Shown here one piece after another: positions 1 to 64,000 of a stretch of DNA of 64,000 nucleotides; position 1 is the stretch's first letter; every line of letters begins with the position of its first letter. The notes under the pieces were generated by a model. That model was not told the origin of the DNA. It searched no databases and saw only the letters and a list, made by a program, of their open reading frames with translations. The position numbers and the translations under genes are program-made. Origin of the DNA: Rufibacter immobilis (GTDB lineage Bacteria > Bacteroidota > Bacteroidia > Cytophagales > Hymenobacteraceae); assembly GCF_003721565.1 (NCBI RefSeq), contig NZ_RJJE01000002.1, forward strand, positions 62,001 to 126,000, written 5' to 3'.

Positions 1-154
1 TAAAGGGTTTCTATTTTTGTTGATTTTTTAAGTTGTCTGTCGGCTTAAAATTAGTACTTATCTTTGAGCTTATCAAACAAATAAGTAATATATTTATAAA
101 AGCACATTCCCTATATACCTAAATATCAACTTTAAACGTTTAGAAACCCCTATT

Positions 155-1294
155 CTATTTCAAGATCTCCCTTGAGATTACTATTTTCTGAATTTCAGAC
201 GTACCCTCATAAATTTGCGTGATTTTGGCATCACGCATTAAGCGCTCCACGTGATATTCTTTCACAAAGCCGTAGCCACCGTGTATCTGAACGGCCTCTA
301 CGGTTGTTTCCATGGCCACTTTAGAGGCAAAAAGCTTCGCCATGGCGCCAGATTTAGAATAATCGCGGTGCGCGTCTTTGTCTGCGGCGGCCTGAAGGCA
401 CAGCAAACGGGCGGCATCAATGTTGGTAGCCATGTCTGCCAGCTTGAACTGGATAGCCTGGTGCTGTGAGATAGGCACCCCAAACGCTTTACGCTCTTTT
501 GAATATTTCAGCGCCAGTTCATAAGCTCCGGAGGCAATGCCCAGCGCTTGGGAGGCAATTCCTATTCTACCGCCGTTAAGGGTAGACATGGCAAACTTAA
601 ACCCGAAACCGTCCTCACCTATGCGGTTCTCCTTGGGCACCTTCACGTCTGTGAACATAAGAGAATGGGTGTCTGAGCCTCTAATACCCAATTTGTTTTC
701 CTTAGGCCCTACCACAAAGCCCGGCGTGTCTTTCTCCACAATAAGAGCGTTGATGCCTCTGTGGCGCAACTCTGGGTTGGTTTGGGCAATAACTAAGTAG
801 ACAGAAGCGGTGCTTCCGTTGGTGATCCAGTTTTTGGTGCCGTTGAGCAGGTAGTGGTCTCCCATGTCAACAGCAGTGGTGCGTTGCATGGTGGCGTCTG
901 AACCCGCCTCAGGTTCAGAAAGGCAGAAGGCGCCAATGATCTCGCCGGAAGTAAGGCGTGGAAGGTATTTCTGTTTCTGCTCCTCGTTTCCGTACTTCTC
1001 CAGCCCCCAGCAGACAAGGGAGTTATTGACAGACATTACCACTGAAGCGGAGGCATCTACCTTAGAGATTTCTTCCATGGCCAGCACATAAGAAACGGAG
1101 TCCATTCCGCCGCCGCCATATTTAGGGTCTACCATCATTCCCAGAAAACCAAGCTCCCCCATTTTCTTGATCTGTTCTGCAGGAAACTTCTGGTGTTCAT
1201 CTCGCTCAATTACACCAGGCAATAATTCTGTCTGCGCAAAATCCCGGGCAGCTTCCTGCACGGCTAAATGTTCTTCCGTTAATTTAAAATCCAT
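155..1294 (-). CDS. acyl-CoA dehydrogenase
   Basis: A 379-residue acyl-CoA dehydrogenase, the usual family length. It would oxidise an acyl-CoA to the 2,3-enoyl-CoA using FAD and pass electrons to electron-transfer flavoprotein in the cytoplasm (family knowledge). Seen in the sequence: the FAD/substrate signature FCLSEPEAGSD at residues 123-133, WITNG shortly after, and IYEGTSEIQK near the C-terminus with Glu363 in the position of the catalytic base of short-chain (butyryl-type) enzymes. The start is the ATG giving MDFKLTEEH. A strong hairpin at 1449-1508 separates it from the upstream peptidase gene, so it is probably transcribed alone. Chain-length specificity cannot be read from the sequence. 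Confidence 0.93.
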   Translation of the reverse strand: MDFKLTEEHLAVQEAARDFAQTELLPGVIERDEHQKFPAEQIKKMGELGFLGMMVDPKYGGGGMDSVSYVLAMEEISKVDASASVVMSVNNSLVCWGLEKYGNEEQKQKYLPRLTSGEIIGAFCLSEPEAGSDATMQRTTAVDMGDHYLLNGTKNWITNGSTASVYLVIAQTNPELRHRGINALIVEKDTPGFVVGPKENKLGIRGSDTHSLMFTDVKVPKENRIGEDGFGFKFAMSTLNGGRIGIASQALGIASGAYELALKYSKERKAFGVPISQHQAIQFKLADMATNIDAARLLCLQAAADKDAHRDYSKSGAMAKLFASKVAMETTVEAVQIHGGYGFVKEYHVERLMRDAKITQIYEGTSEIQKIVISREILK

Positions 1295-1448
1295 AGAGAA
1301 AGTTACTTATGAGTTGCAGTCATTAAATAATAGATTAAACAAAGTTAGGTAAAATTTAGTATGCAAGCAGCGCATCTAAATTTCTACACCTTTCAAAGCT
1401 AACATTTGTTCGGTAAAATTGTTGCATTTTCCCCGTTCTATCATACGT

Positions 1449-1508
1449 AGGCATTCATAAAAAAAGAGGGAGCAAATTATTATGCTCCCTCTTTTTTTAT
1501 GAATGCCT
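1449..1508. terminator. perfect 26-bp hairpin terminator after the zinc peptidase gene
   Basis: Arms 1449-1474 and 1483-1508 are perfectly complementary around an 8-nt loop, with a GC-rich centre (gagggagca) and A/T runs on both sides. It begins about 10 nt after the stop codon of the peptidase gene on the minus strand. The A and T tracts allow it to work as a terminator in either direction. Confidence 0.8.
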
Positions 1509-1518
1509 TAGCTGTTTA

Positions 1519-2199
1519 CTAGTCTCTTCTGCCAAACAGGAAGGAGGCATAGTATAACAATGTGGCCAATGAACCCAAAGCAGCTACCACATACGTCATG
1601 GCCGCCCATTTAAGCGCATCTTTTGCCATGCCATGTTCTTGGGTGGTTACTACGCCGCGGGTGCTCATCCAGGCCAAAGCCCTTTTGCTGGCATCAAACT
1701 CTACCGGCAACGTGATAAAGCTGAAAAGTGTGGTCAAAGCGAAAAGTGCCACCCCAATGGCCAACGGCAAAATAGTGGTCTGTATCATCAAGATCCCAAT
1801 GAGCAGAATCCATTGCATGTAGCGGCTAGCCACACTCAAAGCCGGCACCATAGCCGAACGGAATTTCAAGAAAGAATATGCCCGGGCGTGTTGCACGGCG
1901 TGACCGCACTCGTGTGCCGCTACCGCCGCCGCGGCCGCAGAACGGGCTTCATACACATACTCACTTAAATTCACCGTCTTGTCGGCGGGGTTGTAGTGGT
2001 CTGTGAGTTTGCCGGGGGTGGAAATCACCCGAACATCGGTAATGCCGTTATCAGCCAACATCAATTCGGCAATCTCCCGTCCGCTCAGGCCAGAAGTCAG
2101 ACCCAATTTAGAGTATTTCTCAAACTTACTTTTCAAGGTCCAGCTGACTAAAGCCGAAGCCAGCATCATGACAATCATTATAATCCAAATACCACCCAT
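1519..2199 (-). CDS. membrane zinc metallopeptidase (YugP family)
   Basis: A 226-residue membrane protein of the YugP / Zn_peptidase_2 family. Seen: an N-terminal membrane helix (residues 3-20), the zinc-binding motif HECGH at residues 96-100, and two hydrophobic segments at about 135-185 followed by another near the C-terminus. The two histidines would bind zinc and the glutamate act as the catalytic base, by analogy with HExxH peptidases. Substrates of this family are poorly known. It starts 19 nt after the stop of the upstream rfaE2-like gene, so the two are probably co-transcribed. Confidence 0.85.
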   Translation of the reverse strand: MGGIWIIMIVMMLASALVSWTLKSKFEKYSKLGLTSGLSGREIAELMLADNGITDVRVISTPGKLTDHYNPADKTVNLSEYVYEARSAAAAAVAAHECGHAVQHARAYSFLKFRSAMVPALSVASRYMQWILLIGILMIQTTILPLAIGVALFALTTLFSFITLPVEFDASKRALAWMSTRGVVTTQEHGMAKDALKWAAMTYVVAALGSLATLLYYASFLFGRRD

Positions 2200-2218
2200 A
2201 GTCTTTTCTGTTTAAAGT

Positions 2219-2710
2219 TTAACGCGGCTGTACAGCTAACACTCTCTCTACCACCTGTGTAGTAGAATACCCCTTCACCAACGGAATTGTTTTCACAGCC
2301 CCTCCATTTGCTAAAACGATGTCATGTCCCACAATAGTGTCAACCGTGTAATCATCGCCTTTCACCAGGATGTCTGGCTGTACCGCTTTGATGAGTTCAT
2401 AAGGAGTCTGCTCGCCGAACAGCACTACGGCATCTACAAACCAAAAGGATGCCATAACCCTTGTACGTGACATTTCGTCCTGCAATGGCCGGGATGGCCC
2501 CTTTAAAGTACTGACAGATTGGTCAGTATTCAGCCCCACCACCAGTTTATCGCCTAAAAGGCGCGCGCGCTCCAGATAATCTACGTGCCCCAGGTGCACA
2601 ATATCAAAGCAACCGTTGGTGAACACAATCTTCTGGTCTTGAGCCCGCCACTCCTGCACATTGGCCAGAAGCTGGGGAAGCGATACAATTTTCTCTTCTG
2701 AGGGAAGCAT
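2219..2710 (-). CDS. rfaE2: D-glycero-beta-D-manno-heptose 1-phosphate adenylyltransferase
   Basis: A 163-residue stand-alone nucleotidyltransferase matching the C-terminal half of HldE. It would transfer AMP from ATP to heptose 1-phosphate to make ADP-heptose for the LPS core. Seen: TNGCFDIVHLGHVDYL at residues 31-46 with the HxGH motif (H39, H42), VVGLNTD, and the late motif VKGYSTTQVVERV. The kinase domain is not in this window, as expected where HldE is split into two genes. One copy of the palindromic repeat (2785-2824) lies in the 115-nt gap to the upstream membrane protein gene. Confidence 0.9.
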   Translation of the reverse strand: MLPSEEKIVSLPQLLANVQEWRAQDQKIVFTNGCFDIVHLGHVDYLERARLLGDKLVVGLNTDQSVSTLKGPSRPLQDEMSRTRVMASFWFVDAVVLFGEQTPYELIKAVQPDILVKGDDYTVDTIVGHDIVLANGGAVKTIPLVKGYSTTQVVERVLAVQPR

Positions 2711-2784
2711 GGATATGGAAATGATGGATGGTTTCTTTTACGTAAAACAGGAATGGCTACATGGCCCAAGAACAGATAAGTTTC

Positions 2785-2824
2785 CCGTTTAGAGGCTCTT
2801 TTTCTGAAAACTGCCTCTAAACGG
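2785..2824. repeat. 40-bp palindromic repeat, copy 1 (symmetric)
   Basis: Arms ccgtttagaggctcttttt and aactgcctctaaacgg pair almost completely. It ends 1 nt after the stop codon (minus strand) of the flippase-like gene. Confidence 0.9.
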
Positions 2825-2825
2825 C

Positions 2826-3839
2826 CTAAGCTACCTGCTGGGCTGGTTTCCTTTTGACTTGCAGAAGGCTGGCCACCAGACTCACGCCTCCCATTGCCAC
2901 CACCAGCAGGGCGCCCGTGGTATGGGTAATCAACGCATAGGCCATGCCGGTGTCTAGTGGCACCGCGTATAAAAGCAAGGCAGTACGTACCAGAATATGG
3001 TAAACGCCAATACCACCCTGTACGGGAGCAGACATTCCCAGCCCTCCTACTACCAGAATAGCCATACCGGCTTGCCAAGAGAGGCCGGCTGTACCCGGCA
3101 GCGCAAAGAACGCAAGGTAACTGGTAAGATAGTACGTGAGCCAAATGAAGACCGTATGGAAAATAAAGGCTCCTTTCTGCTCCATTCTCTGGATACTGGA
3201 GATTCCTTCCCAAAGCCCCCGCATAAAATCGCTCACCTTTATGAAAAAGGCGTTCCGCCGAAGCTTTGCGATATTTTTATAAATGTACCAGCCTATGCTT
3301 CCCGTCCCAACAACGGCCACCACACCCAACAGATACAGCGTCTGCAGGTTCTGCTGGAAGCCATGATAGCGCTCAGTGAAAATTTTCAGGAAGAAATCGT
3401 GCAGGCGGTCAAACTCCAGCAAAAAGGTAAAGCCGGTGCACATCATTAACATGAGCAGATCTATGACACGCTCTGTGATGACCGTCCCCAAAGACACATT
3501 CACCGGCACGTTGGCGGAACGCTTCAGGAAGGTACATCTAATCACTTCCCCTGCCCGCGGCAATACCACATTGGCCAGATACCCCACCATAAGTGCGTGG
3601 TAAGATTGCCACAGCCCAGGCTTGTACCCCAGCGGCGCGTACTGCATCTGCCACCGGATGGCCCGGCTCAGGTAACCCGCCACCGATAAAAGCAGCGTTA
3701 CCCCAATCCAGACATAATCTGCCCGGAGCAGTTCTGCTTTTACCGCGGCAAAGTTAATGCTGCGCAACGCATAGGCCATCAAGAAAACCGATACCGCCAA
3801 CAGCAGCAGGTACTTAAGTACGTTTGCGATTTTCTTCAT
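2826..3839 (-). CDS. flippase-like integral membrane protein (LPG synthase TM-region family)
   Basis: A 337-residue polytopic membrane protein of the lysylphosphatidylglycerol synthase TM-region family (formerly UPF0104). Seen: about eight hydrophobic helices, beginning at residues 5-22, an AIRWQMQY stretch after the second helix, and LPRAGEVIRCTFL, which resembles the conserved PxxxGExxR region of the family. A basic tail (QVKRKPAQQVA) closes the protein. Characterised relatives move or modify lipids, but no specific substrate can be assigned. It follows panD by 11 nt, which suggests co-transcription with panC and panD. Confidence 0.8.
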   Translation of the reverse strand: MKKIANVLKYLLLLAVSVFLMAYALRSINFAAVKAELLRADYVWIGVTLLLSVAGYLSRAIRWQMQYAPLGYKPGLWQSYHALMVGYLANVVLPRAGEVIRCTFLKRSANVPVNVSLGTVITERVIDLLMLMMCTGFTFLLEFDRLHDFFLKIFTERYHGFQQNLQTLYLLGVVAVVGTGSIGWYIYKNIAKLRRNAFFIKVSDFMRGLWEGISSIQRMEQKGAFIFHTVFIWLTYYLTSYLAFFALPGTAGLSWQAGMAILVVGGLGMSAPVQGGIGVYHILVRTALLLYAVPLDTGMAYALITHTTGALLVVAMGGVSLVASLLQVKRKPAQQVA

Positions 3840-3850
3840 GCCGGGCGGGT

Positions 3851-4198
3851 CTACACTAGCCGGTTGTGTTGGTCTGGGAAAATAACGGTAGGTTCGTGGG
3901 TACGGGCGTCAGCGAAATTAATAAGAGCATAGGAGATGATAATAATCACATCGCCTACCTGCACCTTACGGGCCGCTGGTCCGTTCAGGCAAATGGTTCC
4001 GGTGCCTCGCTCCCCCTTGATAATATAGGTCTCAAACCGCTCCCCGTTGTTCACGTTCACGATCTGCACTTTCTCATGGGGTACCATGTTGGCGGCATCC
4101 AGCAGATCTTCGTCTATGGTAATGCTACCTACGTAGTGTAATTCGGCCTGGGTTACTTTAGCCCGATGTATCTTGGATTTAAGAACTTCAATCTGCAT
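3851..4198 (-). CDS. panD: aspartate 1-decarboxylase proenzyme
   Basis: A 115-residue pyruvoyl enzyme that turns L-aspartate into beta-alanine for pantothenate synthesis. Seen: [16 protein letters not shown] at the start, the self-cleavage site Gly24-Ser25 in HYVGSITID, and the motif [13 protein letters not shown]. Ser25 would become the pyruvoyl group after cleavage. I chose the ATG at 4198 over the TTG one codon upstream because it gives the family's normal N-terminus. It lies 89 nt downstream of panC, so the two pantothenate genes probably form one unit. Confidence 0.95.
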
Positions 4199-4287
4199 CA
4201 AAATAATCTAAAAACGTGCAAAGTTAGAGATTATTTATGAGACAAACAGGTCTTCTTGCCTTGCGCTTACTACCGGAACTTGCTCTT

Positions 4288-5127
4288 TTAGCGCAGAATA
4301 TTGTCAATCAAGCGCACTTCCCCTAAAAAAGCGGCCAGACACAAAGCTACAGGCTCTCCTTCAGCCAAGTATTCAAGCGGTTGCAGGCTTTTGGCATGTA
4401 CCACTTCAAGATACTCCAACTTAATCTCCTCAAAGCTGCGCAAGAATGTTTCCGTTTCTTTTTTAGCCTCCTCAATAGGCAATGTCTCCAATTTGGAATT
4501 CAGGAACTGCAACGCCTGGTATAAACGGGGCGCCAATGCTCTCTGCTCTGGGGTAAGCCGGCGGTTTCTGGAGGACATGGCCAGACCATCTTCCTCGCGT
4601 ATGATTGGATAACACACCAGCTCCAGGTCAAAACTCAGATCCTGCACCAACTGCTGCACTACGGCAAACTGCTGTAAATCTTTCTGCCCAAAAAACGCTT
4701 GGTGCGGCTTTACTAAATGGAAGAGTTTACTTACCACCGTGGCCACCCCATTGAAATGGCCCGGCCGGTGAGCCCCCTCCATTACCCGCTCCAACTCACC
4801 AAAATCAAAGGTGAGCTTGGCTTTTTGCTTGTACATTTCATCGGCGGTGGGCAAAAAGAGCACATCACACCCTACCTGCGCTAGCAATTGCGCGTCTTTC
4901 TCCGGCAGCCTTGGGTAGAGCTTGTAGTCTTCGGCATTGTTGAACTGCACCGGGTTCACAAAAATGCTGCAAACGGTGATATCATTTTGGCTCTTGGCCG
5001 CTTTTATCAAGGAGAGATGCCCTTCATGCAAGGCCCCCATGGTGGGCACAAACCCAATGCGTTTACCCTGCTGGCGCAGCATCTCTGTATGCTGCCGAAT
5101 GTCTGATAAAGAAGAAAGCTGCAACAT
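4288..5127 (-). CDS. panC: pantothenate synthetase
   Basis: A 279-residue pantoate-beta-alanine ligase that joins pantoate and beta-alanine with ATP. Seen: the nucleotidyltransferase motif FVPTMGALHEGHLSLI with His34 and His37, FFGQKDLQQ, and the KMSKS-like MSSRNRRL. Length is normal. It is first in the panC-panD-flippase series and is divergent from the glycogen-synthase-like gene at 5269, across 141 nt. CoaX, a later enzyme of CoA synthesis, is encoded at 32.7-33.4 kb. Confidence 0.96.
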   Translation of the reverse strand: MLQLSSLSDIRQHTEMLRQQGKRIGFVPTMGALHEGHLSLIKAAKSQNDITVCSIFVNPVQFNNAEDYKLYPRLPEKDAQLLAQVGCDVLFLPTADEMYKQKAKLTFDFGELERVMEGAHRPGHFNGVATVVSKLFHLVKPHQAFFGQKDLQQFAVVQQLVQDLSFDLELVCYPIIREEDGLAMSSRNRRLTPEQRALAPRLYQALQFLNSKLETLPIEEAKKETETFLRSFEEIKLEYLEVVHAKSLQPLEYLAEGEPVALCLAAFLGEVRLIDNILR

Positions 5128-5165
5128 GAAGGCTGCTAATTTTAATGTGAGGAGGCAAAAGACGC

Positions 5166-5173
5166 CAAAGGTA
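5166..5173 (-). promoter_or_regulatory. possible -7 box for panC
   Basis: On the minus strand TACCTTTG matches the Bacteroidota -7 consensus TAnnTTTG and lies 38 nt upstream of the panC ATG. No TTTG box occurs at the expected distance, so this is tentative. Confidence 0.3.
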
Positions 5174-5191
5174 TGATTTTATTCAAATAAA

Positions 5192-5222
5192 TTGAGAATC
5201 AGCTAATAATTGCTTAATTTTG
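5192..5222 (+). promoter_or_regulatory. Bacteroidota-type promoter for the glycogen-synthase-like gene
   Basis: TAATTTTG at 5215-5222 matches the -7 consensus TAnnTTTG. TTG at 5192-5194 sits 20 nt upstream, near the expected -33 position. The start codon follows at 5269, leaving a leader of about 40 nt. Confidence 0.5.
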
Positions 5223-5268
5223 CGTCTTGCAATACCTATTGCCAATTTTATTTTAATCATTCCAACCT

Positions 5269-6081
5269 ATGTCCAAATTGAGAATCTTATACGCGGCCAC
5301 TGAGATTGATCCCTTTCTGCAAACCACAAAAGTAGCGGAATTCCTGAGGATGTTGCCACAAGCGATGCAAGAGCGTGGGATGGAAGTTCGTATTTTCGTG
5401 CCTCGGTTTGGCCTGATCAACGAACGCAAAAACCGTTTGCATGAGGTTGTTCGCCTTTCCGGCATCAACATTGCCGTAGGCGAAGAAGAAAAGCCTCTGA
5501 TTATCAAAGTGGCTTCTATTCCTAATGCGAAGCTACAGGTTTATTTTATTGACAACGAAGACTATTTCCACCGCAAATCCGTTCTGGTGGACAAAGACAA
5601 CAAATTCCACGCAGACAATGATGAGCGTGCCATCTTCTTCTGCAAAGGCGTTTTGGAAACGGTGAAAAAATTAGGCTGGGCTCCGGATATTGTGCACTGC
5701 AATGACTGGATGACAAGCTTAATTCCATTATACCTGAAGACGACTTATAAGAATGACCCTATTTTCAAGACGTCTAAGTCTGTTTTCTCTGTCTACAACA
5801 GCGAATTTACCCACAAATTTGAGGGAGATCTGCTGGAGAAAGCCAAAATGCTGGACATTGAAGACGAGATGCTGACAAACCTGAAGTCGGGTGACTTTGG
5901 CGCTTTCATCAAAATGGGCATCCAGTACGCCGATACCGTGATCAAGTCTACTGAAGACTTCAGTGACAATCTTAATGCTATGTTCCAGGAGTACAACAGC
6001 ACAAAGCAGATCAACACCATCAGTGCAGACGAAAACACATTAGATTCTTACTTTGACTTATATAATGAACTGGCGAATTAG
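5269..6081 (+). CDS. stand-alone glycogen/starch synthase N-terminal domain protein
   Basis: A 270-residue protein that looks like only the first (GT5) Rossmann half of glycogen synthase. Seen: RILYAATEIDPFLQTTKVAE at residues 4-23, where glycogen synthases have a K-x-G-G-L ADP-glucose loop, and DIVHCNDWMTSLIPLYLK, matching the family's HxHDW region. The C-terminal nucleotide-binding half is absent, as is the KTGGL motif (here KVAEF), so ordinary glycogen synthase activity is doubtful. The ending is not a local break: the downstream lipoprotein ORF overlaps it by 17 nt. Such short forms next to DUF4270 genes recur in Bacteroidota. Function unknown. Confidence 0.75.
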   Translation: MSKLRILYAATEIDPFLQTTKVAEFLRMLPQAMQERGMEVRIFVPRFGLINERKNRLHEVVRLSGINIAVGEEEKPLIIKVASIPNAKLQVYFIDNEDYFHRKSVLVDKDNKFHADNDERAIFFCKGVLETVKKLGWAPDIVHCNDWMTSLIPLYLKTTYKNDPIFKTSKSVFSVYNSEFTHKFEGDLLEKAKMLDIEDEMLTNLKSGDFGAFIKMGIQYADTVIKSTEDFSDNLNAMFQEYNSTKQINTISADENTLDSYFDLYNELAN

Positions 6082-7513
6082 TAAAGCAGCTGCCGTACTC
6101 TTTCTTTCCTCCTTCTTATTTCCCTCTTGTGAAGACCCTACTGCCATTGGACTGGAATTGCAGGAACCGGGCACCCAGATAGGAACCACTTATTCAGATA
6201 CATCTACGGTAGTAGCCTCTACTGTTCTGCTGCAAGACTCTATCATTGGTCTAGGGGCCCCGAATGTGCAGGTAGGCCGCGTCACCGACGGTGAGTTTGG
6301 CACAGTAACAGCCAAGACATTCGCGGAGTTTGGTCCGCTGAGTTTCCCGGCACATCCAGACTCTATTGATGTAACCAAAGGTGCCGACTCCCTGATCATC
6401 AATCTGGATTACAGCTACTCCTTCGGCGATACTACCAAGACCCTTGCGTTCAACGTGCACCGTTTAACGCAAGGGTTCAGAGATGACGAAACCTACTATA
6501 CCAACGAGGCTATGTCATACAATGACACGCCCGTAGGTACGGTTACCTTCTTGCCACGGCCTAGGTCTACCGTCAAGAGCACCGCGGATACTTCTAGAAC
6601 TGTACCGGTTTTGCTTAAACTGAAGATTACCGGTGGCTTCGCCAACGAGGTACTCCAGACACTAGCGCAAACGTCTACCCTTGATGCCTTCACAAATGTG
6701 ATGAAAGGCTTAGCTATTGTTCCCGCTAACGGTTCGGCCGGGGAAGGCAGCATCATCGGGTTTTCGTTGCTTTCTTCTTCCACCAATCTTACGCTGCACT
6801 ACAAATCAAAGAAGAACATAGCTAAGACCACCACCTTCCTCTATACAGACCGTTATTACAACCAAGTACAGGCAGACAGAACGGGCACACCATTAGCCTC
6901 CTTCACCCCTACCTCAGCTAACGGGAGCACGCTCAGCTCTACTGCAACGAACAACCGCACATACTTACAGGCAGGCACCGGATTGGCTACGGTTATCCGT
7001 ATGCCACACCTTGCGTTCTTCCGGGAGTCAGATCCTGTAGCCGCGGCACTCACCGGTAAAAAACAGGACAGACAGTTGGCCATCAACAAGGCTGAACTGA
7101 TCATTCCGGTGGTAGAATCTTCCGTGATTTCCGCTCAGGACTCTGCCAAGCTTCCTCCAGTTATCTCTGTGGTAACGGCCACCCCTTCTAACCGTATGGC
7201 CTTAACTCAAGGCACCCAAGGGATTCCTATTGCCCTAACGGCAGAAGGCACCTCTCAACGTGCTACTCTCCAGTACAGAGGTAAACAAGGAGGCTACGTA
7301 TACGTAATCAATATAACAAGCTATATCCAAAACCTGCTCTACAATAGATTGGCGAACAACGGTCTCATATTATTGCCTTCAAATCTATCTGATGACGCAG
7401 CAACGCCTACCAATCTGGCGCAAACGGTGAATCGTGCTATCATTGAAGCTAACCAAAGCAACAATGCTGCCCGCCGGATCAAGCTCAGATTGTTTTATTC
7501 AACAGCTCAATAA
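6065..7513 (+). CDS. DUF4270 lipoprotein
   Basis: A 482-residue predicted outer-membrane lipoprotein of the DUF4270 family, common in Bacteroidota. Seen: a signal peptide followed by the lipobox FPSC with Cys22, then a beta-rich, Ser/Thr-rich body with repeated DSTxxx motifs. I chose the ATG at 6065, which gives MNWRISKAA; a TTG lies four codons upstream. The start overlaps the end of the preceding gene by 17 nt, suggesting translational coupling. No enzymatic motif is visible and the role is unknown. Confidence 0.8.
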   Translation: MNWRISKAAAVLFLSSFLFPSCEDPTAIGLELQEPGTQIGTTYSDTSTVVASTVLLQDSIIGLGAPNVQVGRVTDGEFGTVTAKTFAEFGPLSFPAHPDSIDVTKGADSLIINLDYSYSFGDTTKTLAFNVHRLTQGFRDDETYYTNEAMSYNDTPVGTVTFLPRPRSTVKSTADTSRTVPVLLKLKITGGFANEVLQTLAQTSTLDAFTNVMKGLAIVPANGSAGEGSIIGFSLLSSSTNLTLHYKSKKNIAKTTTFLYTDRYYNQVQADRTGTPLASFTPTSANGSTLSSTATNNRTYLQAGTGLATVIRMPHLAFFRESDPVAAALTGKKQDRQLAINKAELIIPVVESSVISAQDSAKLPPVISVVTATPSNRMALTQGTQGIPIALTAEGTSQRATLQYRGKQGGYVYVINITSYIQNLLYNRLANNGLILLPSNLSDDAATPTNLAQTVNRAIIEANQSNNAARRIKLRLFYSTAQ

Positions 7514-7553
7514 AACATCTATTACTTTAAGCTAAACCGAACCGAACATTACT

Positions 7554-9392
7554 ATGTGTGGAATTGTCGCATACGTAGGGCAGCGTGAGGCATGCCCTAT
7601 TATTTTGAAAGGATTAAAGCGTTTGGAATACCGCGGCTATGACAGTGCCGGGGTAGCCTTACTCAGTGAGGGAAACCTGAATGTGTTCAAAAAGAAAGGC
7701 AAAGTAGCTGATCTGGAAGCCTACATTGGGGACCGCAACACAAGCAGCAACATTGGTATAGGGCACACCCGCTGGGCCACCCACGGTGAGCCGAATGATG
7801 TAAATGCGCACCCACATTATTCTAGCTCAAAAAAGATAGCCATTATTCACAATGGCATTATTGAGAACTATGCTTCTTTAAAGCAACACCTCATCAACAA
7901 AGGCTACGAGTTCCACAGCGATACAGACTCTGAGGTATTTGTCAACCTGATTGAAGACATCCAGAAGAACAACAGTGTTTCACTGGCAGAGGCAATCCGT
8001 TTGGCATTACATGAAGTAGTGGGCGCGTACGCCATTGTCGTGATCTCCCATGACTCTCCTACCCAATTAGTGGCCGCCCGCAAAGGAAGCCCCTTGGTGA
8101 TTGGGGTAGGCAAAGGAGAATATTTCTTAGCTTCAGATGCGACACCTATCATTGAATACACCAATGAAGTAGTGTACCTGAATGATTATGAGATTGCGGT
8201 CATCAAAGACGGCACCCTAGATATCCGTACCAAAGAAGACGTAGTACAAACACCTTATATCCAAAAACTGGAGCTGGAGCTGGAGTCTATTGAAAAAGGC
8301 GGCTACCCACACTTCATGCTGAAGGAGATTTTTGAGCAGCCCCGCTCCATCTTAGATAGCATGCGCGGTCGTTTGGTGGCTGAGAACACACAGCTTACTA
8401 TGTCCAGCATCAGAGAGTATGCAACGCGATTCAAAAATGCGGAACGTATCATCATTGTGGCTTGCGGTACCTCCTGGCACGCCGGCTTGGTAGCAGAGTA
8501 CATGATTGAGGAGTTTGCCCGCATCCCGGTAGAAGTAGAGTATGCCTCTGAGTTCCGTTACCGGAACCCTATCATCCGCGAAGGCGATATTGTGGTAGCC
8601 ATTTCACAGTCTGGCGAAACGGCAGATACGCTGGCCGCTTTAGAACTGGCAAAATCCAAAGGCGCACTCATCTTTGGGGTATGTAACGTAGTAGGTTCTT
8701 CTATTGCCCGCGCCACAGACGCAGGTGCCTATACTCACGCTGGCCCAGAAATTGGAGTAGCTAGTACAAAGGCTTTCACCGCTCAGGTGACTGTTCTTTC
8801 TCTCATTGCCATGATGATCGCCGAAATGAGAGGTACCTTGGAGCTGTCTACCTTACGTCAGCTCATGCTGGAGATGGAAACCATCCCTTCCAAAGTAGAG
8901 CAGGCGCTCCAGTTAGATAAAGAAATTCAGGCTATCTCTGAGATTTTCAAAGATGCTTCTAACTTCATCTACCTAGGCCGTGGCTATAACTTCCCGGTAG
9001 CCTTAGAAGGTGCCCTCAAGCTGAAGGAAATCTCCTACATCCACGCGGAAGGATACCCGGCGGCAGAAATGAAGCACGGCCCTATTGCCTTGATTGATGA
9101 GAACATGCCGGTAGTGGTGATTGCCACCAAGGATAGTTCCTATGAGAAAATCGTTTCTAACGTACAGGAAGTAAGAGCCCGCAAAGGAAGAGTAATCGCT
9201 ATCGTGACGGAAGGAGATACAACAATCCCTCAAATGGCGGAATTTGTGATTGAAGTGCCAAGCACCCACGAAGCCTTGATGCCATTGATCTCTGTGATTC
9301 CGTTGCAGCTATTAAGCTACCACATTGCAGTAATGCGTGGCTGTAACGTTGACCAACCACGTAACTTGGCTAAATCTGTAACGGTAGAGTAA
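7554..9392 (+). CDS. glmS: glutamine-fructose-6-phosphate aminotransferase (isomerizing)
   Basis: A 612-residue GlmS that makes glucosamine 6-phosphate from fructose 6-phosphate and glutamine, the first step toward UDP-GlcNAc for peptidoglycan and LPS. Seen: MCGIVAYVG with the nucleophile Cys2, the glutaminase domain to about residue 220 (RWATHGEPN, HNGIIENY), two SIS sugar-isomerase domains (VACGTSWHAG, SQSGETADT, STKAFTAQ), and the conserved end PRNLAKSVTVE. No glmS ribozyme is apparent: the 40-nt upstream gap is too short. A pair of overlapping hairpins follows the stop. Confidence 0.97.
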   Translation: MCGIVAYVGQREACPIILKGLKRLEYRGYDSAGVALLSEGNLNVFKKKGKVADLEAYIGDRNTSSNIGIGHTRWATHGEPNDVNAHPHYSSSKKIAIIHNGIIENYASLKQHLINKGYEFHSDTDSEVFVNLIEDIQKNNSVSLAEAIRLALHEVVGAYAIVVISHDSPTQLVAARKGSPLVIGVGKGEYFLASDATPIIEYTNEVVYLNDYEIAVIKDGTLDIRTKEDVVQTPYIQKLELELESIEKGGYPHFMLKEIFEQPRSILDSMRGRLVAENTQLTMSSIREYATRFKNAERIIIVACGTSWHAGLVAEYMIEEFARIPVEVEYASEFRYRNPIIREGDIVVAISQSGETADTLAALELAKSKGALIFGVCNVVGSSIARATDAGAYTHAGPEIGVASTKAFTAQVTVLSLIAMMIAEMRGTLELSTLRQLMLEMETIPSKVEQALQLDKEIQAISEIFKDASNFIYLGRGYNFPVALEGALKLKEISYIHAEGYPAAEMKHGPIALIDENMPVVVIATKDSSYEKIVSNVQEVRARKGRVIAIVTEGDTTIPQMAEFVIEVPSTHEALMPLISVIPLQLLSYHIAVMRGCNVDQPRNLAKSVTVE

Positions 9393-9399
9393 TTACTCC

Positions 9400-9460
9400 A
9401 AGTTCTAATAAAACAAGAAAGGGAAGCATATTGCTTCCCTTTCTTGTTTTATTAGAACTT
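9400..9460. terminator. perfect 29-bp hairpin after glmS
   Basis: Arms 9400-9428 and 9432-9460 are fully complementary around a 3-nt loop, with gggaagca/tgcttccc in the centre. It starts 8 nt after the glmS stop. The outer right arm (9449-9460) is also the left end of the next hairpin (9449-9512), so the two structures exclude each other. Confidence 0.8.
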
Positions 9461-9500
9461 CCGTTTAGAGGCTCTTTTTAGAAAAAGAGCCTCTAAACGG
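9461..9500. repeat. 40-bp palindromic repeat, copy 2 (symmetric, extended)
   Basis: A perfect core palindrome ccgtttagaggctcttttt / aaaaagagcctctaaacgg with a 2-nt loop. Flanks 9449-9460 and 9501-9512 extend it to a 31-bp perfect stem. Confidence 0.95.
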
Positions 9501-9603
9501 AAGTTCTAATAAGCTGGCTGGTTCTGCTTCGCACTCAACGGCAGAAGTTATGATACGGTGTTGTTCCCATCTTCGTCCCCTAGGCGTACTGATTAGCCAA
9601 AGT

Positions 9604-9643
9604 CCGTTTAGGGGCTCTTTTCCCAAAAAGAGCCCCTAAACAG
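9604..9643. repeat. 40-bp palindromic repeat, copy 3 (symmetric)
   Basis: ccgtttaggggctctttt pairs with aaaagagcccctaaaca; the outermost bases (cc against ca) do not pair. Confidence 0.92.
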
Positions 9644-9847
9644 AATCTGACCATGGAAGCTATCTTGGATTACCCGTCTACTGATTCCCCTCGCAGATTA
9701 TAAAAATTAATCTGCCTCTCATTAAACCTTATTAGCGTTTTCCTATCTATAGGAGACAAAGCAATATTCCCTAGAAGCACAAGTAACTCAATGGCTTAGG
9801 GCCTGCTGTTCGTCTTTTGCCCAAACCTAGTCACCACCTCACAGCCT

Positions 9848-11872
9848 ATGAAAAAAGTAATTCAGCTTTCTTGTTTTGCGTTGCTCCTGCTGGCAGGAGG
9901 GTTGCTCTTTTCTTCGTTCGGTGTTAAAAATGCATTGGGTGCCAAAGGCCCCAGATTCCCCTACAAAAAAGCCGGGCTTACAGAAAGGCAGGCGGCCGCC
10001 CATTTACTCAGCCGGTTCACCTACGGGGCTAAGCCCGGGCAAATAGACGAAGTGGAAAAGATGGGCCTGGAAAACTGGTTCATGCAACAACTGACCGCCC
10101 AACTCCCCGACCAAGCGTTACAGCAACGGCTGGAAGGCTTGGCCGCTCTTAAAATGACCAATGAGCAGATAATACAGACTTTTCCGCAGGGAGGGCAACT
10201 GGTGCGCCTGGCGGTGAAAGATGGCGTGATTGAGCAAGCGAAGGTGAAAAATGGGTTTGCAGATAAATCTGCCAATGACGAATACCGCCAAAAGCTGGGC
10301 AACTACATGAAGCAAAAAGGGTATCGGCCGGAGCGGGAGTTGTACCAGGAGCTCATCAACCAGAAGATATTAAGGGCAACTTATTCGCCAAACCAGCTAC
10401 AGGAGATTCTCACCAGCTTCTGGTTTAACCACTTCAATGTGTCCTTCACCAACAAGAACTGCTCTCCTTATATTCTCTCCTATGAGCGGGACGTGATAAG
10501 GCCTAACGCAGTGGGCTCATTTGAAAAGCTACTGTTGGCTACCGCCAAATCGCCGGCCATGCTGACTTATCTGGACAACTTCAAGAGTACTGTCTCCTCA
10601 GAAAGCCTTACTCCCTCTCAGAAGAAAGTGCAGCAGTACCAAATGCGGGCGCTAAAAGAACGACAAGCTCAAGACACTTCTATGCAAGGGATGCAGATGA
10701 CAGAGAGGATGAAAGCGGCACAGAAAAAACAAGGCCTCAATGAGAATTACGCCCGCGAAATCATGGAACTGCACACCTTAGGCGTAGACGGCGGCTACAC
10801 CCAGCAAGACGTAACCCAGGCGGCCCGCGTCCTCACCGGCTGGACCATCAACCCCGCTATTGGCCAAAGCAACGTGGAAGGGAACAAGAATGCGGCCTAT
10901 ACACCCAAACGCCTGGAGGCCATGGCTCAACAAGGGTACGTACTGGAAGGGGACTTCAGATTTGCGGCAAACAAGCATGACAAAGGCCAAAAGACAGTCT
11001 TGGGCAAAGAATTCCCGGCTAACGGTGGGTACGAGGAAGGGGTAGAACTCATTAAATTACTGGCTCACCACCCTTCCACCGCTAAGTTTATCTCTAAAAA
11101 ACTGGCTGTACGGTTTGTGCATGACAATCCGCCACAGAGCCTCATAGACAAGATGGCCAAAACGTTTTCTGAAAAGAACGGCGACATTCAGCAAGTGTTA
11201 CTCACTATGGTTTCCTCGCCGGAGTTTTGGAGCAAGGGCGCGTTACGCGAGAAAACAAAGTCGCCGTTTGAGTTAGCCATTAGTTCGGTGCGCAGCCTGA
11301 ACGCTGAGGTCAAAGCTCCTTTCCAACTGCACAACTGGATCTCCAAAATGGGCGAACGCCTCTATTACTACCAGGCCCCCACCGGCTTCCCCGACAAAGC
11401 TGCTTACTGGATTAACACCGGCTCTTTGCTCAACCGCATGAACTTTGGGTTGGCGTTGGCGTCGCAGCGCATTCCGGGGGTGAGCATAGATTTGATGGCC
11501 CTGAACCAGCACCGGGAGCCGGAAAGCGCGGAAGCTGCTTTAGCCATCTACAGCCATTACCTCCTGCCCGAGCGAGACCTCACCGAGACCATCAAGCGCC
11601 TCACCCCTTCCCTCAAGGATCCTACGTTCAGCAGCAAGGTTGATGCCGCCGCCAATCAGAACAACCCCATGGCTCCCAGCGGTGCATCTTCAGAAGAAGA
11701 CGAAGAAATGACAATGACCGCACCTCGGGAGAAAAGGAAAGGTGCCCGCAGAAATGGAGGCGCAGAGAATGCTGTCTCGGCCAACGCTTTGCAGATGAAC
11801 AACGGCAGCAATACGATGTTGGCCCAAGTGGTAGGCATCATCATCGGGTCCCCCGAATTCCAGCGCCGGTAA
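9848..11872 (+). CDS. DUF1800 domain-containing exported protein
   Basis: A 674-residue protein of the DUF1800 family. Seen: an N-terminal signal peptide (MKKVIQLSCFALLLLAGGLLF), a start of the domain at AAHLLSRFTYG, FWFNHFNVS, NENYAREIMELHTLGVDGGYTQQDVTQAARVLTGW (in parts the family signature) and a Ser/Glu/Asp-rich low-complexity stretch near residues 600-650. DUF1800 genes are usually paired with DUF1501 genes, as here; the two overlap by 1 nt (TAATGA). They are thought to act outside the cytoplasm, but no biochemical function is established. Confidence 0.88.
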   Translation: MKKVIQLSCFALLLLAGGLLFSSFGVKNALGAKGPRFPYKKAGLTERQAAAHLLSRFTYGAKPGQIDEVEKMGLENWFMQQLTAQLPDQALQQRLEGLAALKMTNEQIIQTFPQGGQLVRLAVKDGVIEQAKVKNGFADKSANDEYRQKLGNYMKQKGYRPERELYQELINQKILRATYSPNQLQEILTSFWFNHFNVSFTNKNCSPYILSYERDVIRPNAVGSFEKLLLATAKSPAMLTYLDNFKSTVSSESLTPSQKKVQQYQMRALKERQAQDTSMQGMQMTERMKAAQKKQGLNENYAREIMELHTLGVDGGYTQQDVTQAARVLTGWTINPAIGQSNVEGNKNAAYTPKRLEAMAQQGYVLEGDFRFAANKHDKGQKTVLGKEFPANGGYEEGVELIKLLAHHPSTAKFISKKLAVRFVHDNPPQSLIDKMAKTFSEKNGDIQQVLLTMVSSPEFWSKGALREKTKSPFELAISSVRSLNAEVKAPFQLHNWISKMGERLYYYQAPTGFPDKAAYWINTGSLLNRMNFGLALASQRIPGVSIDLMALNQHREPESAEAALAIYSHYLLPERDLTETIKRLTPSLKDPTFSSKVDAAANQNNPMAPSGASSEEDEEMTMTAPREKRKGARRNGGAENAVSANALQMNNGSNTMLAQVVGIIIGSPEFQRR

Positions 11873-13173
11873 TGAACCCATTTTCCACCCCTAAAGACAC
11901 AGATATGATCACCAGAAGAGGTTTTCTTAAATCAGGGGCGTTTGCCATGTTTGTGGCTGGGTTAGGCGGCGTGCCCAATTTCCTGGCGCAGGCGACCAGC
12001 AGCTATAAACTATCAAGACCATACAAGCGCAACAAAATACTGGTCTGCATCTTCCAGCGCGGTGCCATGGACGGACTCATGGCCGTTACCCCATTCACTG
12101 ATCATTACCTGCAGAAAGCCCGCCCCAGTCTGTTCATGACCGCTGCCAAATCCGCGGCCAACCCGTTACTGGATTTAGACGGAAGGTTTGGTCTACATCC
12201 CGCCATGCGTTCATTTGAGCCCCTGTTCCAGGAAAAGCGGCTGGCTATTGTGCACGGTATGGGCTCCCCTAACCCTACCCGCTCCCATTTTGACGCCCAG
12301 GATTACATGGAAGCCGGGACCCCGTTCCATAAAGGCACACCCAGCGGCTGGTTAAACCGCGCCGTAGGTTTAATGGGCCATGAAGCGGCCACGCCGTTTC
12401 AGGCGGTGAGCCTCACCTCTTCCCTGCCCCGCTCCTTTTATGGAGACCACGCAGCCGTGGCCATCAGTAATTTGCAGGACTTCGGGGTTCAGCTCCGCGG
12501 CAATCAGAAAGCCTCCACATTGGCCTCCCGCAGCTTTGAAGACCTCTATGACCAAACCTCTTCCTCACTGCTCAGCCGTACCGGCAAAGAAAGCTTTGAG
12601 GCCGTGAAAATGCTGAAGCAGGTAGACACAAAGAAATACACGCCCGCCAATAACGCAGTATACCCTAATAGCCCATTGGGGAATTCATTGAAGCAGATTG
12701 CGCAATTGATCAAAATGGACGTGGGGCTGGAAATTGCCTTCGCAGAATCTAACGGCTGGGATACGCACTTCAACCAGGGGGCCGCCCAGGGTACTTTCGC
12801 GCGCAATGTGCAGGACCTGAGCCAAAGCATGACCGCTTTCTGGACCGATGTTGAGGCTTACCAGGACGAGGTAGACGTGATGACCATGACCGAGTTTGGC
12901 CGCACCGTGCACCAGAACGGCAGCAACGGCACAGACCACGGCCGTGGCTCCTGTATGTTCATCCTGGGCAATGACGTGAACGGAGGCCTGGTCCACGGTA
13001 ACGTACCAGTACTAGCCCCCGAAAATCTGGAAGACGGCCGTGACCTTCCCGTCACCACTGACTTCAGGAACATTTTCAGTGAAGTGGCCGGCAAACATCT
13101 GCACATCAAAGATACGCAGGTGCTGTTCCCAGACTGGAAAGATGCTCCCATAGGCGTAATGCGCCACAGCTAA
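11872..13173 (+). CDS. DUF1501 domain-containing protein, Tat-type signal
   Basis: A 433-residue DUF1501 protein. Seen: ITRRGFLKSGAFAMFVAGLGG, in parts a twin-arginine signal, then the family motifs GAMDGLMAVTP, GLHPAMRSFEPLF, NPTRSHFDAQDYME, and TEFGRTVHQNGSNGTDHGRG. An in-frame ATG at 11905 begins 3 residues before the RR pair and may be the true start; the ATG at 11872 overlaps the upstream stop by 1 nt. DUF1501 belongs to the sulfatase/alkaline-phosphatase-like superfamily. Substrate unknown. It likely acts with the preceding DUF1800 protein outside the cytoplasmic membrane. Confidence 0.88.
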   Translation: MNPFSTPKDTDMITRRGFLKSGAFAMFVAGLGGVPNFLAQATSSYKLSRPYKRNKILVCIFQRGAMDGLMAVTPFTDHYLQKARPSLFMTAAKSAANPLLDLDGRFGLHPAMRSFEPLFQEKRLAIVHGMGSPNPTRSHFDAQDYMEAGTPFHKGTPSGWLNRAVGLMGHEAATPFQAVSLTSSLPRSFYGDHAAVAISNLQDFGVQLRGNQKASTLASRSFEDLYDQTSSSLLSRTGKESFEAVKMLKQVDTKKYTPANNAVYPNSPLGNSLKQIAQLIKMDVGLEIAFAESNGWDTHFNQGAAQGTFARNVQDLSQSMTAFWTDVEAYQDEVDVMTMTEFGRTVHQNGSNGTDHGRGSCMFILGNDVNGGLVHGNVPVLAPENLEDGRDLPVTTDFRNIFSEVAGKHLHIKDTQVLFPDWKDAPIGVMRHS

Positions 13174-13190
13174 GGCCGTTTTATGTGGTT

Positions 13191-13230
13191 GCGTTTAGAG
13201 GCTCTTTTTGCAAAAACGGCCGCTAAACGC
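13191..13230. repeat. 40-bp palindromic repeat, copy 4 (symmetric)
   Basis: gcgtttagaggc / gccgctaaacgc arms between the convergent DUF1501 gene and the 137-aa gene. Flanks gtt/aac add three more pairs. It ends 5 nt from the stop of the minus-strand gene. Confidence 0.92.
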
Positions 13231-13235
13231 AACGC

Positions 13236-13649
13236 TTATTTCTTCTCCTCTACCAGTTCATAGAGCGTGGCCAGAAACACAAACGCTTTGTCCACTGCCC
13301 GCCTGGAGTCATCGCGCAGCAGGCTTACCTGCAACACTTCCTTGTTGAGCAAAGGCGTACCTTTGAGACCGGCCAGGTGAAAGTTAAGGGGAGTATACGC
13401 TTGGGCGAAGGCCGCTATATCTACGCCATTGGCGTTGAAGAAAACCGTTAACTTATCGGCTTTGCCCTGCGTCTGGTATTGGGCTAACCGCTCGGGCTGT
13501 TCATGCAAAAGCAAATCAATTACCAGATCTGCCTGCGGAAGCCAAATAGCCAGGTCTTTGGAATCCTGTACGTGCAGGTAAGCCCGATGGTGGAATTTAA
13601 GCCCGTACTCTTCTTCCTGCTCCGGGGTAGCCAAAAGCAATGTGTTCAT
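13236..13649 (-). CDS. hypothetical protein, 137 aa
   Basis: Not recognised. It is a soluble-looking 137-residue protein with no signal peptide or membrane helix, opening MNTLLLATPEQEEEYGLKF and closing with a helix (KAFVFLATLYELVEEKK). The alternating hydrophobic pattern suggests a small alpha/beta fold. It is transcribed divergently from the RidA gene across a 47-nt gap, so the two may share a control region. It is more likely a real gene than chance, because the gap before it is short, codon use is normal and a palindromic repeat begins right after its stop codon. Confidence 0.6.
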   Translation of the reverse strand: MNTLLLATPEQEEEYGLKFHHRAYLHVQDSKDLAIWLPQADLVIDLLLHEQPERLAQYQTQGKADKLTVFFNANGVDIAAFAQAYTPLNFHLAGLKGTPLLNKEVLQVSLLRDDSRRAVDKAFVFLATLYELVEEKK

Positions 13650-13696
13650 AATTCTGTACCTTTAGGCTTGTAAAGATACAGATAACCTATCCGCTT

Positions 13697-14080
13697 ATGG
13701 CAACCAACATCATAGAAAGTAAAGCAGCGCCGGCACCAATTGGGCCGTACAGCCAGGCCGTTTTAGCCGGTAACACCTTGTACATCTCGGGGCAAATTGC
13801 CTTAGACCAGGCCACGGGCCAGCTTGTGCAAGCAGATATTCAGACGGAGACGCACCAGGTCATGAAGAACCTGCAATACATTTTGCAGGAAGCAGGCATG
13901 GATTTCAGCCACGTGGTAAAGTGCAGCATCTTCGTGAAGGACCTGGGTAACTTTGCGGCCATCAATGAAACGTACGGCAGCTATTTCACCAGCAATCCAC
14001 CGGCCCGCGAGACCGTGGAGGTAAGCCGCCTGCCCAAAGACGTGAACGTGGAAATTTCCTGCATCGCGGTGAAATTCTAA
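13697..14080 (+). CDS. RidA family reactive enamine/imine deaminase
   Basis: A 127-residue RidA (YjgF/YER057c/UK114) protein. Members hydrolyse reactive 2-aminoacrylate-type intermediates released by PLP enzymes. Seen: the start IIESKAAPAPIGPYSQAV, LYISGQIALD, and PPARETVEVSRLPKDVNVEIS, which contains Arg104, the carboxylate-binding arginine of active members. Length is typical and the protein is probably a cytoplasmic trimer. It stands alone on the plus strand, followed by a palindromic repeat. Confidence 0.93.
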   Translation: MATNIIESKAAPAPIGPYSQAVLAGNTLYISGQIALDQATGQLVQADIQTETHQVMKNLQYILQEAGMDFSHVVKCSIFVKDLGNFAAINETYGSYFTSNPPARETVEVSRLPKDVNVEISCIAVKF

Positions 14081-14106
14081 CTCCCTTTTTTAGAGTGAAT
14101 CCTTTT

Positions 14107-14146
14107 GCGTTTAGCGGCTGTTTTTCGAAAAACGGCCGCTAAACGC
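14107..14146. repeat. 40-bp palindromic repeat, copy 5 (symmetric)
   Basis: gcgtttagcggctgttttt / aaaaacggccgctaaacgc with loop cg, between the convergent RidA and BrkB-like genes. Confidence 0.94.
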
Positions 14147-14170
14147 ATTTTAGGCGAAGGCTTAAAAACG

Positions 14171-15151
14171 TCACGGCTTTGCCTCTTCCTCCTCGCCTTT
14201 GGCTTTGGCCTCATTAGGGCCAGGATCATCGTTGACGGGAGCGTGCCCTACTTCCTCCTCCCGGTTAATGACGCGCACGGCATAATCTGACGGATAAATA
14301 TCGGCGCCATAGCGGCGGGCGTAGACTAAGGTGAACTGCGCCCCCAGGAAAACAATCTGCGAGGTGTAGAATACCCAGGTAAGCACCACAATCACAGAAC
14401 CGGCGGCGCCGTAGATGCCCGCAAAATCACTGTTGCCCAGGTACAAGCCTATGAGGGTTTTGCCCAGCGTGAAAAGCAACGCCGTGACCAGCGCCCCCAC
14501 CCACACATCGCTCCACCTGATCTTGGCATCGGGCAGGAACTTGTAGATGAGCGCGAACAGGAACGTCACCACGCCCGTGGAGACCACAAAATTGGCCAAC
14601 TGCGTCAATTGTAGCATAGAAGGGTCTACTCGGTCGGCTAGAAAAGAGGTGACGGCCACCAGAATAGCGTGTACCACCAAACTCACCAGCAGCAGGAATA
14701 CAATGGCCAGGATCATGGCAAAGGAAAGCAGCCGGTCCCACAGCAGTTTCAGATATTCATTGCGCGGCTTGGGCTTCACCCCCCAAATCTGATTCAGGGA
14801 TTCCTGCAGGGAAACAAACACGCCCGTAGCCCCTATCAACAGCGTACCCACCCCCACCAGCGTGGCGAAGGTAAAATCTGCCGAATGGTTGATGTTCTCC
14901 ACCATGGTCTGGATGTCTGCGGCGCCTTTACTCCCCAACAATTCCCGCAACTGCGTATAGACGCGCCCGCTTACGGCATCGCGGCCAAAGACGGCGCCCG
15001 CAATATTGATCATGATGATGAGGATGGGCGGCAACGCGAAGATGGTATAATACGCCAGCGCAGCCCCTTTCTGGAAAGAGTTCTCGTCCAGAAAATCAAA
15101 CCACACTTCTTTCACAATGCACCAGGCCTCTTGTAACTTCTTCTTGAGCAT
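14171..15151 (-). CDS. YihY/BrkB family membrane protein
   Basis: A 326-residue integral membrane protein of the YihY/virulence factor BrkB family. I chose the ATG at 15151 (MLKKKLQEAW), since 16 upstream in-frame codons encode a Cys/Arg-rich stretch unlike the family. Seen: FQKGAALAYYTIFALPPILII, the family's first helix region, six hydrophobic segments in all, WGVKPKPRNEYLK, and an acidic, Lys/Glu-rich tail (GEEEEAKP). The family was once called ribonuclease BN, but that was withdrawn; its function is unsettled, possibly transport. Confidence 0.85.
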   Translation of the reverse strand: MLKKKLQEAWCIVKEVWFDFLDENSFQKGAALAYYTIFALPPILIIMINIAGAVFGRDAVSGRVYTQLRELLGSKGAADIQTMVENINHSADFTFATLVGVGTLLIGATGVFVSLQESLNQIWGVKPKPRNEYLKLLWDRLLSFAMILAIVFLLLVSLVVHAILVAVTSFLADRVDPSMLQLTQLANFVVSTGVVTFLFALIYKFLPDAKIRWSDVWVGALVTALLFTLGKTLIGLYLGNSDFAGIYGAAGSVIVVLTWVFYTSQIVFLGAQFTLVYARRYGADIYPSDYAVRVINREEEVGHAPVNDDPGPNEAKAKGEEEEAKP

Positions 15152-15301
15152 GTACCAAATTTTACGCCTACATACGCAGAAGCGGCCACAGGTATACAAA
15201 CATGTTGAGAAACAAATACTTTCGGCAGGCCAGCTACTGTCCCGGCAGCGGTACCTTCCAAAAAGAATACACTACCCAAGGGCAAGGTTTTAAGGGTAAA
15301 A

Positions 15302-15333
15302 TTTCAAGAAAGGCTTGAAATACTGTACTTTTG
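15302..15333 (+). promoter_or_regulatory. Bacteroidota-type promoter for gltX
   Basis: TACTTTTG at 15326-15333 fits TAnnTTTG, and TTTC at 15302-15305 lies 20 nt upstream, one base from the -33 TTTG. The ATG at 15360 follows after a leader of about 20 nt. Confidence 0.5.
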
Positions 15334-15359
15334 CACCTCTATTGAAACACCTACACAAC

Positions 15360-16898
15360 ATGGAAAGAGAAGTACGAGTACGCTTTGCCCCTAGCCCCAC
15401 CGGGGCACTGCACATTGGCGGGGTGCGCACGGCGTTGTATAACTATCTGTTCGCGAAGAAAATGGGCGGCAAGATGTTGCTGCGCATTGAAGATACTGAC
15501 CAAACCCGCTTTGTGCCCGGCGCAGAGCAATACATCTTTGAAAGCCTGGAGTGGTGCGGCATTAAGCTGGACGAAAGCCCCATCCATGGCGGCCCCCATG
15601 CCCCTTACCGCCAGTCTGAGCGCAAGCCCATGTACATGGACTACGCCCTGCAACTGGTAGAAGCCGGCCACGCCTACTACGCTTTTGACACCGCCGAGGA
15701 ACTGGACGCCATGCGGGAACGCCTGAAAGCCGCCAAAGTGGCTACCCCGCAATACAACGCCATTACCCGCGCCACCATGAAAAACTCCCTCACCCTACCA
15801 GAGGATGAGGTGAAACGCAGGCTGGAAAGCGGAGAGCCGTACGTAATCCGTCTTAAGGTGCCCCGCAAAGAGGAAGTAAGGCTTAAAGACATGATCAGAG
15901 GTTGGGTAATGGTGCATTCCTCTGCCCTGGATGATAAAGTTCTGATGAAGTCTGACGGCATGCCTACCTACCACCTGGCCAACATTGTGGATGACCACCT
16001 CATGGGCATCACGCACGTGATCAGGGGCGAGGAGTGGTTGCCAAGTGCTCCGTTGCACGTGCTCCTGTACCGCTATTTGGGCTGGGAAGACACCATGCCG
16101 GAGTTCGCGCACTTGCCTTTACTTTTAAAGCCAGACGGTAACGGAAAATTGAGCAAGCGCGACGGCGACAAACTAGGCTTCCCGGTGTTCCCATTGCGCT
16201 GGGTAGACCCGGTGTCTGGTGAGGTTTCCAGCGGTTACCGTGAGAGCGGCTATCTACCGGAGGCGTTCATCAACTTCCTGGCCTTCCTGGGCTGGAACCC
16301 GGGCACGCAGCAGGAACTGTTCACCATGGAAGAACTCATTGAGGCTTTCAGCATTGAGCGCATTGGCAAGTCAGGTACCCGTTTCGATATCCAGAAAGCC
16401 CGTTGGTACAATGAGCAGTACCTGCGCGCCAAGCCAGACACAGAATTAGCCCAGTATTTATTAGCCGCACTGCCCGAGCAAGACATTGCCTGTTCACCGG
16501 AGCGCGCCGAGAAAATTGTGGGTCTTATGAAAGAGCGCGTAACCTTCCCGCAGGATTTCTGGAAAGAGGCTTCCTATTTCTTTGTGGCTCCCACGCAGTA
16601 CAATGAGCAGGTGGCCGCCAAAAAATGGTCTGCCGCCGCGGCCGGTGCCTTTGAGCAGTTCAGAAATGAGTTGGGTTCTTTAACAGAGTTCAACGCAGAC
16701 ACCGTGAAAGCCCTGCTTTTGCAGGTGCTGGAGCGCAACGGCCTCAAAATTGGTCAGGTGATGCAGGCTTTGCGCATTGCCCTTACCGGCGTAGAGGCTG
16801 GCCCAGACTTAATGGCCATTATTGAGATCATTGGCAGAGAGGAAACCGAGCAGCGCATTGACGCCGCGCTGAGCAAGCTGGCCCAGTACGCCGCTTAA
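15360..16898 (+). CDS. gltX: glutamate-tRNA ligase
   Basis: A 512-residue glutamyl-tRNA synthetase that charges tRNA-Glu. Seen: the class I HIGH motif in APSPTGALHIGG (His18), RIEDTDQTR, VIRGEEWLPSAPLHVLLY, and the KMSKS equivalent KLSKRDGD. The C-terminal anticodon-binding part ends with GREETEQRIDAAL. The ATG at 15360 gives the family start MEREVRVRFAPSP; a TTG 15 codons upstream would overlap the predicted promoter. About 75 nt downstream is an intrinsic terminator (16973-17022). Confidence 0.96.
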   Translation: MEREVRVRFAPSPTGALHIGGVRTALYNYLFAKKMGGKMLLRIEDTDQTRFVPGAEQYIFESLEWCGIKLDESPIHGGPHAPYRQSERKPMYMDYALQLVEAGHAYYAFDTAEELDAMRERLKAAKVATPQYNAITRATMKNSLTLPEDEVKRRLESGEPYVIRLKVPRKEEVRLKDMIRGWVMVHSSALDDKVLMKSDGMPTYHLANIVDDHLMGITHVIRGEEWLPSAPLHVLLYRYLGWEDTMPEFAHLPLLLKPDGNGKLSKRDGDKLGFPVFPLRWVDPVSGEVSSGYRESGYLPEAFINFLAFLGWNPGTQQELFTMEELIEAFSIERIGKSGTRFDIQKARWYNEQYLRAKPDTELAQYLLAALPEQDIACSPERAEKIVGLMKERVTFPQDFWKEASYFFVAPTQYNEQVAAKKWSAAAAGAFEQFRNELGSLTEFNADTVKALLLQVLERNGLKIGQVMQALRIALTGVEAGPDLMAIIEIIGREETEQRIDAALSKLAQYAA

Positions 16899-16912
16899 GC
16901 TTAGCCAAAAAT

Positions 16913-16951
16913 GCGTTTAGCGGCTCTTTTTCCTAAATAAGGCCTAAAACA
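16913..16951. repeat. 40-bp palindromic repeat, copy 6 (asymmetric)
   Basis: Conserved arm gcgtttagcggctctttttcc; the other arm has diverged to aaggcctaaaacag. It lies between the gltX stop and its terminator. Confidence 0.85.
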
Positions 16952-16972
16952 GTTTACAATAGTTTAATACAT

Positions 16973-17022
16973 CCGCCGTCTTAAATAAGCCACAGTTGCT
17001 TGTTAAAGACGGCGGTTTCTTT
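16973..17022 (+). terminator. intrinsic terminator after gltX
   Basis: Stem ccgccgtctt (16973-16982) pairs with aagacggcgg (17006-17015), followed by tttcttttt on the plus strand. Confidence 0.75.
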
Positions 17023-17112
17023 TTAATTCGTTTATCCTTCTTCCAGATTTCCCGTTTGTAATAAAAGGCAGACCGGGCGGCTGTGTGTTGCTGCGGTGTA
17101 AACTTTACTACT

Positions 17113-17475
17113 ATGGCAAAGAAGAAAGCAGATAAAGACAAAAAAGAGAATAAGCCAGAGAAGAAGGCGAAAGTACATCCAGAGCTGGAAGGCTTTGAGA
17201 TCAAGATCAACCCTTTAGGCGATATCACCTCCAACTTCAACATTGACCAGTTGAATTCCTTCCTGGACCGCAACGTCACCGACAAAAAGCTGGTGGGCGA
17301 CCAAGGCAAGAAACGGGCCCAGGAGGAGGAAGAGGAATATCCCATTGAGGAAACCGTGGATGAAGAGGAGAACGAGGAGGATTTCTTCAAAAAAGGAGCA
17401 TCTTTAGAGGACGAAGACGATGATTTCCCTGACAAAGGCGATGAGGCTTCTAAACCCACTCCCAAGAAAAAATAA
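17113..17475 (+). CDS. charged low-complexity hypothetical protein
   Basis: A 120-residue hydrophilic protein with no recognised domain. Seen: a Lys-rich start (MAKKKADKDKKENK), a short central segment that looks folded (GFEIKINPLGDITSNFNIDQLNSFLDRNV), a long Glu/Asp-rich part and a basic tail (PTPKKK). The centre, with its regular hydrophobic spacing, may be a binding motif. The ATG at 17113 is preferred over the upstream frame opening (MCCCGV). It ends 12 nt before the AIM24 gene and is probably co-transcribed with it. Function unknown. Confidence 0.65.
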   Translation: MAKKKADKDKKENKPEKKAKVHPELEGFEIKINPLGDITSNFNIDQLNSFLDRNVTDKKLVGDQGKKRAQEEEEEYPIEETVDEEENEEDFFKKGASLEDEDDDFPDKGDEASKPTPKKK

Positions 17476-17487
17476 CCCTAAACCCCT

Positions 17488-18249
17488 ATGACATCCCACG
17501 AAGTAGACTACCGTATTTACGGCTCAGACATCCAGGTATTGGAAGTAGAACTGGACCCGCAGGAAACCGTGATTGCCGAGGCCGGCGCCATGGTGTTCAT
17601 GGAAGACGGCATCCAGTTTGAAACCAAGATGGGCGATGGATCCAACCCCAGTTCAGGCTTCTTCGGAAAGCTGATGCAGATGGGGAGCCGCGCCATTACC
17701 GGTGAATCGCTGTTCATGACGCACTTTACCCACCGCGGCTATGGCAAAGCCAAAGTAGGTTTCTCGGCTCCTTACCCCGGCACTATCGTTCCCATTAGCC
17801 TGGCGGAGTATCCTAACGGTTTAATTGTGCAGAAAGACGGGTTCCTGGCGGCGGCCTTGGGCACCAGAATCGCCATGCACTTCAACCAGCGGCTGGGGGC
17901 CGGGTTCTTCGGGGGCGAAGGCTTTATCATGCAACGTCTCACCGGCGATGGTCTGGCCTTCATCCACGCGGGTGGTACTGTCATTGAGCGCCACCTGCAC
18001 AACGAGACCCTGCGCATAGACACCGGCTGCGTGGTAGCCTTTGAAAGCGGAATTGATTTTGATATTCAGCGGGCGGGCGGCTTGCGTTCCATGGTGTTCG
18101 GTGGCGAAGGTTTGTTCCTGGCCACCCTCAGAGGCACCGGCCGGGTCTGGATCCAGTCTATGCCCGTGAAGAAACTGATTCAGGCATTGATGCCATACGG
18201 CGGCAACTCCAACAAAGAGGGCGGTTTGCTGAGCAGCTTCTTAGAATAG
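17488..18249 (+). CDS. AIM24 / TIGR00266 family protein
   Basis: A 253-residue member of the AIM24 (TIGR00266) family of beta-helical, TRAF-like-fold proteins. Seen: [17 protein letters not shown], a Gly/Phe-rich middle ([27 protein letters not shown]), [23 protein letters not shown] and a Gly-rich tail. These are typical of the family. The yeast namesake is mitochondrial, but bacterial functions are not established. It is the second gene of a pair with the charged protein upstream, and a terminator follows at 18299-18326. Confidence 0.88.
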
Positions 18250-18298
18250 CCGTTCCTCCAGCGCACCTTGCGTGCGGCAGCGCCTGATATACGTTTAC

Positions 18299-18326
18299 AA
18301 AACACCGCCTTAAAAGGCGGTGTTTT
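18299..18326. terminator. hairpin terminator after the AIM24 gene
   Basis: aaaacaccgcc pairs with ggcggtgtttt around ttaaaa. It abuts the next palindromic repeat, whose left flank uses the same T run. Confidence 0.7.
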
Positions 18327-18366
18327 GCGTTTAGGGGCTCTTTTTTGAAAAAGAGCCCCTAAACGC
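18327..18366. repeat. 40-bp palindromic repeat, copy 7 (symmetric, extended)
   Basis: gcgtttaggggctcttttt / aaaaagagcccctaaacgc. Flanks tttt and aaaa extend the stem to 18323-18370, between convergent AIM24 and GH3 genes. Confidence 0.95.
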
Positions 18367-18384
18367 AAAAATGGAGCAATTAAC

Positions 18385-19902
18385 CTATAGATTATTCACA
18401 GCCAGAATCTCCTCCAGATACTCCCGGTTGTTGGCCAGGCGCGGTACCTTGTGTTGTCCGCCCATTTTGCCTTTGTGCTGGAGCCAATTGAGGAAAGCGC
18501 CTGCGGGGGCTACCGTGATTAGGGGTGCCTGCAGGGCCAGGTCTTTCTGGCGCTTGGCGTCATAGTCTGAGTTCACAGTGCGCAGCGTCTGGTCTAATAC
18601 CTGCGTAAACTGATCCAGGCTGGAAGGCTGCTGGGAGAATTCAATCACCCACTGGTGGCCGCCTTTGCTTTTGCCTTCAAAATAGACCGGTGCCGCGGTA
18701 AAGTTGGTGATGGTGGCGTTGGTAGCCTCACAGGCTTTGGTGATGGCAGTCTCGGCGTTTTCCACTACCACCTCTTCGCCAAAGGCGTTGATGAAGTGCT
18801 TGGTACGGCCAGATATTTTAATGCGGTACGGGTCCAGCGATGTGAACTTGATGGTGTCCCCTATCTTATAGCGCCACAGCCCGGCATTGGTGGAGATAAG
18901 CAGGGCATAGTTCTTGCCTAATTCCACTTGGTCTAGCGTGAGCACCTGCGGTTGCTCCTGGTCCATCTGGTCAACGGGAATGAACTCATAGAACACGCCG
19001 TAATCCAGCATCAGGAGCATCTCGTCCAGCAGGCTGGGCTCATCCTGTATCCCGAAGAAGCCTTCCGAGGCATTGTATACCTCCAGATACTTCATCTTAT
19101 GGCTTGGAATCAGCTGGCGGAACAACTCCCGGTACGGCCCGAAGGCCACGGCACCGTGGGTGAACAGCTCCAGGTTAGGCCATACCTCCGTGATGTCTTT
19201 GGCGCCGGTCTCCTCCAGAATCCGGTTCAGGAGCACATAGGTCCAGGTGGGCACGCCCGAAAGACTGGTCACATTTTCTTTGACGGTGATCTCCACCATC
19301 TTCTCTATCTTCTCCTCCCACTTGTCCATGAGCGCTACTTTGAGCGGGGGAGTGCGCATGGCCTCGGCCCAAACGGGAAGGTTCTGCATGATCACGGCAG
19401 AGACATCGCCGCAGCGGGTATTGCTGTTGAAGTCATTAGGATGGTGGCTCCCGCCAATGGACAAGCCTTTGCCAGAGAACACCTTGGTGTCTGGGTAGTT
19501 GTTCACGAAGATAGACAGCATGTCTTTGCCACCTTTGTAATGGCAGTCTTCCAGCGCCTCCGGGGTAACGGGAATGAACTTGCTGCGGGCGTTGGTGGTA
19601 CCAGAGGATTTGGCGAACCATTCCACCTTGCTGGGCCACAGCACATTCTGCTCGCCCCGCATCACCCGCTCAATGTACGGGTACAGGTCTTCATAGGCAC
19701 TGACTGGTACCCGCTCCTGAAATTCCCGCACGGTTAACTTGTCTGAATAGCCGTATTTCTGTCCCCACTCTGTGCCTCTGGCAGTATGGATAAGATTGGT
19801 AAACAACTCGTTCTGCACATCATGCGGGTACTTCCGGAAGAGATCTATCTGATGGATTCTCTTCTTCATGACCCACGTTACCAGCGAATTGATTATCTCC
19901 AC
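18385..19902 (-). CDS. GH3 family (auxin-responsive promoter family) protein
   Basis: A 505-residue protein of the GH3 family, related to acyl-adenylate-forming enzymes. Plant GH3 proteins join amino acids to jasmonate or auxin; bacterial members have unknown substrates. Seen: EWFAKSSGTTNARSKFIPV at the P-loop-like region, LEVYNASEGFFGIQ, LLISTNAGLWRYKIGDTIKF, and KISGRTKHFINAFGEEV. The start is GTG at 19902 giving MEIINSLVTWVMKKRIHQ; an ATG lies 11 codons further in. It is next to lptB in the same direction. Confidence 0.88.
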   Translation of the reverse strand: MEIINSLVTWVMKKRIHQIDLFRKYPHDVQNELFTNLIHTARGTEWGQKYGYSDKLTVREFQERVPVSAYEDLYPYIERVMRGEQNVLWPSKVEWFAKSSGTTNARSKFIPVTPEALEDCHYKGGKDMLSIFVNNYPDTKVFSGKGLSIGGSHHPNDFNSNTRCGDVSAVIMQNLPVWAEAMRTPPLKVALMDKWEEKIEKMVEITVKENVTSLSGVPTWTYVLLNRILEETGAKDITEVWPNLELFTHGAVAFGPYRELFRQLIPSHKMKYLEVYNASEGFFGIQDEPSLLDEMLLMLDYGVFYEFIPVDQMDQEQPQVLTLDQVELGKNYALLISTNAGLWRYKIGDTIKFTSLDPYRIKISGRTKHFINAFGEEVVVENAETAITKACEATNATITNFTAAPVYFEGKSKGGHQWVIEFSQQPSSLDQFTQVLDQTLRTVNSDYDAKRQKDLALQAPLITVAPAGAFLNWLQHKGKMGGQHKVPRLANNREYLEEILAVNNL

Positions 19903-20022
19903 TCTATAGAATTGTTGATGGTTGGTTGTTGATTGCCTAAAAGTATGAGCTTGTACTGTTATATCGCTTTTTGGTTTCCGATGATAGCAGTTAACCTTCT
20001 AGAAACGGCCTTTCCTCCTCCC

Positions 20023-20139
20023 TTGTCCTCCTAAAAGGATCTTGTAGGCGAACAAGAGCGCCGTTAGCTATGGGAAAACCACCTTTCCTTTTATCAACCG
20101 CTTTTAGATCTGACCCACAAGGTTCTTTTAGGAGGACAA
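20023..20139. repeat. long-range inverted repeat between the lptB and GH3 genes
   Basis: Arm 20023-20045 (ttgtcctcctaaaagg...) is complementary to 20117-20139 (...ttttaggaggacaa) at all but about two of 23 positions, with a 71-nt spacer. It lies just after the lptB stop codon on the minus strand. Confidence 0.7.
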
Positions 20140-20176
20140 AAGAAAGTGTAGTCCTTAGAACACCTGGCAATCAGAA

Positions 20177-20908
20177 TCAGACTTTCCGCTTCAGCTCAAA
20201 GTGCTTGCCCAGGTATACCCGGCGCACCTGTTCGTCGGCGGCCAGCTCTTCGGCGGTGCCGGCTTTCAGGATCTTTCCCTCAAAAAGCAGATAGGCGCGG
20301 TCCACGATGGAAAGGGTCTCGTTCACGTTGTGGTCTGTGATAAGGATCCCGATGTTCTTGGTTTTGAGCTTGGCCACTATGGTTTGGATCTCTTCCACGG
20401 CAATGGGGTCTACCCCGGCAAAAGGCTCATCCAGCAACACGAAGGAAGGGTCTACGGCCAGGGCGCGGGCAATCTCGGTGCGGCGGCGTTCCCCGCCTGA
20501 GAGTACCACACCTTTGTTTTTGCGCACGTGCGTGAGCGAGAACTCTTCCAGCAATTCCTCTACCTTCTCGCGGCGCGCCTGCTTGGATTTATCGGTCATC
20601 TCCAGCACAGACATGATGTTCTCTTCCACCGTGAGGTCGCGGAACACAGAGGCCTCCTGCGCCAGGTAACCCACTCCTTTCTTCGCGCGGCGGTACATGG
20701 GCAGGTCCGTGATGTCTTCCTGGTCCAGGAAAATACGGCCGGAGTTGGGTTTCACCAGCCCCACAATCATGTAGAACGAGGTGGTTTTACCGGCACCGTT
20801 AGGCCCCAGCAGCCCCACAATCTCCCCTTGGTTCACCTCCACACTCACATCGTTCACTACCGTGCGAGACTTATATTTTTTGAAAAGATTTTCGGAACGT
20901 AGAATCAT
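20177..20908 (-). CDS. lptB: LPS export ABC transporter ATP-binding protein
   Basis: A 243-residue ABC ATPase. Seen: Walker A GPNGAGKT at residues 35-42, signature LSGGERRR, Walker [14 protein letters not shown] and the H-loop ITDHNV. The LptB-type motifs [20 protein letters not shown] and [20 protein letters not shown] distinguish it from general ABC proteins. It would power LPS extraction from the inner membrane together with LptF/G (not in this window) and LptC, encoded at 30.7-31.2 kb. It is divergent from the GH25 gene. Confidence 0.94.
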
Positions 20909-21102
20909 CGCTTAAAATTAAGGAATTAACCTTATATCTTTTGCGTTAACGCCCAAGTGGGCCCGGTACGTGTACGCAATGAAGTTGGTTGCGCCAATTT
21001 TATCAGTTAGCGAACAAGTTTCTGTATTTATAGCATTTTATTTGCGAGGGCGCAAAATAACTCTTAACTTTTACTACATAGTTTTACACCAGTACTTCCC
21101 TC

Positions 21103-21852
21103 ATGTTTTCCTTCTCAAGACTGGTAACGGGTCGCGCGGGAGTGGCCGTTGCCTTGTTTGTCTGCTTTCTAACCCTTGTGAGCGCCCGCACGTTCACCGG
21201 TGAGTACTTGCACGGCATTGACGTATCACGTTACCAGAAGGAAGTAGACTGGAGAAACGTCAAAGACTCCAACATCAACTTCGCCTTTATCAAAGCCACC
21301 GAAGGCGATTTCCTGAAAGACCCTTACTTTGACCGCAACTGGGAGCACAGCCGCCAGCACGGCATTAAGCGCGGCGCTTACCATTTCTTTCTGCCCTGGG
21401 TAGACGCTGACCAGCAGTTGGCCCATTTCAAAAGAAACGTTGTTTTACAGCCCGGCGATCTGGCCCCGGTGCTGGACATTGAAACCTTCGCGCAGGATGT
21501 TTCTGATGCCCAGATGCGGCAGAACATACGCCGGTGGCTGGAAGGCGCGGAGGCGCACTACGGCGTGAAGCCCATCATCTACACCTACCAAGGGTTCTAT
21601 GACCGCAAGCTGAGAGGCCATTTTGCCGGTTACCGCTTCTGGATTGCCCGCTACAAAAACGAAGAGCCTTCTACCCATCCTTCAGACAAGATGGCGTTCT
21701 GGCAGTACTCAGAGAAAGGCATTGTAAACGGCATTGAGGCCCCGGTAGACGTGAACTGGTTCTACGGCGACTTAGCGGCCCTTAACACCTTGTGCGTTCC
21801 TAAACTGCCTGTTTCCTCTGCCGGAGCAATGGCCCAGAAAGAAGCGTTTTAA
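21103..21852 (+). CDS. GH25 family lysozyme
   Basis: A 249-residue glycoside hydrolase family 25 protein, expected to cut peptidoglycan (1,4-beta-muramidase). Seen: an N-terminal hydrophobic export segment (residues 12-28), HGIDVSRYQKEVDW with Asp40, FAFIKATEGDFLKDPYF, GAYHFFLPW, and APVLDIETF holding the catalytic Asp-x-Glu pair. Length is typical. The last codons and the TAA stop lie within the degenerate left arm of a palindromic repeat (21844-21883). Confidence 0.9.
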   Translation: MFSFSRLVTGRAGVAVALFVCFLTLVSARTFTGEYLHGIDVSRYQKEVDWRNVKDSNINFAFIKATEGDFLKDPYFDRNWEHSRQHGIKRGAYHFFLPWVDADQQLAHFKRNVVLQPGDLAPVLDIETFAQDVSDAQMRQNIRRWLEGAEAHYGVKPIIYTYQGFYDRKLRGHFAGYRFWIARYKNEEPSTHPSDKMAFWQYSEKGIVNGIEAPVDVNWFYGDLAALNTLCVPKLPVSSAGAMAQKEAF

Positions 21853-21883
21853 GCCTAATTCCGGAAAAAGAGCCGCTAAACGG
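21844..21883. repeat. 40-bp palindromic repeat, copy 8 (asymmetric), overlaps a stop codon
   Basis: Diverged arm gcgttttaagcctaattcc and conserved arm gaaaaagagccgctaaacgg. The diverged arm contains the TAA stop of the GH25 lysozyme gene at 21850-21852. Confidence 0.85.
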
Positions 21884-21910
21884 AAAACCCTTCCCTGCTG
21901 CCCCCAAAGG

Positions 21911-22306
21911 CTAGTGCAGAAGTTTAGCCTTTGCCTTCCGTTTCGCGAGCAGCCAGCCTACAGCGAAACCCATCATGGCTCCTAGCCAATAAGGCCTTGC
22001 CGGGGACACCGGAACGTAGCGGGTTCTTTTGGCGGTGATTTCAAAAACTCCTTTGGGAATGGTGATGAGACCGGCCCCAGCCCCACTGCCCTGCCCCTGG
22101 CGATCCTGCACGCCTTCTTCGGCTTCTCGTTCGCCGCTCCCCTGTCCTCCGCCCAAACCTAACACCACCTGCGCCACCGGCACAATGGTTTTGCCCTGGG
22201 CATGAATGGGTTCGCCAAAGATATTTTGGATGGACGCGTTCTGGTTCAGGCTTCCGGCTATGTGGGCCACCACGTTTCTGTCTTCTTGAGCGTTGGAAGA
22301 AATCAT
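21911..22306 (-). CDS. GerW (YtfJ) family protein
   Basis: A 131-residue protein of the GerW/YtfJ family, named from spore germination in Bacillus. Seen: FGEPIHAQGKTIVPVAQVVLGLGGGQG, the family's core, in parts a Gly/Glu/Gln-rich linker, GAGLITIPKGVFEI, and a C-terminal membrane helix (YWLGAMMGFAVGWLLA) followed by a Lys/Arg tail. The ATG at 22306 is used. There is no sign that this organism forms spores, so the role is unknown; the single helix suggests a membrane anchor. Confidence 0.75.
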   Translation of the reverse strand: MISSNAQEDRNVVAHIAGSLNQNASIQNIFGEPIHAQGKTIVPVAQVVLGLGGGQGSGEREAEEGVQDRQGQGSGAGAGLITIPKGVFEITAKRTRYVPVSPARPYWLGAMMGFAVGWLLAKRKAKAKLLH

Positions 22307-22433
22307 CTTATACAAAGGCTGGTTTCCTGCCTCTGTACCGCATCTTGCCGCCAAATGTTACTTTCACCCTCAAACCCAGCCTTCAGTGATTGCCTATAGA
22401 GATAAGTAAAAGCTATTCTCCCCGCTGAGTACG

Positions 22434-22473
22434 CTGTTTTAGCCCTAATTTTAGAAAAAGAGCCGCTAAACGC
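22434..22473. repeat. 40-bp palindromic repeat, copy 9 (asymmetric)
   Basis: Diverged arm ctgttttagccctaatttt, conserved arm agaaaaagagccgctaaacgc. It lies between recJ (stop) and the GerW-like gene (start), both minus strand. Confidence 0.87.
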
Positions 22474-22498
22474 ACTGAAGGACGAAAGAAAGTTTCCG

Positions 22499-24211
22499 TT
22501 ATTCCTGGAACCGGATGTCTTTGATCCGAAGCTGTAGGGTCACGTTGCCCCTGAAGACGTTCTCCTCTATGCAGTAGCACACATCAAACGGAATACCTTT
22601 CTGGATGCGGGGATAATATTCGGCCATGCCGAAAGCAATGGCGTCAAAGGAAATGTCGCCATCCTGGGTGAGGCGGAGCTTCAGGTGGGCGTCGCCTACC
22701 ACGCGGGCAGAACCGGTGTCATAGACGCAGGTGCTCATGAACACGGGCGCCATGTTGCCCGGGCCCAGCGGCTCCATCTGCTTCAGGATATTGAAAAAAT
22801 TAGGCCGTATCTGGTGGAACTCCAGGGGCATGTCTATCTCCACCATGGGTACCAACTGCTCTTCCAGAATGGTGCTGGCGACAATCTGCTCAAACTTCTC
22901 CCTGAAGGCGGGAACGTTCTCTACGGGCAGCGTAAGCCCGGCGGCGTACATATGGCCGCCAAACTGGTCCAGCAAATCTGAGCAAGCCAGTATAGCCTGG
23001 TGCACGTCAAACCCATGCACAGACCGCGCCGAGCCCGTGGCTTTGCCGTTAGACTCCGTGAGAATGATGGTAGGTCGGTAATATTTCTCTATGCAACGGG
23101 AGGCCACAATGCCCACCACGCCCTTATGCCAATTTTCCTTGAACAAGACCGTGGAGCGCGCATTCCGCAGGAAGTCATCCTCTTCAATCATCTGGAGGGC
23201 CTCTTTGGTGATGCTGGTGTCATGCCCCCGCCGCTCTGAGTTGGAGATATTGATGTTCTGGGCTACCTCAAAGGCTTCTTCTTTGGTCTTGGCCAGCAAC
23301 ATGGCTACAGAACGCTTGGCATCGCCCATGCGGCCGGCGGCGTTAATGCGCGGGGCAAACCCGAAGACGATCTGGGTAATATCCAGCTCGCTGCGCAAGT
23401 CTGCCAGTTCTTTCAGAGCCTCTAAGCCCGGGCGGAGCAGGTCTGCATTGTTCATGCGCTGTAGCCCGTGGTAGGCCAGCACGCGGTTTTCGCCGGTTAT
23501 GGGCACAATGTCTGCGGCTATGCTCACCACTACCAGATCTAAGAGCTGGTACAGCGGCTCCAGATCATACCCTTGGTGCAAACTGAACGCCTGCATGAAT
23601 TTAAAGCCTACGCCGCAGCCAGAGAGTTCTTTGTAGGGGTACGGGCAATCTGAACGCTTGGCATCCAGCACGGCTACGGCCTGGGGCAGTTGATCGTCGG
23701 GGAGGTGGTGGTCACAGATGATGAAGTCTATGTTGCGCTCATTGGCATACGCAATCTTGTCAATGGACTTTACGCCGCAGTCCAGGGAGATAATTAGGCT
23801 GAACCCATTTTCCTGGGCCCAATCTATGCCTTGGAACGAAATGCCATAGCCTTCCGCGTAGCGGTCTGGGATGTAGTACTCAATCCTGTCCTGGAAGTAG
23901 GGCTGCAGGAACCGGAAGACCAACGCCACGGAGGTGGTGCCGTCCACGTCATAATCGCCGTAAATGAGGATGCGCTCCTGGCGGTGCAGGGCATTTACCA
24001 GCCGGTCTACGGCTTTGTCCATGTCCTTGAGCAGGAACGGATCATGCAGGTCTTGCAGCGAGGGGCGGAAATACGCTTTGGCTTCCTCAAAGGTGCAAAT
24101 CTCACGCTGACAGAGGATGGCGGCCAGGGTGCGGCTAATGTTCAGGCTGTCTGCTAAATTCTGTACTTTTGCGGCGTCCGGCGCTTCCTTTACTACCCAT
24201 CGTTTCTGCAT
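22499..24211 (-). CDS. recJ: single-stranded-DNA-specific exonuclease RecJ
   Basis: A 570-residue RecJ, a 5'-to-3' single-strand exonuclease in recombination and mismatch repair. Seen: DHH-family motifs IYGDYDVDGTTS (Asp86, Asp88, Asp90), LDCGV and ICDHHLPD (D167-H168-H169), ADIVPITGENR, and the DHHA1 motif in SGKATGSARS-like form (ESNGKATGSARS). The C-terminal OB-like region ends with LQLRIKDIRFQE. A TAAATTTG box 37 nt upstream may be its promoter. Confidence 0.95.
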   Translation of the reverse strand: MQKRWVVKEAPDAAKVQNLADSLNISRTLAAILCQREICTFEEAKAYFRPSLQDLHDPFLLKDMDKAVDRLVNALHRQERILIYGDYDVDGTTSVALVFRFLQPYFQDRIEYYIPDRYAEGYGISFQGIDWAQENGFSLIISLDCGVKSIDKIAYANERNIDFIICDHHLPDDQLPQAVAVLDAKRSDCPYPYKELSGCGVGFKFMQAFSLHQGYDLEPLYQLLDLVVVSIAADIVPITGENRVLAYHGLQRMNNADLLRPGLEALKELADLRSELDITQIVFGFAPRINAAGRMGDAKRSVAMLLAKTKEEAFEVAQNINISNSERRGHDTSITKEALQMIEEDDFLRNARSTVLFKENWHKGVVGIVASRCIEKYYRPTIILTESNGKATGSARSVHGFDVHQAILACSDLLDQFGGHMYAAGLTLPVENVPAFREKFEQIVASTILEEQLVPMVEIDMPLEFHQIRPNFFNILKQMEPLGPGNMAPVFMSTCVYDTGSARVVGDAHLKLRLTQDGDISFDAIAFGMAEYYPRIQKGIPFDVCYCIEENVFRGNVTLQLRIKDIRFQE

Positions 24212-24247
24212 CGGTGTTGCTGCGGCTTAATCTGTGGTGTGAGGCCA

Positions 24248-24255
24248 CAAATTTA
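24248..24255 (-). promoter_or_regulatory. possible -7 box for recJ
   Basis: Minus-strand TAAATTTG matches TAnnTTTG and lies 36 nt upstream of the recJ ATG. No clear -33 box is seen. Confidence 0.35.
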
Positions 24256-24340
24256 CGAAATCTGAGAGAGAACCAGGCACTCCTTAGGGCTGCTTGGTGT
24301 TTTTAACAAAGCGAATCCGTTTTATTTTAGTTTCTGTCCC

Positions 24341-24457
24341 GTGAAAAGATTAAAAGAAATTTACCACAAGTACAAAGATTACGGCTTGGTAGACATTCTC
24401 ATGTACCTGTCTTTCTTCCTGTTCCTGGCTATCTTGTTCATCTTTTTCCGGGATTAG
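24341..24457 (+). CDS. 38-aa single-pass membrane protein
   Basis: A very small gene starting at GTG and ending at TAG. It encodes a basic N-terminus (KRLKEIYHKYKDYGLVD, about 17 residues) followed by a strongly hydrophobic helix (ILMYLSFFLFLAILFIFF) and a short RD end. The length, composition and membrane orientation (positive-inside, N-in) look like a real small membrane protein. It lies between divergent recJ and the PH-domain gene, and its stop codon touches the next palindromic repeat. Function unknown. Confidence 0.55.
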   Translation: MKRLKEIYHKYKDYGLVDILMYLSFFLFLAILFIFFRD

Positions 24458-24496
24458 CATTTAGCGGCTCTTTTTCCTAAAACAGGCCCTAAACGC
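24457..24496. repeat. 40-bp palindromic repeat, copy 10 (asymmetric), touches a stop codon
   Basis: gcatttagcggctctttttcc and aaaacaggccctaaacgc. Its first base is the last base of the 38-aa gene's stop codon. Confidence 0.85.
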
Positions 24497-24538
24497 CCAC
24501 GAGTGCCAGAACTTTGCTATCTTGAAGAAAAGAAACCA

Positions 24539-24979
24539 ATGGGTATGGCTCCCGTCACCTTCCTTTCCTCCAGAAGTTGGTTAAGTAGTTTGACTATCTG
24601 GGGCACCTCGCTCCTGCTGCTGGGCTTACTGGCCACGGAAGTACAAAGTACCATGCCCCTACTGGGTAAAATCGCGCTGGCCTTGCTCTGCCTCCTCCTC
24701 TGCGGACTGCTCCTCTGGATTTGGTTTGGCACCTTCTATCGCATTACCTCCTCTACCCTTTCCTACAGAAGCGGCCCTATTCATGGGCAGATACCGGTGC
24801 AGCAGATTAAAGAGATCAGGCTGAATACCTATCTGTGGTCTGGGTTGCGTCCGGCGCTGGGGCCGAAGGGGCTGGTGGTTCTTTATAACAAGTGGGACGA
24901 AATCTACCTTTCACCGCTGGACCAGGAAACCTTCCTGAAGACGCTACTACAGCTTAATCCAGATATTATAATTTCTTAA
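24539..24979 (+). CDS. PH domain-containing membrane protein (bPH_4-like)
   Basis: A 146-residue protein with two membrane helices (residues 12-30 and 38-57) followed by a bacterial PH-like domain. Seen: TFYRITSSTLSYRSGPIHG and QIPVQQIKEIRLNTYLWSG, then LGPKGLVVLYNKWDEIYLSP, which match the bPH_4 (DUF1200) pattern. The ATG at 24539 (or 24545) is preferred to a GTG 12 codons upstream that falls within the repeat's downstream flank. Function unknown, probably a membrane-associated scaffold. Confidence 0.7.
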   Translation: MGMAPVTFLSSRSWLSSLTIWGTSLLLLGLLATEVQSTMPLLGKIALALLCLLLCGLLLWIWFGTFYRITSSTLSYRSGPIHGQIPVQQIKEIRLNTYLWSGLRPALGPKGLVVLYNKWDEIYLSPLDQETFLKTLLQLNPDIIIS

Positions 24980-25004
24980 TATTCTACTGCCTTCCCCGTG
25001 CGGT

Positions 25005-25044
25005 GCGTTTAGCGCCTGTTTTTGGAAAAAGAGCCCCTAAACGC
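25005..25044. repeat. 40-bp palindromic repeat, copy 11 (symmetric, extended)
   Basis: gcgtttagcgcctgttttt / aaaaagagcccctaaacgc; flanks gcggt and accgc extend it to 25000-25049, between convergent PH-domain and TPR genes. Confidence 0.95.
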
Positions 25045-25058
25045 ACCGCATGGTTTCC

Positions 25059-26882
25059 TTATACTTTGTCCCCTCTCAATTTGCGCAGGCGCTTGCGGGC
25101 TTCGGCCACAAATACGCTGCCGGGGTGCTTTACCAGTAGCTGGTTGTAGAGTTCCTGAGCTTTTTGGGGCTGGTTCAGGTTTTCTTCGTTGAGTCTGGCC
25201 AGCAGAAAAAGGGCATCGTCTGACAGGATATCGTACTTGGGGTTGTCAATGATGAGCTGTAGGTTTTGGGCGGCTTCGGCAAATTGCCCCATCTGTTGCT
25301 GCAACTCGGCTTTCTGGAAGTAGATTTCATCTGTGAGACTGTGGCCCGGGTACTTGGTCAGGAGTTTATCCAGAGCGCTGAGGGCCTCAGGGTATTTGTG
25401 CTGGAACACCAGGAAGTCAATGGCCGCATATTCTTTCAGGGCGGCCGCCGAGGTATCAAGCCCTGTGTTGTCTATAATGAGCAGGCTCAGGTCCAGGGCA
25501 TCATTGGCGATCTCGCGGCTGGTGGCTAGCTTTAAAATGTCTAAATGGCTTTGCGCCAACTCAAAGTCGCCTTTGTAGTAGTTGAGCCGGGCGTTGCGGA
25601 GTTTGGCTTCATAGCCCAATGGCTGCTCTTTGTGCGTCTTCTCCACCTGGCTGTAGAGCAAAGTGCTTTCCCAAGGCTCGCCCCGGAGCAGGTACACATC
25701 GGCTAAGGCCAATTTCGCCTCCGCCACCACATTTTGGTTGGCCCGGGGCATGGCAATGACTTCCTGCAGGTTTTTAACGGCCGTTTCCGGGGCATCTAAA
25801 TAGAAAGCCTGCAGTTCTCCCAGCTCTTTCAGGATTTCGGCGGTACGGTCAGTACGGCCCATCTCCTGCAACAGTGCTTCGTACTCTTGGGCGAGAAGTT
25901 TTATTTTTTCTCTGTCTAAGGGAAAGGTATTCTTCACCTGCTCTTCCCGGGCCTGGATGATGCGCTGCCTCGCGATGGGGTACAGGTCGCCGGTGCGGTA
26001 CTGCTGCATTACGTAGGTGTATCCTTCTATAGCGGTGGCGTAGTCTTTGTTCCGTAGACTGATGTCTGCCATGGAGAGCACCCGTGCCCCGCCGCCTTGC
26101 GTACGGCGGTCCAGAGCCCGGGTCTGGAGCAAGGCCGGGCCGAAGTCTTTGCGCTGGAGCAAGGTCCAGATGAGGAGTTCCTGCACAGGGGTGGCATCGG
26201 GATCGGTCTGTACCTCAGTCATGAGGCGCTGTTCCAGCTGAACCAGAGACTCCTCATCCCGAAGCACGTTTTGCAGCAGATTTTGAGCATAGGTTAAGGG
26301 TACGGCATTGCCTTTTACCTGCCGCAGCACTTCATCTACCAATTGATCGGTTTTGCGTTGAAAGGCGTACAGTTGGAGCAACTGCGCTGCGAAGCTTTTC
26401 TCGCTGCCGCTCAACTGGCGGGCCCGCAGGTAACTTTGTTCGGCGTAGGGAAGCAAATCGGCCTGTTGAAAAGCACTGGCCACGCTGTACACGTTCTCTG
26501 GCGTGGTAGCCTGCACCACCTGTGCCCACTTCTTCTCGGCGGCGGCGGCATTGCCGGTGGCCTGCAGCACTTTTCCTTCATCAACGGCATAGGCCGGCAC
26601 CGCTGGGTACTTCTTCTGGGCGCGCTTTACCAGTTTATCGGCTTCCTTGAAATTACGGAGCGCCAGCAGGGTTTTGAGGTAATCTGGGTAAACCAGCCCA
26701 AACTGAACATCCTGCTCCACCAGTTGGCTGTACAGCGCCTCGGCTTTGGCAAAATCATTCTGCCGCAGGTACTCTTTGGCCAAGGCCATCTGCTCAGCCA
26801 CCCCCTGCGCTTTTGCCTGCGGCACCATTAGGCCCAGACACCCTATGGCCAGTAACCAGATCAACAATAACTTTCTCTTCAT
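25059..26882 (-). CDS. exported tetratricopeptide repeat protein
   Basis: A 607-residue TPR protein. Seen: a cleavable signal peptide (MKRKLLLIWLLAIGCLGL) ending AKAQG, then many 34-residue-like repeats; clear examples are FAKAEALYSQLVEQDVQFG near the start and AQELYNQLLVKHPGSVFVAEARKRLRKL at the end. It is probably a periplasmic or membrane-attached protein-protein interaction scaffold. It is separated from the upstream PpiD-like gene by a terminator, although both lie on the minus strand. The specific partner cannot be told. Confidence 0.85.
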   Translation of the reverse strand: MKRKLLLIWLLAIGCLGLMVPQAKAQGVAEQMALAKEYLRQNDFAKAEALYSQLVEQDVQFGLVYPDYLKTLLALRNFKEADKLVKRAQKKYPAVPAYAVDEGKVLQATGNAAAAEKKWAQVVQATTPENVYSVASAFQQADLLPYAEQSYLRARQLSGSEKSFAAQLLQLYAFQRKTDQLVDEVLRQVKGNAVPLTYAQNLLQNVLRDEESLVQLEQRLMTEVQTDPDATPVQELLIWTLLQRKDFGPALLQTRALDRRTQGGGARVLSMADISLRNKDYATAIEGYTYVMQQYRTGDLYPIARQRIIQAREEQVKNTFPLDREKIKLLAQEYEALLQEMGRTDRTAEILKELGELQAFYLDAPETAVKNLQEVIAMPRANQNVVAEAKLALADVYLLRGEPWESTLLYSQVEKTHKEQPLGYEAKLRNARLNYYKGDFELAQSHLDILKLATSREIANDALDLSLLIIDNTGLDTSAAALKEYAAIDFLVFQHKYPEALSALDKLLTKYPGHSLTDEIYFQKAELQQQMGQFAEAAQNLQLIIDNPKYDILSDDALFLLARLNEENLNQPQKAQELYNQLLVKHPGSVFVAEARKRLRKLRGDKV

Positions 26883-26937
26883 GCGTATCTCTTTGGCAGT
26901 GCCTTCTCCTTAACGTATTCTGCGCCTGTACAATATA

Positions 26938-26977
26938 CTGTTTAGGGGCCGTTTTTCTAAAAATAGGCAAAAACCAG
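26938..26977. repeat. 40-bp palindromic repeat, copy 12 (asymmetric, worn)
   Basis: ctgtttaggggccgtttttc is intact; the partner arm has decayed to aaaaataggcaaaaacc. Confidence 0.75.
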
Positions 26978-26985
26978 GCGGGCAT

Positions 26986-27027
26986 AAATAACAAGAGCCG
27001 CGCTGGATGGCGCGGCTCTTGTTATTT
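26986..27027. terminator. 18-bp hairpin terminator after the PpiD-like gene
   Basis: aaataacaagagccgcgc (26986-27003) pairs perfectly with 27010-27027. It begins 15 nt after the stop of the isomerase gene on the minus strand. Confidence 0.8.
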
Positions 27028-27041
27028 GAAGAAGATTTGGC

Positions 27042-29147
27042 TTAGAAGAATCTAACGCGATTGTCTTCAATCTCTGCGTTTTTACGGATGGCTTCATACA
27101 AGGCGCTCTGTACACGTCCGGCGCGGGTTCCTTGCAGTTGCTGCTTCACAGAGGCGATGTCTGCCACTGGAGTGGCTGGCGTCACGTTGGTTAACTCTAC
27201 CACAATCACGCCGCCTTCACCGTCTACCGGGGCCGTACGCTGACCTGGCTTCAACCCGAAGGCTCTACCAATGGCCACCGGCTCGTATCCAATTCCCTGT
27301 GCGTTGGCGGCACCCAAGGTAACGTCTGTAGCGGTACGCACAAGCGCATCTGGACCGTATTTAGCTGCAATTTCCTCTAATGTACCAGAAGCAGCACCTA
27401 ACTTCTCTTTAATCTTTTTGGCTTTGAGCTCATTGCGTACAGCGGCGGTTAACTCTTCCCGCACGTCTTCCACTTTGGCAGTTCCTTTTTCACGTTTACC
27501 GGTTAATACCGCTACCACGTATTGGTCATCCATAGTGATTACCGGAGAGACATCGCCTTCTTTGGTGTCTTTGGAGAACGCCCAACGTACCAATTCACGC
27601 GCATTCTGCAGGTTGTTTACAGAGCGGTCGCTGGCGCTGAAGTTCTTGGCTTCTGCTTTCACCAGACCTTTCTCATTGGCTACCGCTTTGTTGAAATCCT
27701 CCAGGTTTGAGCTGTTAGCGGCAATACCGCTGGCACGCCCGAAAGCAAACTCACGGGAGTTGTCGCTTGGGGTTAAGGCGCGGGTTACTTGGGCAATCTG
27801 GTAGGTTCTGGTAGTTTTAGGTTCTGTGATCTTCACAATATGGTAACCGTAATCTGTTTCTACCAGGTTTGGCAGCAAACCTGCTCCAGAAGCACCAAAT
27901 ACTGCTTTCTCAAAAGATGGCACCATTCTGCCTTCGGTGAACCAACCTAAATCCCCACCTACAGAGGCAGTTCCGTCAGAGCCGTGCTGGGCAGCCAGTT
28001 GGGCGAAGTTCGCTCCCCCTTTGATCTGGTTCAAGATGCCCTGCGCTTTGGTTTTAGCCGCGGCTTTGGCCTCTGGGGTATCACTTTCTGGTTTGATCAG
28101 GATGTGGCTGGCACGTACAGAAGCCTGGCCACCGTCTTTCACATCCATTACTTTGTACAGGCTGAAGTTTCCGTTCTGAGCGAAAGGACCGTACAGTTTG
28201 CCTTTCTCCAGGGTTTGGTTTTTCAGTTCTGCCGGTACTTCATGGGCTGCCACGTAAGCTCCGTTGAAAGGAGTATCTGACTCTGCTTTTACAAACAGGG
28301 AATCATTCTCAGCAGTGGCAAAGCGCGCCGCCAGTTCTGCGGTTTCAGTGCTGTATTCTGCGCTATCTTCTTTAGAGGCAGCAACCGGCACAGACACATA
28401 CGTAATGGAACGGCCTTCTTCTACCTCAAATTTCTTTTTGTTCTTGTTCAGGTATTCGCTCAGTTGGTCATCGGTTACCTTCACCGCTGAATCAGCAATG
28501 CTGAAATAAGGCACGAACAACGCTTTGATGGAAGCTCTGGTGTTTTGTTCCGTGTTGAAGCGTTTGGCTTCTTCTGTGGTTACATAGTTAGAGAACGTGA
28601 ACAGGTTGTAATATTTGTTACGCAAACGGTCTGTAGCCAGATCTTGCTCATACTTACGCCAGGCCGCTTGTTGCTCTGGAGGCATGCTGCCCAGGTTGCG
28701 CAGGGTCTGTTTTACCTGTTCCACGTTGAACTGACCGGTCTGCGGGTCTGTGAACATCTGTCTCAGGGCAGGGTGCACGTTACGTCCCTGCACCATGTCT
28801 ACCTGCTCTTCTTCAGAGATTCCCAAGCCCACTTTCTCAAACTCTCCTTCAAAAGCGTATTTGAAAACCAACTGGTTCCAGGTTTGCTCGCGCAGAGAAG
28901 CCATTTCAGCTTCAGAAGGCTGGCGTCCGTACTGGTTGGCGTAATTGTTTCTGGCTTCCTCAAACATGGCCTCAAACTCCTGCACAGAGATTTCATGCCC
29001 CGCAACTTCCCCTACCACCATTTTGTCTCCGAACAACCGGGAATTTGGTCCCAGCAAGTCTCCCAACACAATGAAAATGAGCAAGCCAATGGCTATTGCG
29101 CCAATGGCGAAGCCTGACTTCTCCCGAATCTTGTTAATTAATGCCAT
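27042..29147 (-). CDS. SurA/PpiD-like peptidylprolyl isomerase
   Basis: A 701-residue membrane-anchored folding factor. Seen: an N-terminal helix (FAIGAIAIGLLIFIVLGDLLG) that would anchor it in the inner membrane, a SurA_N-like helical domain to about residue 240, and a parvulin (PpiC) domain at roughly residues 345-445 with RASHILIKPES, FAQLAAQHGSDGTASVGGDLGWF and LVETDYGYHIVKI. These are the rotamase motifs. A second, degenerate domain follows. It would assist folding of exported proteins. It lies 83 nt downstream of the CNNM/CorC gene and ends in a terminator. Confidence 0.9.
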   Translation of the reverse strand: MALINKIREKSGFAIGAIAIGLLIFIVLGDLLGPNSRLFGDKMVVGEVAGHEISVQEFEAMFEEARNNYANQYGRQPSEAEMASLREQTWNQLVFKYAFEGEFEKVGLGISEEEQVDMVQGRNVHPALRQMFTDPQTGQFNVEQVKQTLRNLGSMPPEQQAAWRKYEQDLATDRLRNKYYNLFTFSNYVTTEEAKRFNTEQNTRASIKALFVPYFSIADSAVKVTDDQLSEYLNKNKKKFEVEEGRSITYVSVPVAASKEDSAEYSTETAELAARFATAENDSLFVKAESDTPFNGAYVAAHEVPAELKNQTLEKGKLYGPFAQNGNFSLYKVMDVKDGGQASVRASHILIKPESDTPEAKAAAKTKAQGILNQIKGGANFAQLAAQHGSDGTASVGGDLGWFTEGRMVPSFEKAVFGASGAGLLPNLVETDYGYHIVKITEPKTTRTYQIAQVTRALTPSDNSREFAFGRASGIAANSSNLEDFNKAVANEKGLVKAEAKNFSASDRSVNNLQNARELVRWAFSKDTKEGDVSPVITMDDQYVVAVLTGKREKGTAKVEDVREELTAAVRNELKAKKIKEKLGAASGTLEEIAAKYGPDALVRTATDVTLGAANAQGIGYEPVAIGRAFGLKPGQRTAPVDGEGGVIVVELTNVTPATPVADIASVKQQLQGTRAGRVQSALYEAIRKNAEIEDNRVRFF

Positions 29148-29230
29148 GTAAGTATTAGACGTATTTTAAGCGTTATGCAAAATAATCTGAATATGTGATA
29201 AAATCAAAATATAAGTGTCTATAGAGCAGG

Positions 29231-30496
29231 TTATTCTTCTGCGGGGGCAGATCTGACGGAAAGATGCACGGTGTTGATGCGGTGCTCATCCATGGAAAGG
29301 ATTCTGATTTCAAAAGGCGGAACCACCACCACATCGCCGGCGGTGGGTATTTCTTCCAGTACAGACAAGATAAACCCGCCCAAAGTTTCATAGTCGCCCT
29401 CTGGTAGGCCTAGGTTGTATTTCTCATTGAGGTAGTCTATCTCCTGCCGGGCGCTGAACAGGTAAGATCCGGTTTGGGCCAAAGATTGCTCCAGCAGGTC
29501 TTCCTCATCATATTCATCGTTGATGTCGCCCAGGATTTCCTCCATCACGTCTTCCAGGGTCACCAAGCCGGAGGTACCGCCAAATTCATCTACCACCAGC
29601 ACAATGCTGCGGTGTTCGGTAATGAATTTCACGAAGAGTTCCCGCGCCAGCATGTTCTCGGGCACGGCTTCCAGAGGTGTCAGGATCTGCTCCAAGGAAG
29701 TGGGGTTGTTGAAAAGGGAAAACTGGTGGCAGTAGCCTAAGATATGGTCCAGGGAGTCCTGGTAGATCAGAATTTTGGAGTGGCCAGTTTCAATAAACGC
29801 CTGCCGCAGCACCTCCACGCCTTCGTCCAGCTCAATGGCGTCTATCTCAATGCGGGGCACCATACATTCCCGCACCTTCACGTTTTTGAACTCCAACGCA
29901 TTATGGAAGATCTTACTGTCTACTTCATTGGTAGGCGTCAGCAAGGTTTCCTCCGCTGTAGGGATTTTCAGCCCAAAGGGTTGAAAGGCTACGGCATTGC
30001 CTACTACCTCCGGGGCGTTTAGCGGCTCTTTTTCTGAAAACAGCCCTAAAACAGCGTGCACTACGGCAGTAATTGGGTACAGCAACACCACCATAATTGC
30101 CATTGGCCCCGCCACCACGTTAAACAGCCGGATGGGTGAGGCTACGTTGGCCCACATGCCTATGGTAAGCAGCAGAAGCCAGGAAGATACTACTGCCGCA
30201 AGACCAGCCAGCAAAACCGCTGCCCCAGGCACTACGTGCGACTGCAACTGCCCATAGAAGCTCCCATACAGACCAAGACCCAGCAACAGCAACGCTGCCC
30301 CCATTCCAATCTGAATGGTAAGCGCTAGAATACCTTCGCGGCGCAGCAGGAAACTACGTATGGATGGCTTCTGCTCCGCTGTTTCCAGTTGGATGTAAGG
30401 TTTCCCAACTTGCCGCAGGGCGACTTCTGCCATACTGAACAGGAGAAGCAGCAGCACTCCTACCCCAGCGGTCATGTAAGAGGAGACAAGGTCCAT
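29231..30496 (-). CDS. CNNM/CorC (GldE-like) membrane protein with repeat-derived linker
   Basis: A 421-residue protein of the CNNM/CorC family, resembling Bacteroidota GldE. Seen: an N-terminal DUF21-like membrane part (hydrophobic segments to about residue 145), two CBS domains (VKVRECMVPRIEIDAIELDE..., then RSIVLVVDEFGGTSGLVTLEDVMEEILGDI) and a C-terminal CorC_HlyC domain (LPEGDYETLGGFILSVLEEIP). I chose the ATG at 30496; a TTG three codons upstream is also possible. A palindromic repeat at 30015-30053 encodes AVLGLFSEKEPLNA in frame, about residues 148-161, in the linker between the membrane part and the CBS domains. Confidence 0.85.
   Translation of the reverse strand: MDLVSSYMTAGVGVLLLLLFSMAEVALRQVGKPYIQLETAEQKPSIRSFLLRREGILALTIQIGMGAALLLLGLGLYGSFYGQLQSHVVPGAAVLLAGLAAVVSSWLLLLTIGMWANVASPIRLFNVVAGPMAIMVVLLYPITAVVHAVLGLFSEKEPLNAPEVVGNAVAFQPFGLKIPTAEETLLTPTNEVDSKIFHNALEFKNVKVRECMVPRIEIDAIELDEGVEVLRQAFIETGHSKILIYQDSLDHILGYCHQFSLFNNPTSLEQILTPLEAVPENMLARELFVKFITEHRSIVLVVDEFGGTSGLVTLEDVMEEILGDINDEYDEEDLLEQSLAQTGSYLFSARQEIDYLNEKYNLGLPEGDYETLGGFILSVLEEIPTAGDVVVVPPFEIRILSMDEHRINTVHLSVRSAPAEE
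30015..30053. repeat. 40-bp palindromic repeat, copy 13, inside a coding sequence
   Basis: gcgtttagcggctctttttc and aaaacagccctaaaacagcg. It lies within the CNNM/CorC gene and is translated in frame on the minus strand without stop codons. Confidence 0.88.
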
Positions 30497-30507
30497 CAGA
30501 ATCAAAT

Positions 30508-30672
30508 CTATTGCTTTGGCTTTGCCTTATCCATACGGAAAAGCATCAGAAAGATAACGGATAACATGAAGATCCAATAGCTTCCTATCAAGCCCGCCAC
30601 AATAGATTGATGTACTCCTATCACCAGACAGACCACTGCCAGGGCCATGTAGATGGTTTGTTTTAAGGTCAT
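30508..30672 (-). CDS. 54-aa two-helix membrane protein in the lptC operon
   Basis: A small gene: MTLKQTIYMALAVVCLVIG... with two hydrophobic helices (residues 6-20 and 24-46) and a Lys-rich tail (DKAKPKQ). Its ATG overlaps the lptC stop codon (ATGA), and its stop lies 11 nt before the CNNM/CorC ATG, so it is almost certainly translated as part of the operon. No family recognised. Confidence 0.75.
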   Translation of the reverse strand: MTLKQTIYMALAVVCLVIGVHQSIVAGLIGSYWIFMLSVIFLMLFRMDKAKPKQ

Positions 30673-31235
30673 TGCTTTAGTACAAAAGAGCCGGAGAACT
30701 GTTTTAAAGTATAATCAGAGAAATCTTGTTTGGCAGTAAGCCCTACGCCGGTCACTACTTCCTCTTTGCTCGTGATCCGGACGAATTTGTCAGTGAAGAT
30801 GCTCTGCTTTTGCCGCTCCCAGAAAAGCTCCTCGGTGTTTAACTGCTCCTCTTTCACCACATTTCTTACCACCACGTCATTGCGGGCAAAGTACTGATCT
30901 TTGGCTTTATCATACTTACCATATTTGGCGGTGATGATGGTAGTGGGCCTTTCCTCCTCGTAGAACGTGATGTACATGCCTTTGGGGTACAGGATGTCTC
31001 CGTTCTGTAACTGCTGCTCTACCGGAGCACTTAGCTTCAGCTTGGTTTTGGCAGAATCACTGTAAATAGTTACCTGGTTGTATGTCTCAGAGGTTGGCCC
31101 TTTGTACTCAATGGGTCTTACTACCTCATCTGCCTTCTGGCAGCTCCAGCTAAACATGGCCACCAAGGGCAAACAGGCCATTGCGGCTTTCATACGCGTG
31201 TATTCTTTGAGCAGAGCCAGCACTTGATTCACCAT
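30669..31235 (-). CDS. lptC: LPS export protein LptC
   Basis: A 188-residue LptC-like protein carrying LPS across the periplasm together with LptA and LptB. Seen: a hydrophobic N-terminal segment with a lipobox-like LVAMFSWSC (Cys32), which could make it a lipoprotein or act as a membrane anchor; then SETYNQVTIYSDSAKTKLKLSAPV, ILYPKGMYITFYEE and FARNDVVVRNV, which follow the beta-jellyroll LptC pattern. A second in-frame ATG at 31193 would place the lipobox close to the start. It is followed by the 54-aa gene with a 4-nt overlap. Confidence 0.85.
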   Translation of the reverse strand: MVNQVLALLKEYTRMKAAMACLPLVAMFSWSCQKADEVVRPIEYKGPTSETYNQVTIYSDSAKTKLKLSAPVEQQLQNGDILYPKGMYITFYEEERPTTIITAKYGKYDKAKDQYFARNDVVVRNVVKEEQLNTEELFWERQKQSIFTDKFVRITSKEEVVTGVGLTAKQDFSDYTLKQFSGSFVLKQ

Positions 31236-31321
31236 TCCTTTAAACGTTTCAGATACCAGACCCCAGAATCTAATGATTCAGGACCTGGTATCTGTCTATG
31301 TTCTTTAAGTACGTCTTCTTT

Positions 31322-32665
31322 TTAATCAAACCTGCGTTTAATAAACCAGCGGTTATTAAAGGTAATACCTACGTTTACCCTAAAGTATTGCTCTTTAAGA
31401 CCCGTGTTCTTGGCCTCCAACTGTCCTACCGTGAAACTGGTGTTCAGGAGCGCCTGCGTGTAATCTGGTGGCCTCACCCCTCTTCCCAGAGGAAGGGAGA
31501 AACCCCAGGTGAACGCCATGTCTTTCAGATCATGAGCTGTAACGGCATTAGAACCAATTGTGCCCACTAACTCTGATTTTCCGTAGTAGCCACCCAGGCG
31601 GTAGCTTATCCGTTTAAAGTAAGAACTGACAGAACCCGCATCTGGTGTAAACTCAGTACCTAAACCAACTCTGTATCCATCGCCCAACTCCTGGCCGCCT
31701 TCGTTCTTGTTCAGGGAGAATCCTCTGAAGTCAGAACCTTTTATGTTGGTGAAGTCTGCGCCTATTGTCCAGTTTTTATTGTTGTCAAAAGACACACCCG
31801 CCTGCCACATCTGAGGCAAAGTAGTATGCCCATCCAAACTATCTATAACTAAGGCAGAGATTAGAGATTCATCCAAAAACCTGCGTTCCTGGGTGGTGAC
31901 ACGGTCTGCGCTAATGGCAGCCTTGCCTGTATAGGTAGCACCAAGGCCTATATTCGCTTTCGGGCTGAGTGATTTACGGTAGTGCAAGCCGCCTTTCAAC
32001 ATTACCCCAGTGTATTTGGTAGTAGTGTTGAATAAAGTTTTCTGCAGGGCGCTAGTTTCATCAGCGGGATCTACCAAAATATTTGACGACTGTCTCTCAA
32101 TCGTCCCAAAAATATAGGACCCAGACACCCCCGCCGTTAAGCCGTTCGCAATTCTAATGCCGTGGGCAAAATAGACTTCGTTCAAGCCGCCGCTGCCTCT
32201 GTATTCTGTAAGAGCCGTTACTGGCACTTCATTCTCTGTACCGGGCACGGTAGAAGTAGCAACCGTCTCATAGTTCACCCGGCTGTATGGCTTAAGCCCT
32301 AAAGCAGTTGTCCAGCGGCGGGAAAGCGGAATAGACAGGGAAAGAGAACCCAAATTTGCCGTGCCGTCTACCTGAGACGTATTTCTATCAGAGAGCTTCT
32401 TCAGCTCAGAAGCCACAGTTGCCTCAAACGTTACCAAATTATTGTAATACAGCAGCGCCGGGTTCATGTCATTGATAAGAAAGGGACTAGCAGTTGCCAC
32501 CCCTACCTGGCCCATACCGGCACTACGGACTGTACCGGTGCCATGCACCAGATCACCTACGCCGAAGCGGGAATATGGGGAGTTGGAAAGCTGCTGCGCC
32601 TGTACCTGCTGTGCTCCAATAACTAAACCAGAGATGACTAACAGTGCGCGGAAGGGCTTATACAT
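31322..32665 (-). CDS. outer-membrane beta-barrel protein
   Basis: A 447-residue protein with a signal peptide (ending QAQQ) and a beta-barrel composition: regular amphipathic strands, many Gly/Ser/Thr, and a terminal aromatic strand (RVNVGITFNNRWFIKRRFD). The start of the mature protein, SNSPYSRFGVGDLVHGTGTVRSAGMGQVGVA, resembles Bacteroidota FadL/OmpP1-like proteins. The ATG at 32665 overlaps the coaX stop by 8 nt, so translation is probably coupled. It is always likely co-transcribed with coaX and lptC. No transport substrate can be assigned. Confidence 0.8.
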   Translation of the reverse strand: MYKPFRALLVISGLVIGAQQVQAQQLSNSPYSRFGVGDLVHGTGTVRSAGMGQVGVATASPFLINDMNPALLYYNNLVTFEATVASELKKLSDRNTSQVDGTANLGSLSLSIPLSRRWTTALGLKPYSRVNYETVATSTVPGTENEVPVTALTEYRGSGGLNEVYFAHGIRIANGLTAGVSGSYIFGTIERQSSNILVDPADETSALQKTLFNTTTKYTGVMLKGGLHYRKSLSPKANIGLGATYTGKAAISADRVTTQERRFLDESLISALVIDSLDGHTTLPQMWQAGVSFDNNKNWTIGADFTNIKGSDFRGFSLNKNEGGQELGDGYRVGLGTEFTPDAGSVSSYFKRISYRLGGYYGKSELVGTIGSNAVTAHDLKDMAFTWGFSLPLGRGVRPPDYTQALLNTSFTVGQLEAKNTGLKEQYFRVNVGITFNNRWFIKRRFD

Positions 32666-33374
32666 TATACTCAAGTATTCGGTTTAACCCGATTAAAACC
32701 AATTCGGGAATGACAAAGATGCGTGCTTTTACTGTACTTTCAAAAAACGGGGCATCGCCGCCGCAGAATATGACCGTTACCGGTTTGTATTGACGTTCAT
32801 AATGTTGAATAAGCGCTTCTGCCTCTGCCTGAACCCCAAACAGAACACCTGCTCTCATGGCGTCTGCCGTGGTTTTGGCGGGTAGAGATGGCAGCTCATA
32901 TCCCTCCAGTAGCGGCAGTTTACCAGTAAAGGCATGCATGGCCTGGTACCGCATGTAAATACCAGGTGAAATACTCCCTCCCTGAAACGTGCCATTGGCC
33001 AGGAGCAAATCATAGGTAATACAGGTGCCGGCGTCTATAATGAGGCAATTCCGCTCCCGGAACAGGTAATGGGCTCCCACAGCCGCCGCCATACGGTCTA
33101 CACCCAGCGTATGCGGGGTGCCGTAGTGGTTCTGCACCGGAACCGGCGTCTGGGCATTGTACATGATTCGTTGCCCAGAAACCGGAACATGCTGCACCAG
33201 CTCCCCCGACTCATTGCTGACAGAGGACATGATAGCGTTCTGCAAAGGCATACCCTCCAGTTTCTGCCCCAAAGAGGCAAAATCTGGGCAGATAAACTGC
33301 TGCACCAGCTGCCCGTCCTGGAAAAGACCGGCTTTGATGCGGGTATTGCCCCTGTCTATTGCCAGATTCAGCAT
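32658..33374 (-). CDS. coaX: type III pantothenate kinase
   Basis: A 238-residue CoaX that phosphorylates pantothenate, the first step of CoA synthesis. Seen: the phosphate-loop LAIDRGNTRIKAGLF, GTPHTLGVDRMAAAVGA, LIIDAGTCITYDLL and GGSISPGIYMRYQAMHAFTGKLP, all type III motifs, in a shorter format than the usual 255 residues. It begins 15 nt after the pseudouridine synthase stop. PanC and PanD elsewhere in the window supply the pathway upstream. Confidence 0.94.
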   Translation of the reverse strand: MLNLAIDRGNTRIKAGLFQDGQLVQQFICPDFASLGQKLEGMPLQNAIMSSVSNESGELVQHVPVSGQRIMYNAQTPVPVQNHYGTPHTLGVDRMAAAVGAHYLFRERNCLIIDAGTCITYDLLLANGTFQGGSISPGIYMRYQAMHAFTGKLPLLEGYELPSLPAKTTADAMRAGVLFGVQAEAEALIQHYERQYKPVTVIFCGGDAPFFESTVKARIFVIPELVLIGLNRILEYNV

Positions 33375-33389
33375 TCTATGAACGAATGA

Positions 33390-35087
33390 TTACATAAAGT
33401 ATTTCAGACGCACTACTTCTTTTTCTGTTAAGAAGCGCCAGTTACCTCTTGGAAGGTCTTTCTTAGTGAGTCCGGCATACTGTACACGGTCCAGCGTAAC
33501 TACTTCATAGCCCAGATGCTCAAAAATACGGCGCACAATGCGGTTACGGCCAATGTGGATCTCAATCCCCAGGAACTTGTTGCTTTCACCTAACAGCGCT
33601 ACTTCATCTACATCGGCTTTGCCGTCTTCCAGCTCCAAGCCTTCCTGTATTTCTTTCACGTGGGCCTGCGTGATAGGCTTATCAAGTTCTACCTGATAGA
33701 TTTTAGACACTTTGTTGGACGGGTGCGTCAGTTTCTGCGCCATTTCACCGTCATTGGTGAACAGCAACAAACCAGTGGTGTTTCTATCCAGACGCCCTAC
33801 CGGAAACAGCCGCTCCTTTGAAGCGTTTTTCACCAGGTCCATCACCGTTTTACGGCCTTCTGGGTCATCTGTGGTGGTGAGGAAATCTTTTGGCTTGTTC
33901 AGAAGCACGTACACGGTTTTCTCCCGGTTCAGGGTTTTACGGCCGTACTGTACTGTATCTGTAGGCGCTACTTTGTAACCCATCTCCGTTACGACCTGTC
34001 CGTTTACTTTGATCTCACCGGCGGCAATTAACTCATCTGCCTCGCGGCGGGAGCAAATACCGGCATTGGCGATGTAACGGTTCAGGCGAAGGTCTTCATT
34101 GCCGTATTCTGGGTTCTTTCTCTTCTGGCGCTCTTCATAGCGTCTCAGGTTGTAAGAAGGAGCCTCCTGGATTTCTTCGTTTGAACGGCCAAACTGGCCT
34201 TCTTTGATGCCTCTGTCACTTCTCTCTGACCTATCTTGGCGGTCTGGTCTGCTGCCCCGGTCAAACTTACCGTCACGTTTCTGGAACGAAGAGGAGCGGT
34301 CATCGCGGCTGCGGTTTTCACGTGGAGCGCGGTCAAAACTTCTCTCACCTTCTCTGCGCGGTGCACGGTTATCGTCTGAGCGGTTAAACCCTCTGTCTTC
34401 CCGGCGGTCAGCGCCTTTGTCTCTCCTGTCCTCGCCGCCACGGTTGAACCCGCTGCGGTCATTACGGTCAGAGGAGAAACCTGGCTTGCGGAAGCCGCTC
34501 TCTCTTCTGTCTTCGCCAAAAGAAGGGCGTTTATTGTCCCGGCGCTCGCCGCCCCGGTTAGCCCCACGGTCATCGCGGTTCCCGAAAGAGCGGCGTTCCC
34601 CTCTTTCGTCGCCTCCGCGGGCCGGGCCTCTGCCTTCTCTTCTTTCAGAGGAATAGCTGTTGCGGCGGTCATCTCTGCCTTCAGATCTGTTGTAGCCACC
34701 TTCTCTGCCTTCGCGGTTGTTCTCTCCCCTGGGGCGGAAATCTGAGCGGTCATTGCCTCTGTCTGGCCTTTCAAAGCCACGGGCCGGACGGAAATCGCCG
34801 CCTTTGCGGTCGTTTTCTCTTCTGGGCGCACGTTCTCTGTTTTCGCGGTTGGTATTGATGTCACCCTCACGGTCATCACGGTACGGCCTGTCTGAACGCT
34901 CCCGGTTACCGTAGGGTCTGTCTGATGGGCTGGAATTTCTGTCTCGGTTGCGGAAGCCGCCTTCCCGTTTGCCGCCTTCCTGGCGGTCAAAGCGGGTGCC
35001 TCTGCCAAATACTTTCTTGCCTTCGTTCCCGGAGTTACCCCGTGAACGATTGTTGCCTTCTTGAGGCCTATCTTCGTTTCTTGCCAT
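33390..35087 (-). CDS. pseudouridine synthase with long Arg/Asp/Gly-rich N-terminal tail
   Basis: A 565-residue protein in two parts. Residues 1 to about 325 are low-complexity, dominated by Arg, Asp, Gly, Glu, Asn and Ser, and are probably disordered. From about residue 328 an S4 domain (LRLNRYIANAGICSRREADELI) precedes an RsuA/RluB-type catalytic domain with GRLDRNTTGLLLFTNDGE; Asp434 is the catalytic nucleophile position. Such enzymes make pseudouridine in rRNA, with RluB acting on 23S rRNA. Similar basic tails occur on other Bacteroidota pseudouridine synthases; they may bind RNA. The tail shows no frameshift. Confidence 0.9.
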   Translation of the reverse strand: MARNEDRPQEGNNRSRGNSGNEGKKVFGRGTRFDRQEGGKREGGFRNRDRNSSPSDRPYGNRERSDRPYRDDREGDINTNRENRERAPRRENDRKGGDFRPARGFERPDRGNDRSDFRPRGENNREGREGGYNRSEGRDDRRNSYSSERREGRGPARGGDERGERRSFGNRDDRGANRGGERRDNKRPSFGEDRRESGFRKPGFSSDRNDRSGFNRGGEDRRDKGADRREDRGFNRSDDNRAPRREGERSFDRAPRENRSRDDRSSSFQKRDGKFDRGSRPDRQDRSERSDRGIKEGQFGRSNEEIQEAPSYNLRRYEERQKRKNPEYGNEDLRLNRYIANAGICSRREADELIAAGEIKVNGQVVTEMGYKVAPTDTVQYGRKTLNREKTVYVLLNKPKDFLTTTDDPEGRKTVMDLVKNASKERLFPVGRLDRNTTGLLLFTNDGEMAQKLTHPSNKVSKIYQVELDKPITQAHVKEIQEGLELEDGKADVDEVALLGESNKFLGIEIHIGRNRIVRRIFEHLGYEVVTLDRVQYAGLTKKDLPRGNWRFLTEKEVVRLKYFM

Positions 35088-35141
35088 GTTCTTGTGAAAA
35101 ATTGCAGTATCGCTACTGTATAAAAGGATGTGTGTTGAAGC

Positions 35142-35705
35142 TTATAGTCCGGCGGCTTCGCCGATGGTGTTCTCCTCCGTGGCCAAATCTCTGAGTTGCG
35201 GGAGGTCTTTGAGGTGGTTTATCCCAAAGTATTCCATGAATTTCTGGCTGGTGCCAAATAATACCGGGCGGCCAATGGTGTTGGCTTTGCCTTTGATTTC
35301 CAGCAGGCCTTTTTCCAGCAGGCGCTGGATGGCATAATCACAGCTCACGCCTCTGATCTGTTCTACCTGTGAACGCGTAATGGGCTGTTTATAGGCAATG
35401 ATGGCCAGAGTCTCCAGAGAAGAGGCAGAGAGTTTCTTCTTGGACTTATGCTTAAGCAGAATGCTTACTGAGTCTTGGTAAGCAGGCTTGGTTAAAAACT
35501 GATACCCGCCTCCAATGGCGTAAATCTGAAAGGCGAAGGCATCGGTAGAGAATTGAGCATTGAGCTGCTCAATTCCCTCCAATACATCACTCACGCTCAC
35601 CTCCGTGACCAGTGCTTCAGAAAGGCATTTCTGCAGTTCCTCAATAGACACCGGCGAAGTGGCGCAAAAGATGAGCGCCTGAAGATGGTTCAGTAACAGG
35701 TTCAA
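35142..35705 (-). CDS. scpB: SMC-ScpAB complex subunit ScpB
   Basis: A 187-residue ScpB, a winged-helix partner of ScpA and SMC in chromosome condensation. Seen: the ScpB core LLLNHLQALIFCATSPVSIEELQKCL, AYKQPITRSQVEQIRGVSCDYAIQRLLEKGLLEI and IGRPVLFGTSQKFMEYFGI. A start at TTG 35705 is forced by a stop codon two codons further upstream. It lies 16 nt after the dksA-like gene and 54 nt before the pseudouridine synthase gene, so it sits in the same operon. Confidence 0.93.
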   Translation of the reverse strand: MNLLLNHLQALIFCATSPVSIEELQKCLSEALVTEVSVSDVLEGIEQLNAQFSTDAFAFQIYAIGGGYQFLTKPAYQDSVSILLKHKSKKKLSASSLETLAIIAYKQPITRSQVEQIRGVSCDYAIQRLLEKGLLEIKGKANTIGRPVLFGTSQKFMEYFGINHLKDLPQLRDLATEENTIGEAAGL

Positions 35706-35721
35706 ATTCTAATGGATTAAC

Positions 35722-36105
35722 TTAGTCGTTGCGGCTCATTTTGGCCTCAATGGTGTGCTGCGTGTGCGGCACCGCCTTTAAACGCTCCTTAGGGATCAGT
35801 TTGCCTGTTTTGATGCACACGCCGTAGCTACCGTTCTTAATGCGGATGAGCGCGTTCTCTAACTGCTGGATAAACTTCAACTGACGGGAGGCCAACTGGT
35901 TTAAGCTTTCTTTCTCTGCGGTATCAGCGCCATCTTCCAACACTTTAGCGGTAGAAGCGGTATTGTCTGTACCGGCATCATTGCGGCGGCTCAGGGTTTC
36001 CTTAATAAAGGCTACTTCTTTGCGCGCGTTATTTAGTTTCTCAATGATAATTTCCTGGAATTCGTTCAACTCCTCTTGGGAATACCGCTGTTTTTCTTCA
36101 CTCAT
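35722..36105 (-). CDS. DksA/TraR family protein lacking zinc cysteines
   Basis: A 127-residue protein of the DksA/TraR C4-type family. Seen: a long coiled N-terminal part (LNEFQEIIIEKLNNARKEVAFIKETL), then the C-terminal signature IKNGSYGVCIKTGKLIPKERLKAVPHTQHT. Only one Cys is present where the family has CxxC plus CxxC; the second pair is replaced by HTQHT. Zinc binding is therefore unlikely, although the fold may persist as in other cysteine-poor DksA proteins. It would bind RNA polymerase's secondary channel. It is the first gene of the operon running to the PpiD-like gene. Confidence 0.88.
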   Translation of the reverse strand: MSEEKQRYSQEELNEFQEIIIEKLNNARKEVAFIKETLSRRNDAGTDNTASTAKVLEDGADTAEKESLNQLASRQLKFIQQLENALIRIKNGSYGVCIKTGKLIPKERLKAVPHTQHTIEAKMSRND

Positions 36106-36416
36106 GGCTTTTTTGTTCGTAACGGTTGGGGTATAGTTTGTTAGTATTCAAGTTCTGGCAGCCCGTGCCTTCTGTGTTTCCCTCACTTCCCACTACGGAG
36201 AATTTATTTCATCCCGTGGGTTTTGAAAGCACTGGCTACTTATTTTTTGCGCAAAAATACTTCTAATATTTCGGAAAAGTAAGCAGAGTATCAAAATGGT
36301 AGCTGAATTTTACCATTTCTTTAACCTGAGCGCGAGCAGGTGCACCTTCTTCGGCCGCTGCGGCTAAAGTTGGCACCATTTCTGAATAGCCGCTCCTGAA
36401 CCTTATTTTCCGTTTC
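36106..36416. other. 311-nt divergent interval between the dksA-like and DUF3575 genes
   Basis: It must hold promoters for the long minus-strand operon and for the plus-strand barrel gene. I find no clean TAnnTTTG box (nearest tatagtttg at about 36131-36139 has wrong spacing) and no palindromic repeat. Nothing else is recognisable. Confidence 0.4.
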
Positions 36417-36953
36417 ATGAAGTCACTACTCGCCTCTTTTCTGCTGTTCTTAGCCGCCCTGGCTGCGCCCCGTTTCTCCCAGGCGCAGCAAGTAACGGTA
36501 AAAGCCAACATCTTAAGTCCTATCGTGAAGACGGGCTCTTTCTTTGCCGAATATGCCATCACGCCCCAGGTGAGCGGCCAGATTGGCTACTTCCAGACGG
36601 GTATTAAGGTGAAAGACACCAGTTTTTCCGGGTTTGGCATTACGCCCGAGGTGAGGTATTTCTTTTCTGGAAACGCACCCACAGGGTTCTACGGGGCCGG
36701 TTACATGCGCTACCAGAATTTTGACCTTACCCGCGAAGACACCCAAGCCCAGGGCACCCTCACGTCCTTCGGTGGGGGCGCGTTGTTAGGTTTTCAGTTC
36801 CTGATGGGGCAGTTTATAGTGGTAGACCTCTTCGCCGGACCTGGTTTTAATGCTGCCACAGTAAAAGGAGGCGGCGGGGAAGATAATTTCAACCTGGGCA
36901 CATTTGGCGGTTTCAGCCCCCGGGGCGGTCTGTCAGTGGGATTTGCTTTCTAA
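36417..36953 (+). CDS. outer-membrane protein, DUF3575-like
   Basis: A 178-residue exported protein. Seen: a signal peptide (MKSLLASFLLFLAALAAP, ending SQAQQ) and about eight amphipathic strands typical of a small beta-barrel, with motifs VKANILSPIVKTGSFFAEYAI, GFGITPEVRYFF and GGLSVGFAF. The pattern fits the DUF3575/outer-membrane family of Bacteroidota. It is transcribed alone, and a palindromic repeat follows at 36984. Confidence 0.75.
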   Translation: MKSLLASFLLFLAALAAPRFSQAQQVTVKANILSPIVKTGSFFAEYAITPQVSGQIGYFQTGIKVKDTSFSGFGITPEVRYFFSGNAPTGFYGAGYMRYQNFDLTREDTQAQGTLTSFGGGALLGFQFLMGQFIVVDLFAGPGFNAATVKGGGGEDNFNLGTFGGFSPRGGLSVGFAF

Positions 36954-36983
36954 GCAGCCCCATTACAACGTTTGAGCAGATTT

Positions 36984-37023
36984 GCGTTTAGCGCCTGTTT
37001 TTGGAAAAACGGCCGCTAAACGC
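36984..37023. repeat. 40-bp palindromic repeat, copy 14 (symmetric, extended)
   Basis: gcgtttagcgcctgttttt / aaaaacggccgctaaacgc. Flanks cagatt and aatctg add further pairing (with a one-base slip) to about 36977-37028. Confidence 0.94.
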
Positions 37024-37080
37024 AATCTGTAAGTTTGATGCCTGTTTAGGCCGCAGAACCCCAACTTTGATCATCAACAA

Positions 37081-37121
37081 AAAAAGAGGAGCCTGGCTAG
37101 TATGGCCGGGCTCCTCTTTTT
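37081..37121. terminator. hairpin terminator between DUF3575 and ribH genes
   Basis: aaaaagaggagcctggc pairs with gccgggctcctcttttt (one G-U), serving the minus-strand ribH gene, whose stop is 18 nt away, and perhaps the convergent barrel gene. Confidence 0.75.
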
Positions 37122-37139
37122 GGTAGAAACAGGATAACC

Positions 37140-37622
37140 TTACAGCACCCAGTTCAGCATCTGAATGGCCGTGGCCGCCGCTTCTACTCCTTTGTTGCCA
37201 TGTTTTCCGCCGGCGCGGTCCCAGGCCTGCTGCTCGTCATTGGTGGTCACCAACCCGAAGATCACGGGCTTTTGGAACTTAAGTCCTACCTGCGTGAGCC
37301 CCTGCGCCACGGCGTGGCAGATGTAGTCATCGTGTTTGGTTTCCCCTTTGATCACAACGCCTAGGGCAATCACTGCGTCTATCTCATTGCTCTGCGCCAG
37401 ATACTGGGCACCCAGGGTCAGTTCAAAGGAACCGGGCACGGTGTTGCGGTAGATGTTCTCAGGTTTGGCGCCGTGCTGCAGCAGTGTATCATAAGCTCCC
37501 TTGCAGAGCGTGTCTGTGATGGCTTTGTTCCATTCTGCCACTACCAGTCCGAACTTCTTTCCGGAGATATCCGGCAGGTTATCTGAGTTGTACTCACTAA
37601 GGTTTTTTAGGGCGCTTGCCAT
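37140..37622 (-). CDS. ribH: 6,7-dimethyl-8-ribityllumazine synthase
   Basis: A 160-residue lumazine synthase, the penultimate step of riboflavin synthesis. Seen: FGLVVAEWNKAITDTL, TVPGSFELTLGAQYL, VIALGVVIKGETKHDDYI with His97 at the catalytic position, GLVTTNDEQQAWDRAGGKHGNKGVEAA. Length is typical; the family assembles pentamers or icosahedral 60-mers. No FMN riboswitch is apparent upstream. It is preceded (in transcription) by the YfgM-like gene, with a palindromic repeat and a hairpin between them. Confidence 0.95.
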   Translation of the reverse strand: MASALKNLSEYNSDNLPDISGKKFGLVVAEWNKAITDTLCKGAYDTLLQHGAKPENIYRNTVPGSFELTLGAQYLAQSNEIDAVIALGVVIKGETKHDDYICHAVAQGLTQVGLKFQKPVIFGLVTTNDEQQAWDRAGGKHGNKGVEAAATAIQMLNWVL

Positions 37623-37668
37623 TCCTTTACAAGAATTAAGAGGATAAATGTTGAGGGTACTGCGGTTA

Positions 37669-37708
37669 CTGTTTTAGGGCAGATTTAGGAAAAACGGCCG
37701 CTAAACGC
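37669..37708. repeat. 40-bp palindromic repeat, copy 15 (asymmetric)
   Basis: ctgttttagggcagattt is the worn arm; aggaaaaacggccgctaaacgc is conserved. Confidence 0.87.
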
Positions 37709-37730
37709 TTCTACGCAAAGTTGCATAAAA

Positions 37731-37775
37731 AAACGGATCGGGTACCGAAAATCTCTTCCGGTACCCGATCCGTTT
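37731..37775. terminator. perfect 17-bp hairpin after the YfgM-like gene
   Basis: aaacggatcgggtaccg (37731-37747) pairs exactly with 37759-37775. On the minus strand the stem begins 19 nt after the stop codon, and a T run follows it (ttttttt). Confidence 0.8.
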
Positions 37776-37794
37776 CTAAGTAGCTCTAGGTGAC

Positions 37795-38499
37795 TTATTT
37801 TTTGGCTAAGCCTTCGGCACGGGCCTTGTATTTCTTGGCGTCGTTTACCTCTGGACTCAACGGATAGTCGTTGATGATGCGGTCATACACCTCTGCGGCT
37901 TCTGCATACTGGTTGGCAGCTTCATGGGCCACGGCGGCTTTCATGAGGTACTGCGGCGAGAAGAAATCATTGGCTTTGTGCTCAGCGGCTTTCTTGTACA
38001 GCGCAGCGGCCTCTTCTTTCTTACCCAGTTCCAGGTTGGCATCGCCTTGCAGGCTGTAGGCGCGGGCTTGCAGGAGCAGGTCATCAGACTTGAACTCCTC
38101 CAGGAAATTCAGCGCCTCCTGGTATTTACCTTGTTTCAAAGAAGCGATACCGGCGTAGAAGTTGGCCAGGTTACCGGCTTTGGTGCTGCCGTATTCCTCG
38201 GCCACAGCCTTAAAGCCTGAGTTCTGGCCATCGCCGTTGAGGGCTTTGTTCAAAGAGTCAGCTTCTAAATAATACTCGGCTTGGAACATGGCAGCCAACG
38301 CCTCCTGGTTTTTGTTCTGCTGGTTCTGGTAGTACAGGAAACCTCCCACTACGGCGGCGGCAATGGCCACAAACAGACCTATCAGCAGATTCTTATGGCG
38401 CACCACAAAATCCTCTGACTGCACAAGGCGTTCGGCCAGGGCATCTGGATTCTCCACTAGCTCGAATTCGCTCTCTCGCTTCATTGTGTTATTTGACAT
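37795..38499 (-). CDS. YfgM-like membrane-anchored TPR protein
   Basis: A 234-residue protein with a cytoplasmic N-terminus of about 35 residues, a single membrane helix (LLIGLFVAIAAAVVGGFLYY) and a TPR-rich periplasmic domain (QGKYQEALNFLEEFKS, LGKKEEAAALYKKAAEHKA, ANQYAEAAEVYDRIINDYP). This layout matches YfgM, which in E. coli assists PpiD at the Sec translocon; a PpiD-like protein is encoded at 27-29 kb here, so a partnership is possible but not shown. Confidence 0.85.
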   Translation of the reverse strand: MSNNTMKRESEFELVENPDALAERLVQSEDFVVRHKNLLIGLFVAIAAAVVGGFLYYQNQQNKNQEALAAMFQAEYYLEADSLNKALNGDGQNSGFKAVAEEYGSTKAGNLANFYAGIASLKQGKYQEALNFLEEFKSDDLLLQARAYSLQGDANLELGKKEEAAALYKKAAEHKANDFFSPQYLMKAAVAHEAANQYAEAAEVYDRIINDYPLSPEVNDAKKYKARAEGLAKK

Positions 38500-38595
38500 C
38501 AGAAAGTATAAAAAATAAGATTAGATGCTACTCTATAAAATGCGTTGCCTGCTGAACCCCAGTTTTTTACGCCTGGTTCCCGCATGCCCGCCTTT

Positions 38596-39627
38596 TTAGA
38601 CCATCACGTACGGATAGTCTTTCTCTACATAGATATCGGTGTACAGTTCTTCAGGGGCTGGGTACGGAGAGTTCTCTGCGAACTCCACAGATTCCTGCAC
38701 CTGGGCTTTGATCTTGTTGTCAATCTCCTCCAGTTCCTGCTCCGTGGCGAATTTGTTTTCCAGAATGGTGAAACGCACGCCCTCAATTGGGTCTTGGCTG
38801 CGGTAGTTCTCCAGCTCTTCTTTGGTGCGGTACTTGGCAGGGTCAGACATGGAGTGGCCTTTGTAACGGTACGTTCTGAACTCCAGGAACGTAGGTCCCT
38901 CGCCGGCGCGGGCACGCTCAGCGGCACGGGCCACGGCCTCATGCACGTCTTCGCAACGCATGGCGTTCACGGGCTCGGAAGGCATGTCATAGCTCAAGCC
39001 CAGCTTGTACAGTTCTGTTACATTGGAGGTACGCTGTACAGAAGTACCCATGGCGTAACCGTTGTTCTCCACCACAAAGATCACGGGCAGTTTCCAGAGC
39101 ATGGCCATGTTGAAGGCCTCGTGCAGGGCACCCTGGCGCACGGCACCGTCTCCCATGTAGGCAATACACAGGTTACCGGTTTTGTTGTATTTCTCGGCAA
39201 ACGCCAAGCCAGCGCCCAAAGGCACCTGGCCGCCCACAATACCGTGGCCGCCCACAAAGTTCACCTCTTTGTCAAAGATGTGCATGGAACCGCCTTTGCC
39301 TTTAGAGCAACCGGTGGCTTTGGCAAACAGTTCGGCCATAACGGCGTTAGGCGATGTTCCCAGCCCTAGCGGGTGGGCGTGGTCGCGGTACGCGGTGATC
39401 CACTTATCGTCTTTGGTGAGCGCGGTGATGGCACCGGCCGCACACGCTTCTTGCCCAATGTAAAGGTGGCAAAACCCTTTTATCTTTTGTTGACCATACA
39501 ATTGGCCGGCTTTCTCTTCAAATTTGCGCATGAGCTGCATCATCTCATACCAACGCAGATAGGTCTCTTTTGAAAATGCAGGGGCACCGTTTACCTTTGC
39601 CTTCTTCGCTGCTTTCGTCTCCGCCAT
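38596..39627 (-). CDS. pdhA: pyruvate dehydrogenase E1 component subunit alpha
   Basis: A 343-residue E1-alpha subunit of pyruvate dehydrogenase, which decarboxylates pyruvate with thiamine diphosphate. Seen: RKFEEKAGQLYGQQKIKGFCHLYIGQEA, GGSMHIFDKEVNFVGGHGIVGGQ, the ThDP motif in YMGDGAVRQGALHEAFNMA, ENNGYAMGT, and the regulatory loop YRYKGHSMSDPAKYRT. E1-beta and E2 are not adjacent in this window. A TAATTTTG box 49 nt upstream may be the promoter. Confidence 0.95.
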   Translation of the reverse strand: MAETKAAKKAKVNGAPAFSKETYLRWYEMMQLMRKFEEKAGQLYGQQKIKGFCHLYIGQEACAAGAITALTKDDKWITAYRDHAHPLGLGTSPNAVMAELFAKATGCSKGKGGSMHIFDKEVNFVGGHGIVGGQVPLGAGLAFAEKYNKTGNLCIAYMGDGAVRQGALHEAFNMAMLWKLPVIFVVENNGYAMGTSVQRTSNVTELYKLGLSYDMPSEPVNAMRCEDVHEAVARAAERARAGEGPTFLEFRTYRYKGHSMSDPAKYRTKEELENYRSQDPIEGVRFTILENKFATEQELEEIDNKIKAQVQESVEFAENSPYPAPEELYTDIYVEKDYPYVMV

Positions 39628-39675
39628 ACTTTATGTCTGTTGTTCGTAAGGGTTAATTGCAAGAATACAGAACAT

Positions 39676-39683
39676 CAAAATTA
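39676..39683 (-). promoter_or_regulatory. possible -7 box for pdhA
   Basis: Minus-strand TAATTTTG matches TAnnTTTG and lies 49 nt upstream of the pdhA ATG. The -33 partner is not clear. Confidence 0.4.
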
Positions 39684-39767
39684 CTTTTTCAAGCCTGAAT
39701 CAGTTCTAGTTTTGTTCTGTAAGGTCTTATAACATGCGAAATTAAGTAAAAATCTGGAAACAAGTTC

Positions 39768-40889
39768 ATGCTCCTCGAAAATCTACACGTCCTGCACTTC
39801 AAGAACTACGAGGAGGCCACGCTGCCCTTTTCTTCCCATATCAACTGTTTCATAGGCGATAACGGCAGCGGCAAAACCAATTTGCTGGACGCCATCCATT
39901 ACCTTTCGCTCACCAAAAGCGCCTTCACCTCCAGTGATCTGCAGAACATCAAAGACGGCGAAGACTACTTTATAGTACGGGGCAGGTTTAAAACCGAAGA
40001 GAAAGTAAGCGCGGTACAGTGTTACCTGAAGGCGGGGCAGAAAAAAATCATCACCTTAAATAAAGCGCCCTATGAGCGGGTAAGTGAGCACGTGGGCAAG
40101 TTCCCGGTGGTCTTGATCTCGCCGTATGACACAGACCTGATCAGGGAGGGCAGCGAGGAGCGGCGCAAGTTCTTTGACAGCCTCATGGCGCAGCTGGACC
40201 ACTCTTACCTGGATTTGCTCATTCACTACACTTACGTGCTCAAGCAGCGCAACTCGCTCCTGAAGCAGTTCTATGAGAAGAACTACGTAGACAAAGAGTA
40301 CCTCCAGGTCTTAGACGAGCAGCTCATGCCGCTGGGCACCGAACTGAGCATCAGGCGGGCGGCGTTTCTAGAGACTTTTGAGCCGGTGTTCCAGCGCCAC
40401 TACCGCCACCTCTCAGATTCTTCTGAGGTGGTAACGCTTGACTACCAGAGCCCGCTCATCAGGCAGAACTATGCTTATCTGCTGGACCAAAGCCAGCGCA
40501 AAGACCTGCTTTTGCAGCGCACCACCGTGGGGCCGCACAAAGACGATTTCGTGTTTCTCATGGACGGGAAAAGCGTGAAGAACTTTGGGTCACAGGGGCA
40601 GCAGAAAAGTTATGTGATTGCCCTTAAGCTGGCGCAGTTTGAGGTGCTAGCCCAGCAGAACGGCCAGAAACCGCTCCTGCTCCTGGACGATATCTTTGAC
40701 CGCCTGGACCAGAAGCGCATTGAGCAGCTCATGCAACTGGTGGCCAACAACACCTTCGGGCAGATTTTCCTTACCGACACCCACCTGGACCGCACAGACC
40801 GGATTCTTCGGCCGCTTTCCAACAACATCCGTAGATTCAGGATAGCCCAAGGCACCGCCGTGACCATTGAGGATGAGGAGGACGTATAA
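39768..40889 (+). CDS. recF: DNA replication/repair protein RecF
   Basis: A 373-residue RecF, an SMC-like ATPase that loads RecA at gaps. Seen: Walker A GDNGSGKTNLLDAI at residues 30-43, HYLSLTKSAF, LISPYDTDLIREGSEERRKFFDSLMAQ, TTVGPHKDD, and the signature/Walker B pair GSQGQQKSY and PLLLLDDIFDRLD. It is followed by the DUF721 (DciA-like) gene 197 nt away, a common Bacteroidota arrangement. Confidence 0.96.
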   Translation: MLLENLHVLHFKNYEEATLPFSSHINCFIGDNGSGKTNLLDAIHYLSLTKSAFTSSDLQNIKDGEDYFIVRGRFKTEEKVSAVQCYLKAGQKKIITLNKAPYERVSEHVGKFPVVLISPYDTDLIREGSEERRKFFDSLMAQLDHSYLDLLIHYTYVLKQRNSLLKQFYEKNYVDKEYLQVLDEQLMPLGTELSIRRAAFLETFEPVFQRHYRHLSDSSEVVTLDYQSPLIRQNYAYLLDQSQRKDLLLQRTTVGPHKDDFVFLMDGKSVKNFGSQGQQKSYVIALKLAQFEVLAQQNGQKPLLLLDDIFDRLDQKRIEQLMQLVANNTFGQIFLTDTHLDRTDRILRPLSNNIRRFRIAQGTAVTIEDEEDV

Positions 40890-40923
40890 CTTCTACTTTG
40901 AATGGTGGCAGTAACCAGAAATT

Positions 40924-40964
40924 GCGTTTAGCGGCTCTTTTTCGGAAATTATGCCCAAAACAAC
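40924..40964. repeat. 40-bp palindromic repeat, copy 16 (asymmetric, worn)
   Basis: gcgtttagcggctctttttc is conserved; the partner has decayed (attatgcccaaaacaacg). Confidence 0.75.
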
Positions 40965-41085
40965 GTGCATAACTGAGGGAAGTCTGGGGGATAACTGAGT
41001 GCGTAAATTCATCTGCCCCCGGGCGCACTTTCTCGTATACAAATAGAGTAATTTAGCGCCGTAGCACCACCTAAAATAGCCCACT

Positions 41086-41412
41086 ATGTCCCTGCGTCCG
41101 CTTAACCCCAGAAGTCCGTTCATGCGCAAAGCCGATACTATCTCTCTCAAAGACAGTATTGAAGCCATGCTCAAAGCCTACAAGCTGAACGGTAAACTGA
41201 GCGAGGTGCAGTTGGTGAGTTCCTGGGAGAAAATCATGGGCCGGGCCATTTCCCTCAAAACGCAGGAAGTATTTGTGCGCAACCGCAAACTGTTCGTGCG
41301 CCTCACCTCGGCCCCGCTCAAGCACGAGCTCAACATGGCCAAGACCAAAGTAATCGCCCTCATCAACAATGACATGGGCGAGCAAGTGATTGATGACGTG
41401 GTGTTTCTGTAA
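41086..41412 (+). CDS. DUF721 (DciA-like) protein
   Basis: A 108-residue DUF721 protein. Seen: SIEAMLKAYKLNGKLSEVQLVSSWEKIMG, VFVRNRKLFVRLTSAPLKHELNMAKTKVI, and NDMGEQVIDDVVFL, the standard single-domain pattern. DciA is the ancestral helicase loader in many bacteria, so a role in DnaB loading is possible; adjacency to recF fits DNA replication, but the function here is inferred only. Confidence 0.85.
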   Translation: MSLRPLNPRSPFMRKADTISLKDSIEAMLKAYKLNGKLSEVQLVSSWEKIMGRAISLKTQEVFVRNRKLFVRLTSAPLKHELNMAKTKVIALINNDMGEQVIDDVVFL

Positions 41413-41432
41413 TGCCTTAAACAGCCGCCGCT

Positions 41433-41906
41433 ATGAAATACTTCCTTCTGTTAGGGTTTGTCGTATTTGCCAGGTTTAGTAGCGGCCAATCTGTTTCGCC
41501 TGCCTTAGATACGGTATTGCTGAAGAAAATTGTGGATACTTCCATTCGTTTCTCCAGTAGTAGCTTTCCAGAAGCACCCGGGTTTGCCTTGTTGCTTATC
41601 TCAAAGGAAAACGGTGTCTATCAACTGGAGTCCCTGCATGCCACCAACCCTGGCTATGATCTTTCACAACAGCAGTTGCTTCTACAGAAACTTAGAAAAC
41701 AACCCGCGGGCGCGCTGCCTGAAACGTTCTCAGCAGTAGTTTCATTTGAGTTCGATCTGGCAGGGAAAACGTCTTCTCCGCCCCTTGCAGAAAAACAGGC
41801 AGTACAAAAGAAAATAGCCGAACTAAAAAAGAAACGCCAACTTGTGCTGAACCAGGGAAAGATGACGCTGTCTTTCATCACCTGTCATCAAATCAGAACA
41901 AGGTAA
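41433..41906 (+). CDS. secreted hypothetical protein, 157 aa
   Basis: Not recognised. It has a signal peptide (MKYFLLLGFVVFARFSSGQ) and a mature part of about 138 residues with an amphipathic helix (TVLLKKIVDTSIRF) near the start and a Lys-rich end (KKIAELKKKRQL). Starts 20 nt after the DUF721 stop, so it is probably co-transcribed. Confidence 0.6.
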   Translation: MKYFLLLGFVVFARFSSGQSVSPALDTVLLKKIVDTSIRFSSSSFPEAPGFALLLISKENGVYQLESLHATNPGYDLSQQQLLLQKLRKQPAGALPETFSAVVSFEFDLAGKTSSPPLAEKQAVQKKIAELKKKRQLVLNQGKMTLSFITCHQIRTR

Positions 41907-41935
41907 CCAGAAGCACCTTCCTAGCTGTATATTTC

Positions 41936-41975
41936 CTGTTTTTGCCTTACTTTTAGAAAAACAGGCGCTAAACAG
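41936..41975. repeat. 40-bp palindromic repeat, copy 17 (asymmetric), abuts a start codon
   Basis: ctgtttttgccttactttt is the worn arm; agaaaaacaggcgctaaacag the other. It ends 2 nt before the thioesterase ATG, so any RNA hairpin would fold over the ribosome-binding region. Confidence 0.8.
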
Positions 41976-41977
41976 AC

Positions 41978-42553
41978 ATGCAGCAACCCATTCCAGAACC
42001 GGATTTCTACCGGCCCGTCTCCCACTCCCGCACCACCCTCACCGAACTCATGATCCCCAGTTACGCCAACTTCGGGGGGAAGATCCACGGGGGCATTCTG
42101 CTTTCGCTCATGGACAAGGTGGCCTATACCTGCGCCGCCAAGCACGCCGGCAATTACTGTGTGACGGTAACCGTAGACGGGGTGCATTTCCTGCAACCGG
42201 TAGAGGTGGGAGAACTGGTGAGCCTCATGGCCTCAGTGAACTACGTGGGCCGCACCTCGCTGGTGATTGGCATCAAAGTCATTGCCGAGAACGTGAAATC
42301 AGGCTACGTGAAGCACACCAACACCTCTTACTTTACCATGGTGGCCAAGGCCGAAGACAACAAACCCACTAAAGTACCCGGCCTGCTGCTGGAAACCCCC
42401 GAAGACGTGCGGCGGTTTATGGAAGCCATCCAGCGCAAAGAAATAAAAACCCGTTCTGAGCAGGAGCTCACCAAGATGAAAACCAACCTGGAGCTGCGCC
42501 AGAACATTTCGGCGCTGCTGGGGCAGCGGTGTTCCCTGGGGTTTGAGCTGTAG
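41978..42553 (+). CDS. acyl-CoA thioesterase (hot-dog fold)
   Basis: A 191-residue acyl-CoA thioesterase of the YciA/BACH type. Seen: TELMIPSYANFGGKIHGGILLSLMDKVAYTCAAKHAG with the catalytic-region Asp, TVTVDGVHFLQPVEVGELVSL and VGRTSLVIGIKVIAEN. A charged C-terminal extension (KTRSEQELTKMKTNLEL) follows. It hydrolyses acyl-CoA to free acid and CoA. A palindromic repeat covers the leader right up to the start codon. Confidence 0.9.
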   Translation: MQQPIPEPDFYRPVSHSRTTLTELMIPSYANFGGKIHGGILLSLMDKVAYTCAAKHAGNYCVTVTVDGVHFLQPVEVGELVSLMASVNYVGRTSLVIGIKVIAENVKSGYVKHTNTSYFTMVAKAEDNKPTKVPGLLLETPEDVRRFMEAIQRKEIKTRSEQELTKMKTNLELRQNISALLGQRCSLGFEL

Positions 42554-42554
42554 T

Positions 42555-42594
42555 GCGTTTAGCGGCTCTTTTTGGGAAAACGGCCCCTAAACGC
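42555..42594. repeat. 40-bp palindromic repeat, copy 18 (symmetric)
   Basis: gcgtttagcggctctttttg / aaaacggcccctaaacgc, starting 2 nt after the thioesterase stop and convergent with the cls gene. Confidence 0.93.
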
Positions 42595-42605
42595 AAACCG
42601 GCCGC

Positions 42606-44078
42606 TTACAGCAACGGCGACAGCAGGCGCGCCAGTTTCTCAAAGAACTGTTTCAGGCGGGGCCGGTTGCGCCAAACCTCCAGGTCAATTTTATCGGCGT
42701 GCCGAAGGTCCTGGTAGAAAATCTCCCTTAGCTGCTGCGAAAGTGCGGTGTCATAGACCACGGCGTTCACCTCAAAGTTAAGCTCAAAGCTGCGGTTGTC
42801 CATGTTGGCGGTGCCCACCATGCTCACAGAACCGTCTATGACCAGGGTTTTGGAATGGATGAAGCCTTTCTGGTACAGGTAAATCTCCACGCCGGCGTTG
42901 AGCATGTCATCATAATAGGACCAGGCGGCCGCGTTCACCAGCCCAGAGTCTGAGATGCCCGGCACCAGCAGTTTCACTTTCACGCCGCCCATGGCCGCCA
43001 CCGTGAGCGCCTGCAGAATACTCTCGCCGGGAATAAAATAGGGCGTGGTGATGAGCACTTCCTCCTGCGCCAGATAGATGGCCTGCAACAGCGAGAACAG
43101 AATGGTGGGTCTGGGCGAATCTGGTCCGCTGGCGGCTATCTGCACCAGTGAGTTGGCATCTGGCTTGGGCCTGTTGATGAAATAGCCTTCGTGCGGGTGC
43201 AGCTGCTGGCCCGAGGAGAAATTCCAGTCGCAGAAGAACAGGTACTGGAGGTAATAAATGCCGGGGCCGTCAATGCGCAGGTGCGTGTCGCGCCAGTAGA
43301 GGCCTTTGGGGTTCTGCGGATCGTTTATGTAGCGGTCGGCTACGTTAATGCCGCCCACAAAAGCCGTTTGGGCATCTACCAGAATAATCTTGCGGTGATT
43401 GCGGTAATTGAGCCGGTTGGCCAGCAGCAGGAAATGCACCTTGTGGAAGGGATACGCCTCCACGCCCGCCGCCCGCAGTTCTGCCGTGTACTTCCGCCTG
43501 ATGGCCCGGCTGCCGTAATCGTCATAAATGAACCGCACCTTTACCCCTTCACGGGCTTTCTGGATGAGGATGTCTTTGATCTGGTTGCCTATGTGGTCAT
43601 TGTCAATGATGTAATACTCTATATGGATGTGGTGCCGGGCCTGCTGGAGCACCTCCAGCACCTCGGGGAATTTTTCCTCGCCGTTCAGGAGCAGTTTTAC
43701 CTGGTTGCCGCCGGTGAGCGGGCTCAGGCCATCGTTGAGCAACAGTTTCACCAGTTCGCGGTAACTCTGCACGGTGGCATTGCTGGCGGCCAGGGTTTCT
43801 TCGGTGTGGGCATGCACCCGCCGCTCCAGCCGCTGCAGAAAAATTTCATCGTCTACCAGCTTTTTAGAGTAAATGCGGCGCTTCTTGTAGTTTACCCCGA
43901 AGGAGAAGTAGATAATAATTCCGGCCACGGGCACAAAAATGGCCAGCAGTAGGTAGGCCAGCGTTTTGGAGGTGGAGCCGGTATCATAGATAATGCGCAG
44001 GCACACCAGCGCCAGCACCGGGAAGTACACCAGGTTCCAGATGAGCAGCCAGTCTATGCTTGTGAGCAGTTGGGTCAC
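42606..44078 (-). CDS. cls: cardiolipin synthase
   Basis: A 490-residue phospholipase-D-type cardiolipin synthase that makes cardiolipin from phosphatidylglycerol. Seen: two N-terminal membrane helices (residues 11-29 and 37-58), two HKD motifs: NHRKIILVDAQTAFVGGINVADRY and FIHSKTLVIDGSVSMVGTANMDNRSFELNFE. The start codon is GTG at 44078. It stands apart from the neighbouring YdjM-like gene by 89 nt on the same strand and ends next to palindromic repeat copy 18. Confidence 0.93.
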   Translation of the reverse strand: MTQLLTSIDWLLIWNLVYFPVLALVCLRIIYDTGSTSKTLAYLLLAIFVPVAGIIIYFSFGVNYKKRRIYSKKLVDDEIFLQRLERRVHAHTEETLAASNATVQSYRELVKLLLNDGLSPLTGGNQVKLLLNGEEKFPEVLEVLQQARHHIHIEYYIIDNDHIGNQIKDILIQKAREGVKVRFIYDDYGSRAIRRKYTAELRAAGVEAYPFHKVHFLLLANRLNYRNHRKIILVDAQTAFVGGINVADRYINDPQNPKGLYWRDTHLRIDGPGIYYLQYLFFCDWNFSSGQQLHPHEGYFINRPKPDANSLVQIAASGPDSPRPTILFSLLQAIYLAQEEVLITTPYFIPGESILQALTVAAMGGVKVKLLVPGISDSGLVNAAAWSYYDDMLNAGVEIYLYQKGFIHSKTLVIDGSVSMVGTANMDNRSFELNFEVNAVVYDTALSQQLREIFYQDLRHADKIDLEVWRNRPRLKQFFEKLARLLSPLL

Positions 44079-44167
44079 GCGTTATGTCTTCGGGTTAATG
44101 GAACAGTTGTCATCAAGAACTTCTCGGCTTGCCCTAGGGCAGGAACAGAGCAGATTCTGTTGGTTGA

Positions 44168-45214
44168 TTATGGCATTGCTGAATGTGCTTTCTCTGGCGG
44201 CGGCCCAAAAATGGCGATTTTCATGCGTTGCAGCGATTCTCTGTTCCAGCCTTTGGCTCTTCCGCGCTGCATTACCAGCCTGTTGTCTACCCCGGCGGGG
44301 CTCAGGAAATAATGGAACGTGAAACGGGATTTAGGGTCTTGCCAGCCCTGCATCTGCCCGTAGCGCAGCACATTGAACACCAAAGTATCATTCCAGCGCT
44401 CTACGGTGTAGTAGCCATGGGCGAAGCGCTTCAGCTCCTGTACTTCTCCGGGGTCTATGGCAAACCGGAGAAGTTCTTCCTGCTTGGGAAAGAAGGTAAA
44501 CTCCGTGGGCACCGCTTTCTCGGTAAACACAGACCTGTGCCCTATCTGGTAGCCATTTTCGGTAGCCACCACTGCGTACCAGAGCCAGTTATTGAAGGGC
44601 GTAGGCGTCACGAAGTAATCTGAATACGGGATTTGCTGCTTGGCCAGAGAGGCTTCTATCTGCTGACTTATCTGCTGCTTGTTCAGAAACGCGTACCCTA
44701 GGTACACAACCGCGGGTACTAAACCGGCCAGGGCCCAATAGGTGCGTTTGGGGTTTGAGTTTCTGAGCAGCAGCAAGGCTATAAGGCCCAGGCACGGCCA
44801 CAGGGTGAAAAGCGGATCTGCCACGTAGAGCAGGTGAAAGGAGAAACGCTCCTGGCTGAAAGGCTCCAGCAGCCCGGTACCGTAGGCATTGCAGGTATCC
44901 AGCAGGTCATGCACCAGCAGCTGCACCAGAAAGAAGCCGAAAAACTGATTCCAAGGCACCTGCCGGTCCCGATATTTCCTTCGGGCTAATAAGGATAGCA
45001 GCACGGCTAGCCCCAGGGCGAACAAGAACGAATGCGTGCCACCCCGGTGCACCAGCAGGTTCTGGTCCGGCGATAGCCACAGAGCGGCTACTACGTCAAT
45101 ATCTGGCAGGTTCTGCGCAAGGGCTCCCCAGAACAAAGCCCGCTTCCCTATTTTCCTGGAAAGCATGACTTCACCCAGGCAAGCGCCAAGTGCGGCGTGG
45201 GTCAATGAATCCAT
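44168..45214 (-). CDS. YdjM-like metal-dependent hydrolase, membrane
   Basis: A 348-residue protein of the YdjM (LexA-regulated inner-membrane hydrolase) family. Seen: MDSLTHAALGACLGEV with His6, LAQNLPDIDVV, VHRGGTHSFLFALGLAVLLSL, and LVHDLLDTCNAYGTGLLEPFS; these supply the His/Asp metal-binding set. Four to six membrane helices are present, and the C-terminal third looks periplasmic or cytoplasmic. Enzymatic activity is a family annotation and not demonstrated. Confidence 0.82.
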   Translation of the reverse strand: MDSLTHAALGACLGEVMLSRKIGKRALFWGALAQNLPDIDVVAALWLSPDQNLLVHRGGTHSFLFALGLAVLLSLLARRKYRDRQVPWNQFFGFFLVQLLVHDLLDTCNAYGTGLLEPFSQERFSFHLLYVADPLFTLWPCLGLIALLLLRNSNPKRTYWALAGLVPAVVYLGYAFLNKQQISQQIEASLAKQQIPYSDYFVTPTPFNNWLWYAVVATENGYQIGHRSVFTEKAVPTEFTFFPKQEELLRFAIDPGEVQELKRFAHGYYTVERWNDTLVFNVLRYGQMQGWQDPKSRFTFHYFLSPAGVDNRLVMQRGRAKGWNRESLQRMKIAIFGPPPEKAHSAMP

Positions 45215-45256
45215 GAATTATGTGTCTGGAGTTTCTATACGCTCCTGAACAGAACA

Positions 45257-45296
45257 GCGTTTTGAGCCAAATTTAGGAAAAACGGGCTCTAAACGC
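45257..45296. repeat. 40-bp palindromic repeat, copy 19 (asymmetric)
   Basis: gcgttttgagccaaattta and aggaaaaacgggctctaaacgc; flanks ca/tg extend the outer stem to 45255-45298. Confidence 0.82.
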
Positions 45297-45330
45297 TGCC
45301 TTACCAAAATCAGCCGCTACGGCGGGAGCT

Positions 45331-46680
45331 TTACTGCTCTTTGGTGAACGTGAACTTGCCGCCGCCCTGCTTCAGGGTAAATTGATCATAGGCTGCCCCG
45401 GCAGCCGACTTGTTGAACTCCATCACGATGCCGGCAGGCTCAAACACAAACTCGCTTTCGCTGCGGGCCTCCAGGTCTATGGTGCCCTGCCCGGTTGCCT
45501 GTGCCACCAGTTTCTCCCCTTCTTTCCTGACCACTATCTTAAGCGGGAACTGCTGCGAAGAGAAAGTACCTTCATACTTAGCCAAATCCAGCTTCAGGTT
45601 CTTAGGGGCAGCGTACGTGGGTACTTTATACGGGAAGTTAAACGCTATGCTCAGGATACCTACCAGCACGTCGTTGGCATTGGTGTTCACTCCGTTGAAG
45701 GTAGAGACCATGGTTACTTTCTGAGTAGGATAATAGCTCATCATGGCAGAAAACCCGTCAATCACGCCCCCGTGCCCGTACCCGGTGTATGGCCCCAAAG
45801 GCAGCGGAGTAAGAGCCATGCCGTAATTGTCTTTCATGCTGGTCATCTTGGCCAGAGAAGCCTCAGAAACCAATTTATGCTGAAACAGTGCCTGTATGAA
45901 CCTGGCTAGGTCCTGGGTAGTAGACACCACCGCACCGGCTCCGTGCGGAATGCTCATATCCGTCTCCGGGACTTCGGTCCATTGGTCGTTTATAAACCGA
46001 AACGAAGAGGCCTCCTGTTGGGCACTGTTGATTTTACCGCCGTAATATGTGTTTCTGAGGCCTAATTTATCCACAATGTTTTTCTTAAGCACCTCAGCGT
46101 AAGACTGTTTTGTTACCTTTTCCACAATATAGCCCAGCAGTACATAATTGGTGTTGCTGTACTCATACTTGGTGCCCGGAGCAAAACTACTTTTCTGCGC
46201 TAACATGATCTCCAGCATTTGGGCCTGCGTTTTGGGTTGGTTCAAGTAGAGGCTGTATGCTGGGTCTGTGGTAAAGCTTTTCAATCCGCTGCGTTGGGTA
46301 AGCAGATGCTCTACAGTAATGGAAGAGGCGTTCTCAAACTGCGGGAAGAACTTAGCCAGCGGTGTTTCTAACGTCAGTTTCTTCTGTTCCACCAGTTGCA
46401 TAACCATGACCGCTGTAAAGGTTTTGGAGATAGAACCTACCCGAAATTTAGTACTTGTGGTTGCCTTTGTTTTCTGACCATCTTTGATGGATTGATACCC
46501 GATGGCCCGGTTGTAGACCAGCTGATCCCCCTGGTAGAGCGCCACCGCGCCCATCACTTTGTTCTTCTCTTCCAATACCGTGAAGAGGCTATCCATCTTA
46601 AGTTTGTTGAATGACTGTTGCGCCTGACTTACCAGCGGCAGGGCCAACAGCAGCCCAAACATTATTGAATAAGTTTTCAT
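45331..46680 (-). CDS. serine hydrolase (beta-lactamase/PBP-like)
   Basis: A 449-residue exported serine hydrolase of the class C beta-lactamase/AmpC-like family. I chose the ATG at 46680 (MKTYSIMFGL), which gives a proper signal peptide ending SQAQQ. Seen: VGSISKTFTA with the catalytic S83-x-x-K86, EYSNTNYVLLGYIVEKVT (the YSN triad), and HGGVIDGFSAMMSYYPTQKV (His-Gly-Gly box). A C-terminal DUF3471-like domain (LDLAKYEGTFSSQQ) completes the protein. It is a peptidase or esterase of unknown substrate; penicillin resistance should not be assumed. Confidence 0.88.
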   Translation of the reverse strand: MKTYSIMFGLLLALPLVSQAQQSFNKLKMDSLFTVLEEKNKVMGAVALYQGDQLVYNRAIGYQSIKDGQKTKATTSTKFRVGSISKTFTAVMVMQLVEQKKLTLETPLAKFFPQFENASSITVEHLLTQRSGLKSFTTDPAYSLYLNQPKTQAQMLEIMLAQKSSFAPGTKYEYSNTNYVLLGYIVEKVTKQSYAEVLKKNIVDKLGLRNTYYGGKINSAQQEASSFRFINDQWTEVPETDMSIPHGAGAVVSTTQDLARFIQALFQHKLVSEASLAKMTSMKDNYGMALTPLPLGPYTGYGHGGVIDGFSAMMSYYPTQKVTMVSTFNGVNTNANDVLVGILSIAFNFPYKVPTYAAPKNLKLDLAKYEGTFSSQQFPLKIVVRKEGEKLVAQATGQGTIDLEARSESEFVFEPAGIVMEFNKSAAGAAYDQFTLKQGGGKFTFTKEQ

Positions 46681-46798
46681 GATAGGAGATTTAAGATAAG
46701 ATTGGAGAATGGGCGGGGAATTGGTACACGTCTTGCTGGAAGGCGCCAAAGAAGTACTTCTGGAAGAAGCCTAGGAAATCAAATAAAACAAGGCGGTC

Positions 46799-46838
46799 CT
46801 GTTTAAGGGCTACTTTTCAAAAAAGAGCCCCTAAACAG
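46799..46838. repeat. 40-bp palindromic repeat, copy 20 (symmetric, extended)
   Basis: ctgtttaagggctactttt / aaaagagcccctaaacag. Flanks aggcggtc / gaccgcct extend the stem by 8 bp to 46791-46846, the clearest locus-specific extension. Confidence 0.95.
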
Positions 46839-46861
46839 GACCGCCTCCCTTGCTGTTTTTA

Positions 46862-46916
46862 CTGTGGATTAATTCTGATCCGCTATTGGGTTATCCACAA
46901 ACAGCAACGTGGATAA
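46862..46916. promoter_or_regulatory. DnaA-box-like cluster
   Basis: TTATCCACA at 46891-46899 is a perfect E. coli-type DnaA box. An inverted near-match, cgtggataa (46908-46916), and another, tgtggatta (46863-46871), lie within the same 55 bp. Boxes 2 and 3 also form an inverted repeat ttatccac/gtggataa around 9 nt. It lies between the ABC ATPase stop and the serine hydrolase start. Confidence 0.4.
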
Positions 46917-47609
46917 TTAGACTGTGAAGTAGCTTTCCAGCTGTTGGAGCGTGGTTTCATTGGTTTGCATATCTTCCACCACCTGGCCTTTTTCCAGCAG
47001 CACAATGCGGTCACAGACTTCAATCACGTGGCTCAGGTCATGGCTGGAGATAAGCATGGTCATGCCCTGGCGCTTAAGGTCTTTGAGCAGGTTCTTGAGC
47101 CTGATCTGGGAACTTGGGTCCAGGTTGGCGAAGGGCTCGTCCAGAATCAACAGCTCGGGATCAGACATAGCGGCGGCGGCCACGCCCACTTTTTTCTGGT
47201 TCCCCTTGGAGAAGTCTCTGATGTACTTGCGCTGCTCCAGAATCTCACCGTTGAAGAAATCCCGGAAGCGGTCCAGGAACGCCTGCACATCGCCGGGCGT
47301 GAGGCCGTTCAGTTTGCCAATGAAGTTGAAGTATTCTTCGGGGGTGAGGAAATCGATCAGGAAGCCTTCATCCAGGTGCGAGCCGGTGTACTGTTTCCAG
47401 TCCTCGGTGGAACGCACATCTTCGCCTTTGCTGAACACCTGCCCTTTGGAGGGACGGATCAGGTCCAGAATCATCCGGAAGAAGGTGGTCTTACCCGCCC
47501 CGTTGTTGCCTACCAGGCCAATGGTTTCGCCTTTCTGAACCGTGAGCGCCGGAATATTGACTACCGTTACGCCGTTGTAGATTTTTTGGAGGTCGCGTAC
47601 TTCTATCAT
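46917..47609 (-). CDS. ABC transporter ATP-binding protein
   Basis: A 230-residue ABC ATPase. Seen: Walker A GNNGAGKT at residues 34-41, DFSKGNQKKVGVAAAAM as a variant signature (FSKGN instead of LSGGQ), Walker B LLILDEPFANLDP and the H-loop ISSHDLSHV. It is followed 37 nt upstream in coordinates by the DUF5687 membrane protein gene (start 49134), with which it is probably a transporter pair. Substrate unknown. Confidence 0.92.
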   Translation of the reverse strand: MIEVRDLQKIYNGVTVVNIPALTVQKGETIGLVGNNGAGKTTFFRMILDLIRPSKGQVFSKGEDVRSTEDWKQYTGSHLDEGFLIDFLTPEEYFNFIGKLNGLTPGDVQAFLDRFRDFFNGEILEQRKYIRDFSKGNQKKVGVAAAAMSDPELLILDEPFANLDPSSQIRLKNLLKDLKRQGMTMLISSHDLSHVIEVCDRIVLLEKGQVVEDMQTNETTLQQLESYFTV

Positions 47610-47610
47610 A

Positions 47611-47649
47611 TCGTTTAGAGGCTATTTTTCTGAAATCAAGGTAAAACTA
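47611..47649. repeat. 40-bp palindromic repeat, copy 21 (worn)
   Basis: tcgtttagaggctatttttc is partly conserved; the partner is aatcaaggtaaaacta. It lies between the ABC ATPase start and the DUF5687 stop. Confidence 0.6.
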
Positions 47650-49134
47650 AGCTTGCCGGAAACCGGCGGCAATGGCATATTTCTGCTCCTGGAACCGCTT
47701 CACCACCAGACCCAGCAACTGCCGGTGGAAGATGAAGCCCAACAGCCCCAGCACGCCCACGGCGGCCACTCCCCAGTAAGGTTTGTCCATCAGCCCGAAG
47801 GGCACATACACCAGAATGGGCAGCACCAGGGCAGGCAGCATCAGGATGAACTGCGAAGCGCCCACGCCCTGCCAGTTAAACGAGGAGCCTTTGCTCAGAT
47901 CAATGCGCTTCTTGTTGTAGGTACTCATGTACAGCACCACAAAGGTGTTTATGCCAATGTTGTACAGGAAGCAGGCCGTATTGATGAGCATGATCTTGCC
48001 GCCAATCTCGGGCATGAGGCCGTAGAGCAAGGTAATGAGGTAAGCAGCGGTACAGGCGGGCACAAACATCCAGAACTTGCCCAGGAAGAAGGTGTACGGA
48101 CTCAGGCGCTTGGTGAGCAGGGCATCAAAATGGGCGCTCTGCCAGCCCGGCACAAACTGCCCGTAGCTCAGCATCACAAACCCCGACATGAAAATGCCTG
48201 GGAAAATAAGCATGGCATAACCGTCTGTATAAACTTTGTTGGTATAGAACAGAAAGCCGTAGGCCAGAAAGAACACGCCCATGGTCATGGTAGATTTGGG
48301 CCGCTTGTGGCGGGCAATGAGTTTCAGTTCCAGGCTGATGAGGGTACCCAACTCCCCGAAACGCTGTAGGAAGCCAATCTCAGTGGTGTCGCCTACTTTG
48401 GATTGCTTTCTGATGCGCATTTCCTCCGGATAAGTGTGCGCCTTGAGGTAAGCATAGTTGACCACGTACGCGCCTGCAAAAAGCACCAGAGGCAGCAGAA
48501 GCCACACTGGGTTACTTCCCAGACCGCTGAAGAACCCCGCCGAAACCGTTCCCAAACCAATGTACCCCAGATAATCGGCGGCACCCAGGCCTACCACGGC
48601 AAAGAGAAACCCGAAGGTGACCAGTGGTTTCTCCACCAGCAGCCGTTTGAAGTAGAGCGTCAGGAAGTTGTTGAACAGCGTGAGCAGGAATAGTCCCAGT
48701 ACCCAGGCCCAGGTGCCAACGGTGCCGTACAGTTCCGGCAGCATTCTCACCGCAAACGGGATGAACAGCAACAGAGACAAGAAGTTGAACATGCTGGTGA
48801 TAGACTTCCAGAGCACAAAATGGATGAGTTTGCCTTTGCCCACCGGCAGGTGCAGGTACGGCTGTATGCCCATGACCGGCAGTTCCTGAATGAAGAAGCG
48901 TAGGGCAAGATCAAAAAGGAAGTAGTACAGCAAGGCCCGGTTCACCACCTCAATGGTATTGGCGCCCGGCTTCACGGCCTGCACCAATTCATCCATGAAA
49001 AACCCGATGAGCACCACGTACATCAGCAGGATGAGCATGAAGAAGCCCAAGACGGCATTGATGGCTACATTTTTTTGCCACACGCTAGACCGCGTAGCCT
49101 CTTTCCATTGGTGTGAAAGCAGAAGTCTTATCAT
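47647..49134 (-). CDS. DUF5687 family ABC permease
   Basis: A 495-residue integral membrane protein with about twelve hydrophobic helices, of the DUF5687 family found next to ABC ATPase genes in Bacteroidota. Seen: SHQWKEATRSSVWQKNVAINAVL at the start, FIQELPVMGIQPYLHLPVGKGKLIHF, LISLELKLIARHKRPKSTM as the central cytoplasmic loop, and a PGWQSAHFDALLTKRLSPY region. It would pair with the ATPase at 46917-47609 as an ABC exporter. The substrate is unknown. Confidence 0.85.
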   Translation of the reverse strand: MIRLLLSHQWKEATRSSVWQKNVAINAVLGFFMLILLMYVVLIGFFMDELVQAVKPGANTIEVVNRALLYYFLFDLALRFFIQELPVMGIQPYLHLPVGKGKLIHFVLWKSITSMFNFLSLLLFIPFAVRMLPELYGTVGTWAWVLGLFLLTLFNNFLTLYFKRLLVEKPLVTFGFLFAVVGLGAADYLGYIGLGTVSAGFFSGLGSNPVWLLLPLVLFAGAYVVNYAYLKAHTYPEEMRIRKQSKVGDTTEIGFLQRFGELGTLISLELKLIARHKRPKSTMTMGVFFLAYGFLFYTNKVYTDGYAMLIFPGIFMSGFVMLSYGQFVPGWQSAHFDALLTKRLSPYTFFLGKFWMFVPACTAAYLITLLYGLMPEIGGKIMLINTACFLYNIGINTFVVLYMSTYNKKRIDLSKGSSFNWQGVGASQFILMLPALVLPILVYVPFGLMDKPYWGVAAVGVLGLLGFIFHRQLLGLVVKRFQEQKYAIAAGFRQA

Positions 49135-49272
49135 ACTGGTAGGGGTAAATGAAAAGCTGTTTTACCTGTTAGTCTCCCCAACCCCTTAAATATTACAGCT
49201 TTGCCATATATTTTTCTCTTCTGTTCGTCTAAGGGTTTCCTTTCTCAGCCCAGAGAAGTAGCGCTGCGGCTT

Positions 49273-49312
49273 CCGTTTAGCGCCTGTTTTTCCAAAAAGA
49301 GCCCCTAAACAG
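49273..49312. repeat. 40-bp palindromic repeat, copy 22 (symmetric)
   Basis: ccgtttagcgcctgttttt / aaaaagagcccctaaacag; outer bases cc/ag do not pair fully. Confidence 0.9.
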
Positions 49313-49602
49313 ACCTGCTACTTTCTGAACCGATAGGCATTAAACAATGAAGAGGCAGATTGGCGTGAGCAGGCATGGGGTATTACAAATTCCCCTCTCA
49401 GGGTGCTTTCAGCTTATAAATCAGAAAGAACAGGAAGGAACTGATTGAGAAACGAAGGGAGTCTAAAGAACTTCAGATGAACCGAATTTGGTAGAAAGAA
49501 TGAACCAGCGGCAAAGAAAGTGAATCTGTAAAGGTAAAGCTGCTTAGGATTGGCAACCAAAACGAAGGGGGGTCGGATTTGTAATTACCTGCTTCCACCT
49601 AC

Positions 49603-49819
49603 AACTGCTTCTACTACCCGCACCGTTTCCAGTCTTCCCATCGAGCGCCTCGCTTGTGGCCACAGATAGGCAGTTACTAAGTACTAACTTCAGCTACATG
49701 GCCGCAAGGGCAGTGCGAGAGGGGAAGACGGGGCCCCGCGGCCGTGAGCGCTTGCCGCCAAAGATGAAACATCACAGCCCATAAACCCATAGACAAACGC
49801 CACCGCGCAGGCATCAGCC
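49603..49819. repeat. 216-nt direct repeat, copy A
   Basis: It shares three blocks with 51310-51525 in the same order and orientation: gagcgcctcgcttgtggcca at its left, a GC-rich block tggccgcaagggcagtgcga (and 34 nt beyond) in the middle, and cataaacccatagacaaacg near its end. Within the copy, cgcttgtggcca and tggccgcaagg are complementary, and gtcttccc pairs with gggaagac, so it can form a long hairpin. Confidence 0.85.
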
Positions 49820-49843
49820 AGCTAAAGAACTATCTTACACAAA

Positions 49844-50482
49844 TCAAGCCGCTACCTCCACACTCTCCAACTCCTGATAAGCACCGCGTAAGGCTTTCAG
49901 GTGATCCCCGAACATTTTCCGGATGTACCATTTCAGGAAGAAGTAGCCCAACACCGCCCCAAACACAAAGCCAATGATGAGCCGCAGGTACAGCTGCTCC
50001 CAAGGTAAATGCGTAGCATTGATGCCTTTGACCAATTTAAGGTACACCAGTTGCCCTGCCATTAAACCAATAGGCGCCAGCAGCATGTTGGTCCAAAAAT
50101 AGAGCCTGATGAGGCCCTGGAGCATGTCTGTGAGGTTGCGCAAGGTGGCTCTGAGATTGGCGGTGGTCACGTTCAGGCGCTTGATGTAAGACAGCTTGGC
50201 CCAGAAATAGCCCAGGAAGGGCAGGCATACCATCACCACCACCACGCACAGCGCCTGGAACGCCGGGTCTTCCTTCACCAGAAAAATCGTCACCCCAAAC
50301 AGCAGAACGGTTAACCCCTGCACGCCCAGCTCAAAGTAGATGTTCTGCTTGAGCTTGGTTACGGCATTCTCCGTGCGCACCTTGAGCAGGTCTGCTATCT
50401 GGTTCTCCGTGACCTGGTTTGCCGCCGCCGCTTGCGCCGCGTACACTTTCCAGGCATCTTTCAGGCTATCTAAGTTCATCAT
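49844..50482 (-). CDS. membrane protein coupled to an ECF sigma factor
   Basis: A 212-residue protein with about four membrane helices (near residues 50-68, 74-93, 125-145 and 165-190) and a soluble N-terminus (MNLDSLKDAWKVYAAQAAAA). It overlaps the sigma factor gene by 17 nt (50466-50482), which strongly suggests coupled translation and an anti-sigma or accessory role, but no zinc-binding anti-sigma motif is visible. Start codons at 50482 and 50479 are both possible. Confidence 0.7.
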   Translation of the reverse strand: MMNLDSLKDAWKVYAAQAAAANQVTENQIADLLKVRTENAVTKLKQNIYFELGVQGLTVLLFGVTIFLVKEDPAFQALCVVVVMVCLPFLGYFWAKLSYIKRLNVTTANLRATLRNLTDMLQGLIRLYFWTNMLLAPIGLMAGQLVYLKLVKGINATHLPWEQLYLRLIIGFVFGAVLGYFFLKWYIRKMFGDHLKALRGAYQELESVEVAA

Positions 50483-51008
50483 ACACGGGGGTTAAGAGCT
50501 TCTCCAATTTCGCTTTGATGCGATTCAACTTCACGCCTACGTTAGACTTGGTGATCCCGATGATCTCGGCCATCTCCTCATAGGTTCTATCTTCCAGGTA
50601 CAGCATCACAATGGCTTTCTCTACCTGAGAAAGCTGGTCAATGGCGGCATAGAGGTACTTGATCTTCAATTCATATTCTGCGGAAGTATCCGGCGAGGCC
50701 GGAATCTGCAGATCTAAGTCAGAGAGGGAACCGTGGTACGGACGGCGACTTTCTTTCCGGAAACTGGAGACGGCTGTGTTCAGCGCCACGCGGTACATCC
50801 AGGTACTTACCTTAGACTCGTGCTTAAACGCAGGATAGGACCGCCAGAGTTGCAGCACTATCTCCTGGAAGAGATCTTTCCGCTCCTCGAGGTCCCGGCA
50901 GTACATGCTGCATACCTTATGGATCAGGGCCTGATCCTGGGCAATGAGCTTCACAAATTCTGCGCGTAAAACCGGATTCTCCACCGTGGTACGTAAAGGT
51001 TTAGCCAT
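50466..51008 (-). CDS. ECF-type RNA polymerase sigma factor
   Basis: A 180-residue sigma-70 family factor (ECF). Seen: region 2 with CRDLEERKDLFQEIVLQLWRSYPAFKHESKVSTWMYRVALNTAVSSFRKE, and region 4 with IDQLSQVEKAIVMLYLEDRTYEEMAEIIGITKSNVGVKLNRIKAKLEKLL. The ATG at 51008 is chosen; the frame opens 16 codons earlier with a stretch unlike the family. Its partner overlaps the 3' end. It is flanked by two 216-nt direct repeats. Confidence 0.92.
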   Translation of the reverse strand: MAKPLRTTVENPVLRAEFVKLIAQDQALIHKVCSMYCRDLEERKDLFQEIVLQLWRSYPAFKHESKVSTWMYRVALNTAVSSFRKESRRPYHGSLSDLDLQIPASPDTSAEYELKIKYLYAAIDQLSQVEKAIVMLYLEDRTYEEMAEIIGITKSNVGVKLNRIKAKLEKLLTPVYDELR

Positions 51009-51082
51009 TAGTAGCCGAAAGCCCGGGTAAATTACACTACACCTTTCAAAAGACACACATTTTTAGTTCTGAGTCTTGAGTT

Positions 51083-51122
51083 CAGTTTTGGCTTAGTTTG
51101 GGAAAAAGAGCTCCTAAAGGGA
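51083..51122. repeat. 40-bp palindromic repeat, copy 23 (asymmetric, worn)
   Basis: cagttttggcttagtttg against ggaaaaagagctcctaaaggg; part of both arms is recognisable. Confidence 0.6.
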
Positions 51123-51163
51123 AGCCTTGGGTTCTGAGTCTGCATCTATAGCAGAAACTGGCG

Positions 51164-51281
51164 CGAGACTAAAGTCTCGTGACAAAGGATGAAGCGAGTC
51201 TCCAGACTCGCCGGGAACCACCGGCCGGAACACGGGAGTCCGGAGACTCCACTCATCCATCGGCACGAGTCTGGAGACTCG
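51164..51281. repeat. REP-like cluster of four short palindromes
   Basis: Four short palindromes in 118 nt: cgagact-aaa-agtctcg (51164-51179), gcgagtctccagactcgc (51194-51211), ggagtc-cgga-gactcc (51235-51250), cgagtc-tgga-gactcg (51266-51281). All are built on gagtc/gactc with 2-4-nt loops, like bacterial REP sequences. Confidence 0.75.
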
Positions 51282-51309
51282 CGCTATGCCATCATTAGTT
51301 TCAAACTGG

Positions 51310-51525
51310 AACTGCTCTTACTACCCGCACCTATTCCAGTCTTTCCCTAGAGCGCCTCGCTTGTGGCCAAGTAAGAAAGAAGCTAAGAGCCAACTACACT
51401 GGCCTGGCCGCAAGGGCAGTGCGAGAGGGGAAGACGGGGCCCCGCGGCCGTGAGCGCTTACCAGAAGAAACGCAGCAACACAGTCTATAAACCCATAGAC
51501 AAACGCCACAGCCAAGGCATCAGCC
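51310..51525. repeat. 216-nt direct repeat, copy B
   Basis: Same order and orientation as 49603-49819, with small indels and substitutions. The GC-rich block (from tggccgcaagggcagtgcga on, 54 nt) is nearly identical. It also keeps the gtctttccc / ggggaagac pairing, so the hairpin is retained despite sequence drift. Confidence 0.85.
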
Positions 51526-51565
51526 TAATCCATCAGCCAAAGGCAAACCACCCAACGCAAAAATT

Positions 51566-51605
51566 CCGTTTAGGGGCCGTTTTCCCAAAAACAGCCCCTA
51601 AACGG
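51566..51605. repeat. 40-bp palindromic repeat, copy 24 (symmetric, extended)
   Basis: ccgtttaggggccgtttt / aaaacagcccctaaacgg with flanks att/aat (51563-51608), 30 nt from the glutamate dehydrogenase stop. Confidence 0.93.
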
Positions 51606-51637
51606 AATCCTATCCATTTACAATAGTTACGCCGGCA

Positions 51638-53062
51638 TCACGGGAAGATACCCAATGACTGGTAGCTCACGCCAATTTTCTCAATGGCGGTATAGAAACC
51701 GGCCGTACGCAGGTCGGTGATGGCTTTGATCTGGTGTGTGACCTCGCGCATTTCATTGTAGGCCGTGATCATGGTGTCTTCCAAACCGGAATATACCAGA
51801 TCGCGTTCATCGGCCCCGTGAATGATCAGGAGTTTCTCCTCAGCGCTGAGGCTCTTGCCGGTGGTTTTCTCAATGGTACTCACCAAACGTTTGAGGCTGG
51901 CTTCCTCGGCGCGTTTCCCCATCCGCCCGAAGCGGACGTTAGACAGGTTCTTGAGCCACTCAAAGTAAGAAACGGTAACCCCGCCGGCATTGAGGTAAAG
52001 GTCGGGCAAAATCACTACTCCGCGGGCATGCAGAATGCGCTCGGCTTCCTGCGTAATGGGGCCGTTGGCGCCTTCGGCGATGATTTTGGCTCTGATGCGC
52101 TCGGCGTTGCCATTGTGAATCTGGTTTTCCAGGGCGGCCGGCAGCAACACGTCACAGTCGTACTCCAACATTTCCACCGAGTTCTGGATGAACGCCCCGC
52201 CGTTGTAGCCTTCAAAAGAGCCGTTCTCTTTGCGGTACTGGAAGATGCTCTCAATATCCAGACCGTCTGGGTTGAAGATACCGCCCTCGCGTTCGGCCAC
52301 GCCGGTAATGATGGCACCGTCCTGTTGCAGGAACTTGGCGGCGTGGTAGCCTACGTTTCCTATCCCCTGCACAATGATGCGTTTGCCCGAGATGCCGCTG
52401 TTCAGGTTGAGCGGTTTCAATACCGCCGGGTCTTGCAGTGCTTCACGGATACCAAAGTAAATACCCAGACCGGTGGCCTCGTTTCGGCCCCTGATTCCGC
52501 CTTGGCCTACCGGTTTACCCGTTACGCAGCCCAACGCGTTGGTTTCCCCAAATTTGAACGTGTGGTACGTATCGGCGATCCAGGCCATTTCACGGCTGCT
52601 GGTTCCGTAGTCGGGCGCGGGCACGTCTACGGCCGGGCCAATGAGGTTTTTCTTGATCAGCTCGGTGGCGAAACGGCGGGTCACTCTCTCCAAGGTCTCC
52701 ACCGAAGAGGTTCTGGGGTTGATTTTCACGCCGCCTTTGGCCCCGCCGAACGGCACATCCACCACGGCGCACTTAAAGGTCATGAGGCTGGCCAGGGCCA
52801 CTACCTCGTCTTCGTCTACGTGGGTGCTGAACCGGATACCGCCTTTGGTGGGCAGTTTGTGCTGGCTGTGCTGCGCCCTGATTCCCTCAATCACGTGGAT
52901 TTGGCCGTCTATCTCAACCGGAAAATTTACTTTGTAGACACTGTTGCAGACTTTGATCTGCGCTAGAATACCAGGATGGAGTTTAGAATGTTGGGCAGCC
53001 TGGTCATAGTAGTAATGGACACTGTCCAGAAATTCTCTGCCGGGTGATACGGGTTGGCTCAT
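51638..53062 (-). CDS. gdhA: Glu/Leu/Phe/Val dehydrogenase (glutamate dehydrogenase-like)
   Basis: A 474-residue dehydrogenase of the Glu/Leu/Phe/Val family. Seen: PTKGGIRFS (Lys73), VDVPFGGAKGGVKI with the catalytic Lys109, FATELIKKNLIGPAVDVPAPDYGTS, the NAD(P)-binding GIGNVGYHAA, and ADERDLVYSGLEDTM near the end. It would interconvert glutamate and 2-oxoglutarate plus ammonia; the branched-chain alternatives cannot be excluded. Cofactor preference is not readable from the visible motifs. Confidence 0.88.
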   Translation of the reverse strand: MSQPVSPGREFLDSVHYYYDQAAQHSKLHPGILAQIKVCNSVYKVNFPVEIDGQIHVIEGIRAQHSQHKLPTKGGIRFSTHVDEDEVVALASLMTFKCAVVDVPFGGAKGGVKINPRTSSVETLERVTRRFATELIKKNLIGPAVDVPAPDYGTSSREMAWIADTYHTFKFGETNALGCVTGKPVGQGGIRGRNEATGLGIYFGIREALQDPAVLKPLNLNSGISGKRIIVQGIGNVGYHAAKFLQQDGAIITGVAEREGGIFNPDGLDIESIFQYRKENGSFEGYNGGAFIQNSVEMLEYDCDVLLPAALENQIHNGNAERIRAKIIAEGANGPITQEAERILHARGVVILPDLYLNAGGVTVSYFEWLKNLSNVRFGRMGKRAEEASLKRLVSTIEKTTGKSLSAEEKLLIIHGADERDLVYSGLEDTMITAYNEMREVTHQIKAITDLRTAGFYTAIEKIGVSYQSLGIFP

Positions 53063-53175
53063 AGTTTCTGCAATTGGTGGAATAATGTAAGACGTACGGA
53101 AACCGGGGCGCGTTGTTTAGGGCTGGGTCATGTTCCACGGAGAACGTTTCCTGGGTAGCCCTCCCGGTTTGGGTG

Positions 53176-53205
53176 CGTTTCCGCAAAAGTAGCCTTTAAA
53201 CAGAT
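53176..53205. repeat. remnant of the 40-bp palindromic repeat, copy 25
   Basis: gcgtttccgcaaaagtagcctttaaacag keeps the outer gcgttt and aaacag ends but has lost the middle. Weakly supported. Confidence 0.4.
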
Positions 53206-53292
53206 ACCTTCGGCTTGCCTTCTTTCCATTGGTTTCTGCGGATAAATGCAGAAATTACCTACCCATTACACCAACACAAACCAATACTTTCT

Positions 53293-54669
53293 ATGTCTTC
53301 TTCCGTTTTCTCGTTCGCCCGCGCGGGTGCCGCTGCGCTGGGCTTGCTTTTTTTACCTAGCCTTACCCAGGCGCAAGCCATCATCAAGACAGACCCCGTC
53401 ATCAAAACCATGACCGAGCAAGTGTCTGCGCAGGAACTGGAGCGGCTGGTGCGCGGTCTGGTTAGCTTTGAGACCCGCCACTCGCTCAGCACCGTCAAAG
53501 ACAAGAAGAAAGGCATTGGCGCCGCCCGCAACTGGGCGCAGGCCGAAATGGAGAAAGCCGCCGCCACCTCCGGCGGACGTATGACCGTGACCCAGGACCG
53601 CTACACCGTGAAAGCCGACGGCCGCCGCATTCCCCAGGACGTGGAGATGGCCAACGTGATGGCTACCCTCAAAGGCACCGACCCCAATGATGACCGCGTG
53701 TTCATTGTGAGCGGCCACATAGACAGCCGAAACACAGACGTGATGGATGCCAAAGGCAAAGCCCCCGGAGCCAATGATGACGGTTCCGGCACCGCCGCCG
53801 TGATTGAACTGGCGCGGGTCATGGCCAGGCAGCAATTTCCAGCCACCATCATTTTCGTGTGCGTGCAGGGCGAAGAACAGGGCCTTTACGGCGCCAAACA
53901 CTTAGCCGAACGTGCCAAGCAGGAGAACTGGAACCTGGTGGCCATGCTCAACAATGACATGATTGGCAACTCTTTCTCAGACGAGACCAACCTCAAAGAC
54001 AACACCCGCGTGCGGATTTTCTCTGAAGGCGTACCGGCGGTGGAAACCCCCGAGATGGCGGCCCTGCGCAAAAGCACCGGCGGTGAAAACGACAGCCGCA
54101 GCCGTCAATTGGCCCGCTATATGAAAGAAATGACCAGCCGCTACGTGCCGCAACTGGAAGTGGTCCTGAATTACCGCACAGACCGTTTCCTGCGCGGCGG
54201 CGACCACACCCCGTTCAGCCAGGCGGGTTTCACGGCTATACGCGTCTGTGAGATGAACGAGAACTACCAGTACCAGCACCAGAACGTGCGCACCGAGAAC
54301 GGCATCAACTACGGCGATTTCCCGGAGCACGTGGACTTTGAGTACGTGCGCAAGAACACCGCCATGAACCTAGCTACCCTGGCCAACCTGGCGCTGGCTC
54401 CTTACTCACCAGAGGAAGTGGGCGTAGTCACCAGCAACCTCACCAACAAGACGGAACTGCGCTGGAAAGCCCCTGCCAAAGGCGAAAGACCGGCAGGCTA
54501 CTACATTCTCATGCGCGAGACTTCCTCGCCCATGTGGGAAAAGAAAATTTACGTAGAAGGCACCACCACTACCCTGCCCTACTCCAAAGACAATTACTTC
54601 TTCGCGGTACAGGCCGTTGACGCCGAGGGCCACGAGAGTCTGCCGGTAGTGCCAAGGCCTTTGCGTTAA
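53293..54669 (+). CDS. M28 family metallopeptidase
   Basis: A 458-residue exported zinc peptidase. I chose the ATG at 53293 (MSSSVFSFARAGAAALG), giving a signal peptide; the frame extends 26 codons upstream. Seen: the M28 metal ligands in SGHIDSRNTD (His142), PGANDDGSGTAAVIELA (Asp162), QGEEQGLYGAKHLAE with the Glu-Glu pair, ALNNDMIG-type LNNDMIGNS, and RGGDHTPFSQAGF with the last His. A fibronectin-like C-terminal stretch (ELRWKAPAKGERPAGYYILMRE) follows. It would release amino acids from peptides outside the cytoplasm. Confidence 0.9.
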   Translation: MSSSVFSFARAGAAALGLLFLPSLTQAQAIIKTDPVIKTMTEQVSAQELERLVRGLVSFETRHSLSTVKDKKKGIGAARNWAQAEMEKAAATSGGRMTVTQDRYTVKADGRRIPQDVEMANVMATLKGTDPNDDRVFIVSGHIDSRNTDVMDAKGKAPGANDDGSGTAAVIELARVMARQQFPATIIFVCVQGEEQGLYGAKHLAERAKQENWNLVAMLNNDMIGNSFSDETNLKDNTRVRIFSEGVPAVETPEMAALRKSTGGENDSRSRQLARYMKEMTSRYVPQLEVVLNYRTDRFLRGGDHTPFSQAGFTAIRVCEMNENYQYQHQNVRTENGINYGDFPEHVDFEYVRKNTAMNLATLANLALAPYSPEEVGVVTSNLTNKTELRWKAPAKGERPAGYYILMRETSSPMWEKKIYVEGTTTTLPYSKDNYFFAVQAVDAEGHESLPVVPRPLR

Positions 54670-54672
54670 GAA

Positions 54673-54712
54673 GCGTTTAGCGGCTCTTTTTCCAGAATTA
54701 AGCCTAAACCAG
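54673..54712. repeat. 40-bp palindromic repeat, copy 26 (asymmetric)
   Basis: gcgtttagcggctctttttcc is conserved; aattaagcctaaacc is worn. It starts 3 nt after the M28 stop and its right end (54706-54712) forms the left arm of the terminator. Confidence 0.87.
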
Positions 54713-54750
54713 CCCGGCAGTGCGTTCTGCTGGGCTGGTTTGTTTTTTTT
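54706..54750 (+). terminator. intrinsic terminator after the M28 peptidase gene
   Basis: aaaccagccc (54706-54715) pairs with gggctggttt (54732-54741), followed by gtttttttt. The inner ggcag/ctgc also pair. Confidence 0.85.
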
Positions 54751-54826
54751 AATGCAGTCCTTTTCTTAGCGCACCTGAAATCATTCCAGGTTTAACTCTT
54801 TTGCTGTTCCTCCAGTACTAGTGAGC

Positions 54827-56191
54827 ATGCTGTCTACCGCTACTGCCCCCGTTTCTAAGATGTCTCTCCTGTCGTGGCTCCGCCAGCCGGTAGACAACGC
54901 GCCGTTGGTGGTGTTCCGGTGGTGTTTCGGGTTGCTGCTGTTTCTGGAGACGGGCGGGGCTATTTTGACGGGTTGGGTGAAGAAGAACCTCATAGAACCT
55001 ACGGTACATTTTCCCTTCATCGGGTTTGAGTGGCTCAAACCGCTGTCCGGCAACGGCATGTACTTCTACTACGGGACAATGGCGCTGCTGGGCCTGCTGG
55101 TGATGGTGGGCTTCTACTACAGAGCCAGTCTTACGCTATTTACCTTGCTTTGGTGGGGAGCCTACCTTATGCAGAAAGCGGCTTACAACAACCACTACTA
55201 CCTCTTGCTGGTGCTGTGTTTTCTCATGCTGCTGGTACCGGCCCACACCTATGCTTCTATAGACGCCAAACGCAACCCACCGCTAAAATCCCTTTCCTGC
55301 CCCCGTTGGTGTCTGCTGGTGTTTGTGGTGCAGATGACCATTGTGTATACCTATGCCGCCATTGCCAAAATAAACGAAGACTGGTTGGCGGGTACTCCGG
55401 TTTCTATCTGGTTCTCCAACAAAAGCCATTATTGGCTCATCGGGGGACTGTTGCAGCAGGACTGGTTTCAGAAGCTGGTGGTGTACGGCGGTATTTTCTT
55501 TGATTTGCTCATTGCCCCCTTGCTATTATGGCGGCGAACTCGGATTTGGGCCTTTTTCCTGGCGGTGTTCTTCCACGGGTTCAACTCGGCGGTGTTCCAC
55601 ATTGGCATTTTCCCGTATCTGGCGCTGGCGCTGTGCCTGTTCTTTTTTCCGCCGGAGCAGATTAGAAAGATTTTCCTGCGCCGCAAACCCATGCTGCCTG
55701 TTTCTGCACCTGCGTTAGCGCCTGCCCCTCCTGCCTTCAAAGAGAAAGCGGTGCTTCTGTTGCTGGCCCTCCATCTGGTGGTGCAGCTTGTTTTGCCCAT
55801 GCGGCAGTGGTGGTTCCCGGGCAATACCAACTGGACCGAGGAAGGCCACCGCATGTCCTGGCACATGATGCTCAGGAGCAAGTCTGGGTATGCCACCTTT
55901 AAGGTGGAGGCAGACGGTAACGCATTTTGGGAGCACCCTGAAACCCACCTTACGCCCAAACAGTCCCGCTCCGTAGCCACCCGCCCCGATCTGATTTGGC
56001 AATACTGCCAGTTCCTGGCGCAGAAGTACCAGCAGAAAGGCTATAAACAAGTGAAAGTATTCGCGTATACCCACGTAAGCCTCAATAACCGTCCGGCGCA
56101 GGCCTTGGTAGACTCTACGGTTAATCTGGCGGCAGTGCCCTGGCTCACGCACCAACCTTCGCCGTGGGTGGTGCCGTTACAGGAAAACTAA
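54827..56191 (+). CDS. HTTM / VKGC-like membrane protein
   Basis: A 454-residue membrane protein of the HTTM (vitamin-K-dependent gamma-carboxylase-like) family. Seen: APLVVFRWCFGLLLFLETG at the start, FPFIGFEWLKPLSGNGMYFYYG, YLMQKAAYNNHYYLLLVLCFLMLLVPAH, a signature region with Asn-Asn-His-Tyr, and about six helices followed by a C-terminal beta-rich domain. Eukaryotic VKGC carboxylates glutamates; the bacterial homologues have mostly untested activity. An ATG at 54827 is preferred over the GTG at 54821. It stands alone on the plus strand. Confidence 0.85.
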   Translation: MLSTATAPVSKMSLLSWLRQPVDNAPLVVFRWCFGLLLFLETGGAILTGWVKKNLIEPTVHFPFIGFEWLKPLSGNGMYFYYGTMALLGLLVMVGFYYRASLTLFTLLWWGAYLMQKAAYNNHYYLLLVLCFLMLLVPAHTYASIDAKRNPPLKSLSCPRWCLLVFVVQMTIVYTYAAIAKINEDWLAGTPVSIWFSNKSHYWLIGGLLQQDWFQKLVVYGGIFFDLLIAPLLLWRRTRIWAFFLAVFFHGFNSAVFHIGIFPYLALALCLFFFPPEQIRKIFLRRKPMLPVSAPALAPAPPAFKEKAVLLLLALHLVVQLVLPMRQWWFPGNTNWTEEGHRMSWHMMLRSKSGYATFKVEADGNAFWEHPETHLTPKQSRSVATRPDLIWQYCQFLAQKYQQKGYKQVKVFAYTHVSLNNRPAQALVDSTVNLAAVPWLTHQPSPWVVPLQEN

Positions 56192-56217
56192 CCTTTTCCC
56201 GCGGGCTGAAGAGAAGT

Positions 56218-56257
56218 GCGTTTAGGGGCTCTTTTTGGAAAAAGAGCCCCTAAACGC
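56218..56257. repeat. 40-bp palindromic repeat, copy 27 (symmetric, extended)
   Basis: gcgtttaggggctcttttt / aaaaagagcccctaaacgc with loop gg. Flanks agaagt / acttct extend it to 56212-56263, a 25-bp perfect stem. Confidence 0.96.
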
Positions 56258-56480
56258 ACTTCTGGTATTCACGTGAAAAAGCGGCTTTTCTCTCTTCCCT
56301 CCTCCAGCTCTAACCTTTTACCGCAGAAATAGTAAGTGCACCTAAGCGGCTTTGCCCATGGCTTTTAGTGTAATGGCGTTCCTTTTCTCCTTGCCTCTGG
56401 AAAGCTCCCCGTTTCTGGTTAGAGGAGAATCTGTAGTCACGCAGAAGCTTTTACCTCAACTCAATTTCTAGCGAATTCAT

Positions 56481-58796
56481 ATGTCTACACAGTTACCCCG
56501 CCTATGGGTACTTTTGTTCTTTTCTCTGGTTCTCTCCTGGCAGGCCCGTGCCCAGAAGGTGGGGCTTGTTTTAAGCGGCGGCGGCGCCAAGGGACTGGCC
56601 CATGTGGGGGTACTCAAGGTGCTGGAGAAAAACCAGATCCCCATCGACTACATTGTGGGCACCAGCATGGGCTCTGTGATAGGAGCGCTGTACGCCGCCG
56701 GCTACTCGCCGCAGGATATTGAGGACCTGGTGCTTTCGCCTAAGTTCCAGTACTGGGTGTCTGGGAGGCCACTGGAGGAAAACGCCTTCAACTACTTCAG
56801 CCTGGACCCATCCCCGGCCGCGCTCCGGCTGCCCCTCACGCTGCAGAAAAACATAAAGGTACAGACCTCCCGCGGGCTGGTGAGCGACGTGAACTTGAAC
56901 TATGCCCTGGCCTCTACCCTGGCTGCCGGCGCGGCCATCTCCAAATATGACTTTAACCGGCTCTTTGTGCCTTACCGCAGCCTCACCGCCGAGATTTTCA
57001 CCCGCCAGCAGATTGTGCAGCGCAGCGGGTCTCTGGCAGATGCCGTCCGCAATTCCATGGCCGTTCCCCTGGCGTTCAGGCCCATTCGGCAAGCCGATGG
57101 AAGGTATCTCTTTGACGGAGGCTTGTTCAATAACTTCCCTACAGATGTGATGCGCGCTGAGTTTAAGCCCGATGTGGTCATTGGCGTGAATGTGGGCGAT
57201 GTCTCCTTCAAGAAGTACCCCCATGAGAAAGACGATGAACTCCTGAGCTCTTCCCTGGTTTTTCTGGGCTTTGACGTAGCCGATACCTTGGCCGTGGGGC
57301 CCAACGGAATCCTGATCCAGCCCGATCTGGAAGGCTTCGGCACCACCGCCTTTGACCGCGTGCGCGAACTCATTGAACTGGGCGTGAAATCTGCCGAGGA
57401 AAGACTGCCCCTCATGAAGGAGCGCATTAAACGCCAGGTAGACACGGTGAGCCTACAAGAACGGAGAAGAGCCTTCCAAGACAAAGCACCGCCCGTTCGC
57501 TTTACCAATGTAAAAATTCAGGGGCTCAAAGAAAACCAGCACAACTACGTCCGGAACTTCTTCAGGAAAGAAGGCAATAATTACACCATCAGTGACATTG
57601 AGGAAGGCTATTACCGGCTGGCGGCCAATGATTTCTTCAAAGGAATCTATCCCAGAATCAGGTTTGACAGCCTCTCTGGCGGCTATGAGCTCAACATTGA
57701 CGCCAGACAGAGCAACAATGCCACCGCCGAGGTGGGCGCCGTGTTCAGTACCCGCCCCGTAGACAATCTGTACCTGGGGCTGGAGTACCGGTACCTGAAC
57801 AAGCTGCTGTACACCGTGGGGATCAACGCCAACGTGGGTCGGTTCTATACCGCCGGTCAGTTCGGGTTTAGGGTGAACGTACCGGCCAAGCTGCCTTTCT
57901 ACATAGAACCCTCTGTCATGTACAGTTCGCTCAATTACCAAGACGCCAACGATTTCCTGAACCGCGATGCCACCAGTACCCAGCTAAGGCAACGTGATTT
58001 CAAAGTGGGGTTGCAAACCGGCTTCAGCCATAACTTCAGGAGCCGCGTGGTGCTGGACGGGGCCTGGTTCTCCAACGAAGACCAGTACGCCAACATCAAT
58101 GACGTGTCTTCCTCTGACAAACTAGACGAAACCGACTTCAGTGGATTAACCTTGGCCCTGCGTTTTGAACGAAACTCCCTTAACCGGAAAATGTATTCCA
58201 CCAGAGGGCACCGGGCGGTACTGGGCGTACGTGGCGTGACCGGCGAAGAGTTATACAGACCCGGCACCACCTCCCTCCAACCCCAATCCAGAACGAAAGA
58301 GCACCAATGGTTGCAGTTTTCGGCCACCTATGAGGGCTACTACCCTTTCAACCAGGATAAGAGTAGCTGGGGCTATTTTGTGGAAGGGATGGTAAGCACC
58401 CAGGGCCTGTTTTCCAACTACCGGTCATCGCTCACCACCGCCCCGGTGTTTGCGCCCCTGCCAGATTCCCGCACCCTTTTCCTGGACAAGTACCGCGCCA
58501 CCCGCTACGGAGCCGTGGGCTTGCGCTACTCTCAAAACCTGCTCACCAAATTTGAGTGGCGCACCGAAGCCTTTGTACACGTAATGCACCGGCCGTTTGA
58601 GGAAGGTCCGCTCCAGGAGGCCATACGGGCAAGTGGCTTTGAACGCCCCCGGCTTACGGCCAGTACCGGCATTGTAATGCAGTTGCCCATTGGTCCGGCG
58701 GCCCTGCACTTCATCCACTATGACAATGACCAGAACCGCTGGAGCGTGTTCGGGCATGTGGGGTTCCTGCTGTTCAGGGCTCGGTCTTTGCAGTAA
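56481..58796 (+). CDS. patatin-like phospholipase fused to an outer-membrane barrel
   Basis: A 771-residue protein. Seen: a signal peptide (LLFFSLVLSWQARAQ), a patatin domain with the oxyanion loop SGGGAKGLAHVG, nucleophile GTSMG (Ser62) and the catalytic Asp212 in FDGGLFNNFP, then at about residue 350 a POTRA-like region (PPVRFTNVKIQGLKENQHNYV) and a BamA/Omp85-type barrel from about residue 440 to the end. This patatin-barrel arrangement is known from PlpD-type autotransporters, where the barrel anchors or exports the lipase. Activity is predicted to be lipid acyl hydrolysis. Confidence 0.9.
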   Translation: MSTQLPRLWVLLFFSLVLSWQARAQKVGLVLSGGGAKGLAHVGVLKVLEKNQIPIDYIVGTSMGSVIGALYAAGYSPQDIEDLVLSPKFQYWVSGRPLEENAFNYFSLDPSPAALRLPLTLQKNIKVQTSRGLVSDVNLNYALASTLAAGAAISKYDFNRLFVPYRSLTAEIFTRQQIVQRSGSLADAVRNSMAVPLAFRPIRQADGRYLFDGGLFNNFPTDVMRAEFKPDVVIGVNVGDVSFKKYPHEKDDELLSSSLVFLGFDVADTLAVGPNGILIQPDLEGFGTTAFDRVRELIELGVKSAEERLPLMKERIKRQVDTVSLQERRRAFQDKAPPVRFTNVKIQGLKENQHNYVRNFFRKEGNNYTISDIEEGYYRLAANDFFKGIYPRIRFDSLSGGYELNIDARQSNNATAEVGAVFSTRPVDNLYLGLEYRYLNKLLYTVGINANVGRFYTAGQFGFRVNVPAKLPFYIEPSVMYSSLNYQDANDFLNRDATSTQLRQRDFKVGLQTGFSHNFRSRVVLDGAWFSNEDQYANINDVSSSDKLDETDFSGLTLALRFERNSLNRKMYSTRGHRAVLGVRGVTGEELYRPGTTSLQPQSRTKEHQWLQFSATYEGYYPFNQDKSSWGYFVEGMVSTQGLFSNYRSSLTTAPVFAPLPDSRTLFLDKYRATRYGAVGLRYSQNLLTKFEWRTEAFVHVMHRPFEEGPLQEAIRASGFERPRLTASTGIVMQLPIGPAALHFIHYDNDQNRWSVFGHVGFLLFRARSLQ

Positions 58797-58816
58797 TGGT
58801 TTTGCAGGGAGCTTTT

Positions 58817-58857
58817 GCGTTTAGGGGCTCTTTTTTGGTAAAAGAGCCCCTAAACGC
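58817..58857. repeat. 40-bp palindromic repeat, copy 28 (symmetric)
   Basis: gcgtttaggggctctttttt / taaaagagcccctaaacgc, with loop ggt. It lies 20 nt after the patatin stop. Confidence 0.94.
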
Positions 58858-58910
58858 AGATTGAATTTAGAAAGTAACTTCTGCTAAGAGCATGCTAAAC
58901 CTTCAGCAAA

Positions 58911-58956
58911 AACGAAGACCTCCCCGGCACGCATTGGTGCCAGGGAGGTCTTCGTT
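58911..58956. terminator. 20-bp hairpin between convergent genes
   Basis: aacgaagacctccccggcac pairs with gtgccagggaggtcttcgtt, one mismatch, 6-nt loop. No T tail follows, so termination is possible but unproven. Confidence 0.55.
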
Positions 58957-58979
58957 CTGCATTGCCTTTTGGGCATCCT

Positions 58980-59081
58980 TTACCAGTAGCGTAAGGTAAT
59001 CTTCACCGCGGGGATTTCATGTTTCTCTACAAACAACAACCTGAAGATGCGGTGAAGATACCTTACGCGTATCACTGGTAA
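58980..59081. repeat. inverted repeat with arms of about 30 nt
   Basis: ttaccagtagcgtaaggtaa... (58980-59010) matches the reverse complement of 59049-59081 with a few small gaps. The 38-nt spacer holds no gene. Confidence 0.65.
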
Positions 59082-59111
59082 CGGCACTATGTAATAGTTT
59101 GCTTCTGGTGG

Positions 59112-59152
59112 GCTGATTTTGGCCTCATTCTGGAAAAAGAGCCGCTAAACGC
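59112..59152. repeat. 40-bp palindromic repeat, copy 29 (asymmetric)
   Basis: gctgattttggcctcattct is worn; ggaaaaagagccgctaaacgc is conserved. It lies 10 nt from the GIN-gene stop. Confidence 0.83.
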
Positions 59153-59161
59153 TTTTTGGGG

Positions 59162-59891
59162 CTAACCGCGCTTCCTCACAGAGCCGCTGCCGCTCACCCG
59201 GCTGTCTACGTTGGGCGAACCATGGTAAGTCACCCGGCCGCTGCCGCTGATGCTGGATTTTAAAGAGGAGGTAGCGTTGATCTCACAGGAGCCAGAACCG
59301 CTGATGCTCACTTTGGCGTCTGAGGTTTTAAACTCATACCCCTTCATGGAGCCGGAGCCGCTCACCGAGATGACGCTTTGTTTTCCTTCGCCGCTCAACA
59401 GAATGCTGCCGGAGCCCGCGATACGGCTGGTGACTTCCTCCACCGTGGCATTCAACTGTATGGCACCAGAGCCGCTCACGGCCAAGTCTAAAGAAGAAGC
59501 CTGGAAGGTTCCCTCGCCCTTGATTTTACCGGATCCACTCACGCTCAGGCCGTCTACCGTTGGCACGGTGATGTAGATGGTGAGCCTGTCTTTGTCTGAG
59601 GTAAACCAATTATTTTCCTTGTACTCGTCTTTTCTTATTAATGATGAGGCGGCCACTTTCAACTTTGAGATCCAGTTGGCTCATTTGCTCCTTATTGCCC
59701 TCTATGCGCAGGCTTTGGGTGTTTCCCTGCCTCAGGATGACATTGGCCGGATAAGCCAACCCGATTTTTCTGAAGGGAGCCACATTGCGGGTCTCTTCAT
59801 CTTCGGTTTGAGGGGCACCGGCTTTGAAGGAAGAAAGCGTTGCGAAGAGGGCCAGCACAGCCAGCAAAGGGAGGATAGACAGTTTTTTCAT
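59162..59891 (-). pseudogene. GIN-domain (DUF2807) protein gene, frameshifted
   Basis: Two frames on the minus strand together make one DUF2807 (putative auto-transporter adhesin head GIN) protein. 59891-59610 gives a signal peptide (MKKLSILPLLAVLALFATL) and the first part of the domain, ending prematurely after LIINKKRRVQGK. 59662-59162 continues as DEYKENNWF and then the Ser-Gly-Ser-Gly-rich beta-helical repeats (SGSGKIKGEG, SGSGAIQLN, SGSGSILLS). Removing one A from the run AAAA (plus-strand T's at 59630-59633) restores LIINKKDEYKENNWF. Either a sequencing error, a true disruption, or rarely a programmed frameshift. Role when intact: unknown, exported. Confidence 0.75.
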
Positions 59892-60019
59892 GGCAGTTGG
59901 GTTAGGTTTCGTTCTAAAGATGGCAAGTAACTACCAAGGGTTGCTTCTACCCTGAAAATATTTTTTTGATTATCAGGAACATTCCCCATCTGCCCCGCAA
60001 CCCTGCCACACTATGTATG

Positions 60020-60059
60020 CTGTTTAGCGCCTCTTTTTCCAAAAACGGCCCCTAAACAG
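60020..60059. repeat. 40-bp palindromic repeat, copy 30 (symmetric, extended)
   Basis: ctgtttagcgcctcttttt / aaaaacggcccctaaacag, flanks atg/cat (60017-60062). Confidence 0.93.
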
Positions 60060-60070
60060 CATGCACCTAA

Positions 60071-60108
60071 ACACGTGAGGCTGCCTTGAGAAAGGCAGCC
60101 TCACGTGT
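60071..60108. terminator. perfect 17-bp hairpin after the fasciclin gene
   Basis: acacgtgaggctgcctt (60071-60087) pairs exactly with 60092-60108 around gaga. It begins 19 nt after the fasciclin stop on the minus strand. The U tail is weak. Confidence 0.65.
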
Positions 60109-60127
60109 ACATTCACTGATGCGTATA

Positions 60128-60643
60128 CTATAGTTGGGAAGTGACCGCTGGCTGAAAAGCTCCATTCAGGCGGTGCCACACACCGTTGGCATAAAGCTGG
60201 TCAGTTTCTTTCAGGCGTACTCCACTCACAATGACAGCACCTTTCTTACGGCAGATGCGCAGGTTGTTTCCGCTCAGCGCCTTTAGATCATGGCCGTCGC
60301 GCAGGTCTTCGGCGGTTAAGTGGCCTTTCACTATGTGCTGTTCCAGAAAAGCCCTGAGCTGTTCTGGTGTGTCTGCGGCGTGCTGTTGCAACACTTGCAT
60401 AGACGGGGCAAACAAGGTATGTTCTTCGTTGCTGGAAAGAACCGGCATGAGGCCCGCCTTGGTAATGAGGTCTAGCAACAACTGGTCTTTTTGGGCAATG
60501 CCTTCGCCCAGGCTCATGCGGGCTACTTCGGTGGTAGCGGCTACTTCGGCCATAAAGGTCTGCGCCTCGGTCTTGGTGGCCTGTAGGCCCAGCCAGAGCA
60601 CTAAAGCCAGAAATATCTTCGGATAATCAAACAATCGCTTCAT
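60128..60643 (-). CDS. fasciclin domain protein
   Basis: A 171-residue exported protein with one fasciclin (FAS1) domain. Seen: signal peptide region FLALVLWLGLQATKTEA, then LLDLITKAGLMPVLSSNEEHTLFAPSMQVLQQ, LRAFLEQHIVKGHLTAEDLRDGHDLKALSGNNLRI and VIVSGVRLKETDQLYANGVWHRLNGAF, the conserved FAS1 blocks. FAS1 domains mediate adhesion outside the cell. It stands alone on the minus strand. Confidence 0.88.
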   Translation of the reverse strand: MKRLFDYPKIFLALVLWLGLQATKTEAQTFMAEVAATTEVARMSLGEGIAQKDQLLLDLITKAGLMPVLSSNEEHTLFAPSMQVLQQHAADTPEQLRAFLEQHIVKGHLTAEDLRDGHDLKALSGNNLRICRKKGAVIVSGVRLKETDQLYANGVWHRLNGAFQPAVTSQL

Positions 60644-60731
60644 CTCTCTCCCCTTTAAATCTCCTGTAATACAATAGTATACGCAGATTTAAAGAAAATA
60701 GATGTAGCGTCCCCTCTACAATAAATACAAA

Positions 60732-61355
60732 TCAGGAGCCAATAATAGCCTGAAAGAAGCCCAAAATTTGGCTGGGTACCAGAAGCACACTTACCAGAAA
60801 CCCGAAGGCCGCGCCATAAAAGTGCGCGCTGTGGTTAATGCCGTCATTCCCTCTCTTGCTCAGGTAATAGGAGTAGCCCAGATACAACGCCCCAAAGATG
60901 TAGCCTTTGATGGGAATGGGAATAGGGAAAATAATGAGCTCTGTGAGCGGATTGAAGTAGATACTGGCGAAGATAATGGCCGCCACACCACCGGAAGCCC
61001 CCAAAGAATAGTAGCGGCTATCGTTCTTGTGTTTGATGAGCGTGGGAATATCTGACACCACAATGGCCGCCAGATACAGCAGCACATAGAAAATTGCCCC
61101 CATGGGGAACCCGAAGGCGCCCAGAAACACCTGTTCCACCACACCGCCAAACACGTAAAAAGAGAACATGTTGAAGAAGAGGTGCATGAAATCTGCGTGC
61201 AGAAACCCAGAGGTAAGCAGGCGCCACCACTCCTTGTCCCTGGCCACCGACTGCGGATGGTGCACCCAGTTCTCCATCAGGTTCTGGTTCTGCCAGGCAA
61301 ACAGAGACACCAGCACGGTTACCGCAATAAGAATAATGGTTATACTAAGGATCAT
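60732..61355 (-). CDS. rhomboid family intramembrane serine protease
   Basis: A 207-residue rhomboid with about six membrane helices. Seen: WWRLLTSGFLHADFMHLFFNMFSFYVFGG, LGASGGVAAII with Ser121 in GASGG, and GINHSAHFYGAAFGFLV with His178, the Ser-His dyad of rhomboid proteases (numbered from the ATG at 61355). A TTG two codons upstream is an alternative. It would cut membrane helices in the inner membrane; substrates are unknown. Confidence 0.9.
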   Translation of the reverse strand: MILSITIILIAVTVLVSLFAWQNQNLMENWVHHPQSVARDKEWWRLLTSGFLHADFMHLFFNMFSFYVFGGVVEQVFLGAFGFPMGAIFYVLLYLAAIVVSDIPTLIKHKNDSRYYSLGASGGVAAIIFASIYFNPLTELIIFPIPIPIKGYIFGALYLGYSYYLSKRGNDGINHSAHFYGAAFGFLVSVLLVPSQILGFFQAIIGS

Positions 61356-61397
61356 GTTCAAATAAGTTACTCCAGGAACCAGCCTTTTGACTCCCTT

Positions 61398-61437
61398 CCG
61401 TTTAGCGGCCGTTTTTCTAAAAACAGGCGCTAAACGA
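61398..61437. repeat. 40-bp palindromic repeat, copy 31 (symmetric)
   Basis: ccgtttagcggccgttttt / aaaaacaggcgctaaacg, between the polyprenyl synthetase stop and the rhomboid start. Confidence 0.92.
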
Positions 61438-61466
61438 AGCGCTGTTCTACCAGAACGGTGCTGTTA

Positions 61467-62441
61467 TTAATTGTCACGCTCAATGAGCTGAATGGCCAAT
61501 TCCCGAAGCAGTTCTTTTTTGCTGTTGAGCGCGTTGACATTGTTCAGGTGGTGCAGGCCTTTCTGAAAGTAATGGTTGATCTGGCTTTGGGTGATGTTCT
61601 GGATGTCCAGTTCATCATAAATCTCTTTCACCGCCTTCACTTTCTGATCCTCCTTCTCAGGCGAGAGAGTACCCTGCCATTTCTCCAGTTCTTTGCGCTG
61701 CGTGGCAGAGGCACGGTCCAGCGCAGTGAGTAGCAGGTACGTTTTCTTGTCTGAGACAATGTCTCCGCCCACCCGCTTGCCAAACTTGGCTTGGTCGCCG
61801 TACACGTCCAGCAGGTCATCGCGGAGCTGGAAGGCAATGCCCATGTTTATCCCGAACTCCTTCAGGTGGCGGGCATCTTCTGGCGTAGCGTTGTTGAGTA
61901 GCGCGCCCAGCTCCAGGCTGAAGCCCAGAAGCACGGCAGTCTTCAGTTTAATCATGTGCAGGTACTCCTCTATCTGCACATCTTGCCGGTTCTCAAAATT
62001 CATGTCCAGCTGCTGGCCTTCGCACACTTGGGCGGCACAGGTACTGAACAACTTTAGCACCACCGGAAGCTTCTCGGGCTCAATGTCCAGGAAGAACTCA
62101 TAGGCGCGCACCAACATCACGTCGCCACTCAAGATAGCGGTGCTGGTATTCCACTTTTCATGCACCGTGGCTTGCCCTCTGCGTAACGGGGCCTTGTCCA
62201 TGATGTCATCATGCATGAGCGTGAAGTTGTGGAAAACCTCTACGCCTATGGCGGGCATAAGGGCGTTGTCCACGTTGTCATGGAAGAGGTAAGCACCTAG
62301 CAGGGTAAGCAGCGGACGCACTCTTTTCCCGCCCATTTCCATTGTATAGCGGATTGGCGCATACAGCTCCTCTGGATTTTGCCCGTACTGGAGCGTGGAC
62401 AACTGCTGGCGAATGCGTTCTGAGAATTGTGAAATATCCAC
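61467..62441 (-). CDS. polyprenyl synthetase (isoprenyl diphosphate synthase)
   Basis: A 324-residue trans-prenyl diphosphate synthase. Seen: GGKRVRPLLTLLGA, first aspartate motif DDIMD at residues 78-82 in HDDIMDKAPLRRGQ, and second motif LRDDLLDVYGD, then KRVGGDIVSDKKTYLL. Chain-length control residues upstream of DDxxD (HNFTLMH) are not diagnostic; it may be geranylgeranyl or octaprenyl type for quinone or undecaprenyl-linked synthesis. The start codon is GTG at 62441. Confidence 0.9.
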   Translation of the reverse strand: MDISQFSERIRQQLSTLQYGQNPEELYAPIRYTMEMGGKRVRPLLTLLGAYLFHDNVDNALMPAIGVEVFHNFTLMHDDIMDKAPLRRGQATVHEKWNTSTAILSGDVMLVRAYEFFLDIEPEKLPVVLKLFSTCAAQVCEGQQLDMNFENRQDVQIEEYLHMIKLKTAVLLGFSLELGALLNNATPEDARHLKEFGINMGIAFQLRDDLLDVYGDQAKFGKRVGGDIVSDKKTYLLLTALDRASATQRKELEKWQGTLSPEKEDQKVKAVKEIYDELDIQNITQSQINHYFQKGLHHLNNVNALNSKKELLRELAIQLIERDN

Positions 62442-62563
62442 AGAGATAATTTTAGCTAAAGGGTAAAAATCTGGCTGCAGCTTTTGGAAACAGCTTCTTT
62501 ACTTGCTCAAAGCTACAGTAAAATAAAGAAACAGCCTTTTTGTTTTTGTGTTTAGTTAAAAAA

Positions 62564-62603
62564 GCGTTTAGGGGCGCTTTTTGGAAAAAGAGCCCCTAAA
62601 CGC
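62564..62603. repeat. 40-bp palindromic repeat, copy 32 (symmetric, extended)
   Basis: gcgtttaggggcgcttttt / aaaaagagcccctaaacgc; flanks aaaa/tttt extend it to 62560-62607, 24 nt from the ribonuclease R stop. Confidence 0.94.
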
Positions 62604-62626
62604 TTTTCAGGGTGAGCAGCAACCTG

Positions 62627-64000
62627 CTATTTCTTTACCACATCAATCAGTTCAAGGTCAATGGTACGCTCCAGCACGTTGGCCGCTTTCACTTCCACTA
62701 TGACCTCATCCCCGAAGGAAATGATGCGCTTGTTGTTCTGCCCAATGAGGCGATAATTAGCGGCATCAAGCTCATAGAAATCGTCTTGCAGGTCTGCCAG
62801 CCGCACCATGCCCTCGCATTTGTTCTCCTCAATCTCCACGTACATGCCCCATTCCGTTAGGCCAGAGACAATGCCTTTGAACTGCTGCCCAAGGAACCCG
62901 CTGATGTACTCCACCTGCTTGAACTTGATAGAGGCCCGCTCTGCGTCTGCCGCGCGTTTCTCCATGTCTGAGGAATGCAGACTGCGTTCTTCAAACTCTT
63001 CCTTCTCTGCGGTGAAGTCTTTGTGCTGGTACAGGTCAATGAGGCGGTGGGCCATCATGTCTGGGTACCGCCTGATGGGCGAGGTAAAGTGCGAGTAGTG
63101 CGCAAACGCCAACCCAAAGTGCCCTTCAGCCTCTGTGCTGTATTTGGCTTTGGCCATGGTTCTGATGGCCAGGTTCTGCAATACGCTCTGTTCCGGCTTG
63201 CCTTCAGTTTGGCTGGCCAGTTTGTTCAGTTCCTTGGAGATGTCCTTGCCTTCCTCCAGGTCAACCTTATAGCCGAACTTACGCGCGAACACCGAGAAGT
63301 TCATGAGTTTCTCCGGGTCTGGAGCACCGTGCGTACGGTACACCATGGTCAGTTTCTTGGGCCCTTTCTTGAGCTTGTACACGTGCTCGGCCACGTACTT
63401 GTTGGCCAGCAGCATGAACTCTTCAATGAGCTTGTGCGCGTCTTTGCGTTCTTTCACGTACAGGTGCAGCGGCTTGCCGTTCTCGTCCAGCTTGAATTTT
63501 ACTTCAATGGTCTCAAAGTTCACGGCTCCGTTCTTAAAGCGCTTGTCTTTGAATTTCTTGGCCAGTTCGTTCAGCTTCAGAATCTCCGTGGAGAAATCAC
63601 CCTCGCCGGTTTCAATCACCTGCTGGGCTTCTTCATAGGCAAACCTGCGGTCTGAGTGGATGATGGTGCGGCCAATCCAGTAATCATGGATCTTGGCGTT
63701 TTCATCTATCTCAAACACCACGGAGAACGTGAGTTTGTCTTCATTGGGCCGAAGGGAGCACAACCCGTTAGACAGGCGCTCCGGTAACATAGGAATGGTT
63801 CTGTCTACCAAGTACACAGAGGTGGCTCTGCGGTAGGCTTCTTTCTCCAGTCTGCTGCCCGGGCGCACGTAATGCGTTACGTCTGCAATGTGCACCCCAA
63901 TCTCCCAGTTTCCGTTTTCCAGCTGCTGCACACTCAGGGCATCGTCAAAGTCTTTGGCGTCTGCGGGGTCAATGGTGAAGGTGGTTACGTCTCTGAAGTC
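62627..64000 (-). CDS. rnr: ribonuclease R (partial, 5' end outside the window)
   Basis: The C-terminal 457 codons of RNase R, a 3'-to-5' exoribonuclease; the gene continues past base 64000. Seen: the catalytic RNB signature TIDPADAKDFDDA immediately inside the edge, GVHIADVTHYVRPGS, LDREAYRR-type LEKEAYRRATSVYL, HFTSPIRRYPDMMAHRLI and a C-terminal S1 domain beginning EYISGFLGQQFKGIVSGLTEWGMYVEIEENKCEGMVRL. The protein ends without the long Lys-rich tail of E. coli RNase R. The real start must lie upstream of the window. Confidence 0.93.
   Translation of the reverse strand, partial: DFRDVTTFTIDPADAKDFDDALSVQQLENGNWEIGVHIADVTHYVRPGSRLEKEAYRRATSVYLVDRTIPMLPERLSNGLCSLRPNEDKLTFSVVFEIDENAKIHDYWIGRTIIHSDRRFAYEEAQQVIETGEGDFSTEILKLNELAKKFKDKRFKNGAVNFETIEVKFKLDENGKPLHLYVKERKDAHKLIEEFMLLANKYVAEHVYKLKKGPKKLTMVYRTHGAPDPEKLMNFSVFARKFGYKVDLEEGKDISKELNKLASQTEGKPEQSVLQNLAIRTMAKAKYSTEAEGHFGLAFAHYSHFTSPIRRYPDMMAHRLIDLYQHKDFTAEKEEFEERSLHSSDMEKRAADAERASIKFKQVEYISGFLGQQFKGIVSGLTEWGMYVEIEENKCEGMVRLADLQDDFYELDAANYRLIGQNNKRIISFGDEVIVEVKAANVLERTIDLELIDVVKK

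What the first reader, a model, noticed from the sequence alone, without database searches (positions are those of the whole stretch)
46791..46846. Locus-specific palindromic extension of the repeat arms
Outside the shared core, flanking bases differ at each locus yet stay self-complementary. Examples: aggcggtc/gaccgcct here, agaagt/acttct at 56212-56263, gcggt/accgc at 25000-25049, ttattagaactt/aagttctaataa around 9449-9512. Chance pairing of 5-12 extra bases at several sites is unlikely. One explanation is template-switch copying that turns imperfect palindromes into perfect ones; another is selection on the RNA hairpin. Compensatory core changes (ccg/cgg, gcg/cgc, ctg/cag) fit both.
Basis: partly seen in the sequence, partly recalled or inferred. 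Interest (0 to 1): 0.7.

Follow-up and report, generated by a model that had tools for sequence, protein, structure and literature searches.

The report
Terminator hairpins built on repeated palindrome
At the ends of many genes in the bacterium Rufibacter sits a short mirror-image DNA repeat, and at some sites its flanks also pair, often with different letters in different species, most likely because evolution keeps an RNA hairpin that ends transcription rather than the letters themselves.

Summary
In 464 kb of this Rufibacter genome, 44 of 157 copies of the repeat have at least 5 self-complementary flanking bases; swapping flanks between copies predicts 3.5. The shared core is a rigid 36-bp inverted repeat: 1141 strict matches in this genome, 70-1334 in each of 15 other Rufibacter, 0-1 in each of 82 genomes outside the genus.
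At 46791-46846 the hairpin is in the same place in 14 of 15 sister species, with outer letters that differ among most of them yet still pair in most. By eye, a T-rich sense-strand tail follows in 13 of the 14. In 12 aligned species 19 of 25 pairs changed on both sides.
Among 754 intergenic copies, extension goes with a fully paired core and gene 3' ends, and in tandem copies near a stop with a sense-strand U-tract. Best reading: the extension is the lower stem of an intrinsic terminator whose apex is the repeat, kept by selection on pairing. A G-U/A-C test was inconclusive. Template switching may contribute (suggestive locus 9400-9512) but is not shown. The bare 36-mer's function is unknown.

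The parts
46801..46836 (-). 36-nt shared core hairpin, apex of the reported stem
   Evidence: matrix scan; positional ortholog in 14 of 15 sisters
46791..46800 (-). outer stem, 3' arm on the sense (-) strand
   Evidence: 10 of 10 paired with 46837-46846; covarying in 12 species
46837..46846 (-). outer stem, 5' arm on the sense (-) strand
   Evidence: same
46779..46790 (-). T-rich tail (TGTTTTATTTGA) just 3' of the stem on the - strand
   Evidence: sequence
46917..47609 (-). gene whose transcript the hairpin would end: ABC transporter ATPase
   Evidence: PF00005, E 9.1e-23; 92-96% amino-acid identity in 6 sisters
56212..56263 (+). extended hairpin, 25-nt perfect arms, 20 nt after the stop of 54821-56191; no clear U-tract
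   Evidence: RNA fold z -11.3
24999..25050 (.). extended hairpin between convergent genes; in sisters G002, G004 and G014 other paired flanks at the same site
   Evidence: fold z -7.0
9449..9512 (+). extended hairpin, 31-nt perfect arms; its left arm overlaps the terminator-type hairpin 9400-9460
   Evidence: 12-mer AAGTTCTAATAA present three times
9400..9460 (+). separate classical terminator-type hairpin, 29-nt perfect arms; a shorter one stands here in G002 and G004
18323..18370 (.). extended hairpin (TTTTGC/GCAAAA) right after a separate terminator-type hairpin; flanks unpaired in G002 and G010
62560..62607 (-). extended hairpin; the same kind of flank (AAGC/GCTT, 4 or more pairs by eye) also in 6 of 6 sisters
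16915..16950 (.). example of an unextended, asymmetric copy (one arm in the own dialect, the other nearer the sister dialect)

Best explanation
The locus-specific, still self-complementary flanks are the lower part of one RNA stem whose apex is the shared 36-nt palindrome. At these sites the fused hairpin works as an intrinsic (often bidirectional) terminator or 3'-end hairpin of the upstream gene. RNA polymerase transcribes past the stop codon, the long stem folds, and the T-rich stretch after it releases the transcript. Selection acts on the pairing and not on the letters, so loci and species drift to their own stems by compensatory change. Shown: pairing beyond chance, positional orthology with covarying stems at 46791-46846, and the link of extension with a perfect core, a sense-strand U-tract and gene 3' ends. 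Inferred: that transcription actually ends there, that the constraint is on RNA, and that point substitution under selection rather than template switching supplied most changes. Copies without extension (most of the family) are not explained by this and probably have another, perhaps DNA-level, reason to exist.
For:: on 12 of 15 orthologous rows (3 with hairpins of 34-35 nt dropped), 88.0% of cells pair; 19 of 25 pairs changed on both sides; 67 double-changed cells against 22.8 shuffled, 0 of 500 shuffles; sliding the partners gives at most 57.3% paired; same place in 14 of 15 sisters; by eye outer pairing of at least 4 (one mismatch or wobble allowed) in 11 of the 14 (shorter in G003, G005, G012) and a T-rich tail in 13 of the 14 (weak in G005 and G012, absent in G009). 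(345 tandem copies within 150 nt of a stop): at least 5 T in the 9 nt after the stem on the sense strand in 36 of 95 copies with extension 3 or more, against 14 of 95 on the antisense side; 15 of 250 and 13 of 250 for unextended. One search, with the same ten 8-nt windows for every copy: sense 53 of 95 against 29 of 250 (p 2e-16); antisense 23 of 95 and 24 of 250. (754 copies): extension of 5 or more in 1 of 194 copies with at most 9 of 16 core pairs and in 36 of 62 with 16 of 16; 4 of 92 in divergent against 97 of 662 in other intergenic regions, p 0.005; a separate terminator coexists in 5 of 44 extended and 34 of 122 unextended own copies (p 0.037); fold z -7.0 to -16.1 for five stretches.
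Against: G-U against A-C on the sense strand does not single out RNA: in extended copies the core shows 48 to 26, but pairs slid out of register in the same copies show 666 to 461, about the same ratio; the first test over own tandem copies gave 104 to 88, p 0.28. 22 of 60 copies extended by 5 or more have no U-tract even by the lenient count, among them 56212-56263 by eye, and antisense U-tracts are also raised (23 of 95). The separate-terminator contrast is not significant in sisters (0 of 14 against 27 of 141, p 0.13). Some stems are far longer and more perfect than termination needs (up to 36-nt perfect arms elsewhere), which fits template switching better. The simple terminator scan found only a small inner stem at this locus, no more than its shuffles (1 against 0.7). 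Covariation was counted at one locus only. No transcript data.
Confidence: 0.66

Rival explanations
1. Template switching during replication copies one arm onto the other and so lengthens and perfects the palindromes. Pairing is then a by-product of mutation, or mutation supplies perfect stems that selection keeps.
For: Long error-free stems (31-nt arms at 9449-9512; up to 36-nt arms at other terminator-like hairpins). Three copies of a 12-mer at 9400-9512. The extended share differs between species: 20% own (C1 sample), 17% G012, 12% G005, 9% G009, 5% G014. No G-U excess over a slid baseline, as expected if whole arms are copied. The mechanism is described for RNA stems in PMC8794818 (abstract and passages seen).
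Against: As sole cause it does not predict the sense-strand U-tract or the shortage in divergent regions. Third copies near stems are not in excess (5 of 119 against 4 of 119 controls; a simple arm copy would leave none). Block changes could not be traced: the closest pair is 87.8% identical. There the hairpin at the reported locus keeps its outer stem letters, with one compensated pair and a few uncompensated core differences, while the site at 25 kb differs by many bases in both arms and cannot be decided.
Confidence: 0.28
2. The repeat inserts into the loop of terminators that are already there, so that the flanks are the old, locus-specific terminator stem.
For: Composite anatomy: repeat inside a locus-specific stem with a T-rich tail.
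Against: No empty terminator without the core was seen at the reported locus: 14 of 15 sisters have the core there and the 15th (G008) shows no such hairpin. Extension depends steeply on how well the core itself pairs, which insertion does not predict.
Confidence: 0.05
3. The extension serves a DNA-level structure (cruciform or a site for a dimeric protein), the same on both strands.
For: The 36-bp spacing is rigid (215 of 225 own copies), and half-site words of 10-14 nt outside detected pairs are about as rare as chance. Neither class of copies shows a G-U excess over the slid baseline.
Against: For extended copies: the sense-antisense asymmetry of the U-tract. Outer letters differ from locus to locus, so a protein could not read them by sequence.
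Confidence: 0.12
4. Extensions are longer subfamilies of the repeat that share flanking sequence.
For: The own consensus does run on for 3-4 bases (TTGC/GCAA).
Against: The swap null includes that shared part and still predicts 3.5 against 44 observed; the longer extensions (8 or more) listed differ from site to site.
Confidence: 0.02

Closest known systems
Intrinsic (Rho-independent) transcription terminators
   Same: Stable hairpin after the stop codon, T-rich tail on the sense strand as a group, pairing kept while letters change at the one locus counted.
   Different: The upper part of the stem is a copy of a genus-wide 36-nt repeat; some stems are very long; 22 of 60 copies extended by 5 or more lack a U-tract by a lenient count. 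Activity untested.
REP elements (GTAG- and CGTC-tagged palindromes, RAYT-associated; PMC3733652, passages seen)
   Same: Short (36 nt) palindromes, about 5 per 10 kb; 159 of 225 own copies lie within -45 to +150 nt of a gene 3' end.
   Different: No unpaired GTAG or CGTC tag in the flank composition; no enrichment beside RAYT-like genes; G006 has 387 strict copies and no Y1 transposase hit.
DNA uptake sequences in inverted pairs that form terminators (Neisseria, Pasteurellaceae; PMC3630211 in search listing only; the pairing as terminators recalled)
   Same: Hundreds of copies, species-specific dialects, inverted pairs after genes.
   Different: Half-sites outside pairs are no more frequent than chance: 153 of 153 GTTTAGSGGCTSTT words lie in detected pairs.
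Template-switch-made RNA hairpins (PMC8794818, abstract and passages seen)
   Same: Perfect stems and multi-base compensatory differences.
   Different: No block event could be traced here; the U-tract asymmetry points to selection.

Membership tests
Intrinsic terminator (extended copies) | Stable RNA hairpin 3' of a coding sequence | tested here: met
   Fold z -7.0 to -16.1 for five stretches; extension 97 of 662 in tandem and convergent against 4 of 92 in divergent regions
Intrinsic terminator (extended copies) | U-tract directly after the stem on the sense strand | tested here: met
   As a group 53 of 95 against 29 of 250; not in every copy, for example 56212-56263
Intrinsic terminator (extended copies) | Pairing conserved by compensatory change among orthologs | tested here: met
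   One locus, 12 species
Intrinsic terminator (extended copies) | G-U pairs tolerated on the sense strand more than A-C (RNA-level constraint) | tested here: inconclusive
   48 to 26 in the core of extended copies, slid baseline 666 to 461; own tandem copies 104 to 88
Intrinsic terminator (extended copies) | Transcripts end there | not testable with these tools
   No transcript data on hand
REP (GTAG/CGTC) element | Unpaired GTAG or CGTC tetranucleotide at one end | tested here: not met
   Flank composition of 139 own copies: position -1 is C 78% / T 21%, -2 is G 54% / C 35%, no such tag
REP (GTAG/CGTC) element | Association with a RAYT (Y1 transposase) gene | tested here: not met
   19 of 20 fetched loci examined: 36-mer within 350 nt upstream 4, downstream 10, both 2, against 37%, 52% and 20% of 690 background genes; G006 has no Y1 hit. 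The one own Y1 gene has 36-mers about 250 nt away on both sides
REP (GTAG/CGTC) element | Short extragenic palindrome in many copies | tested here: met
DNA uptake sequence | Single copies outside inverted pairs, also in coding sequence | tested here: not met
   words of 10-14 nt outside pairs 0-4, expected 0-2.7
Template-switch-generated palindrome | Block-wise change of one arm into the reverse complement of the other, seen against a close relative | tested here: inconclusive
   Closest pair 87.8% identical; 35 orthologous copies compared, no event could be resolved
Known RNA family | Match to an Rfam 15 model | tested here: not met
   0 matches in the window at gathering scores

The most novel reading that the evidence does not exclude
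The 36-mer is a genus-specific genomic signal at the 3' ends of a large share of Rufibacter genes, read at the DNA level by an unknown factor. Its consensus appears to have been rewritten in place at hundreds of sites in this species: the own dialect GTTTAGGGGCTGTTTTT stands where sisters have GTTTTAGGCCTGTTTTC-like copies, with one-arm hybrids in between (compared site by site only in the window; genome-wide by pattern counts). That would mean concerted change by co-evolution with its reader or by a conversion process, and terminator hairpins would be built on top of it secondarily.
Probability: 0.3. Interest if true: 0.75.

Novelty: new variant of a known kind. Interest (0 to 1): 0.45.

Why it matters
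One repeat present hundreds of times, with a built-in partner strand, offers many parallel tests of how RNA stems keep pairing while their letters turn over, by compensatory substitution or by template switching. It also exposes a genus-wide 36-bp palindrome family with species dialects, for which the paper searches made here listed no description (open-licence PubMed Central texts only, listings capped).

Tried and rejected
Uptake-sequence idea: rejected, lone half-sites no more frequent than chance. REP/RAYT membership: tested, not met. Insertion of the repeat into old terminators: no empty site found at the reported locus. Sense-strand G-U against A-C: own tandem copies 104 to 88; in the larger set all tandem copies 355 to 298 (p 0.03) and extended ones 49 to 27 (p 0.015), but, run while checking this report, showed that out-of-register pairs in the same copies have nearly the same ratio (666 to 461), so this test is counted as inconclusive and my confidence in the RNA-selection reading was lowered from 0.70 to 0.66 (template switching raised from 0.25 to 0.28, DNA structure from 0.10 to 0.12). 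The lenient U-tract count (53 of 95 against 27 of 250) used more windows for extended copies; one search repeats it with equal windows (53 of 95 against 29 of 250). Separate-terminator test: weak. An own-lineage burst of palindrome perfection looked likely from the window regions (19 perfect inverted repeats with arms of 20 or more in 464 kb own against 4 in 400 kb of sisters), but a wider sample showed G005 as high (11 in 200 kb) and others lower (2-4 in 200 kb), so it is not specific to this species. Third-copy test for template switching: no excess. Viral contigs: no match. The consensus terminator scan was uninformative at the reported locus. Genes for the counts were called with a simple ORF scorer of my own, so the gene classes carry some error. 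Hairpins were found with weight matrices trained on these same copies (shuffled controls 0-1 hits), so core conservation is partly built into the counts; the extension is scored outside the matrix.

Rows dropped: 3 of 15 orthologous rows (G005, G009, G015; hairpins of 34-35 nt). One search used a structure shifted by two columns and was repeated correctly; its row for a slide of -2 is the same result. In one search the script read 19 of the 20 loci fetched (L098 was left out). The output was cut, so the G002 row for the 56 kb site was not seen; the output was cut too.

Full report
What is there. The window lies in a Rufibacter genome (contig 11 of G000, 4.77 Mb in 17 contigs; the genus is inferred from named records that hold the pattern, 9 of 10 of them Rufibacter and one Sabulibacter). 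The shared core is a 36-nt inverted repeat, GTTT-N5-C-N3-TTT-N4-AAA-N3-G-N5-AAAC. That pattern occurs 1141 times in this genome and 70-1334 times in each of 15 other members of the genus. In 82 other genomes of the family and order it has 0 or 1 hit each, and the reversed pattern 0-1. A matrix scan finds about 5 copies per 10 kb, 215 of 225 own copies with the same central spacing, and none in shuffled own sequence. The own species has its own dialect: 492 hits of a strict own pattern against 0-8 in each sister.

Is the flank pairing more than chance? Yes. Swapping left and right flanks between copies keeps all shared letters, and predicts 3.5 of 157 copies with a run of 5 or more; 44 were seen. 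Position by position the excess sits at -2 to -6. It is a property of a minority: 48 of 225 own copies and 14 of 231 in the sister window regions, and 5-20% by species in larger samples.

What the orthologs say. The reported hairpin is the 3' flank of an ABC-transporter ATPase gene (46917-47609, minus strand). In 14 of 15 sister species the hairpin is in the same place, with outer letters that differ among most of them. By eye the outer pairing is at least 4 in 11 of those 14 (shorter in G003, G005, G012), and on the sense strand a T-rich stretch follows in 13 of 14 (weak in G005 and G012). On 12 aligned species (three rows with a shorter hairpin dropped) 19 of 25 pairs changed on both sides, 67 cells against 22.8 in shuffles, 88% of cells paired against at most 57% when partners are slid. 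Other sites vary. 62560-62607 keeps a similar flank in 6 of 6 sisters. At 25 kb three of five sisters have other paired flanks. 56212 and 18323 look newly extended in this species, as far as the sister rows were seen (part of the output was cut).

What extension goes with. Over 754 intergenic copies (own 464 kb, six sister window regions of 400 kb together, four further 200-kb stretches), extension is tied to a perfect core: 1 of 194 copies with at most 9 of 16 core pairs, 36 of 62 with 16 of 16. In the 345 tandem copies within 150 nt of a stop it is tied to transcription direction: T-rich tails on the sense side in 36 of 95 copies extended by 3 or more against 14 of 95 on the antisense side, and 15 and 13 of 250 for unextended copies; with the paired end included and equal windows, 53 of 95 against 29 of 250 on the sense side and 23 of 95 against 24 of 250 on the antisense side. 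Extension is rarer in divergent regions, 4 of 92 against 97 of 662. A separate terminator is less often present beside extended own copies, 5 of 44 against 34 of 122 (p 0.037), with the same direction but no significance in sisters, 0 of 14 against 27 of 141. The predicted RNA stems are very stable. A test that could have pinned the constraint to RNA did not: G-U exceeds A-C in extended copies (49 to 27; 48 to 26 in the core), but out-of-register pairs in the same copies have nearly that ratio (666 to 461).

How it most likely works. The extension is the lower stem of an intrinsic terminator or 3'-end hairpin whose apex is the repeat; selection holds the pairing. Shown are the sequence signals above; inferred is termination itself. 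Weak points: 22 of 60 copies extended by 5 or more lack even a lenient U-tract, antisense U-tracts are raised too (which bidirectional terminators would explain), some stems are longer and more perfect than termination needs, and covariation was counted at one locus.

Template switching. A published mechanism makes and repairs RNA stems in this way (PMC8794818, abstract and passages). In its favour here are the error-free long stems and the 9400-9512 site, where two neighbouring hairpins share a 12-mer present three times. Against it as sole cause are the U-tract asymmetry and the shortage in divergent regions; third copies are not in excess (5 of 119 against 4 of 119). The closest genomes, at 87.8% identity, are too far apart to see single events. 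It remains a likely contributor.

The bare repeat. Most copies are unextended and imperfectly paired, yet keep rigid spacing and letters (partly by the way they were found). Half-sites outside pairs are no more frequent than chance. They are not tied to RAYT-like genes and lack the REP tags described in PMC3733652 (passages; composition). In asymmetric own copies the conserved arm is stop-proximal in 39 of 55 (p 0.003). Its function is open, and the species-wide dialect change at shared positions is the more novel part. No description was found in the listings of the paper searches made.

Noticed in passing
window 51300-51530 and 49603-49819: A second, longer interspersed repeat (about 200-300 bp, looks structured by eye): 10-49 matches in each of 16 Rufibacter genomes, with at most 40 candidates scored per genome; no Rfam match in the window.
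   Followed up: partly
window 46847-46916: Cluster of TTATCCAC-like words (they resemble DnaA boxes, recalled) between the terminator and the ABC gene, also visible in most sisters. GC skew shows no clear switch in the window.
   Followed up: partly
window 45331-46749: Beta-lactamase-family (PF00144) gene right after the terminator, without a tblastn match in the fetched orthologous region of 6 of 6 sisters.
   Followed up: no
G000 C1 7924-7997, 8979-9038, 62021-62083, 360041-360107 and others; window 1449-1508: Other terminator-like hairpins have very long perfect arms (26-36 nt in these); at C1 64074-64125 the stem runs 8 nt into the neighbouring 36-mer.
   Followed up: partly
window 16915, 21846, 22436, 37671, 59115: Asymmetric copies: one near-invariant arm (mostly GTTTAGCGGCTCTTTTT), one degenerate sister-like arm; the conserved arm is stop-proximal in 39 of 55 unambiguous cases.
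   Followed up: partly
window 30017-30052: A 36-mer inside a predicted coding sequence (29231-30505, minus strand); further copies inside called ORFs in the own C1 stretch and in sisters.
   Followed up: no
centre of the own 36-mers: The central two bases avoid being complementary (6% against 34% expected, z -7.9); on the sense strand of symmetric copies they are mostly GG or CC (47 of 67).
   Followed up: no
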